Below, piece by piece: positions 1 through 34,306 of a DNA stretch of 34,306 nt. The first letter of the stretch is position 1. The number at the start of each line of letters is the position of its first letter. The stretch covers positions 1 through 34,306 of the forward strand of contig MVRV01000024.1 in assembly GCA_002068015.1 (NCBI GenBank), written 5' to 3'. Both the position numbers and the translations under genes were made by a program. The notes beneath the pieces were generated by a model, which saw nothing but the letters and a program-made list of their open reading frames with translations, made no database searches and had not been told where the DNA came from. The stretch is from Smithella sp. PtaU1.Bin162 (GTDB lineage: Bacteria; Desulfobacterota; Syntrophia; Syntrophales; Smithellaceae).

Positions 1-1224
1 GGACAAGCCGCAAAGCCCTCCGAGATTGCCGATAATATCCCGGACAAGAGAATTAGAAATACGCAAATCTTCATCATCCCCGTAATTCCGTTGAAGAAAC
101 TTAAAGATTGCATTCTCTAGGTCGATATCTGCAAAAACTTCATAAATCTTTCCATTGAAAAAATACCAATCGTTTTTATACTGCTGAAGTCTTCCAGTTC
201 GACTTTCAAAGTCGGCTTTGAATTCGACGGCTTTTGCATAGACATCTACAGGCTTGCGGCCTCCCTGCAATCCATTTACCGGGGATGTAATCTTTCGCAA
301 ATCCTGAACCTTAACCGCTTCGAGTTCCTTTAGATCGTGGTCTCGAAAGTAGCGGACGCGCAAACTCTTAATCTTTTCTTTCAAGGCTTCATTTCCTGCG
401 GCTTCTTCGTCCCGCCAGTATTGAATATGATCGGAAATATCCTTTCCGCCCGTCTCTGCTTTCAGGTCGTCCGCTATCTCTCCGATTTGTGCGGCTATTC
501 CGCGAAGAGAAACTTTTAAATTCCGCGCATAATCAAAGCCGGGCTTGTCATTGTCGGGGATTATAATAACCGTGCGCCCTTTCAAGAAAGGCTTGTGCCA
601 TTCCTCAAGCTTATTCATTGCGCCGCCAGTCGTTACGGCAATGAATCCGAGTTCTGTCAATGTATCAGAATCCTTTTCTCCTTCGACGAAATAAACAGCT
701 TCATCAATCGGCGCGGCAATCAATTCCGGCAGACGATACAAAGGTCGTTGAAAGCCCTCCGGCTTCTTTCGGCTCCATTGTGTTTCATCATCCGGCTTGC
801 CGGGATCGGCATTCTCAACAAGTGCGAAGCGCTGGCGAAAAGTCTTTGGCCTGTAACGCAGATTTAGCGCAACGACTTTCCCTTGTTCATCTCTGTAAAC
901 GTATATTCTTTCAAGGGTTATAGAGCTTTCTTTGATTTTTGCCGCCGCCTGCACCGGATCGACTTCTTTTTCTGGCGGTACGTAACCGTTTTTCTTTGCG
1001 AGGTACACGAGACTCGCAACCGAAACACCGCCATTGAATGTATTCCAGTGCTTTGCACAGTTGCCGGGCTTATACTTTTCGCTTCGCTGGCTCCACTCGT
1101 CCCAGTCCTCAACGGTGCACCCGGCAGACTTGAGAGCCATCCCAATTTTCAGCCATTCGGGATATTGACAATCTGGAGATACGAACCCCAGGCAATTAAG
1201 AGCTGTTTGTTGATTATTTGGCAC
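1..1224 (-). CDS. Mobile-element primase with PriCT-2 and TOPRIM domains (partial, C-terminus off the window)
   Basis: This is an open frame of 408 codons that runs off the left edge. The chosen start is GTG at 1224-1222, preceded by AAGGAG seven bases upstream; an ATG 29 codons further in would cut into the first domain. Residues about 5-65 carry the pattern W-IGMALKSAG...W..WS..S.KY, with W and N-GG following, which fits the PriCT-2 helical domain of phage and plasmid primases. A TOPRIM-like domain follows at about 145-205, with the metal-binding glutamate in FVEGEKD and the aspartates in IIPDNDKPG. The protein therefore probably synthesises RNA primers during replication of the element, possibly fused to a helicase domain beyond the window. 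It is the last gene seen in the element's leftward operon and overlaps the small upstream ORF by 11 bases. Family assignment is by motif recognition only. Confidence 0.8.
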   Translation of the reverse strand, partial: MPNNQQTALNCLGFVSPDCQYPEWLKIGMALKSAGCTVEDWDEWSQRSEKYKPGNCAKHWNTFNGGVSVASLVYLAKKNGYVPPEKEVDPVQAAAKIKESSITLERIYVYRDEQGKVVALNLRYRPKTFRQRFALVENADPGKPDDETQWSRKKPEGFQRPLYRLPELIAAPIDEAVYFVEGEKDSDTLTELGFIAVTTGGAMNKLEEWHKPFLKGRTVIIIPDNDKPGFDYARNLKVSLRGIAAQIGEIADDLKAETGGKDISDHIQYWRDEEAAGNEALKEKIKSLRVRYFRDHDLKELEAVKVQDLRKITSPVNGLQGGRKPVDVYAKAVEFKADFESRTGRLQQYKNDWYFFNGKIYEVFADIDLENAIFKFLQRNYGDDEDLRISNSLVRDIIGNLGGLCGLS

Positions 1225-1372
1225 GGTAACTACTCCTTAAACTTCTACGATACCGAATACAATCAAGCCTTACTTTCATGCGGATTGCATTCAATCGATT
1301 CTGCTCCATGATATACATATTTCGTTTTGACGGGCTGATGTTGGCACACTGATCTTCTTTTTCTTTTTTCAT
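1214..1372 (-). CDS. Small basic protein of unknown function (52 aa)
   Basis: This small ORF starts one base after the stop of the Bro-N gene and ends 11 bases inside the primase gene. A GAAGGGA sequence ten bases upstream, within the end of the previous gene, is a good ribosome binding site. The product is rich in Lys and Arg (start MKKEKEDQCANISPSKRN, end SLRSSYRAK) and has no domain I recognise. The tight spacing, the overlap and the binding site suggest it is translated and coupled to the primase. Its role is unknown, and it could also serve only to carry ribosomes to the primase start. Confidence 0.5.
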   Translation of the reverse strand: MKKEKEDQCANISPSKRNMYIMEQNRLNAIRMKVRLDCIRYRRSLRSSYRAK

Positions 1373-1373
1373 T

Positions 1374-2027
1374 TTAGCATCCCTTCAATCTTTCAACGTC
1401 TTCATAAAAGCTAAAGGTCATCTGCAAGCTCTTATTCACAGGCTCCGGACAGCGCGAATTGCTTCTAAAATAAAAAATCCCCTGCGTTCGAGCTAGTCCA
1501 GTTCGCTTGGAAATAGCCCCGTACTGAGACAGGGGGATATTGATATATTCACGGATAAGCTGAAACCCTCGCGCCTTTGCTATGTCAAGCTGTGTAAGAT
1601 TTGGCGCAATATAAAAGCCCTGCTTCCGGATAGCCGGGAGAACCTCATGAGTTACCCATCGTTTAAATTCTTTCGCTTCCGGTTTGTTGCTTCGAAGGAT
1701 CAGGGAATAAAGACCGGGTTCATTAATGATACGCAAGCCCCTGTTAGGAACCGCAAAATTTCTAATGTCAGAATTTCTGATATTAGAAATTTCGTCATCG
1801 TCAAGTCCTCTCAAAGCTTCTGCTGTATTTGAAAGCCCTAACGCCCTGCAAATATCAGCAGCAACCCACCATAAGTTAAAATTCTTATCGATGAAGGTCT
1901 TTATTTCGCTATTTTGAAAAGAGAACTTGACGCAATTGCTATCACAATGTATAATCCTATCATTGTAAGTTTTCGTATCCCCGGCAAGGTTCCCGCCTAT
2001 CGCTGGGGCTTTTTCTTTAGCTTTCAT
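1374..2027 (-). CDS. Bro-N domain antirepressor-like protein
   Basis: Residues about 33-145 match the Bro-N fold of phage antirepressors: F-W-VAADICRALGLSN, then LDDDE, then INEPGLYSLILRS-KPEAK-FKRWVTHEVLPAIRK-G. Bro-N domains bind DNA and in phages act in lysogeny control or antirepression; the target here is unknown. The start is placed at 2027 because GGAGGG lies just upstream and the codon follows the stop of the HTH gene by one base. A longer reading from 2138 would overlap that gene by over 100 bases. The C-terminal region of about 70 residues is not assignable. The stretch between LDDDE and INEPG, which is variable in the family, is encoded here by a 37-bp near-perfect palindrome, giving the repetitive peptide ISNIRNSDIRNF. 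Confidence 0.85.
   Translation of the reverse strand: MKAKEKAPAIGGNLAGDTKTYNDRIIHCDSNCVKFSFQNSEIKTFIDKNFNLWWVAADICRALGLSNTAEALRGLDDDEISNIRNSDIRNFAVPNRGLRIINEPGLYSLILRSNKPEAKEFKRWVTHEVLPAIRKQGFYIAPNLTQLDIAKARGFQLIREYINIPLSQYGAISKRTGLARTQGIFYFRSNSRCPEPVNKSLQMTFSFYEDVERLKGC
1756..1792. repeat. 37-bp near-perfect palindrome inside the Bro-N gene
   Basis: Two 18-base arms, AAATTTCTAATGTCAGAA and TTCTGATATTAGAAATTT, flank one central T. They are reverse complements except for a single mismatch. The palindrome is AT-rich and encodes part of the Bro-N loop. It could form a long hairpin in mRNA or a cruciform, or be a protein-binding site. Confidence 0.85.
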
Positions 2028-2028
2028 T

Positions 2029-2355
2029 TCAAACCCTCCCGCCTGAATATCCGCCATTTGCAAGATATTCTCTGATCGCTGCCGCTGGAATTCTGGAAAG
2101 TCTTTTTGTCGCCTTGATGAGAGAGATTTTGTTTTCATGAATCAAGCGGTACAGTGTTGGCTTCGATACCTGTAAGGCTTCCGCTGCTTGTCGAGGAGTC
2201 AGGAAAGTTTCGAGAGTGTCTTTCTTGTCTTCCGTGTTTTCAAAGCTTGCAAGTGCATTGACAAGCCCTTGTGCCGAAAGCTGGGGCATATACGGCTGTA
2301 ACAGCCCGACTGCACCCGCGATAATTTCCGGTTTGATCTTCTGAGAGATTTGCAT
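2029..2355 (-). CDS. Excisionase/MerR-like helix-turn-helix protein
   Basis: A 108-residue protein with a C-terminal helix-turn-helix of the excisionase (HTH_17) type at about residues 51-100: FLTPRQAAEALQVSKPTLYR, then LIHENKI, then basic residues and RIPAAAIREYL. Such domains occur in excisionases (Xis) and in small element-borne repressors. The N-terminal 45 residues are helical and unassigned. AAAGGAG lies nine bases upstream of the ATG. A promoter and an inverted repeat lie directly upstream, so this gene heads the leftward element operon (HTH, Bro-N, small ORF, primase) and may be autoregulated. Whether it acts as excisionase, repressor or both cannot be told from sequence. Confidence 0.8.
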   Translation of the reverse strand: MQISQKIKPEIIAGAVGLLQPYMPQLSAQGLVNALASFENTEDKKDTLETFLTPRQAAEALQVSKPTLYRLIHENKISLIKATKRLSRIPAAAIREYLANGGYSGGRV

Positions 2356-2384
2356 TGTCGTTTTCTCCTTTGTTTGTTACAATG

Positions 2385-2402
2385 TTCTCGTTTCTATGAG
2401 AA
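2385..2402. promoter_or_regulatory. Inverted repeat, candidate operator of the HTH gene
   Basis: TTCTC at 2385-2389 and GAGAA at 2398-2402 form an inverted repeat with an 8-base gap. Symmetry extends imperfectly outward (ATG-TTCTC / GAGAATCAT). The site lies between the minus-strand -10 element and the ribosome binding site of the HTH gene, where a bound repressor would block transcription. Binding by the HTH protein is an inference. Confidence 0.4.
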
Positions 2403-2404
2403 TC

Positions 2405-2433
2405 ATTCTACATCACAAAGAAAAATAACGCAA
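2405..2433 (-). promoter_or_regulatory. Sigma-70-like promoter of the HTH/Bro-N/primase operon
   Basis: On the minus strand, TTGCGT (2433-2428) and TAGAAT (2410-2405) are separated by exactly 17 bases. They lie about 50 bases upstream of the HTH gene start. Confidence 0.5.
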
Positions 2434-2463
2434 TATGTAAAATGCTTTAAATTAACGACTTAA

Positions 2464-2515
2464 CGGGAATTGTCGATCTTTCCCTTTATCGGGAAACTTC
2501 GATCTTTCCCGTTTT
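2464..2515. repeat. Tandem 26-bp repeat with hairpin potential
   Basis: Units 2464-2489 and 2490-2515 share CGGGAA and TCGATCTTTCCC at the same spacing. The second unit forms a hairpin, CGGGAAA with TTTCCCG, followed by TTTT on the plus strand. The repeat covers the last codons and stop of the 323-residue gene. It may terminate transcription or bind a replication or regulatory protein. Confidence 0.6.
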
Positions 2516-3457
2516 GATGGGTTGTAAAAGTTTCTTCCAATTCTCTGTGCCATAATTTTTGAAGAGTCCCCGACATGTCGGATTATTTTCAAATTCTGCT
2601 TGTACTATCGCGTTGGCTTGTCGAGAAGTCTTTCCCGCCGCGATTAATTCCGCTTTGCGCTTGAGTGCCAACAATCTTACTTCGCTGGGACAACGCGTAA
2701 ACTTTGCAAATTTGGGTCTAATTTCCAATAATTCTTTGTCATATTTATCATAGATAAAATTATAATATCGCCTAAAAAAACCAAACAAACACCAAGATAG
2801 TTTTAGATAACTTCCTTCTTCAAGGAAGTTAATCAAAGAGTTTATTTCTGATATTAACCTAAGATTGAAAGAGGGGCCGACTATTAGTTGTTTCCCCTCC
2901 GTATTATATTTAATAACTTCTTTTACAATTCTATCGATCTCGTCTTGTGTTAACTTCTTTTCTGTTTTGGGACTTAGTTTTAAATTCTCAAGGACTCTTT
3001 TTACTCGCGTATATATTCCATCAAAAGCCTTGATATTTGATAGTTTTTTGCATATTTTTTTAAAATCGTCTAAGGCATAGATATTGACGTGCCACTCTTC
3101 TATTTCTGGTATACAGAAATAGTCTATTGATGCAATCCCTTCTTTTTCTATAAATGTCTTAAGAAATATTTTCATATCATTAAGCTCTCTTTTGAGTGCT
3201 GCTATCTCAAATTCTTTTTCTCCTCTAAAGTCATTGCTAGTTAACGGTTTGCCTTTAGCTAAAATGCAATTACTCCTAGCAGTTAAGTTTTTTCCTTTAG
3301 CATACTCATGATCATAAAATCCCGTAAAAAAATGATAAGAATCAAATATGTTAGTCTTTTCATTTTCTGTAAGATTATCAAATTTATCCCAAGATAAAAT
3401 ATCACAATCAGGTGTTATTGCCTTTTTGCTCATCATGCTTTTCTTTTTAGGCTTCAT
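2486..3457 (-). CDS. Hypothetical protein of the integrated element (323 aa)
   Basis: I do not recognise this protein. It is lysine-rich and mostly helical in character, with no signal peptide or membrane segment. A segment at about residues 155-185 (SPKTEKKLTQDEIDRIVKEV) precedes a hydrophobic region. The start at 3457 lies three bases past the integrase stop, and AAAGGA eight bases upstream supports it; ATGs at codons 8 and 9 are alternatives. It is cotranscribed with the integrase and lies between the integration gene and the replication/regulation operon. Its base composition is clearly more AT-rich than the integrase and primase genes, suggesting a separately acquired cargo gene. A role in defence, toxicity or element control would fit the position, but nothing in the sequence shows one. 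Confidence 0.75.
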   Translation of the reverse strand: MKPKKKSMMSKKAITPDCDILSWDKFDNLTENEKTNIFDSYHFFTGFYDHEYAKGKNLTARSNCILAKGKPLTSNDFRGEKEFEIAALKRELNDMKIFLKTFIEKEGIASIDYFCIPEIEEWHVNIYALDDFKKICKKLSNIKAFDGIYTRVKRVLENLKLSPKTEKKLTQDEIDRIVKEVIKYNTEGKQLIVGPSFNLRLISEINSLINFLEEGSYLKLSWCLFGFFRRYYNFIYDKYDKELLEIRPKFAKFTRCPSEVRLLALKRKAELIAAGKTSRQANAIVQAEFENNPTCRGLFKNYGTENWKKLLQPIKTGKIEVSR

Positions 3458-3460
3458 CTT

Positions 3461-4792
3461 TCAATCCTTTGTTTCAAGTATTTTCAAGGCTCTTTTCACC
3501 GCTTCAATGTCGGCTGATCTTGCAAGCTCGGCTAATCGTTCTCTCTCAGGTTCTTGCTTTTGTTCGCATTTGGCTGTCAATGTCAACGCTTCCGCAAGTT
3601 GCCGCGCTCCGCTTTCGTCCATATGCAGATAATGATTGGTCATTTCAGGATTTGCATGTCCGACTTGTTTCTGAATCAATGCAACGGGCGCACCGCTGGC
3701 GGCAAGCAGGGAAACATATGAATGACGCAAAGAATGAAATCCGACTTCGACAACTGCCCGCTTTCCGGTTTCCCCGCCCGTTCCAGCTTTCCATGTCGCA
3801 ATCCCGCATTTTTTGAAATGCTCTTGTAGTTTCCGAACGATCCGAGGGCGCGTATTGACATTTTGATAAATTTCCGCGATCTCCGGCAATAAGTATCCAA
3901 CGCGGGCTTTAGCTGGAATAGCTTCGAGGCTTTCTTGTAATAATCGAGGAATTCCGATAAGGATAGGATCTCCTCCAGTCTTGTTCAATGTCCTTTTTAT
4001 AATTCGCCTGGTCAAATCAATTTCGCCCCATTTAAGGGTACAGGCATCCCCTAACCGCAAGCCTGTAAATATGCCTATTTCCAACAATAAAAGTAGGTCT
4101 CCTTCTGCGGAATCTAATATTCGTCTAATTTCGTCAATGGTAAATTCACGGCGGCTTTGCTTTTTGAGTTCTTTCCTTGTTATAAATCCTCTATCGAAAG
4201 GAGATTTTTTTTCTTCTGCCGCCTCGTTGTTTTTTTCTTTTTTCAATCGAATTGCTTTTTCCAATGTGTTATAAAGCAAATTCATGAATGATATGTTTTT
4301 ATTGAAGCTGTTTGCGCTCAATCCCGATTTATTTAAATACGTTGCATAATTCGCCGCGATTTCCTCCGTTACATCTCGCATAAATATTTTATTTGCATGA
4401 TTTTTAGCAATCCAAGAGGCAAATTTATTGAAATACCCCTCATAATCTTTCAATGTACGTTCTCCGCTGTCCGGTTTCCCTTGACTGTCAAGATATGCTT
4501 GCCAAGCCTCCTTGATTCGCAGGGGCGGATTTGCTATATCTGCCGCGATCTCTGCCTTTGTTTCTGCGGTCATCAAGGCGTTAACGGCAGATTTCCGCAA
4601 TTCCTTTTTGTCCTTTGCGGCATAGGCGGACATAATAACATCTCTGGCTTTCTCTGCGTCTCTCTGATTTTTAATCGCCGCGCCAACTTCGTCACGGAGA
4701 ACCTTAGTTATTATCTGCCCGTCAATGCAGAATCTCAGATAATAGCTTGTCCCTCTCTTGAGAATATGCCCTTGCCCGCGTTTACGTCTCAT
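3461..4792 (-). CDS. int: Tyrosine recombinase (integrase) of the element
   Basis: A 443-residue site-specific recombinase of the phage-integrase family. The N-terminal part (about 1-60) resembles an arm-binding domain, about 92-185 is the core-binding SAM-like domain, and the catalytic domain begins near 215. Catalytic residues visible are Arg246 in TGLRLGD, His353 and Arg356 in HSLRHSYVSLLAASG, His379 in VGHANPEMTNHYLH, and the nucleophile Tyr388 in the same motif. It would catalyse integration and excision by strand exchange through a 3'-phosphotyrosine intermediate. The gene starts about 100 bases from a tRNA-Leu 3' fragment, the usual target of such enzymes, and has its own promoter. The length and all key residues look intact, so the enzyme may be active. 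Confidence 0.95.
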   Translation of the reverse strand: MRRKRGQGHILKRGTSYYLRFCIDGQIITKVLRDEVGAAIKNQRDAEKARDVIMSAYAAKDKKELRKSAVNALMTAETKAEIAADIANPPLRIKEAWQAYLDSQGKPDSGERTLKDYEGYFNKFASWIAKNHANKIFMRDVTEEIAANYATYLNKSGLSANSFNKNISFMNLLYNTLEKAIRLKKEKNNEAAEEKKSPFDRGFITRKELKKQSRREFTIDEIRRILDSAEGDLLLLLEIGIFTGLRLGDACTLKWGEIDLTRRIIKRTLNKTGGDPILIGIPRLLQESLEAIPAKARVGYLLPEIAEIYQNVNTRPRIVRKLQEHFKKCGIATWKAGTGGETGKRAVVEVGFHSLRHSYVSLLAASGAPVALIQKQVGHANPEMTNHYLHMDESGARQLAEALTLTAKCEQKQEPERERLAELARSADIEAVKRALKILETKD

Positions 4793-4825
4793 TTTTCTGG
4801 CCTTTACATTGTGTTACTTTATGAT

Positions 4826-4854
4826 AGCATAGTATCACCTCCGCGACAAGTCAA
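4826..4854 (-). promoter_or_regulatory. Promoter of the integrase gene
   Basis: On the minus strand, TTGACT (4854-4849) and TATGCT (4831-4826) are exactly 17 bases apart. The -10 element lies about 34 bases upstream of the integrase ATG. This is a near-consensus housekeeping-type promoter. Confidence 0.6.
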
Positions 4855-4894
4855 GTAATCATTAAGTATACAATTTCTTAAAAAATGAGGCAAA

Positions 4895-4958
4895 GCCAAC
4901 GGACTTAAAATCCGTTGACCTTTAGGTCGTGTGGGTTCAAGTCCCACTCCGGGTACCA
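4895..4958 (+). other. 3' fragment of tRNA-Leu(UAA), attR-type attachment site
   Basis: The sequence contains an anticodon stem (ACGGA 4899-4903 with TCCGT 4911-4915) and the 7-base loop CTTAAAA with anticodon TAA. A long variable arm (GACC-TTTA-GGTC), a T arm (GTGGG-TTCAAGT-CCCAC), the 3' acceptor strand and an encoded CCA at 4956-4958 follow. The matching 5' acceptor strand and D arm are not found in the preceding 100 bases, where the integrase promoter lies instead. The sequence is therefore the displaced 3' end of a class II tRNA gene. This places the integrated element to the left and the original chromosome to the right. Confidence 0.85.
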
Positions 4959-5017
4959 TAATAATCAACTACTTACGCAAGAAATCCATAAAATTCCAAA
5001 AAGCTGACGAACGTGCC

Positions 5018-5061
5018 TTTTACGGCATTTTACGGCGAATAACAAGAGCATAACAAGAGCA
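5018..5061. repeat. Two tandem pairs of short direct repeats beside the att site
   Basis: TTTTACGGC occurs at 5018-5026 and 5028-5036 (period 10). Directly after it, ATAACAAGAGCA occurs at 5039-5050 and 5050-5061 (period 11). Periods near one helical turn suggest binding sites on one DNA face. The rest of 4959-5333 holds no gene I can support. Confidence 0.6.
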
Positions 5062-5333
5062 CTAAATTTGAGCAGGAGAATGAATCTGAGCTTTAAAAGA
5101 TAAGTATGTTGATAGGCTTTGTAGACAACCCGGTCAACATGACATTTCAAGTTTCTCCCGCCCTCCCCTCTCTTTCACGCTGATTCCTTTTATATTCCAG
5201 TGGTCCCTTGGGATATTTAATAATACAAAAACACTGAATTTATTCTTGTAATTTATCGAAGATGATAAATAGTGATGATGTATTTTAAAATTTTCATTCC
5301 GATGTTCTTTACTGAAGAGAGAAGGGAATAGCC

Positions 5334-6170
5334 ATGCAACTGGAGATCAAGCTTAAAACCAAAAAAGACGCGATCATTAAATTTGACTATTTATATGAAA
5401 TGCATTCGGCGCTGATGAGTAAGATCATGAACTATAATCCCGATATGGCAAAAGAACTTCATGAAGGGAAACATAAGAACAGGATCAAGCTTTTTGTGTT
5501 TTCGCCATTGAACAGTATGCCGAATCCCAGGCTGGTGGATATTGAAGGAGAAAAAAGAAAAAGAATGATGCTTGGCGAACGCTTATGGTTCAGAATAGCA
5601 AGTCCGATCCCTGAATTTCTGAATACTCTCGGCGAAGCGATCCTTTCGGCAAGAACCCTTAGTTTTGGTGACAATGATTTCAATGTGACGGGAGTTAACA
5701 TCGTGGCGCCTCCCGAATTTAAAGAAGAAATGATATGGCGTTCTTTTGGACAATCTGCATCAATATGTACTACCTGGAGTCCTCGCTCTTCAGAAAAGAA
5801 ACTTTTTATATATCCCGATACGACACCAGAAGGCAGTCCCGATTGTGCAAAACTTCTTGCGGCAAATCTGCATCATAAATTTTTACGTCTGAATGAAATT
5901 CGTGATGATATTGCAAAATCCTGGCTTGCGGATGCTGGGCTGAAGGAATTGCCTCCGGAAGAATGTATCCGTATTGAATTCCTTCCTTTATCAGATAAAC
6001 AAGAATATCGAACTATTATGCATTATGGAAAAAGCAGTGCTATAAAGTCATGGCGCTGTCCAGTGAAGGTGAAGGCTCCTGTTCCTATTCAACGGTTAAT
6101 CAGAGTAGCCGGGCTTGGTTCACTGAATTCGCAAGGCTACGGACTTGTCGAGGAGGGCAAATCATGCTGA
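5334..6170 (+). CDS. cas6: CRISPR RNA endoribonuclease Cas6
   Basis: Cas6 cuts the long CRISPR transcript within each repeat to release guide RNAs. This 278-residue protein has the ordinary Cas6 length. It ends in the diagnostic glycine-rich loop, VAGLGSLNSQGYGLVEEG at about residues 257-274, which in the family holds the repeat RNA. A histidine near residue 24 (YEMHSALMSKI) is a candidate catalytic residue by position, not proven. AAGGGA lies nine bases upstream of the ATG. It is the first gene of the cas operon and overlaps cas8b by 7 bases (ATGCTGA). The array repeat contains a CCAC-CGAA-GTGG hairpin; cutting just after it would leave the 8-base 5' handle TTAGAAAC, as expected for a type I-B system. 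Confidence 0.9.
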   Translation: MQLEIKLKTKKDAIIKFDYLYEMHSALMSKIMNYNPDMAKELHEGKHKNRIKLFVFSPLNSMPNPRLVDIEGEKRKRMMLGERLWFRIASPIPEFLNTLGEAILSARTLSFGDNDFNVTGVNIVAPPEFKEEMIWRSFGQSASICTTWSPRSSEKKLFIYPDTTPEGSPDCAKLLAANLHHKFLRLNEIRDDIAKSWLADAGLKELPPEECIRIEFLPLSDKQEYRTIMHYGKSSAIKSWRCPVKVKAPVPIQRLIRVAGLGSLNSQGYGLVEEGKSC

Positions 6171-8155
6171 TAAAATACATGGACGAGGTCATACAACGTG
6201 GTGCATATGACATTAAAGAAAGCGGTTCTGTAAATGTTTATCTTTCAGAACTGAAAGAATTCATTGAAAAACCTAATTCGAAAGGAGAAAAAATACCATT
6301 AGCCGAGTGGCATATAACCGGAGAAGGTCTTGTCCCGCGTACATTACTACATTATGACGATACTTCAGACGGGAGCAACACCCTAAATGGTAGTTGGCAA
6401 AAATTTTTCGCCAGTAAAAAATCTTTGGGAGAAACAATAATATATAATGGAAGTTCTATTTTTTTTAAGGATGGAACGCCTAACTTTGGAGGTGTTGCCA
6501 AGGCCGCTATTTATATGAGATATTCAGAAGGTTTTTTAAATTGGGTAAGCATGTTCGATCTGGTTGCCGCTGAAAAAATCAGAGTACAGTTGCCTTTATT
6601 CGAAAAACTGATAGAAAATGATAAAACAAAAAAAATTAAAAAAGAATGGAATAAATTCAAACCGCCCCAAGAAGATTGGGCGCTTTCTGTACTTTGCACC
6701 CTTTCAGATGGAAAAAAAATAGTTTTAGGTCTTGCTGATATAATTGACGGAGATTGGGATGAGCTAAAAGAAATGAATGTGGATATCGAACATTCTATTG
6801 AATTTATGAAGTTTCTGAAAGCTCCAAAGAAGGAAGTTGCGGAGAAAACAAAAAAGAACATTTCCGAAGAATTTCAGATGGGAAGCGGATTAGGCAGAAA
6901 TGCCTTTGGAAAAACGTATAAGCTTGATGATATTTCCGACTCTGAATATACAAGATTAATGGGAGCTCTTACCTTAAGTGAACGTAAACCTTTATTGAAG
7001 GCTAATCAGTTAAGCTATCCTGTAAAAGTGTCTCCCAATCCAGCATCAAAGTTACTATTTCTTCCTGAAGGCGATTTAAAATATAAAGAACTGGAGAAGT
7101 TTGTTGACTCCGAGAATAAGAAGCGAGAAATATTCTTGGAAGATAAGAAAGCCAAGAAAAAGAATAAAGAAAAAAATGAAGATCAGGAAAGAATCATAAC
7201 TGAACGGCCAGACTTCATTCCCATTCCCGCCTCCTGTGCAACACTATTTCTTTCTAATATCGAAAAAAGTGGCCCGAAGAAAAAAATAATAATTCAACAG
7301 GTCTTTCCCGGAATATCATTAAGATATCTTCAATGCCTGAATCAGGAAATATTGAACTCAGGCATCCAAATGTCGATTGTCGGCTACATGAAAAAAGCTC
7401 TGACGTGCCAAGACAGCGACACACCCTGTGTTTATAACTACTGGACAAAAATTTTCACTTCGGCTTTACAAAAAAACTATGTATCAGCAAATGAAGTTTT
7501 CTATAGCCTTCAACGATACGGCAAGGCATTTAGCGGTGAGGAGCTCATTTCTGGCAGGAAGGCCGGGGAATATTTTCGCGTAGTTGGAAAAATACGACGA
7601 CTCCAGCACCTTATTTACATAGCTATAAATACACCCCAAAAACTGGATGATATAGGTTTTGAGGCAGAATTAAAATCAGTTGAACAATATCAACTTACAA
7701 TAAAAGGAGTGTTTGAAATAATGGCTACCCGTCCTCAAACTGCCGACCTCGCAGGACCTGTCTATGAGCTCTTGTGGGAAAAGCAAAAAATGAAGCTGGA
7801 TGCATTTGTTACTCAAGCGTGGCAAGGCGTTCCGGGAGAAGAGTTCTCGCTTTTTATCAAAGGCGCATTGGTCGGTATTTTGCTTAACGAGTTGACTTAT
7901 GCGGTTACCACATCAGGAAGAAGCTTCTCTGTTACACAAGGCCGCCATCCTTCAACGCTGAGAGGAGAACAGATTATTTCCCTGGTAACCAAAGGAATCG
8001 GCTTGCTCATGAATCTTAATGAACAAAAAAAGTTTAACTGCAATACATTGCCCTTTATAAACTCCTGCTTGGAAGACAGCCGCAAGGATACATTCAATTC
8101 AGGCTTGATAATGGGTATGGTTTTTCATTTTAAATCAAACGAGAAGGAAGCATGA
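6164..8155 (+). CDS. cas8b: Type I-B Cascade large subunit, Cas8b-like
   Basis: A 663-residue protein in the slot of the large Cascade subunit, which recognises the PAM and recruits Cas3. The start at 6164 follows a strong AGGAGGG; a longer reading from 6050 lies inside cas6 and is rejected. Large subunits diverge quickly, so the assignment rests on position, size, and the surrounding Cas6, Csh2/DevR-type Cas7 and Cas5, which together point to subtype I-B. Visible features are a highly charged Lys/Glu-rich linker near residues 305-345 and a helical C-terminal part (from about 520) containing GRHPSTLRGEQIISLVTKGI. That C-terminal part starts at an internal ATG with its own strong ribosome binding site (see the Cas11 entry). 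The stop overlaps the cas7 start as ATGA. Confidence 0.85.
   Translation: MLIKYMDEVIQRGAYDIKESGSVNVYLSELKEFIEKPNSKGEKIPLAEWHITGEGLVPRTLLHYDDTSDGSNTLNGSWQKFFASKKSLGETIIYNGSSIFFKDGTPNFGGVAKAAIYMRYSEGFLNWVSMFDLVAAEKIRVQLPLFEKLIENDKTKKIKKEWNKFKPPQEDWALSVLCTLSDGKKIVLGLADIIDGDWDELKEMNVDIEHSIEFMKFLKAPKKEVAEKTKKNISEEFQMGSGLGRNAFGKTYKLDDISDSEYTRLMGALTLSERKPLLKANQLSYPVKVSPNPASKLLFLPEGDLKYKELEKFVDSENKKREIFLEDKKAKKKNKEKNEDQERIITERPDFIPIPASCATLFLSNIEKSGPKKKIIIQQVFPGISLRYLQCLNQEILNSGIQMSIVGYMKKALTCQDSDTPCVYNYWTKIFTSALQKNYVSANEVFYSLQRYGKAFSGEELISGRKAGEYFRVVGKIRRLQHLIYIAINTPQKLDDIGFEAELKSVEQYQLTIKGVFEIMATRPQTADLAGPVYELLWEKQKMKLDAFVTQAWQGVPGEEFSLFIKGALVGILLNELTYAVTTSGRSFSVTQGRHPSTLRGEQIISLVTKGIGLLMNLNEQKKFNCNTLPFINSCLEDSRKDTFNSGLIMGMVFHFKSNEKEA
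7721..8155 (+). CDS. cas11: Putative internally translated Cas11 small subunit
   Basis: An ATG at 7721, codon 520 of cas8b and in the same frame, is preceded by AAAAGGAG at 7702-7709 with an 11-base gap. This is as good a ribosome binding site as any in the operon, although it lies in the middle of a gene. The product would be 144 residues, mostly helical, starting MATRPQTADLAGPVYELL. Types I-B, I-C and I-D are known to make the Cas11 small subunit by internal initiation in the large-subunit gene, and the size and C-terminal position match. No separate small-subunit gene is present in the operon. Translation is an inference from the site. Confidence 0.6.
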   Translation: MATRPQTADLAGPVYELLWEKQKMKLDAFVTQAWQGVPGEEFSLFIKGALVGILLNELTYAVTTSGRSFSVTQGRHPSTLRGEQIISLVTKGIGLLMNLNEQKKFNCNTLPFINSCLEDSRKDTFNSGLIMGMVFHFKSNEKEA

Positions 8156-9111
8156 AAATGGTTAAAATTAATTCTTTGAAATCTGAATCCGGCAATGCAT
8201 ATATTCTATTTGGGTTTGAAGCTATTCAAGCTCGTCCTAACCTTGATCCTTATACATCAACCTTGCGGACAAATGATGAAACGATGCAGGTTTTTACCTC
8301 CGACGTTCATCTCAAACACCATGTGAGACGCGGGATAAAAGCTTATGCGACAGAAAAGAATATTGCCAAGCCTGAAGCTACAATATTCTATGAAAAAGAA
8401 GACGAGGCAGGAAACTCTCTTGATTTCGCAACTCGGCTGAAACTTGTTCGTGCGGCTTATTCGATAGACAGTAAAGGTGAAGATAAAAAAGATGCATTTG
8501 TTCGCTGTCTGGATTTACCGCTGTTTGGCTATGTTCATGCAATAAAAGGAGAGAATTTTAACGTTACAAATTCAGCTAATACATTGTTCCGTCCTATAAC
8601 TTTCCATACCTGCGAAATATATTCTTTGGGACGTAACAATGCCTTTCCTACTGAAAAGGAGGGCAAAACTCAGGAATCTGCAGGATCGGCAACAGTCGAT
8701 TCTCTGGAATATGGATTCTTTCTTGCATTATGGGAAATCAATCTGAACATGCTCAAAATCAATGCATCGGAACACAAGGTTGTCGCGTGGGAAAAAGAAG
8801 GATATGCCGGATGGCTGGATATCCTTATCAACGGAATGTGGAAGGCTTATAGCACAGACCGCTATCCATCATTCACTCAACGTTCACAGTTTGCCCAGTT
8901 CGTAGTCGGCTGGAAGCCGGAAGGCGAACTCAGCTATGAAAATCCGGCAGACCTTATAAGCAAACTGGACAAGAAGAAAATTACATCCCACGCAGAGGCA
9001 ATCACTGCTCTCAACTCAATACTTCCGAATTATCTGAATGGATGGGGGGCTAATGAAGGAAACATCTTCGCATCCCATATGGCGGGAAACTGCAATGTCA
9101 ATCTGAGGTGA
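8152..9111 (+). CDS. cas7: Cascade backbone protein Cas7 (Csh2/DevR type)
   Basis: Cas7 polymerises along the crRNA and forms the backbone of the interference complex. The 319-residue product has the N-terminal signature of type I-B Cas7: LFGFEAIQARPNLDPYTS, then RTNDE, then TSDVHLKHHVRRGIKAY. This corresponds to the family pattern N-DP...D...SDV-LK-R-VR. The middle contains FGYVHAIKG and NVTNSANTLFRPITFHTCEIY. The ATG overlaps the cas8b stop (ATGA) and GAAGGAAG lies just upstream, so it is translationally coupled. A later ATG (codon 3) is an alternative. Three bases separate it from cas5. The length is normal and nothing appears broken. Confidence 0.93.
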   Translation: MKMVKINSLKSESGNAYILFGFEAIQARPNLDPYTSTLRTNDETMQVFTSDVHLKHHVRRGIKAYATEKNIAKPEATIFYEKEDEAGNSLDFATRLKLVRAAYSIDSKGEDKKDAFVRCLDLPLFGYVHAIKGENFNVTNSANTLFRPITFHTCEIYSLGRNNAFPTEKEGKTQESAGSATVDSLEYGFFLALWEINLNMLKINASEHKVVAWEKEGYAGWLDILINGMWKAYSTDRYPSFTQRSQFAQFVVGWKPEGELSYENPADLISKLDKKKITSHAEAITALNSILPNYLNGWGANEGNIFASHMAGNCNVNLR

Positions 9112-9114
9112 AAG

Positions 9115-9834
9115 ATGGCATTTCTCTTTTTTAATTTGAGCGGGGATATGGCAATGTGGAGAAACCCCTATGAATCCATGGGGTCATTCTCCAGTCTCGG
9201 TCCAGCCCCTTCCAATATAGCAGGGCTTCTCGGTGCCGCTCTTGGTTTCCCGTCTCCACGTTCTCTTGCCGCTGGACAACAGGATTCCAAGAAACTCAAG
9301 GATCAGATGAAAAAAGGTCTGCCGTGGCCTGTTTCTCCGGAACTCTTGAAATGGGAACATGATAATGATTATCATGTGGCTTGTCGCTGGACAGGGGGTA
9401 CACCGTATCGGATGCCATGGAATGTAAACGGGGTTAAAGAGATAAGCAAAGGCGACAATCTTCGCTTGCAGCAGCAAGTAATAGAAAAGCCATCTTACGA
9501 TGTTCTCGTGAAATTGAACAGGGAAGAGGCTGATCGATCCGCGACGGCGTTAAAAAATCCAGCATTTCCACTGTTTTTAGGGGCTTCGTTTTGCAGAGCC
9601 ATTGTCAAAAATATTGATATTATGGAAAATATTCCGGACGGAGGCAACTGGGCAATGCATAAACAATATGTATTTGGCGAAGCAACTCCTTTTACAAGGC
9701 ATGTGATCAATGCTGAAGAAACTTTCGAACGAGTCGTTTCTGATGGTTATTGGGTTTATCCCGAACCCTCTAATCCCGGCGAAATACTGGAAGATCCTTT
9801 AGTAAAGGGATATTGTTTTTTTGAAAAGAAATAA
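9115..9834 (+). CDS. cas5: Cascade subunit Cas5 (type I-B)
   Basis: Cas5 caps the 5' handle of the crRNA in the complex. The 239-residue product begins with the conserved Cas5 N-terminus, LSGDMAMWRNPYESMGSFSS then LGPAPSNIAGLLGAALGFP. This matches the family pattern G--A-FR-P--------P-PS-I-GLLGA-LG. Since a dedicated Cas6 is present, this Cas5 is expected to be structural rather than the processing nuclease it is in type I-C. GAGGTGA just upstream of the ATG is the ribosome binding site. The gene sits three bases after cas7 and two bases before cas3. A Met at codon 11 (MAMWRNP) is a less likely start because it removes the first strand of the fold. Confidence 0.93.
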   Translation: MAFLFFNLSGDMAMWRNPYESMGSFSSLGPAPSNIAGLLGAALGFPSPRSLAAGQQDSKKLKDQMKKGLPWPVSPELLKWEHDNDYHVACRWTGGTPYRMPWNVNGVKEISKGDNLRLQQQVIEKPSYDVLVKLNREEADRSATALKNPAFPLFLGASFCRAIVKNIDIMENIPDGGNWAMHKQYVFGEATPFTRHVINAEETFERVVSDGYWVYPEPSNPGEILEDPLVKGYCFFEKK

Positions 9835-9836
9835 CT

Positions 9837-12212
9837 ATGCTACTTTTAAGTCATGGAAGAAATTCAAATCTGTTGCAGCATATTCAGGAAGTTTGTCTTG
9901 CCGCAGAAAATCTGGAGGAAAAGATTATATGTGCGTGCCATGATCTGGGCAAAGCAACCAAGCCGTGGCAAGATTACATAATCGGAAATGACGGAGTTTC
10001 TCCACATCATCATGCGGCAACAGGTGGCCTTCTTGCGGCAATACTTATAAGGCTCCTTGACCGTCCGGATGCAAAAATATGGTCATTGGCAGCACTTCAT
10101 GCAGGAGGCGCACATCATTCGCATCTGGGCCTGTCTGCAAACAACAAGGCGGAATTTTGTAAAATAGGTGATGATAGGCAGGCCGAATATTTTTTTACCG
10201 ACAAAAACTGTGGTATCCCTTCTATATTACCAGAAGTGCAAGAGGAATATTTCAGTAAAGCATGGGCGAAATTTCGTGATCTTGCGCCGCTTATACCCGC
10301 AAAAATAAACGAATTCAATAATTATTGGGAAATACCATTCGATCAGCGTTTGAGAGCATTCCTTGCCGCAAGAGCCATCTTGGCAAGACTTTGTTTTCAG
10401 GATCATGAATCTGCCGCAAAACAGTCCGGCAAAAAAGAATCTGTGATTTCATGGAGTTCGGCGTACCCTGAAAAGGATTTCAGAAAGAGAATTCCCAAAT
10501 TATTTCCTCCTCCTCAAAAAAAGATTCACCAACTCCGTTCTATCCTCAAAGAGGAATTTCATAAGGTAGTGGAAGAAAACAGTCTCTTTTATTTTATTGA
10601 TGCACCAACCGGGCTCGGAAAGACTGAAACAATGCTTTCCGCTGCCGAAAAATTGCTGGAAAAGCACAAGCATTCAAAAATAATTTTTGCTGTTCCCCAG
10701 ATATCGATAGCAGACCAGATTTTCGAAGAATACTTCAACGGCAATGACAACGCCCAGATATGGAATTATATCAGGCGCGAAAAGAAAATGCCGGATAAAA
10801 ATGCTGATGAAAGTTACCGGGACAATGACAACCCGGCATTCAATCTCGAAACAGCAGTACAGCCTTTCAGTGAATCATACAACATAACTACTTTTAATCA
10901 GGTACTTATGGCAATGTGCCACCCTGAAAGAGAACGCTGTATCAGAGGACTGGGACTCAAGAATGCAATAATAATCATGGATGAGTTTCATAAACTTCCT
11001 CTCTGCATTTTGCCATACTTCTTCAGAATTGCCAACGCCTATGCTGTCCAACACAAATGCCGCTTCATCTTCGGCTCGGCGACTCCACTTGAAGAATTCC
11101 AGTATCTTGGTCTTGACGGAACCGGGCGTATTCCCCAAGAAACAAGCGTGGGAATATATAAAGACAATGCGATAGACAACCGTCGCCAATATATTAATAT
11201 CGGGAATCTGAACATTGATGCTCTCATAGAAAAAATTGAAAGCTTTCACGACAGTTCAGAGAAAAATCTTCTCGTTGTCTTGAATCTGATAGGAGAAGGC
11301 ACATGGCCATTGCTTAAAGCATTTCACGGGTCTTATAACCCGTGGAAACAATTAGACTGTCTCAAAGCAGCGGAGTCAGGTCGTTCTATAATCTTTCTTG
11401 ATGGACTTGTCCCTCCAATTCTCAGACGACAGATAATAAGAGCCTGTAAAGAAATTATGAAGAGCAGGCCTGTAACTCTGATATCAACTCAAATGATTGA
11501 GGTCGGAGTTGATCTTGACTTTGATCATGCGATAATTGATTATCAGGGCCTTGCCTCTATAATACAGAGAGGAGGACGTGCTGGACGTGAAGGCAGAGAC
11601 ACCCCGTGTCCTATCGAAGTATTTTCATTGATTACACGGGAGAGCAAAAGTTCGTTCGAAACACTTAGCGATATTGTTTTGCAAAACGATCCCCGTTCAG
11701 GTGATACAGCATTTGCTGATATCACCTCAAAACTTTCAGAATTCTGGCGAAAGGAACGGCGCTTTTTTAGTCAGTGGGAAAATACAGGCCTGAAAGATTC
11801 CGATCTCACGGCCAAGCTTCTGGAAATACAGAACAAGATTTTTCTTGATAGTTCTGAATCTGGCTTGAATGAGATGCTGGATGATTTTTTTGCCCAATCA
11901 CAGGCCGCAGGAACTCTTGGTTGTAATTTTCTTCAAGCTCAATATATAGCGGAACTTTTCACTTCTGATTATGGGACAGATATCCTCTTGCTTGAGGATC
12001 TGTCAGCAATGGAACATATTGATTCTCTCGTAGTAAAGATTAAGTCCGGCAATCCTGAAAAAGACGATTTTAAGGAACTTAACAAGTTTATTGCAGACAG
12101 GAAAATCTCTATAAGTGAAACGCTTCTTCCTGAATTAGCCTTGAATAAAGTTGGCACAATCGATATTAAAGACAATTTGCAATGTATGATGATCGCTGGT
12201 TCGATATTATGA
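9837..12212 (+). CDS. cas3: CRISPR helicase-nuclease Cas3 (HD + DExH)
   Basis: Cas3 is recruited by target-bound Cascade and unwinds and degrades the foreign DNA. The 791-residue protein has both parts in one chain. The HD nuclease is N-terminal: His6, His15, the His35-Asp36 pair in CHDLGKATKPWQDYI, HHHAATGG at 57-64 and HAGGAHHSH at 88-96. The SF2 helicase follows, with Walker A DAPTGLGKTE near 254, DEFH (motif II) near 381, GSAT (motif III) near 412, and motif VI IQRGGRAGREGRD near 576. All key residues look intact. It starts two bases after the cas5 stop with only a weak GAAAAGA site, so coupling to cas5 is likely. Its stop overlaps the cas4 start (ATGA). Confidence 0.95.
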   Translation: MLLLSHGRNSNLLQHIQEVCLAAENLEEKIICACHDLGKATKPWQDYIIGNDGVSPHHHAATGGLLAAILIRLLDRPDAKIWSLAALHAGGAHHSHLGLSANNKAEFCKIGDDRQAEYFFTDKNCGIPSILPEVQEEYFSKAWAKFRDLAPLIPAKINEFNNYWEIPFDQRLRAFLAARAILARLCFQDHESAAKQSGKKESVISWSSAYPEKDFRKRIPKLFPPPQKKIHQLRSILKEEFHKVVEENSLFYFIDAPTGLGKTETMLSAAEKLLEKHKHSKIIFAVPQISIADQIFEEYFNGNDNAQIWNYIRREKKMPDKNADESYRDNDNPAFNLETAVQPFSESYNITTFNQVLMAMCHPERERCIRGLGLKNAIIIMDEFHKLPLCILPYFFRIANAYAVQHKCRFIFGSATPLEEFQYLGLDGTGRIPQETSVGIYKDNAIDNRRQYINIGNLNIDALIEKIESFHDSSEKNLLVVLNLIGEGTWPLLKAFHGSYNPWKQLDCLKAAESGRSIIFLDGLVPPILRRQIIRACKEIMKSRPVTLISTQMIEVGVDLDFDHAIIDYQGLASIIQRGGRAGREGRDTPCPIEVFSLITRESKSSFETLSDIVLQNDPRSGDTAFADITSKLSEFWRKERRFFSQWENTGLKDSDLTAKLLEIQNKIFLDSSESGLNEMLDDFFAQSQAAGTLGCNFLQAQYIAELFTSDYGTDILLLEDLSAMEHIDSLVVKIKSGNPEKDDFKELNKFIADRKISISETLLPELALNKVGTIDIKDNLQCMMIAGSIL

Positions 12213-12709
12213 GCAATATGCACATAACCGGAAAAGAAATCAGCTACTTATATGTATGTCAGAGAAAGCTCTGGCTTTTCCATCATGGAATCAGACCGGA
12301 ACTAGAAAATGTCAATGTCCAGATCGGAATGCATATTCATGAAACGACCTTTACCCGCGAAGAAAAAGATATTCCGTTAGGCGACGTAGGCGTGATCGAC
12401 TGGGCTTCATTCAAGAACGGATACATCCACGAAACTAAAAAAGGGAAAACCCCCGGCAAAGGAGATGATGCACAAGTACGTTATTATCTCTGGTGGCTGA
12501 ATGAGAACGGAATACAGATTTCAGAAGCAAGAATCCATTATCCTAAAATCAAACAGACTAAAACCGTCTTATGGGATAATGAAGCAAAATCCAGAACATT
12601 AAAGGACATGGAAGATTGTCGGAAAGTTATAAACACTGAAGCTCCACCGTCCCTCCATGAATACCCTTATTGCAAATCGTGCGCATATATGGAAATATGT
12701 TTCTCATGA
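12209..12709 (+). CDS. cas4: CRISPR adaptation nuclease Cas4
   Basis: Cas4 trims prespacers and selects the PAM with Cas1-Cas2. The 166-residue product has the RecB-type nuclease signature: Asp in GVIDWASF and the E-x-K motif in HETKKGK. It also has the iron-sulfur ligands of the family, one N-terminal Cys in YVCQRKLWLF and three in the C-terminal YCKSCAYMEICF. The chosen start forms an ATGA overlap with the cas3 stop; ATG at 12218 is an alternative, and the frame remains open upstream to 12182. No strong ribosome binding site is seen, so coupling from cas3 is likely. It overlaps cas1 by four bases, grouping cas4-cas1-cas2 as the adaptation module. Confidence 0.93.
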   Translation: MSNMHITGKEISYLYVCQRKLWLFHHGIRPELENVNVQIGMHIHETTFTREEKDIPLGDVGVIDWASFKNGYIHETKKGKTPGKGDDAQVRYYLWWLNENGIQISEARIHYPKIKQTKTVLWDNEAKSRTLKDMEDCRKVINTEAPPSLHEYPYCKSCAYMEICFS

Positions 12710-13752
12710 ACCTATATCTCACAAGAGCTGGAAGACTTCGCCGCAAAGACAATACGTTGTCATTCGAAATGATGAACCTGCCTGAAGAAAAACTGATCTC
12801 GGATGAAGAATCCGAAGAGATCGAATACATGAATCCCGAGAAGAAACATGCCTTGCCGATAGAGACCATTGACGCAATATATGTCTTCGGCGAAATGACC
12901 TTCAACAGCAAGCTTGTAAATTTCCTCGGACAAAAGAAAATACCCGTGCATTTCTTCAACTATTACGGGAATCATTGCAATTCTCTTTTGCCGCACGCGG
13001 AACAGCTTAGCGGCGATCTTGTCATAAAGCAGGCGGAAGCTTTTAAAGATCAGAAAAAACGTTCTGCATTCTGCAAAGCTTTGCTTGATACGACATTTCA
13101 CAACATCCTCTCTGTGCTTCAATATTATCAGCGAAAAAAGGGTTCCCTCGAAAACGAAATAACTAAAATCAAAAACCTTCAGGAGTCACTGAATGCCTGC
13201 AATTCCCCTGAAGAAATGATGGGGATAGAAGGAAATGTCAGAAATATCTATTACTCCTCATGGAAAAACTGGATAGGCGGACCGGCTTTGAATTTCAAAA
13301 GGGTATATCATCCGCCGGACAATCCGCTCAATGCGATCATTTCTTTTTTAAACAGCCTGCTATATACGGCATGCGTGAGTGAACTTTATCGCACAGCTTT
13401 ATATCCGGGGATTTCATATCTCCACACACCTCAGACCAGACGTTTTTCTCTTGCTCTGGATATTGTGGAGCCTTTCAAACCACTCATTGTTGACAGGCTT
13501 ATATTCCGTTTATTCGACCGGAAAGAAATCTCAGACCGCGATTTCCGGCAATATACCAATGGAATGTTGATGACAGATGAAGCTAGAAAACGCATATTAT
13601 CCGCATGGGATGAACAATTACGACAAACGGTCGATTATCCTCCGCTGAAACGTTCCGTCTCGTATCGGCAGTTGCTGCGTCTTGACTGCTATAAGCTTAT
13701 CAAATTTCTCTTGGAGGATCAGGAATTTAAACCATACAGGATTCAATACTGA
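12706..13752 (+). CDS. cas1: CRISPR integrase Cas1
   Basis: Cas1 inserts new spacers at the leader end of the array together with Cas2. The 348-residue product carries the metal ligands of the family: Glu175 in MGIEGNVRNIYYSSW, His240 in YLHTPQTRRFSLALDI and Asp252 in the same motif. HFFNYYGNH near residue 83 and RKDNTLSFE near 13 are typical of the type I-B branch. The start at 12706 overlaps the cas4 stop as ATGA; a longer reading from 12670 lies inside cas4. Between RKDNTLSFE and PIETIDAIYVFGE there are about 30 residues rich in Glu and Asp (LISDEESEEIEYMNPEKK), longer than I would expect for this loop. The gene ends in a TGATG overlap with cas2. Confidence 0.95.
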   Translation: MNLYLTRAGRLRRKDNTLSFEMMNLPEEKLISDEESEEIEYMNPEKKHALPIETIDAIYVFGEMTFNSKLVNFLGQKKIPVHFFNYYGNHCNSLLPHAEQLSGDLVIKQAEAFKDQKKRSAFCKALLDTTFHNILSVLQYYQRKKGSLENEITKIKNLQESLNACNSPEEMMGIEGNVRNIYYSSWKNWIGGPALNFKRVYHPPDNPLNAIISFLNSLLYTACVSELYRTALYPGISYLHTPQTRRFSLALDIVEPFKPLIVDRLIFRLFDRKEISDRDFRQYTNGMLMTDEARKRILSAWDEQLRQTVDYPPLKRSVSYRQLLRLDCYKLIKFLLEDQEFKPYRIQY

Positions 13753-14012
13753 TGTTTGTTATAATTGTATATGACACGGAATCAAAAAATTGCGCTAAAT
13801 TGCATAAACATCTTAAGCAATATCTACATTGGAATCAGAATTCTGTTTTTGAAGGATCGGTAACGGAAGCTCAATATGTTCAGATTAAAGATATCATTGC
13901 AGAACAACGGGCAGAAAAAAGCCATATCACATTGTATCGTATGGAAAATGAAAAACTTATTATCCGAGAGGAAATAGGAATCGGACAAGGAAATGTGTCC
14001 AATATTCTTTAA
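13752..14012 (+). CDS. cas2: CRISPR adaptation protein Cas2
   Basis: The 86-residue product has the ferredoxin-like Cas2 pattern. It starts MFVIIVYDTESKNCAKLHK, with the conserved Asp8 after the first strand, followed by YLHWNQNSVFEGSVTEAQY, a hallmark of Cas2 in types I-A/I-B. Cas2 forms the dimeric core on which two Cas1 dimers sit during spacer acquisition. The ATG overlaps the cas1 stop by one base (TGATG), so translation is coupled. It is the last cas gene; the leader and array begin directly downstream in the same direction. Confidence 0.94.
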   Translation: MFVIIVYDTESKNCAKLHKHLKQYLHWNQNSVFEGSVTEAQYVQIKDIIAEQRAEKSHITLYRMENEKLIIREEIGIGQGNVSNIL

Positions 14013-14141
14013 TGACTTATTGATAACGATTTGCATCATTGAAGATCGACAGACTAAAATTCTTTATCCGAAGGCTCTTTGACAACTTGATTTTTAAATT
14101 TAAGGGAGAAATATTTGATAAGAAGATTCTATCGGGAGGGG
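14013..14141 (+). promoter_or_regulatory. CRISPR leader
   Basis: A 129-bp AT-rich stretch without genes between cas2 and the first repeat. It contains TTGACA at 14079-14084 as a candidate -35 element; no convincing -10 lies 16-18 bases downstream. The repeats end in GAAAC on the plus strand, the usual 3' end, so array transcription starts here and new spacers enter at this side. Confidence 0.7.
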
Positions 14142-17100
14142 GTTTCCCTCCCACCGAAGTGGATTAGAAACAATGTTTCTTTCCGTGAGTCGCGCCAGGC
14201 ATCGAAGGGTTTCCCTCCCACCGAAGTGGATTAGAAACAGTTTTGTATTTCTTCCGAATTCATTCCGTCAGCGTCGTTTCCCTCCCACCGAAGTGGATTA
14301 GAAACATTAAGAGCTACGCATTCGTGTAGAAATGTTCCCTGTTTCCCTCCCACCGAAGTGGATTAGAAACGACGATCTGTCAATGAGTTTTTTCGCGGTT
14401 ACATTTGGTTTCCCTCCCACCGAAGTGGATTAGAAACCGGGTATGAGGCCTTTCGCAATCGTGCAGGGACTCGGGTTTCCCTCCCACCGAAGTGGATTAG
14501 AAACCAATGATACCTTATTGGCTTGCTGATCAAGCAGATTGGTTTCCCTCCCACCGAAGTGGATTAGAAACAAATAGGTTTCCGCATCGGCAAGCGAAAT
14601 GTAGGGTTTCCCTCCCACCGAAGTGGATTAGAAACACATTCCAGATTTTTTTAGTTCACCTACGATATTTAGTTTCCCTCCCACCGAAGTGGATTAGAAA
14701 CATACTTTCAAAATCCTGTTTGAAATCCGAGTCGGAGGTTTCCCTCCCACCGAAGTGGATTAGAAACTAAACTAAAGGAGTCTTTAGTTTTGAGCTTCAA
14801 AAAGTTTCCCTCCCACCGAAGTGGATTAGAAACCCTCGAATGCTACTCCGCCTCAAATCCCGCTGAACGTTTCCCTCCCACCGAAGTGGATTAGAAACCG
14901 GAATCTTAAAAGAATCTTAAAAGAAAGGCAAAGTTTCCCTCCCACCGAAGTGGATTAGAAACCCGCCAGTTGCCAGCTAGCCCCAGCCAGAATCATTAGT
15001 TTCCCTCCCACCGAAGTGGATTAGAAACTGCCGAAGGCATTTTAAGGAAAATGGGTATAGCCGTGTTTCCCTCCCACCGAAGTGGATTAGAAACCAGAAA
15101 GTAAAGGGTATCAGCATGTCCGAAGTGTGGGTTTCCCTCCCACCGAAGTGGATTAGAAACACTCTTCGGAACGCTCGAAAAGATTTGCATATCTGCGTTT
15201 CCCTCCCACCGAAGTGGATTAGAAACTCATCATACGCTACATTCAATACCGTGATAACTGATGTTTCCCTCCCACCGAAGTGGATTAGAAACCAGGGTAA
15301 ACGGATTCACGAAGGGCGGGTTGCCTAGTTTCCCTCCCACCGAAGTGGATTAGAAACCGCCGAAGTCTTCGTCACTGATATTATTCTTGTCCGTTTCCCT
15401 CCCACCGAAGTGGATTAGAAACTGAAATAAACATAGATGGCAACTGGAACACGGGCAGTTTCCCTCCCACCGAAGTGGATTAGAAACGGCGATGAGCTTT
15501 AAACTAAAAGAAAGGAATGGAAAGTTTCCCTCCCACCGAAGTGGATTAGAAACTCGTCTCTATGCTGTTCCTGAATTTCATTAACACGGTTTCCCTCCCA
15601 CCGAAGTGGATTAGAAACCCGAGCGCGGCCAGCGTTTCAAAAGAAATCTGCCTGTTTCCCTCCCACCGAAGTGGATTAGAAACAAACTGAACTTGTTATC
15701 TGCGTTCCCACGGAAATCGTTTCCCTCCCACCGAAGTGGATTAGAAACATCATGGAATGATAATAACGGGTTGTCTCGGAACTGGTTTCCCTCCCACCGA
15801 AGTGGATTAGAAACTTTGAAAAATTGATAATGCGATATTCTCTGGTTTCGGTTTCCCTCCCACCGAAGTGGATTAGAAACTAAAATTCGTCCAACCGGAA
15901 TAATCGGGGCCTTGAAGTTTCCCTCCCACCGAAGTGGATTAGAAACCAGATGTTACGGCGCAGGCGGATTTTGATAATTCGGTTTCCCTCCCACCGAAGT
16001 GGATTAGAAACGTCAATTCTGTTTGTTTTACGAGATAGCGGTAAACGTTTCCCTCCCACCGAAGTGGATTAGAAACCAAAATAAAACGGCTCCCATAATT
16101 ATAGAAAATTCAGTTTCCCTCCCACCGAAGTGGATTAGAAACTTTTAAAGCCTATCACGAAAACTGAATTTATTAATGTTTCCCTCCCACCGAAGTGGAT
16201 TAGAAACCTTGAATTTCCAGCAGCTACATTAAAAGGGACATTGGTTTCCCTCCCACCGAAGTGGATTAGAAACAATACAGTTTTTTATCTTGACAAACTC
16301 TATAAAAAGTTTCCCTCCCACCGAAGTGGATTAGAAACCTCAGACAATTAGGGGTACGTCGCTCCTGCGTTTTTGTTTCCCTCCCACCGAAGTGGATTAG
16401 AAACATGATTCCGAAGAGGATTGAATTATGATTTTCTGCGTTTCCCTCCCACCGAAGTGGATTAGAAACGGATAAAGGATATTAAACTCCTCAAAATACT
16501 CTTTCGTTTCCCTCCCACCGAAGTGGATTAGAAACCGTAAACGTCTTAAATTCCATGACTTCGAGGGAAATGTTTCCCTCCCACCGAAGTGGATTAGAAA
16601 CGCTTGAAGAATGCTATCAAGATAAAACAGCTTGAAGGTTTCCCTCCCACCGAAGTGGATTAGAAACATTAACGGAAAGATAAAGCACATGCCATTACTG
16701 GACGTTTCCCTCCCACCGAAGTGGATTAGAAACTATTATCAACTCCTGTAGTCGTCTGAGAAGAGGCCCGTTTCCCTCCCACCGAAGTGGATTAGAAACC
16801 CTCGTAGCTATCGAACGGCCCAGCCAGCTTTACAAGGTTTCCCTCCCACCGAAGTGGATTAGAAACCGTGATATTCGCAATCTTCTTGATTATGCGTCTG
16901 AGTTTCCCTCCCACCGAAGTGGATTAGAAACAGAGCTATCTCTCCAGTCTCACGGTAGGTCAATATTGTTTCCCTCCCACCGAAGTGGATTAGAAACATA
17001 AGGAAAATAGTGCCAAGACTTTTTGTTTTCGTTGTTTCCCTCCCACCGAAGTGGATTAGAAACGAATTCGCTTTCTCTGTAATCGTAAGTCAAGAGACAG

Positions 17101-18166
17101 TTTCCCTCCCACCGAAGTGGATTAGAAACCCTTCTTGTCGATTTTTGTTATCTCTATATAGAGGGGGTTTCCCTCCCACCGAAGTGGATTAGAAACGAAA
17201 AGGGATAAAATACGCAGTTTCGCAGATTAGTAGTTTCCCTCCCACCGAAGTGGATTAGAAACCAACCCGGACACGTTTTCGCTGATTTTGCAATTTCGGT
17301 TTCCCTCCCACCGAAGTGGATTAGAAACATTCGTTGTTTTTAGACGCGAGATCAGCGTCGACCGTTTCCCTCCCACCGAAGTGGATTAGAAACTCATTTA
17401 ACAAGGAGGATTTATTTATATGAACGAAGTTTCCCTCCCACCGAAGTGGATTAGAAACATTCTTTCCTTTACTTTCCCCTGGTCGGAATCCGCGTTTCCC
17501 TCCCACCGAAGTGGATTAGAAACTAAAATCAACGAATATGGGAATAATAGATGTCTATGGTTTCCCTCCCACCGAAGTGGATTAGAAACACATGCGCCGT
17601 GCGGATCAAGCTGGCATACGCCGAAGTTTCCCTCCCACCGAAGTGGATTAGAAACAAGATAACTTAAAGTCAATTCAAACCGAACTCGAAGTTTCCCTCC
17701 CACCGAAGTGGATTAGAAACCGGAATTAAATTTAGTGTGCATTGATGACTCTGTGAGGTTTCCCTCCCACCGAAGTGGATTAGAAACGCGTGAGTCCGTT
17801 GCATCGTATCTAACTAAAATAGGTTTCCCTCCCACCGAAGTGGATTAGAAACAGTTCCAGCGCCCAGCAGTATTCTTGAGTGGCACCGTTTCCCTCCCAC
17901 CGAAGTGGATTAGAAACCGTGGACGAATCCTCGACGGCGACATAGCGGAAATGTTTCCCTCCCACCGAAGTGGATTAGAAACAAGTTACCCTCCCGACGA
18001 CCGGGATAAACGTTGGGTTTCCCTCCCACCGAAGTGGATTAGAAACCAAGGGGAGATGAAAAACACGAAGCGCACAGCGCGGGTTTCCCTCCCACCGAAG
18101 TGGATTAGAAACGAAGTTGAACATTACTTAAGAACAAATAAAAGATTTGTTTCCCTCCCACCAAAG
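14142..18166 (+). CRISPR. Type I-B CRISPR array: 61 intact 30-bp repeats, one truncated repeat, 61 spacers
   Basis: The repeat is 30 bp, begins GTTTCCCTCCCACC and ends GTGGATTAGAAAC. All 61 complete copies read identically. The first starts at 14142 and the last complete one at 18083. Spacer lengths are 34 bp (3), 35 bp (21), 36 bp (29) and 37 bp (8). A 62nd repeat at 18149-18166 keeps only its first 18 bases with one change (G to A at position 15) before an IS begins. The repeat has GTTTC/GAAAC inverted ends and a CCAC-CGAA-GTGG hairpin; cleavage after the hairpin would give the 8-base handle TTAGAAAC. The sequence identity of all repeats to the distal end suggests an array kept in use. No two spacers appear identical by eye. 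Confidence 0.98.
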
Positions 18167-18167
18167 A

Positions 18168-18189
18168 CTGTAATATCAGACCTGATATT
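18168..18189 (+). repeat. Left terminal inverted repeat of the IS
   Basis: It reads CTGTAATATCAG then ACCTGATATT. The right end, read inward on the other strand, is CCGTAACATCTG then CCCTGATATT, matching at 18 of 22 positions. The left end is itself internally palindromic (AATATCAG-AC-CTGATATT). Confidence 0.7.
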
Positions 18190-18237
18190 TGAAAAAAGCA
18201 AAATTATCCTCATGAATCTTTCGATTATGAAGCCTTT

Positions 18238-18994
18238 TTATTGACGAGGAAATTCTATCTTGTCCCAGACCTCAGAACGCTGTTTTCGATTCGAGATATT
18301 TGTTCCTCCGAGATATCCCCGGATATACTCAAAGTTTTCCATAAAAGAGAATGCATTCTTAAAGTTCATGAAGCCAATCATAGAATGATATCGTCGTTTG
18401 ATAAGTACGTGAGTTCGTTCTATGGGAGTAACTGTAATATGCATTATTCCATGCTTGGCTTTCAAGGTGTTTTTAACTGGCCTGAGATAGGCTTGATTCT
18501 TATCGGTATAAACTCGTTTGGGCTTCTCCTTGAGAAACTTTAATGTCTTCCTGAAAAACTTTTTGCCTCCTTTTTATTGCGATTTGAAGACAGCATGACA
18601 CCTAAAGTCTCGCCATTTTTATCTACTGCCCAATAGAGATATTTCCATTCGCCTTTTACCTTAATATACGTCTTGGATTCCAGTGTGACCTTGATTTTTT
18701 CCCAATTTCTGGGCCAAGCCTTTTAATCCAGCGTGAGATGGTTTGATGAGAAACGTCAATTCCTCTGGCAAGCATTATTTCAACAAGATTTCGCAGACTC
18801 AAATTGAATCTGAAATATCACAAGACAGTCAAACGCATAGTTTCAGCATCAAAACGGCTGTGAGGATAATCGGGATTGCTCCCTGGAGTAAAATATAACT
18901 TACATTTCCTGCAATAATATTCCTGCTCGTTTGATTTTGTTTTGCCGTTTTTTGCGATCTTTTCGCTTTTGTAATATTATATACAGATATCCAT
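18238..18994 (-). pseudogene. IS240/IS6-like DDE transposase, broken
   Basis: Reading leftward from ATG at 18994, recognisable pieces appear in three frames. They are a zinc-ribbon-like YYCRKCKLYFTPGSNPDYP, an HTH-like VEIMLARGIDVSHQTISRW followed by IKRLGPEI, then TYIKVKGEWKYLYWAVDKNG, then KPKRVYTDKNQAYLRPVKNT, and IERTHVLIKRRYHSMIGF. These match the order of motifs in IS6/IS240-type transposases. Damage is clear: stop codons at codon 6 and after LTVL, a frameshift between GPEI and KIKV, and another near KEAKSF. The first catalytic Asp of the usual DETYIKVKG is replaced (SKTYIKVKG), while the later Asp in YTDKNQAY and Glu in IERTH remain. The element cannot make active transposase. The family-level assignment (IS6 versus related DDE groups) is tentative. 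Confidence 0.8.
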
Positions 18995-19058
18995 CAAACC
19001 AAATCCTTTTTTGACTGAAAAGCTAAGGGTTGGAATATCTATTTCAGATTAATTCAAG

Positions 19059-19080
19059 AATATCAGGGCAGATGTTACGG
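19059..19080 (-). repeat. Right terminal inverted repeat of the IS
   Basis: This is the partner of the left end; see that entry for the comparison. The conserved inner part CCTGATATT is identical in both ends. It lies about 65 bases upstream of the transposase start codon. Confidence 0.7.
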
Positions 19081-19126
19081 GCTCCGGAATGTTGCCAAAT
19101 TCATTAAAAAAAGATAGGTTTTCTTA

Positions 19127-19155
19127 TTGACAAATAATTCATAATATGTTATATA
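19127..19155 (+). promoter_or_regulatory. Promoter of the IclR-family gene
   Basis: A consensus TTGACA at 19127-19132 is followed after exactly 17 bases by TATATA at 19150-19155. The -10 region lies in a partly palindromic AT-rich stretch (ATGTTATATATAATACAT at 19146-19163), a plausible operator. The spacing to the start codon at 19186 is about 30 bases. Confidence 0.65.
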
Positions 19156-19185
19156 TAATACATAATCAGAATTAATAAATTCACA

Positions 19186-19944
19186 ATGCGAATTATAAAG
19201 ATGAAATCTTTAGACAAAACCTTTGATATCCTTGAGTATATTTCAAGTAAAAATGGAGTTCCAGCAACCCCTATGGAAGTAGCTTCGAATATAAAAATAA
19301 ATGCGGCTACGTGTTCACGGATAATGGCTGTGCTGGTAGAAAAAGGATATATTGATAAAGTTTCAAGAAATTTAGGCTATGTGCCGGGCCCGGCTTTGTT
19401 TTCTTTAAATATTTACCACTCTCCATATTCTCAAATAATAAAGGCTTCGGAGGATAGCATAAGGAATCTTGCGATAAAAACACAGTCTCTAGTAAATATT
19501 TCAGTAATGAAAAATTCCTACAGATATATCCTTTATTACTATACAGGTAATCCTTACATGGATACTGCTGCTATAGAAATCAGGAACCAATATCCTTATG
19601 CAAGCGCTACAGGACTTTTGCTGCTTTCGGCATCATCAAAAAAAGAGATAGGTTCAATCATTGACAAATGGGGTGTTCCTGAAAGGTATAACGATAGGCC
19701 GATGGAAAAAGAGAGTTTTGGGGAAGAATTAAAAAAAATAGCAAGTCAGGAACTTATAAACTTCAAACAAGATGATGTTTGGGTGTTAGGCGGGCTTATA
19801 AAGACCGAACTATATCCTCCTCTTGCAATAGGTTTCGCCATAGACTCGGAGAAAAAACTTGAAGAATCTGTTTTACTTTTGAAAGGAACAATATCTGAAA
19901 TCAAAGAGAAATTGACTTTTAACAAAAAATCGGTTTTATATTAA
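19186..19944 (+). CDS. IclR-family transcriptional regulator
   Basis: A 252-residue protein with an N-terminal winged helix-turn-helix at about residues 7-68: [13 protein letters not shown], then [20 protein letters not shown], then [10 protein letters not shown]. This is the standard IclR arrangement. The rest (about 80-245) fits the GAF-like effector-binding domain, with [20 protein letters not shown] in the place of the family's P-H-TA-GKA-LA segment. Such proteins repress or activate catabolic genes in response to a small molecule, often a sugar acid or aromatic compound. The ATG at 19186 has no clear ribosome binding site; ATG at 19201 is an alternative. The gene lies 29 bases before the pseudopilin and heads the carbohydrate block, so local control and autoregulation are likely but inferred. 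Confidence 0.85.
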
Positions 19945-19973
19945 ATAAGGTAAATTATACGGGGAGGATTTTT

Positions 19974-20651
19974 ATGATAGGCATAAGAAAAAAAATTATT
20001 CAAAACTATCTTTTATTTACACTTATAGAGCTTTTAACAATTATAGCCATAATAGCTATGTTGGCAAGTATGCTTTTTCCATCATTAAGAGAAGCTCGCA
20101 ATGTCGCAAACAGCACAAACTGTAAAAGTAATCTGAAACAGCTGGGATTAGGCATACACCTTTACGCAAGTGATAATTCAGAAACATTACCCTGCGCACA
20201 GTCAGCTTCGACCGGAGGACGTATATGGGTATCTACAGTAGCGGAAAGTATAAACAATTCCAGTGGATGGAACTTTGCATGGACTCAAACTACTCCTGTA
20301 TCTGTAAAAAAACTTTTTGATTGTCAGATTGGCAATGAACAGCTTTGTTGGGGAGTCAATTACAATTACAATAAATGGTGTGGATATTACCAGTCTTCCT
20401 GGGGGTATCCTGTCGATCCCCGTTTTATTTTAAAAAAGATAAATAGAGTTAAAAATCCATCTAATGCCTTACTTATAGGAGACGGCAAATCAAAAACATA
20501 CAGTACTGTATGTGGTGACTTTCCTGTATGGTTTGATGTGCGCCACCAGAATAAAATAAACATATTATGGGTGGACGGGCATTCCTCATCCCTTAAACAA
20601 GTTGAATTTGAAAGCTTGGGTGCGATTGAATGGATGAGATACGTTCCTTGA
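19974..20651 (+). CDS. Type II secretion-like pseudopilin with H-X9-DG motif
   Basis: A 225-residue protein with a class III (prepilin-type) N-terminus: a short basic leader, then [20 protein letters not shown] with the conserved Glu five residues into the hydrophobic helix. The next part ([20 protein letters not shown] then [14 protein letters not shown]) is the usual start of DUF1559-like pseudopilins. Near the end, [16 protein letters not shown] has the exact H-X9-DG spacing. These proteins are greatly expanded in Lentisphaerota and Planctomycetota and are thought to lie at the cell surface, but their function is not settled. The usual Gly before the cleavage site is replaced (LLFTLIE), so processing is uncertain. 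GGGGAGG lies just upstream of the ATG. The gene is flanked by the regulator and secreted glycan-binding genes. Confidence 0.85.
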
Positions 20652-20696
20652 AAGGAAAAAACTAAAAGTGGTTTTTTAAGAAGGGAAATTCTGATT

Positions 20697-21290
20697 ATGA
20701 AAAGAAAAAAACTTGCCATAATGATTTGCATCGGCGTGGTAAATCTCCTGTATGCTCAAGATGGCGTTAATTTAATTATGAATGGAAGTTTCGAAGAAGG
20801 TATTTTGCTATGGGAAGTTCCTCCATGGATAAATTCATCAATCAAGCCTCAGCTTGACAAGGCGATAATTCAAGGTCCAGGCTCAGCTTCTTTAAGTTTT
20901 GCAGGAAAGCCCAACGTGAAAGCATTTATTCTGCAGACAATCAAATTGAAAGAAGAAATGAAGGGGAAAGAATTGAAAATCAGTGGCTGGATCAGAACCA
21001 AAGACTTTGAAAACTCCTGGATAGCCGCAATATCCGTTGAATGCATTATCAATAAAGACGGAAAAATATCCTACAAGTATTTTGGGATAAATACACCATG
21101 GTATTTAAAAGAGCTGGATTGGACTAAATATGAGAAAATTTTTGTTCTGCCTGAAAATCCAACAACTCTGAGAGTAATACTTCAGACTGCAAGTCCCACT
21201 GGAGGCTTTGAAAAAAGCAATACAGGAACTGTCTGGTTTGACAATGTCAAACTTGAACTGATAAATGAACAAACAAGAAAGGAAAATTAA
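20697..21290 (+). CDS. Secreted carbohydrate-binding-module-like protein
   Basis: A 197-residue protein with a Sec signal peptide (MKRKKLAIMICIGVVNLLYA, probable cleavage before QDG). One beta-rich domain follows, resembling CBM4/9-type jelly rolls: NLIMNGSFEEG near the start, SGWIRTKDF in the middle, RVILQTASPTGG and GTVWFDNVKLELI at the end. The opening N-GSFEEG and closing VWFDNV-LE are the hallmark of this module. It is presumably exported and binds a glycan; no catalytic domain is present. AAGGGAAA lies upstream of the ATG. The next gene begins one base after its stop and carries a copy of the same domain at its N-terminus, so the two are paralogous and probably bind the same polymer. 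Confidence 0.75.
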   Translation: MKRKKLAIMICIGVVNLLYAQDGVNLIMNGSFEEGILLWEVPPWINSSIKPQLDKAIIQGPGSASLSFAGKPNVKAFILQTIKLKEEMKGKELKISGWIRTKDFENSWIAAISVECIINKDGKISYKYFGINTPWYLKELDWTKYEKIFVLPENPTTLRVILQTASPTGGFEKSNTGTVWFDNVKLELINEQTRKEN

Positions 21291-21291
21291 A

Positions 21292-24200
21292 ATGAACAGA
21301 CTGGGAATGTTAATATTATTTTTATTTTGGGGTATCTCATTGATGGCCATCGAGAAAAGTCCAATGAATGTCTTAAAAAACTGGGACTTTGAAAATGGGC
21401 GTTCATTTTGGGCCAGTCCTGGATGGATATCAGATACCTTGGCGCCACTGGTGGATTCTTCCTTTTCTAAAGACTCCGGACATTCTATAAAGTTCATTGC
21501 GGAAAAAGGAAAAGAAGCCTGGTTAATGCAGTCGGGCAAGCATAATCCGCAAGTCAATGAATATAAACTCTCCGGCTGGATTAAAGCGGAAAATATTTCA
21601 AATTTCCAACCTTCTTTAGTTCTTGAAATAGTTTATACTGAAAACAATGCCACGAAGTTTAAATATGATGGTATATATCCGAATATCAAGACAACTTCAG
21701 ACTGGTTTTATGTAGAAAAGATAATTCCAGTTCCCAAAACCACTAAAGACATAAGGATTCTTTTAAGGACAAGTTCTAATCCTGCAATAAGTTCAAGCGG
21801 TAATGTTTGGTTTGACTGCATAGAGCTTCAGGAAATAATTTCACAGGGAAACTCAATTTCAATAAGAGAAGCTGTTCCCGGCGGTGACTTCGGCCTTTTC
21901 GCAGTAGGGGAAAGCCCCTGTATGCATCTATCTGTCATCAACTCTTTTGCTGAAGATAAAAAAGTCGAAATAAGCTTTTCTGTTTCAGACTATTTTAATA
22001 ATAAAATATATGAAAAAAAAGAGAATGCCTTGCTCTCCAAACTCGCGGCAACCAGAAAGAAACTGGAGTTGCAAGTAATTAATAAGCAAGGTTTTTATTC
22101 TGTGCACATTACTCTGAACGTTGATAATATTCCAATAGCTTCCAGCATCTCGTCGTTTGTAGTTTATGAACCAATCGACACCCCTGATCCTTTTTTCGGA
22201 TTTTCATGGATAGGGCTTCCTGTCGAAAATATTAAAACCGTCCGAAAGATAGGAGCTGGCACAGTAGGCGTTTTTATGCCACGGAGGATTGAGTACCAGA
22301 AGGACAAGTACGATTGGGGAGAAACGGACTTCCGGGTGAACGAGTGCATTGCCCATGGGCTTAAAATGATTGGAGGCTTTCATATGTTTTCAGGAAATTT
22401 TTATCTGAATCCCCCTTGGATTATAAAGAAAACCCAGGAACTTAAAAGCCGTGGAGAAAATATTAATACGGAAGACTATTACAAAGGTTTTGCTGATTTT
22501 GAGCAGAAAGTAGTGGAGAGATATGCGAAACATATTAACGAATGGTCAGCTTGTAGTGAAATAGATCTCCGGATGAAATATGAAAGAGACCTTTATATAA
22601 GAACGGTAAAGGACCTTCACTCTATAATAAAAAAAGCTAATCCCAGTTTCGAATTGGGCGGTATAGGTGTGAGTGGTTGCGACGGTGTTAAAAAACCTCG
22701 CTTTCCTATTGCTAGAGAACTATGGAAAGAACTTCATCCATATCTCGACATAATGGCTTTTGACCCATATACGGATTCAGCCAGGACATTTGGGCCAGGC
22801 TATAAGCCCATAGGTGAGGAAAACGCGAATTTCAGAGAAATCCTGCTTGAAGCGCTTGAGATTATAAAACCTTACGGCAAAAAATTTATCTCAATAGATG
22901 AAAAGGGATATGACATCGTGTCGGACAGCCCGCTTGACAGCAAATACAACAAACAAATGGCTCAAACTTTAGCAAGAGGATTTATTATTGCTAAATCGGT
23001 ATCGGAAAACAAACACTGGCTGTATTTCCTTTTCAGTGGAGCTCAACATGGCGTTCTTGACTGGGGGCTTTGGATAAAAAATTGTCCCCGTCCGGCAGCC
23101 GCCTCTTATGCTGCCGTAGCGAGAAGATTGGCCCATGCAACAGTAAGTCAGTTAATCGAAATCCATAAGGATATACAGTGCTATATATTTAAGAAAGGTA
23201 CGGTATCTGTTGCGACTCTGTGGACATTGAAAGATGAGCCTATGCTTTTTAAAATGAATCTTCCTGCAGACTTTGCCATGTATGATATTATGAACAACCG
23301 AACCATTATGAAAAAGGGAGATAAGTGGATAAAACTTTCTTCAGATCCGATATTCATCGAATCTGACCTGGCGCCGGATAATCTTGCGGAAACAATCAAA
23401 AAGGCTTATTTCACATTGCCTCAAATAAAGGGGGTTATAAGATTAAAGAGCCTTTCTTCATTTTCTGTCGACATTATAAACCAGATAAATGAAGATATTA
23501 AAGTTGAGATTAAACCGGAACTGAATGGAATGACCATTTATCCGACAGAAAAAAAAGTGGACATTAAGGCATATTCTGCTATAAATGCTGATTTCAATAT
23601 TGAGAAAAGTTCCTATGCCACATTGTGCGATAAAGTAATAAACGTGGAGATTATTGTCAATGGCAATACAAAATATCCGCTCAGCGCAAAACTGGATATT
23701 CTTCCTGTGACAAAGATAAAACGGCCTGTTGAAATAGATGGAGACTTGTCAGAATTCAAAGGGATAAAACCAATAATACTTGATAATGCGGCATTTATCT
23801 ATCCCAGTCATTCTATTTCCGCAGGACTCTGGACAGGTGAAAGCGATTTGACGACCAAGGTATACCTTGCTTATGATGATAAGAATTTCTATTTTGCCGC
23901 TGAAGTCAAAGATGATAACAGAGTAAATACCAAAGAAGGATTTTCGATTTGGGAAAATGATTCATTTCAAATCGCATTTGACACGGAAAATGATGCAGTT
24001 TCAAATGAAATGCGAGGAATAACGGGCTACGACGTAAACGATTATGAATTCGGGCTTTCGATTACGCCAAAAGGTACAGAGTGTTTCTGTTACACTGCTG
24101 GGGCTCCTAACAAAACAATGGAGAATACAGTTACCCCCTTTAAGGTATCAATTAAACCATTTGCTGAAAATATCACGCTTTACGAGCTTGCTATTCCCAG

Positions 24201-24369
24201 AGATGCGCTTCTTCCGTTAAAACTGAAACCCGGTACTGTTTTCAATTTCAGTTTTATGAACTTTGATGCTGATTACCTTGGTCAACCGCCATATGGAATG
24301 CAGTTAACTCCCGGCATATGCAATGGGAAAAATCCGTCACAATTCAAGACTTTTGTCTTAATGCCGTAA
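21292..24369 (+). CDS. Secreted multidomain glycoside-hydrolase-like protein (CBM-like, TIM barrel, CBM9-like)
   Basis: A 1025-residue protein. The start at 21292 gives a signal peptide (MNRLGMLILFLFWGISLMA) and has AAGGAAAA upstream. Residues about 25-185 repeat the jelly-roll domain of the preceding gene (WDFENGRSFW, SGWIKAEN, GNVWFDCIELQE). Residues about 300-640 look like a clan-A (GH39/GH42-like) TIM barrel: YDWGETDFRVN, then HINEWSACSEID with a candidate acid/base Glu, then FISIDEKGYD with a candidate nucleophile Glu. Residues about 815-1020 resemble a CBM9/DOMON domain (KRPVEIDGDLSEFKG, VYLAYDDKNFYFAAEVKDDN, WENDSFQIAFDT). It probably binds and cleaves a polysaccharide outside the cytoplasm. 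The GH family and substrate cannot be fixed from sequence alone. Confidence 0.75.
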   Translation: MNRLGMLILFLFWGISLMAIEKSPMNVLKNWDFENGRSFWASPGWISDTLAPLVDSSFSKDSGHSIKFIAEKGKEAWLMQSGKHNPQVNEYKLSGWIKAENISNFQPSLVLEIVYTENNATKFKYDGIYPNIKTTSDWFYVEKIIPVPKTTKDIRILLRTSSNPAISSSGNVWFDCIELQEIISQGNSISIREAVPGGDFGLFAVGESPCMHLSVINSFAEDKKVEISFSVSDYFNNKIYEKKENALLSKLAATRKKLELQVINKQGFYSVHITLNVDNIPIASSISSFVVYEPIDTPDPFFGFSWIGLPVENIKTVRKIGAGTVGVFMPRRIEYQKDKYDWGETDFRVNECIAHGLKMIGGFHMFSGNFYLNPPWIIKKTQELKSRGENINTEDYYKGFADFEQKVVERYAKHINEWSACSEIDLRMKYERDLYIRTVKDLHSIIKKANPSFELGGIGVSGCDGVKKPRFPIARELWKELHPYLDIMAFDPYTDSARTFGPGYKPIGEENANFREILLEALEIIKPYGKKFISIDEKGYDIVSDSPLDSKYNKQMAQTLARGFIIAKSVSENKHWLYFLFSGAQHGVLDWGLWIKNCPRPAAASYAAVARRLAHATVSQLIEIHKDIQCYIFKKGTVSVATLWTLKDEPMLFKMNLPADFAMYDIMNNRTIMKKGDKWIKLSSDPIFIESDLAPDNLAETIKKAYFTLPQIKGVIRLKSLSSFSVDIINQINEDIKVEIKPELNGMTIYPTEKKVDIKAYSAINADFNIEKSSYATLCDKVINVEIIVNGNTKYPLSAKLDILPVTKIKRPVEIDGDLSEFKGIKPIILDNAAFIYPSHSISAGLWTGESDLTTKVYLAYDDKNFYFAAEVKDDNRVNTKEGFSIWENDSFQIAFDTENDAVSNEMRGITGYDVNDYEFGLSITPKGTECFCYTAGAPNKTMENTVTPFKVSIKPFAENITLYELAIPRDALLPLKLKPGTVFNFSFMNFDADYLGQPPYGMQLTPGICNGKNPSQFKTFVLMP

Positions 24370-24390
24370 AATAAGGTGCCTTGATATTTT

Positions 24391-26427
24391 ATGATTGAAA
24401 AAATAGAAGATTTGTCTGAAATAAAGATAGATTCTAATGGAAGGCTGCTTTTAAGAAACCTTGCCATTGGCTGGGCTGTCGAGTTACAAACACCCCGGGG
24501 GGGACAGAAGGTTATCATTCCAGAAGATATGTATTCTTTCAAAAAGGATGCAAAAGACGGCCAGCTGCAGTGCAGATGGAATGGTTGCGGTGAATTGGGA
24601 GATTCTTTTGAGGTAGTAACCCTTTGGAAATTGCACGAAGGTCTTTTGTCTGGAAAGATTTCATGGAATGGAGCGTGCAATGGAAGCTGCTATATTGAGA
24701 ACATTGTTTTTCCGGAAGCTTCTATGCCTTTATATTCCAGCAGCAATCTGCTCTTGCCTGTCAAACAGGGAATAGTGATGCATGATATCAAAAATCATAT
24801 CTATAACAATGAAAATCCTAATCTTATTTATCAATCGCCTTTTCAGCAAATGCAGTTTTGTTCATGCTGTTCATCGTATAAGAGTTATTACTTTGACTGC
24901 CGTGATACTGATTTCTTCCAGAAAAGCTTTCAGTTTATCAGAGACAAAGGCCGGAAACGAATTATGTTTCGGGGGATATATCACCTTCCGCTTGCATCCG
25001 AGTATACGAGTATTGGAAAAATTCCATACCCATTGACAATCGGAGTCTTTCGTGGCGGTTGGTTTGAAGCATGTCAAATATACCGTGGATGGGCATTAAA
25101 ACAAACTTGGGCGAATCGTTCTGCGAGAAATCTTGAACAAATACGCGAGATTGCGATATGGATATGGAACCGTGGATACAAAAAAGAAGTTGTTCCGCCA
25201 GTAATAAAATTACAGAAGGATATTGGATTGCCTGTTGCTTTAGATTGGTATTGGTGGCATAAACATGGTTATGATACTTTATACCCCTCCTATTGGCCCC
25301 CTAGAGAAGGAGCAGCGCATTTCCGTCGAACCATTAAGGAACTTAACATGCAGGGTATATTTACCCAAGTATATACCAATGGATTAGTTTGGGATATGGG
25401 AACACAGGGATGGAAAGATGGAGGACATAAAGAAGCTGTCATACAGCGGAATGGACAAATCAAGGCCGCTCAGTTCAATGTTTTTACAGGCAGCAGTTTA
25501 GCATGGATATGCGGAGGCGCCATAAATATTTTTGGTAAAAAATTGAAATATATTGCAAGTCGTTTAGCGTCCTGTAAAATATCCAGTCTTTATCTGGACA
25601 TGATCGGGTGTGAGACTTATGATTGCTGTTACAGTCATAAACATTCCCATATTTCCGGAGGAGGAAACTATCAGGCAAAAGGCTTCAAGAAAATTTTGAC
25701 TGAAATCAGGAAAAAAAATCCTGAATTGCTGCTTTCGACCGAATACGGAAGCGAAAACTATATGAATGAATTTGATATAGCCATATCCTTGTCTCCCAGC
25801 ATGGAAAGGTTGGGGATGGAGTGGCCGTCTGAATTTGTTCCGGCATTTACCGCTGTTTATCACGAGAAATTTCCTGTGTTCGGGAATTATGCGATGCCGG
25901 ACAGTATCCCTCCTGTGGATCCCCTGTGGCCTAAAAGCGCGGCGTGGAAAAAGGAAAAAAAATGGAACAAATTATATCCTGATCAATTTTGTCTGGAGAT
26001 GGCAAGAACTCTAATATGGGGCTATCAGCCCACCGTCTGCAATTTACGTAACAGCCATCTCGATTCAAATGAATTTAGGATTATATACAGTTTCATTTGT
26101 AAAACTGCATGTTTTTACTATAAAAACCGTGAATTCCTTTTTGATGGTGAAATGCTTCCGTTTGGGAAGATGGAAGTAAAGAAAACGAAAGTAAAATTCT
26201 TGTCTCGTTTTATTTTTACACGCGAAGGAGAACAGAAGGTCATCGAAAAAGAATTTCCTGTTTTGCTTCACTCTTTATGGCGCTCTCCTGATGGACGTAT
26301 TGGACTGATTGCCGCGAATTATACCAAATCCAAACGATTTTTTAAATTCACAGGAAGCTATGGTAATACACGTGGCTGTGTTATGCCTCGTTCATATAAG
26401 CTGTTCATCTTGAAAAAACATAATTAG
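24391..26427 (+). CDS. DUF6259-type glycosidase-like protein (1)
   Basis: A 678-residue protein without signal peptide or membrane segment. The N-terminal 220 residues are beta-rich. The central part has motifs I associate with the DUF6259 family: IWIWNRGYKKEVVPPVIKLQ, PVALDWYWWHKHGYDTLYPS, YWPPREG, VYTNGLVWD, then YLDMIGCETYDCC with HSHISGGG, and STEYGSENYMNEFD. The alternation suggests a TIM-barrel hydrolase; Asp in YLDM and Glu in STEYG are candidate catalytic residues, which is inference. The short C-terminal beta region (IGLIAANYTKS) is typical of glycosidases. It lies 21 bases after the secreted hydrolase gene, so they are probably cotranscribed. Without a signal peptide it should act in the cytoplasm on imported glycan fragments, unless exported by another route. 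Confidence 0.7.
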   Translation: MIEKIEDLSEIKIDSNGRLLLRNLAIGWAVELQTPRGGQKVIIPEDMYSFKKDAKDGQLQCRWNGCGELGDSFEVVTLWKLHEGLLSGKISWNGACNGSCYIENIVFPEASMPLYSSSNLLLPVKQGIVMHDIKNHIYNNENPNLIYQSPFQQMQFCSCCSSYKSYYFDCRDTDFFQKSFQFIRDKGRKRIMFRGIYHLPLASEYTSIGKIPYPLTIGVFRGGWFEACQIYRGWALKQTWANRSARNLEQIREIAIWIWNRGYKKEVVPPVIKLQKDIGLPVALDWYWWHKHGYDTLYPSYWPPREGAAHFRRTIKELNMQGIFTQVYTNGLVWDMGTQGWKDGGHKEAVIQRNGQIKAAQFNVFTGSSLAWICGGAINIFGKKLKYIASRLASCKISSLYLDMIGCETYDCCYSHKHSHISGGGNYQAKGFKKILTEIRKKNPELLLSTEYGSENYMNEFDIAISLSPSMERLGMEWPSEFVPAFTAVYHEKFPVFGNYAMPDSIPPVDPLWPKSAAWKKEKKWNKLYPDQFCLEMARTLIWGYQPTVCNLRNSHLDSNEFRIIYSFICKTACFYYKNREFLFDGEMLPFGKMEVKKTKVKFLSRFIFTREGEQKVIEKEFPVLLHSLWRSPDGRIGLIAANYTKSKRFFKFTGSYGNTRGCVMPRSYKLFILKKHN

Positions 26428-26472
26428 AAAAATTTCACAGTTATCCCACATATGGGATGCTGAGTTATAGAG

Positions 26473-26607
26473 TTCGCAAAGCGAATAACCCGCTCCGGGG
26501 CGCCCCCGGGCGGGATCCAACGTCGAAATCGTTGGTCGACCAAAGGACGAAATGTTTTAAACGTAATAATTTGCGTATGCCTCCGGCGGGCAGGATGAGA
26601 ATCCTGC
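26473..26607. repeat. Hairpin-rich, GC-rich intergenic block
   Basis: The 366-base gap between the two DUF6259-type genes is much richer in GC than its surroundings. It holds several perfect stems: TTCGC/GCGAA (26473-26485), a CCGGGG/CCCCCGG cluster (26495-26510), GTCGA/TCGAC (26522-26540) and GCAGGAT-GAGA-ATCCTGC (26590-26607). It looks like a dispersed palindromic element or structured RNA rather than coding sequence. The remaining 26608-26793 contains the leader of the next gene and nothing else I can name. Confidence 0.55.
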
Positions 26608-26793
26608 ACCATAACTGTATTGCTTTACAGCGCTGGCAATACTTTGAGGAGGCTTGAGGCCGGGCTTATAAAAAACCGGGAATGGGTGACTTGAGATTTT
26701 AAAAAGCTTGAACTCAAAGTCATGGGAAATTTCAAACCACTAAAGTTTTAGTACTCTTTTCTAAATTAAGATAAACTCAAAGGATAAAACACA

Positions 26794-28857
26794 ATGGCAA
26801 CTTTAACGAACAAGTTTTTGGGTCTAGAATTTTCAAAAAATGGGGAACTCATCGAATTTGAGAATGCTGAGACTGGTCGTATTCTGGTGAATCCCCATCA
26901 TTTGTGGAGATTGATTCTTGACGATGGAGAGTGTAAAGAGATTGAGGCAAAGGCATCTGGTCGAGCGGAAATTTACGAAACGGAATCAGGGCTGGTTTTT
27001 CAAACGGCATCGGTTCTTACTGAGTTCTGTAAGGAACTGTTACTCAATGTCCGTGTGACAGTTAAACTTTCGGGAAATAGAGTCGTTTGGCGAATCGACG
27101 TTGAAAATCAAGCGGAAGGAGTAATCGTCCGGGAATGCCAATTTCCTGTTTTTTCCATTCGAAACCCGGAGCCGCCAATGGAAGTGTACACTTCAAAACT
27201 CATCAGTGAACGGATCGTAGATCTTCCGGCAAGACTTCGCGAAAGTTTCTCTTTCTATATGGCATCGGACAATAAATATTTACGCAAGGAAGATTTGGAA
27301 CTTTATCCCGGACGCGCCTGTTCTATGAATTTTTACGAACTCCAATGGGAAAACGACGGTTTTTACTTTGGCTGTCACGATGTTGACTTCGGTATAACGA
27401 TGCATTCCTTTGAAAAAGAAGAGGATTCCGTCAACATCTTCATGACGCGTTATCCATTTCTAAAGCCGGGTAAATCATGGAAGTCTCCGGAATTTGTGAC
27501 CGCTCCGTATTCCGGAGATTTTACTTCTGGGGCCGCCATCTACCGTGAATGGGCGGATTCCTGGTTTGTCCCACCCGAAATTCCGGTGCATATCAGGAAT
27601 TCGCAAGGCTGGCAGAGAATCATTTTAAAACATCAATACGGGGAATATCTCTTCCCTTACGATTCTATTGAAAAAGCTTTTGAGGACGGAAAAAAAGTCG
27701 GTCTTGACACGCTTTTTATTTTCGGTTGGACCACTGAGGGAATGGATTCAGGATATCCCGCTTACACTCCCGATATGGCACAGGGGGGAAAAGAAGCCTT
27801 GCGGGATAATATAATGAAAGTGCGAGCGAAAGGCGGACATGTGATCCTCTACTTCAACGGCCAATTGATCGACGCAAATTCCGAGTTCTACACATCTGGC
27901 GCAGGACAGCGTATTTCAATCAAACGCGAAGACGGAACGGAACACCGGGAATATTACAATTTCAGCAATACCGGCTCCTTTTGCCGTATGTTCATTGACA
28001 AAACATTTGCAGTTGCATGTCCCTCCTGTCGCGAGTGGATCGACATACTAAAAAGACATATCGACTTTGCGGCGGAAGTTGGAGCGGATTCAGTCTTTTT
28101 CGATCAACTTGGATTAGCCTCCTATCCCTGTTGCGATCCATCGCATGGGCACGAAGTCCCATTTACCGGCCTAATGAAGCAGAAGCGTGAAATGCTCCGT
28201 GAGCTCTATGAACACACAAAGTCAAAGAATCCCGAAATGGGTTTGGGAATCGAATGCACAACAGATCAGACGGCGCAATACTGTGATTTTGTTCATACGT
28301 GCGGCAATGTGTCACAGGTGTGGAATCCCGATTGGCGCGAAAAAGGCGTTCCGCCCCAAACAAAAGCGGGTATCTACCTTTACAAAACAGCGTTTCCGGA
28401 ATTGATCATCTCCGACCGTGATATCAAGGATGACAGTGACGATGTTGTTTTCAAAGTCAATCAAATGCTTTTACAGGGAAGCGTCAACGATGTTGCGGTT
28501 TTCCGTTGCCGAGCAAGTATTGCCAAAGCTCCGTTCTACGAGGAATATCTAAGTAAAGCAAATGCAATGCGTGAAAAATTTCGAGAGATACTTTTGAACG
28601 GAACGTTCTCAGCAACAAAATACCACAAAGTTAGCAATCCTGACGTTCAAACAAATTCATTCAAGCATGGCGACAAGCTGGCGGTTTTATTGACGCAAAG
28701 TTGGAAAGATGTACTCCGTGCACACGTGGACGTTCCCAACGGAAAATTAATTGAATATACATCTATTAATAATGATGTATTTATCTCTGATGATGAGACA
28801 GTCATAATTCCTAAAAATGGCTTTTGCGTTATAATTTATCAGAATGAGGAACGCTGA
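26794..28857 (+). CDS. DUF6259-type glycosidase-like protein (2)
   Basis: A 687-residue protein without signal peptide, paralogous to the previous one. Shared landmarks are the beta-rich N-terminal third and a central barrel-like part. The latter has FIFGWTTEGMDSGYPAYTP, HVILYFNGQLID, SVFFDQLGLASYPCCDPSHG and GLGIECTTDQTAQYCDFVHT. The Asp in FFDQ and the Glu in GIECT align with candidate catalytic residues of the partner (YLDM and STEYG). The conserved CCDPSHGH corresponds to CCYSHKHSH in the other protein. AAAGGAT lies 10 bases upstream of the ATG. It is separated from the first copy by the hairpin block, so it may have its own promoter or respond to attenuation there. Enzymatic activity is inferred only. 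Confidence 0.7.
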   Translation: MATLTNKFLGLEFSKNGELIEFENAETGRILVNPHHLWRLILDDGECKEIEAKASGRAEIYETESGLVFQTASVLTEFCKELLLNVRVTVKLSGNRVVWRIDVENQAEGVIVRECQFPVFSIRNPEPPMEVYTSKLISERIVDLPARLRESFSFYMASDNKYLRKEDLELYPGRACSMNFYELQWENDGFYFGCHDVDFGITMHSFEKEEDSVNIFMTRYPFLKPGKSWKSPEFVTAPYSGDFTSGAAIYREWADSWFVPPEIPVHIRNSQGWQRIILKHQYGEYLFPYDSIEKAFEDGKKVGLDTLFIFGWTTEGMDSGYPAYTPDMAQGGKEALRDNIMKVRAKGGHVILYFNGQLIDANSEFYTSGAGQRISIKREDGTEHREYYNFSNTGSFCRMFIDKTFAVACPSCREWIDILKRHIDFAAEVGADSVFFDQLGLASYPCCDPSHGHEVPFTGLMKQKREMLRELYEHTKSKNPEMGLGIECTTDQTAQYCDFVHTCGNVSQVWNPDWREKGVPPQTKAGIYLYKTAFPELIISDRDIKDDSDDVVFKVNQMLLQGSVNDVAVFRCRASIAKAPFYEEYLSKANAMREKFREILLNGTFSATKYHKVSNPDVQTNSFKHGDKLAVLLTQSWKDVLRAHVDVPNGKLIEYTSINNDVFISDDETVIIPKNGFCVIIYQNEER

Positions 28858-29003
28858 ATGCTTTTCCCTCGTTAGAGAGGGATGACCGGGGATGTGTCAA
28901 CGGATTAAATTGATTCATTCAGATAAAAAGAGAAGATAGTTTGTAAGAATTCAGCCCGCGGAAGACGCAAGTCGAAACAAAAAAACGGAAGGGATGAAAA
29001 AAA

Positions 29004-29019
29004 ACGAAAAATTTTTCGT
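29004..29019. repeat. 16-bp perfect palindrome upstream of the membrane protein gene
   Basis: ACGAAAAATTTTTCGT is a perfect inverted repeat 42 bases before the start of the TraB-like gene, in a gap of about 200 bases (28858-29060). The same gap holds a weak CCCTC/GAGGG hairpin near 28866-28881 and nothing else I can name. The palindrome could be an operator. Confidence 0.5.
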
Positions 29020-29060
29020 CGGGAGAACTTAATGGAACTAGATATTTACAGAAGGTTTTT

Positions 29061-29924
29061 ATGAAAATGCAAGAGTTTTTATGCAAGCTTAGGAATACCA
29101 TGTATGGCGGAGGGACAAATTCAGGTGCAAGGGCCTTGCTTTCAGTATTGAATATCTATCTCTGTTACTATGTGGTGTCTGCGGCTGTGGATATTTTCTG
29201 CGTATATTATTGGGGCTGGACTTTGTTCGGAGGATTTTTAACTTTTGGATTCATATTTTTTTCTTTCGCAGTATTATTTTTATTTCTCTTTCCACAGATG
29301 CCAAAAAGATTCTTTATCGCGCCAATACTTTATATCCCAACTGCATTAATGCTTAGTTTTCCAATTTTTCTGCTGTCCAAGATAAATCTTACAGTAATGG
29401 ATATCATGCTTTCCGCGTTTCAAATTATTGTCGGGGCGGTAACACTGTTACAGGTAAAGATATGTTGCGGCACATGGCTTTTGCTGGCAAGGGACTTGAA
29501 CGCAACAGATTTCAGCGGCGGCTACCTGTTGCGGCTGTTCGGGGGAACCGTACTAGCCATTGTTATTTTCATCTCTGTAGTATTCGGGGTTTTCATGTTT
29601 GAGGTAAGATATTATTCTTCAGACTTTATCAGGGTCACACCCGTTTCAATACAGTTCGCCAGAAAGACATTCGAAAACAAAGGTAAACAGGTAATACTTT
29701 GCGGGATGAGCCATATTGCCAGCAACGCATTCTACAAAGGACTTAGAGAGAAATTTCCAGAACAAGGATCAATCATATTGTGTGAAGGGGTTTCGGACAG
29801 TAAAAATCTTATTAAGGTAAGGTCTCGCTACAAAGGAATGGCCGTTTTGTGCGGCGGAGTTATGCAGCCTGAACAGCAAAGTAAGCAAAATAAAAAATAT
29901 GATTTTACTATGGGAAACGTATAG
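29061..29924 (+). CDS. Membrane protein with TraB/PrgY-like C-terminal motif, probably frameshifted
   Basis: A 287-residue product with about five hydrophobic segments (roughly 28-48, 54-78, 84-106, 112-132 and 160-181) followed by a soluble tail. The tail has VILCGMSHIASNAFYKGLRE and SIILCEGVSDS, resembling the GxSH...E pattern of TraB/PrgY or haem-uptake-like hydrolase folds. The resemblance is slight. The tail ends abruptly in TMGNV. The frame one base back continues as YRDISLKSSSDPVKFLRTLE then EDLVVIW to a stop at 30013-30015, which reads like the natural C-terminus. A one-base deletion or two-base insertion near 29915 is therefore likely. AGAAGG upstream of the ATG supports the start. 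Function unknown. Confidence 0.55.
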   Translation: MKMQEFLCKLRNTMYGGGTNSGARALLSVLNIYLCYYVVSAAVDIFCVYYWGWTLFGGFLTFGFIFFSFAVLFLFLFPQMPKRFFIAPILYIPTALMLSFPIFLLSKINLTVMDIMLSAFQIIVGAVTLLQVKICCGTWLLLARDLNATDFSGGYLLRLFGGTVLAIVIFISVVFGVFMFEVRYYSSDFIRVTPVSIQFARKTFENKGKQVILCGMSHIASNAFYKGLREKFPEQGSIILCEGVSDSKNLIKVRSRYKGMAVLCGGVMQPEQQSKQNKKYDFTMGNV

Positions 29925-30044
29925 AGATATTTCCCTGAAGTCTTCCTCTGATCCGGTAAAATTTCTCCGAACCCTTGAAGAAGACTTGGTCGTAATTTGG
30001 AGGAGTACATGTTGATGAAGATAGTTTTTTAGAGAGAGGTTATT

Positions 30045-30191
30045 ATGACTAAAATTGAAAGCAAAATCAACGGTACTGAAAAAGTTTCTGTTTTTTCAGA
30101 GGAAATTTACTTCAAACAACTAAACTGTTATAATAGTTTTAATATCTTTTTAAAACCGAAGACATTTATATATTCAGTTGTACTCCCCTGA
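30045..30191 (+). CDS. Possible small ORF or gene remnant (48 aa)
   Basis: An ORF starting MTKIESKINGTEKVSVFSEE, with GAGAGG upstream of its ATG. It has no recognisable domain and ends in TFIYSVVLP. It may be the fused remains of an eroded gene whose last codons survive just downstream. Low confidence that a functional product is made. Confidence 0.25.
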   Translation: MTKIESKINGTEKVSVFSEEIYFKQLNCYNSFNIFLKPKTFIYSVVLP

Positions 30192-30203
30192 TAATAGGCA
30201 TGA

Positions 30204-30293
30204 ACTATATTTGAGAGTATCGGAGCTGGTGAAAATATTTCGGAGATATTTCAAAAAGAAATAATTGATTGTGAACAGAGGATAAGAAAGTGA
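30204..30293 (+). pseudogene. C-terminal remnant of a gene upstream of the AAC(3)-amidase fusion
   Basis: The frame reads FESIGAGENISEIFQKEIID then CEQRIRK and a stop. It resembles the end of the following protein (PGIGEEIVDACADMVKNAEK then RIR). Its TGA overlaps the GTG start of the next gene (GTGA), the usual mark of coupled neighbours. No start or body precedes it, so it is probably the tail of a lost paralog. Confidence 0.4.
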
Positions 30294-32341
30294 AAAATCA
30301 TTCAAGGCGTTCTATGAAAAGCGAACTGCGGAAAAATAAATCTTCCGCAGTGAAGCAACTGTTAAAAGACTTTGAGAAACTGGGGATAAAAAAAGGTTCC
30401 CGGGTTTTTATTCATTCGTCATTCAAAAGCCTCGGGTTATCTAAAGATATTTCGCCGGAAGATGTTGTCGGCATCCTGAAAAAAGTGGTTGGGCCTTCCG
30501 GGACGATCGGGATGCCCACCTTTACTTATTCGTTTTCAGAGGACAAGCGTTTCAACCGGGAGAATTCTCCAAGCGCCACCGGGATTCTGACGGAAGCGTT
30601 CCGCAAATCTGAGGGAGTTTTCAGGAGCATCAGTCCGTCTCATTCCGTGGCGTTTTGGGGCTGCGGAGCAGAATATTTCGCGCATTTGCGCTACGGTATT
30701 ACCCCCTATAATATCCGAAGTCCCTTCGGGAAGCTTTACGAGCATGATTTCACGATAGTAATGCTGGGTTGCGGGCTTATGCCAAACTCAACGCTGCACG
30801 CTATTGAGGACTGGGCCGATTTGCCATACTGCAAGAACTCTGTCTCTACATGTTACAGCGCTTACAGCGGTACCAGAGATACCGGTTTGCCCTATCCCAA
30901 AATGCCTCTGGGGCACCGTGACTTCTACAAAGAAAAATCCAAATATGTGTCCCTGATGATGCGTCATGGCTCAATAACGTCAGGCAAGGTTGCCGATGCG
31001 ACAGTGTATTGTATGAAGGTACGCGAACTTGTCGATATATGTATGAAGGAACTGGACAAACATCCCGATCTGTTCCTGTGCGACGATCCTGGTTGTATAA
31101 GTTGCCATCATAATAGGCTGGGGCTGGACGAATGGAAAAGGCGGGGCGGAAGCGGCTGGGAGCAAGTCTGGATAGGGGCGGCAAAGACATGTATTACGCC
31201 AGGAGTCGGAACTTACGCCAATCACGGCTGGAGCGTTGGCACCCCGTGCGAAGAGGTACATGATGACATTTACTGTCGAGTTATCGTCTTCAAAAACAAG
31301 GCGGAATATTCGGCGTTGGTGTCTCTGGAGGCGCTTCTGATAGAGGCCGATCTTGCCGGTGTCTATAAAAAGGCGGTGCATGAGAAAACTAAAATAAAAC
31401 CTGAAAACATAATAATCTGCGTGACTCATACCCATTACGGACCTTCATTTGGAACGCAGCGGCTTTATCCGGAAGTCCAGGATGAGAGTTATAGCAATTT
31501 CCTGTCGCAAAAAATATCCGGCTGTGTTTATGACGCCATGAAAAATATGGAGCCGGTGTCCGTTGCTTTCGCAATCCACAACGTGGACATCGGCAACATC
31601 AACCGCAGAGTCAGGATGCCGGACGGATCTTATATGTTTTATGCCAATAATTCGTTATCTCCGAAACCAAACGGAAAAGTATCAAGAGAATTCGCGATGG
31701 TCTTTTTCCGAAACTTCCAAGGCGATGTCAAGGCGGGGATTGCGGAATACGCCTGTCATCCGATATTTTTTCCTCCAGCAACGGCGGAAATTTCAGGAGA
31801 TTATCCGGGAGTTCTCTCCGCGACGGTCGAGAAGGAGCAGGGGAACAACGCGGTTATAACGTTTGTTCAGGGAGCATGCGGAGACCAGATGCCGCAACAC
31901 TACGGAGAGGGATATAAGGGAGCCTTGACAGCAGGGAAAAAGCTGGCTTATGCCTTCCTCTCTGAGGCGATTGATGCCAGATACAAGCCGTTGAAAAGTG
32001 TTATCGTAAAGACAAAAATGCACAAGATCGCAAATGCCGGAAAGAATGTTGTAACCATAATCCAGGCGCTGGTGATGAACGACATAGTTTTTGCTTTCGG
32101 CTCCAGCGAACTTTTCTACGGCCTGGTGGAAAGGTTCAGAAAAAAGCTGGGCTCCAAACGCGCGATACTCGCGGGGTATATCGACTCGTTGAGTTATCTC
32201 CCGGAAAAAAAAGACTTTGAGTACCCTACGTATGAAACCAAGCTCTGTGAAAAGGTGATAAAAGCAAAGCCTGGCATAGGGGAGGAAATTGTAGATGCCT
32301 GTGCAGACATGGTTAAAAATGCGGAGAAGAGAATCCGATAA
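30290..32341 (+). CDS. Fusion of AAC(3)-type N-acetyltransferase and neutral-ceramidase-like amidase
   Basis: A 683-residue two-domain protein without signal peptide. Residues about 18-265 match the AAC(3)/YokD acetyltransferase family: GSRVFIHSSFKSLG with His42, GTIGMPTFTYSF, then SPSHSVAFWG with His118, SPFGKLYEHD, and LGCGLMPNSTLHAIED with His170. Residues about 280-683 match the neutral/alkaline ceramidase N-terminal domain: IGAAKTCITPGVGTYANHGW, EVHDDIYCRVIVF, then VTHTHYGP (zinc-ligand motif), ACHPIFFPPATAEISGDYPG and FVQGACGDQMP. The first domain transfers acetyl from acetyl-CoA to an amine; the second hydrolyses an amide bond in relatives. Together they suggest remodelling of an N-acylated substrate such as an amino sugar or lipid. 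The start is GTG with AGAGGA upstream; ATG at 30314 is an alternative. Aminoglycoside resistance should not be assumed. Confidence 0.8.
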   Translation: MKNHSRRSMKSELRKNKSSAVKQLLKDFEKLGIKKGSRVFIHSSFKSLGLSKDISPEDVVGILKKVVGPSGTIGMPTFTYSFSEDKRFNRENSPSATGILTEAFRKSEGVFRSISPSHSVAFWGCGAEYFAHLRYGITPYNIRSPFGKLYEHDFTIVMLGCGLMPNSTLHAIEDWADLPYCKNSVSTCYSAYSGTRDTGLPYPKMPLGHRDFYKEKSKYVSLMMRHGSITSGKVADATVYCMKVRELVDICMKELDKHPDLFLCDDPGCISCHHNRLGLDEWKRRGGSGWEQVWIGAAKTCITPGVGTYANHGWSVGTPCEEVHDDIYCRVIVFKNKAEYSALVSLEALLIEADLAGVYKKAVHEKTKIKPENIIICVTHTHYGPSFGTQRLYPEVQDESYSNFLSQKISGCVYDAMKNMEPVSVAFAIHNVDIGNINRRVRMPDGSYMFYANNSLSPKPNGKVSREFAMVFFRNFQGDVKAGIAEYACHPIFFPPATAEISGDYPGVLSATVEKEQGNNAVITFVQGACGDQMPQHYGEGYKGALTAGKKLAYAFLSEAIDARYKPLKSVIVKTKMHKIANAGKNVVTIIQALVMNDIVFAFGSSELFYGLVERFRKKLGSKRAILAGYIDSLSYLPEKKDFEYPTYETKLCEKVIKAKPGIGEEIVDACADMVKNAEKRIR

Positions 32342-32393
32342 GTTAAAATATACATCATAAATTCAGAAAAGGAACAATAAACAGGAGCAAAAG

Positions 32394-33194
32394 ATGGGCA
32401 AATTAAAAGATCAATTCTGGATATGGGGCCAGGCGGTGGATTCACATTATAATACTTTGAATAATCATTACAAACTGCCGGGCTCCAGTAAAATGACTTC
32501 ACTTGAGGGGGCCTATTACCTGGGTGTGAAAAACTGCTGCCGAGTGGTGATTCATGATGATCCCAAACCTCCGTTTAACCAAGACAACATGGCCCTGGTC
32601 AGTATGAGAGAAGTAGTATGGTCGGTTTTGGGTGCTGCCGGTTCCAACAGCAAGGGCATTGACGTGGAAGAGGTTCTGCGTCAAGCAGCAATTTTTCCTA
32701 ACATAAGAGGGGGAGTTCTTGACGACTTTTTCTCTGAACACGGCAGTGTCCCCAGGCTGTCAGTGAAAGAAGTAAATGATATTCACAAACAGCTTAACAA
32801 AAATACGCCTCCGCTTGACTTATGGATTGTGGTTTATGACTACCAGCTTGATAGTCCGGTCGGTGAATATCTTAACGAATGCGATGTGATTACTTACTGG
32901 ACTTGGAGAGGTTCTGAACTTGTACATTTGGATAAAAACTTTGAAAAGCTGAAAAAAATGACACCAGGCAAGCGACGACTGGCAGGATGTTATATGTGGA
33001 ATTATGGAGAAAGCAGACCACTGACTGTAAGGGATATGGAATTTCAGTGCGGCAAGTATTTGAACTGGATGGAAAAAGGTGATATTGAGGGAATAATATT
33101 CTGTTCTAATTGTATTGCTGATCTCGGTTTGGACACGGTCGAATGGACCCGAAATTGGATTGCCGAAAATGGAGAGGCCGTTTATGACTGGTAA
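32394..33194 (+). CDS. Conserved-looking hypothetical protein (266 aa)
   Basis: I cannot assign a family. The product is soluble, with no signal peptide, and Trp-rich motifs: FWIWGQAVDSHYN, PGSSKMTSLEGAYYLGVKNC, VSMREVVWSVLGAAGSNS, LWIVVYDYQL, CDVITYWTWRGSE, CYMWNYGESRPL. The alternation of hydrophobic strands (LWIVVYD, DVITYWTW, RLAGCYMWNYG, GIIFCSN) at even intervals resembles a TIM barrel of a glycosidase- or amidohydrolase-like enzyme. AGGAGC nine bases before the ATG is a good ribosome binding site. The gene follows the fusion gene by 52 bases in the same direction and is probably cotranscribed, so a role on the same substrate is possible. Confidence 0.6.
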   Translation: MGKLKDQFWIWGQAVDSHYNTLNNHYKLPGSSKMTSLEGAYYLGVKNCCRVVIHDDPKPPFNQDNMALVSMREVVWSVLGAAGSNSKGIDVEEVLRQAAIFPNIRGGVLDDFFSEHGSVPRLSVKEVNDIHKQLNKNTPPLDLWIVVYDYQLDSPVGEYLNECDVITYWTWRGSELVHLDKNFEKLKKMTPGKRRLAGCYMWNYGESRPLTVRDMEFQCGKYLNWMEKGDIEGIIFCSNCIADLGLDTVEWTRNWIAENGEAVYDW

Positions 33195-33249
33195 ACAATC
33201 GTTAAAATTGTAGATGAGTCTATATCACAGGTTTTACCGCAACTTTGAC

Positions 33250-33283
33250 GTCGCCCTCCACTCGGAGGGCAAGGAATTGAAAC
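33250..33283 (+). repeat. Isolated sequence resembling a type I-C CRISPR repeat
   Basis: The 34-base stretch begins GTCGCCCTCC, has a 7-bp perfect stem GCCCTCC-ACTC-GGAGGGC, and ends GGAATTGAAAC. Type I-C repeats commonly read GTCGC, stem, GTGGATTGAAAC. Only one copy is present, with no leader, cas gene or second repeat nearby, and no T tract that would make it an ordinary terminator. It lies in a gene-poor stretch (33195-33459). Confidence 0.4.
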
Positions 33284-33334
33284 AAGGATATTATGCTATT
33301 ATAGGTCAGGGACATTTTGTGCCCTTCTTTATCT

Positions 33335-33366
33335 GCAGCCTTGTCTTGAAGGTCAGGCAAGGCTGC
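33335..33366. repeat. Inverted repeat between convergent genes
   Basis: GCAGCCTTG (33335-33343) pairs perfectly with CAAGGCTGC (33358-33366) over a 14-base loop. It lies between convergent genes and could contribute to termination in either direction, although no T run follows. Confidence 0.4.
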
Positions 33367-33459
33367 GGGAAGCTTGGGAAAACATGTTTTCGTCAAATGT
33401 CAGTGTTGGCAGGGAATTATCTTAATAGCTGGGTTGCATGAGTAGGTAAAACGGCAGAA

Positions 33460-34245
33460 TTATTCATAACAAGCCGGAGCCAGTTTGAATTTAATCCAGG
33501 CAATCGGGTCATGGCCGGTAATGATTCGTGTTCCTCTGTCCCTCCTTAACGCACGTATTTTTTTGATAGACTGAATTGTATCTGAGGGACTGTAGCAAAT
33601 GCCTGGAAGAATATCTTCATCTAAAATCTCTTCTGTATATACACAGTCGCCCGTCAGCAAAGTCGGCCCCCATTTTTCCAGCTTAAGCAATAGCGACTGG
33701 GAGCCAGGCGTATGCCCTGGCGTAAAAACAATTTGAATCTTGCCGTCCCCGAATACATCATGATAATTATCCCGATAACCATCCAGAAGATTCCAGTTGA
33801 GATGTGGTTTGTCAAAATCAGCCCTGATATAAGTACTGGCTTGGAAAAAATCGGGCACATAGGCATATTGTAATTCGGCTCTCTGTGTATAATAAGCGGC
33901 ATTGGGGAAATCACCCGTCCCTCCCGCATGGTCCAGATGCAGGTGAGAGAAAATCACATGGGTAATATCTGTTGACTTAATCCCGATATCAGCCAATTGC
34001 GCAACGACATAATCATTTTCATTCATGAAAGGGTTACAGGTTTCTATGACATTTGCGCCCCAATGTTTAATCTTATCATGCGCAACCGCAAGGGCATTGC
34101 CGGTATCAAAAAGCACATTGCCCTTGGGATGTCTGATAAGAAAAAAAGGAACAGGAACATCAAATTCCTCTCCCAATCCACGTCCCATTGTGATAAGATG
34201 TTTTTTGGTTTTAATGATACCACACTGAAATATGTAAAGTTTCAT
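33460..34245 (-). CDS. Metallo-beta-lactamase-fold hydrolase, AHL-lactonase-like
   Basis: A 261-residue protein with the full zinc-site set of the metallo-beta-lactamase superfamily: SHLHLDHAGG (His101, His103, Asp105, His106), His178 in FTPGHTPGSQSLLL, Asp200 in LTGDCVY and His245 in ITGHDP. The order and spacing match the N-acyl homoserine lactonase branch (AttM/AiiA-like), which opens the lactone ring of quorum-sensing signals. Many relatives act on other esters or lactones, so the substrate is uncertain. No signal peptide is present, so it is probably cytoplasmic. AGGAA lies eight to nine bases upstream of the ATG. It is transcribed against the preceding genes and appears to be a separate unit. 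Intact length and motifs suggest a working enzyme. Confidence 0.88.
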   Translation of the reverse strand: MKLYIFQCGIIKTKKHLITMGRGLGEEFDVPVPFFLIRHPKGNVLFDTGNALAVAHDKIKHWGANVIETCNPFMNENDYVVAQLADIGIKSTDITHVIFSHLHLDHAGGTGDFPNAAYYTQRAELQYAYVPDFFQASTYIRADFDKPHLNWNLLDGYRDNYHDVFGDGKIQIVFTPGHTPGSQSLLLKLEKWGPTLLTGDCVYTEEILDEDILPGICYSPSDTIQSIKKIRALRRDRGTRIITGHDPIAWIKFKLAPACYE

Positions 34246-34306
34246 GGTAGAATTCCTATTTTACTTATAACTCTGTGTTTCAAACCATCTAATTGTTTTA
34301 ATACGT

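Follow-up and report, generated by a model that had tools for sequence, protein, structure and literature searches.

Does one gene near the end of the window (the whole stretch of DNA analysed here, 34,306 nucleotides) really encode an AAC(3) acetyltransferase and a ceramidase-type amidase in a single chain, as a preliminary description had it, and what could such an enzyme be used for? The first part can be answered with yes. Matches to PF02522 and PF04734, matches to solved structures in the PDB and the predicted folds agree on this assignment, and the gene product is a genuine single protein composed of an AAC(3)/Antibiotic_NAT domain and a domain with the neutral-ceramidase fold. The features of the gene and of its surroundings are listed in Table 1.

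Table 1. Coordinates of the fusion gene, its domains and residues, and two neighbouring genes in the window.
Feature	Positions	Strand	Remarks
Upstream CBM9 protein, 1034 aa	21265..24369	+	PF06452
Ribosome-binding-like AGAGGA, 7 nt 5' of the GTG start	30277..30282	+	Read from the sequence
Whole fusion gene	30290..32341	+	683 aa, GTG start, ORF without internal stop
Alternative start of the fusion gene, possible ATG	30314	+	
AAC(3)/Antibiotic_NAT acetyltransferase domain, residues 22-276	30353..31117	+	PF02522; AlphaFold2 match to 6mn3
Catalytic motif S167-T-L-H170-A-I-E173	30788..30808	+	Family motif T-x-phi-H-phi-A-E
Cysteine cluster C264...C269-x2-C272, end of AAC domain	31079..31105	+	Invariant in 3/3 fusions
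Inter-domain linker, residues 277-292 (border, approximate)	31118..31165	+	W282, K283, G286 and W290 the same in 3/3 fusions
Neutral-ceramidase-fold Zn-hydrolase-like domain, residues 293-683, without C-terminal Ig-like domain	31166..32338	+	PF04734; AlphaFold2
H380-T-H382 = human ASAH2 His194/His196 (Zn ligand and catalytic His)	31427..31435	+	Invariant, 16 ceramidase-like proteins
R439 = human Arg257 (catalytic)	31604..31606	+	Invariant
H490 = human His303	31757..31759	+	Invariant
M534 in G-D-Q-M-P, position of human Ser354	31889..31891	+	Met in 3/3 fusions
E607 = human Glu540 (Zn ligand)	32108..32110	+	Invariant
Y636 = human Tyr579 (catalytic/Zn ligand)	32195..32197	+	Invariant
Y648 = human Tyr591 (catalytic)	32231..32233	+	At least 90% conserved
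Next gene downstream, 266 aa, 52 bp gap	32394..33194	+	No family match

A search for the same domain architecture recovered full-length versions in two other genomes (L041:3616-5640 and L128:1822-3879). The first, from a Verrucomicrobiia MAG (JAQUAF010000081.1), came from an alignment-based scan and is 45% identical to the window protein overall and 52% across the AAC part. The second, in genome G967, was found in a survey of related genomes and shows 42% overall identity. The domain border, which had been placed near 31130, was located in the linker given in Table 1. The suspicion of an assembly error at this position fails because the two other genomes show the identical junction. The assembly is fragmented (191 contigs) and the window is likely a foreign contig, both of which would fit an assembly chimera or a chance read-through of two genes. 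However, this explanation is already refuted and keeps practically no probability, since two further assemblies have the junction too and the linker residues are conserved.

Since the ceramidase rows were misplaced when fused and single-domain proteins were put into one mixed alignment, each half was aligned separately. The AAC halves of the three fusions form a single clade in the AAC-only tree (support 100/99) and the ceramidase halves do the same in the ceramidase-only tree (support 100/100). As both halves are monophyletic across the three fusions, the trees most simply suggest one fusion event, the product of which would have been kept intact down to 42-45% identity.

The fusion is rare. 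A pattern scan with the window protein as the single query gave no match in 84,980 genomes, and no fourth fusion was found in the genome surveys. All genome searches together covered 1,919 genomes, with other queries included and with partial overlap. Among the viral contigs searched no relative was detected, and in the plasmids searched no record covered 80% of the fusion. That the fusion is not known as a characterised enzyme was borne out in the searchable literature, which leaves most subscription papers outside: no description of an AAC(3)-ceramidase-type fusion was found there.

The AAC half is recognised by PF02522 (Antibiotic_NAT) over residues 41-253 with E=7e-39 and 134 bits, the Pfam cut-off being 25. 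In the PDB sequence search residues 23-276 matched AAC(3)-IVa (E=3e-15), and the AlphaFold2 model of this half matched the AAC(3)-IVa structure 6mn3 with E=8e-19 and a TM of 0.88 by target. The motif T-x-phi-H-phi-A-E, which includes the catalytic His/Glu dyad, is the motif of the Antibiotic_NAT family (PMC8956665). In the fusion its Thr is exchanged for Ser and its Ala for Ile while His and Glu are kept, and all 24 AAC domains that were aligned have H170 and E173. C264, C269 and C272 at the end of the domain form a possible metal knuckle, and the C269/C272-type motif is also present in the Zymogenaceae, the Chloroflexota and several M28-AAC proteins.

With AAC(3)-IVa and other members of the Antibiotic_NAT family (PF02522; FrbF, YokD, BA2930) the fusion has the fold, the His/Glu dyad and the C-terminal cysteine pair in common. 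It differs from AAC(3)-IVa in that it is 24% identical, is joined to a hydrolase, scores far under the resistance cut-offs and has relatives in a non-resistance gene context. A role in aminoglycoside resistance or drug modification, for which the AAC(3) fold and AAC(3)-IVa as the closest solved structure would speak, is highly improbable. All NCBIfam AAC(3) resistance models stay below their cut-off (AAC(3)-IV with 88.7 of 420 bits, others with 68.8 of 270 and 30.3 of 480), the neighbours of the relatives are catabolic, and FrbF, YokD and BA2930 are enzymes of the same fold without aminoglycoside activity (PMC8956665). Because it lies far under every NCBIfam cut-off, the AAC half is, as judged by sequence, an Antibiotic_NAT member and not a known resistance AAC(3).

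For the second half, PF04734 (Ceramidase_alk) matches residues 322-539 with E=3e-9 and 36.7 bits, against a Pfam cut-off of 32.1. In the other fusions the same model reaches 34.8 bits (L041) and 30.3 bits (L128), the latter just under the cut-off. The PDB sequence search connected residues 369-519 with human neutral ceramidase 4wgk (E=6e-4). In the full-length AlphaFold2 model (overall pLDDT 71) the AAC half is good, the ceramidase half is poor and the inter-domain geometry is unreliable. Modelled alone, the ceramidase half obtained a pLDDT of 88.7 and a pTM of 0.91, and only neutral ceramidases match this model (2zws with E=4e-24 and 4wgk with E=1e-22, TM 0.77-0.80 by query).

Residues were numbered against the human enzyme by a profile alignment to 4wgk with His196 as the single anchor. 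The catalytic residues reported for human ASAH2 are His196, Arg257, Tyr579 and Tyr591 (PMC6952831). The anchored numbering reproduces three of these four, i.e., Arg257, Tyr579 and Tyr591, the fourth being the anchor itself. D325, H380, H382, R439, H490, E607 and Y636 are invariant in 16 prokaryotic ceramidase-like proteins. Going by 2zws and 4wgk, we take H490, like human His303, to be a Zn ligand. True neutral ceramidases have a conserved serine in the motif G-D-V-S-P, and the three fusions all carry Met534 instead; the equivalent serine is also missing from many bacterial relatives. In the human enzyme this residue, Ser354, positions or stabilises Arg257 (PMC6952831). The key His motifs had been described as intact in both halves, and this holds for the H170/E173 dyad as well as for H380, H382 and H490: the alignments retained the catalytic positions of both halves, and only the auxiliary Ser354 is changed to Met534. 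The conserved Zn and catalytic residues thus indicate that the amidase machinery is present in the ceramidase-type half, with one auxiliary residue exchanged.

The catalytic-domain fold and all mapped catalytic residues are common to the fusion and the neutral ceramidases (human ASAH2, 4wgk; Pseudomonas aeruginosa, 2zws). However, the identity is ~15%, and with about 398 residues against 630-670 in ceramidases the ceramidase half falls short of the solved chains of 2zws and 4wgk by ~230-270 residues. True neutral ceramidases have a C-terminal Ig-like domain and are secreted or surface-exposed, whereas the fusion ends at residue 683 without this domain. By inspection, no signal peptide is evident in the N-termini of the three fusions, which would be expected of an enzyme that depends on acetyl-CoA and sets the fusions apart from the secreted ceramidases. 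Fold and residues place the second half in the ceramidase superfamily, but it should not be named a ceramidase because it is too short and lacks an evident export signal, the Ig domain and Ser354. Remodelling of ceramides or sphingoid bases, with a true ceramidase as the C-terminal half and an AAC half that acetylates the sphingoid base, would agree with the Pfam name and the fold match. Given the same shortness, the lack of an evident signal peptide and of the Ig domain, and the sugar-related neighbours described below, we consider it very unlikely.

The two partners also occur as separate genes. In three Zymogenaceae genomes (G111, G148 and G183 = JAFGAS010000074.1; loci L029/L047, L031+L032 and L033) unfused AAC(3)-like and ceramidase-like genes are located in one operon with the order AAC(3), SIS, a 290-aa unknown, GPH symporter, GlcNAc-kinase-like, ceramidase-like and NagA. 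These AAC(3)-like genes were the closest relatives in one genome survey, and the operon proteins are 27-31% identical to the AAC half and ~20% to the ceramidase half of the fusion. The NagA proteins score 282-304 bits, over the curated cut-off, and the kinase is weakly NagK-like. Like the fusion, the operon contains both partners, but as separate genes and with NagA, the GlcNAc-kinase-like protein, the SIS protein and the GPH symporter in addition. No mention of this seven-gene operon was found in the literature searched. Besides L041, 21 AAC(3) loci were compared, some of them with short flanks, and a ceramidase-like gene near AAC(3) was found only in the Zymogenaceae locus. In the Chloroflexota, two AAC(3)-like genes have sugar ABC transporters and a GlmD/AgaS-like SIS protein as neighbours.

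The ceramidase-like gene of three haloarchaeal plasmids shares a 4-bp overlap with a DUF4432/aldose-1-epimerase gene and has sulfatases nearby, and in one plasmid a PIG-L deacetylase is also close. Because the haloarchaeal copies sit among sugar-related genes, the name ceramidase may give a false impression of many prokaryotic members. The contexts of the relatives point to the breakdown of (partly sulfated) sugars and amino sugars, not of lipids or drugs, and support amino-sugar or other sugar metabolism as the probable pathway. Of the substrates suggested in the preliminary description, the amino sugar is favoured, because the unfused partners are found in an operon with NagA, NagK-like and SIS proteins and because ceramidase-like genes stand beside sulfatases and epimerases. 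The sphingoid base is disfavoured because no export signal is evident and the Ig domain is absent. In the Agrobacterium and haloarchaeal plasmid loci L137-L140 the genes are annotated as 'neutral/alkaline non-lysosomal ceramidase', and the haloarchaeal ones have sulfatases, epimerases, sugar aminotransferases and a PIG-L deacetylase as neighbours.

We tentatively propose, with somewhat less than even confidence, that the fusion is a bifunctional and most likely cytoplasmic two-step enzyme of amino-sugar catabolism, in which removal of an N-acyl group is followed by acetylation. The C-terminal zinc amidase with its neutral-ceramidase fold would free an amino sugar or one of its derivatives from the N-acyl group, which need be neither an acetyl group nor a fatty acid. 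The AAC(3)-type domain would acetylate the freed or an already free amine via His170/Glu173 with acetyl-CoA as donor. The product would be an N-acetylated sugar that is accepted by ordinary kinases and NagA-type deacetylases, and unusual N-modified hexosamines could in this way be led into the normal GlcNAc route. That the amide chemistry takes place on a sugar, that the steps follow in this order and that both halves work on the same molecule we infer only, and an exchange of acyl for acetyl on one molecule appears rather unlikely.

Both halves might also be active in one sugar pathway on different molecules or bonds, the fusion merely tethering them without any acyl exchange. The same Zymogenaceae operon would fit this, and in other bacteria M28/DUF4910 peptidase-like domains are joined to AAC(3) on either side, so that a fusion may signify co-expression with a hydrolase and not acyl exchange. 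However, the linker of ~15 residues, conserved over deep divergence, weakly suggests a fixed arrangement, and we place this possibility on the unlikely side. Alternatively, the ceramidase-like half could have a substrate that is not an amide, for example a sugar ester or lactone, while the AAC half acetylates an amino sugar of the same pathway. The unfused ceramidase-like genes adjoin aldose-1-epimerase/DUF4432 genes and not only amine genes, and the ~15% identity to ceramidases and the lost auxiliary Ser are in line with such a change. Still, it is quite unlikely, as the fusion retains every residue with a reported catalytic role in amide cleavage by human neutral ceramidase and the unfused copies occur with NagA and an N-acetyltransferase in the Zymogenaceae.

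AAC(3) domains of Verrucomicrobiota often carry an N-terminal M28/DUF4910-like domain in frames of ~900 aa, and elsewhere in bacteria AAC(3) is found with a C-terminal DUF2172/DUF4910 domain. Pfam matches gave weak values for the M28 link: E was about 1e-3 for M28 in one protein and 3e-5 for DUF4910 in another. Like the window fusion, these proteins unite AAC(3) with a hydrolase domain on one chain, here a peptidase-like (probable Zn) one, but the hydrolase family and domain order are different and they are much commoner in the survey. As such fusions recur, AAC(3) acetyltransferases may have been joined to hydrolases several times. It is doubtful whether this extends to the wider proposal of an N-acyl exchange enzyme, with the AAC(3) folds as a wider class repeatedly fused to amide-cutting hydrolases of the ceramidase type or the M28/DUF4910 type. 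Fusions of the M28/DUF4910 or DUF2172/DUF4910 type were seen at L083, L089, L092, L102, L106, L109 and L111 in Verrucomicrobiota and at L024 and L036 in the phylum Desulfobacterota.

A precedent for the proposed role comes from fungi, where RmNag is a GH3 N-acetylglucosaminidase joined to a glucosamine N-acetyltransferase (PMC4680927). The concept, an N-acetyltransferase combined with a hydrolase for amino-sugar breakdown, is the one proposed for the fusion, but RmNag consists of a GNAT fold and a glycosidase, whereas the window fusion consists of an AAC(3) fold and an amidase-type domain.

The AAC(3) and ceramidase families are both named for special roles, drug resistance and ceramide breakdown, by which they are also annotated and which most of their bacterial members probably lack. 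A fusion with both active sites kept, together with an operon of the separate genes, offers an assayable hypothesis: handling of amines and N-acyl groups in sugar breakdown. This may also bear on the origin of the aminoglycoside-acetylating enzymes, as their AAC(3) relatives would be amino-sugar acetyltransferases.

The neighbours of the fusion in the window are carbohydrate-related and include an IclR regulator, CBM proteins and two DUF6259 proteins. The upstream CBM9 protein resembles a 1055-aa protein of G479 whose gene directly precedes an unfused ceramidase-like gene, with PF06452 in both. The gene following the fusion is possibly co-transcribed with it. In G967 a sulfatase gene lies 24 bp downstream of the fusion. 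It was considered as a glucosamine sulfamidase, but despite a weak SGSH_C match we make no such claim, because it is matched best by S1 sulfatases, phosphonate monoesterases and choline sulfatase. Within the flanking DNA examined, nagA, a GlcNAc/sugar kinase and a SIS isomerase were found at none of the three fusion loci. At 33460-34245 on the minus strand the window encodes a metallo-beta-lactamase-fold protein that comes close to the family of the N-acyl homoserine lactonase AttM but, with 317.7 bits, stays under the cut-off of 390.

The phylum of the bin, Deltaproteobacteria/Desulfobacterota, also includes Candidatus Zymogenaceae. DUF6259, of which the window has two copies, is present in none of 39 relatives of the assembly, but in the Verrucomicrobiota, the phylum of L041, 23 of 241 genomes have it, with ~40% identity. 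Because of this distribution, it is probable that the contig either comes from Verrucomicrobiota and contaminates the bin or is a transferred segment; its origin is without effect on the fusion. Tetranucleotide composition did not discriminate between a foreign and a native contig. The DUF6259 genes, a pseudopilin and the fusion on the contig look Verrucomicrobiota-like, and the relatives of the assembly are Desulfobacterota.

A type I CRISPR-Cas locus with Cas6, Cas7-like, Cas5, Cas3, Cas4 and Cas1b occupies positions 5334-13752 of the window. For its Cas7- and Cas5-like proteins no subtype model scored above the cut-off except for a short Cas5 domain, and none matched the 701-aa protein at 6050. 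The Cas genes are followed by repeats at about 14473-17328 with a unit of ~66 bp (GTTTCCCTCCCACCGAAGTGGATTAGAAAC plus spacer).
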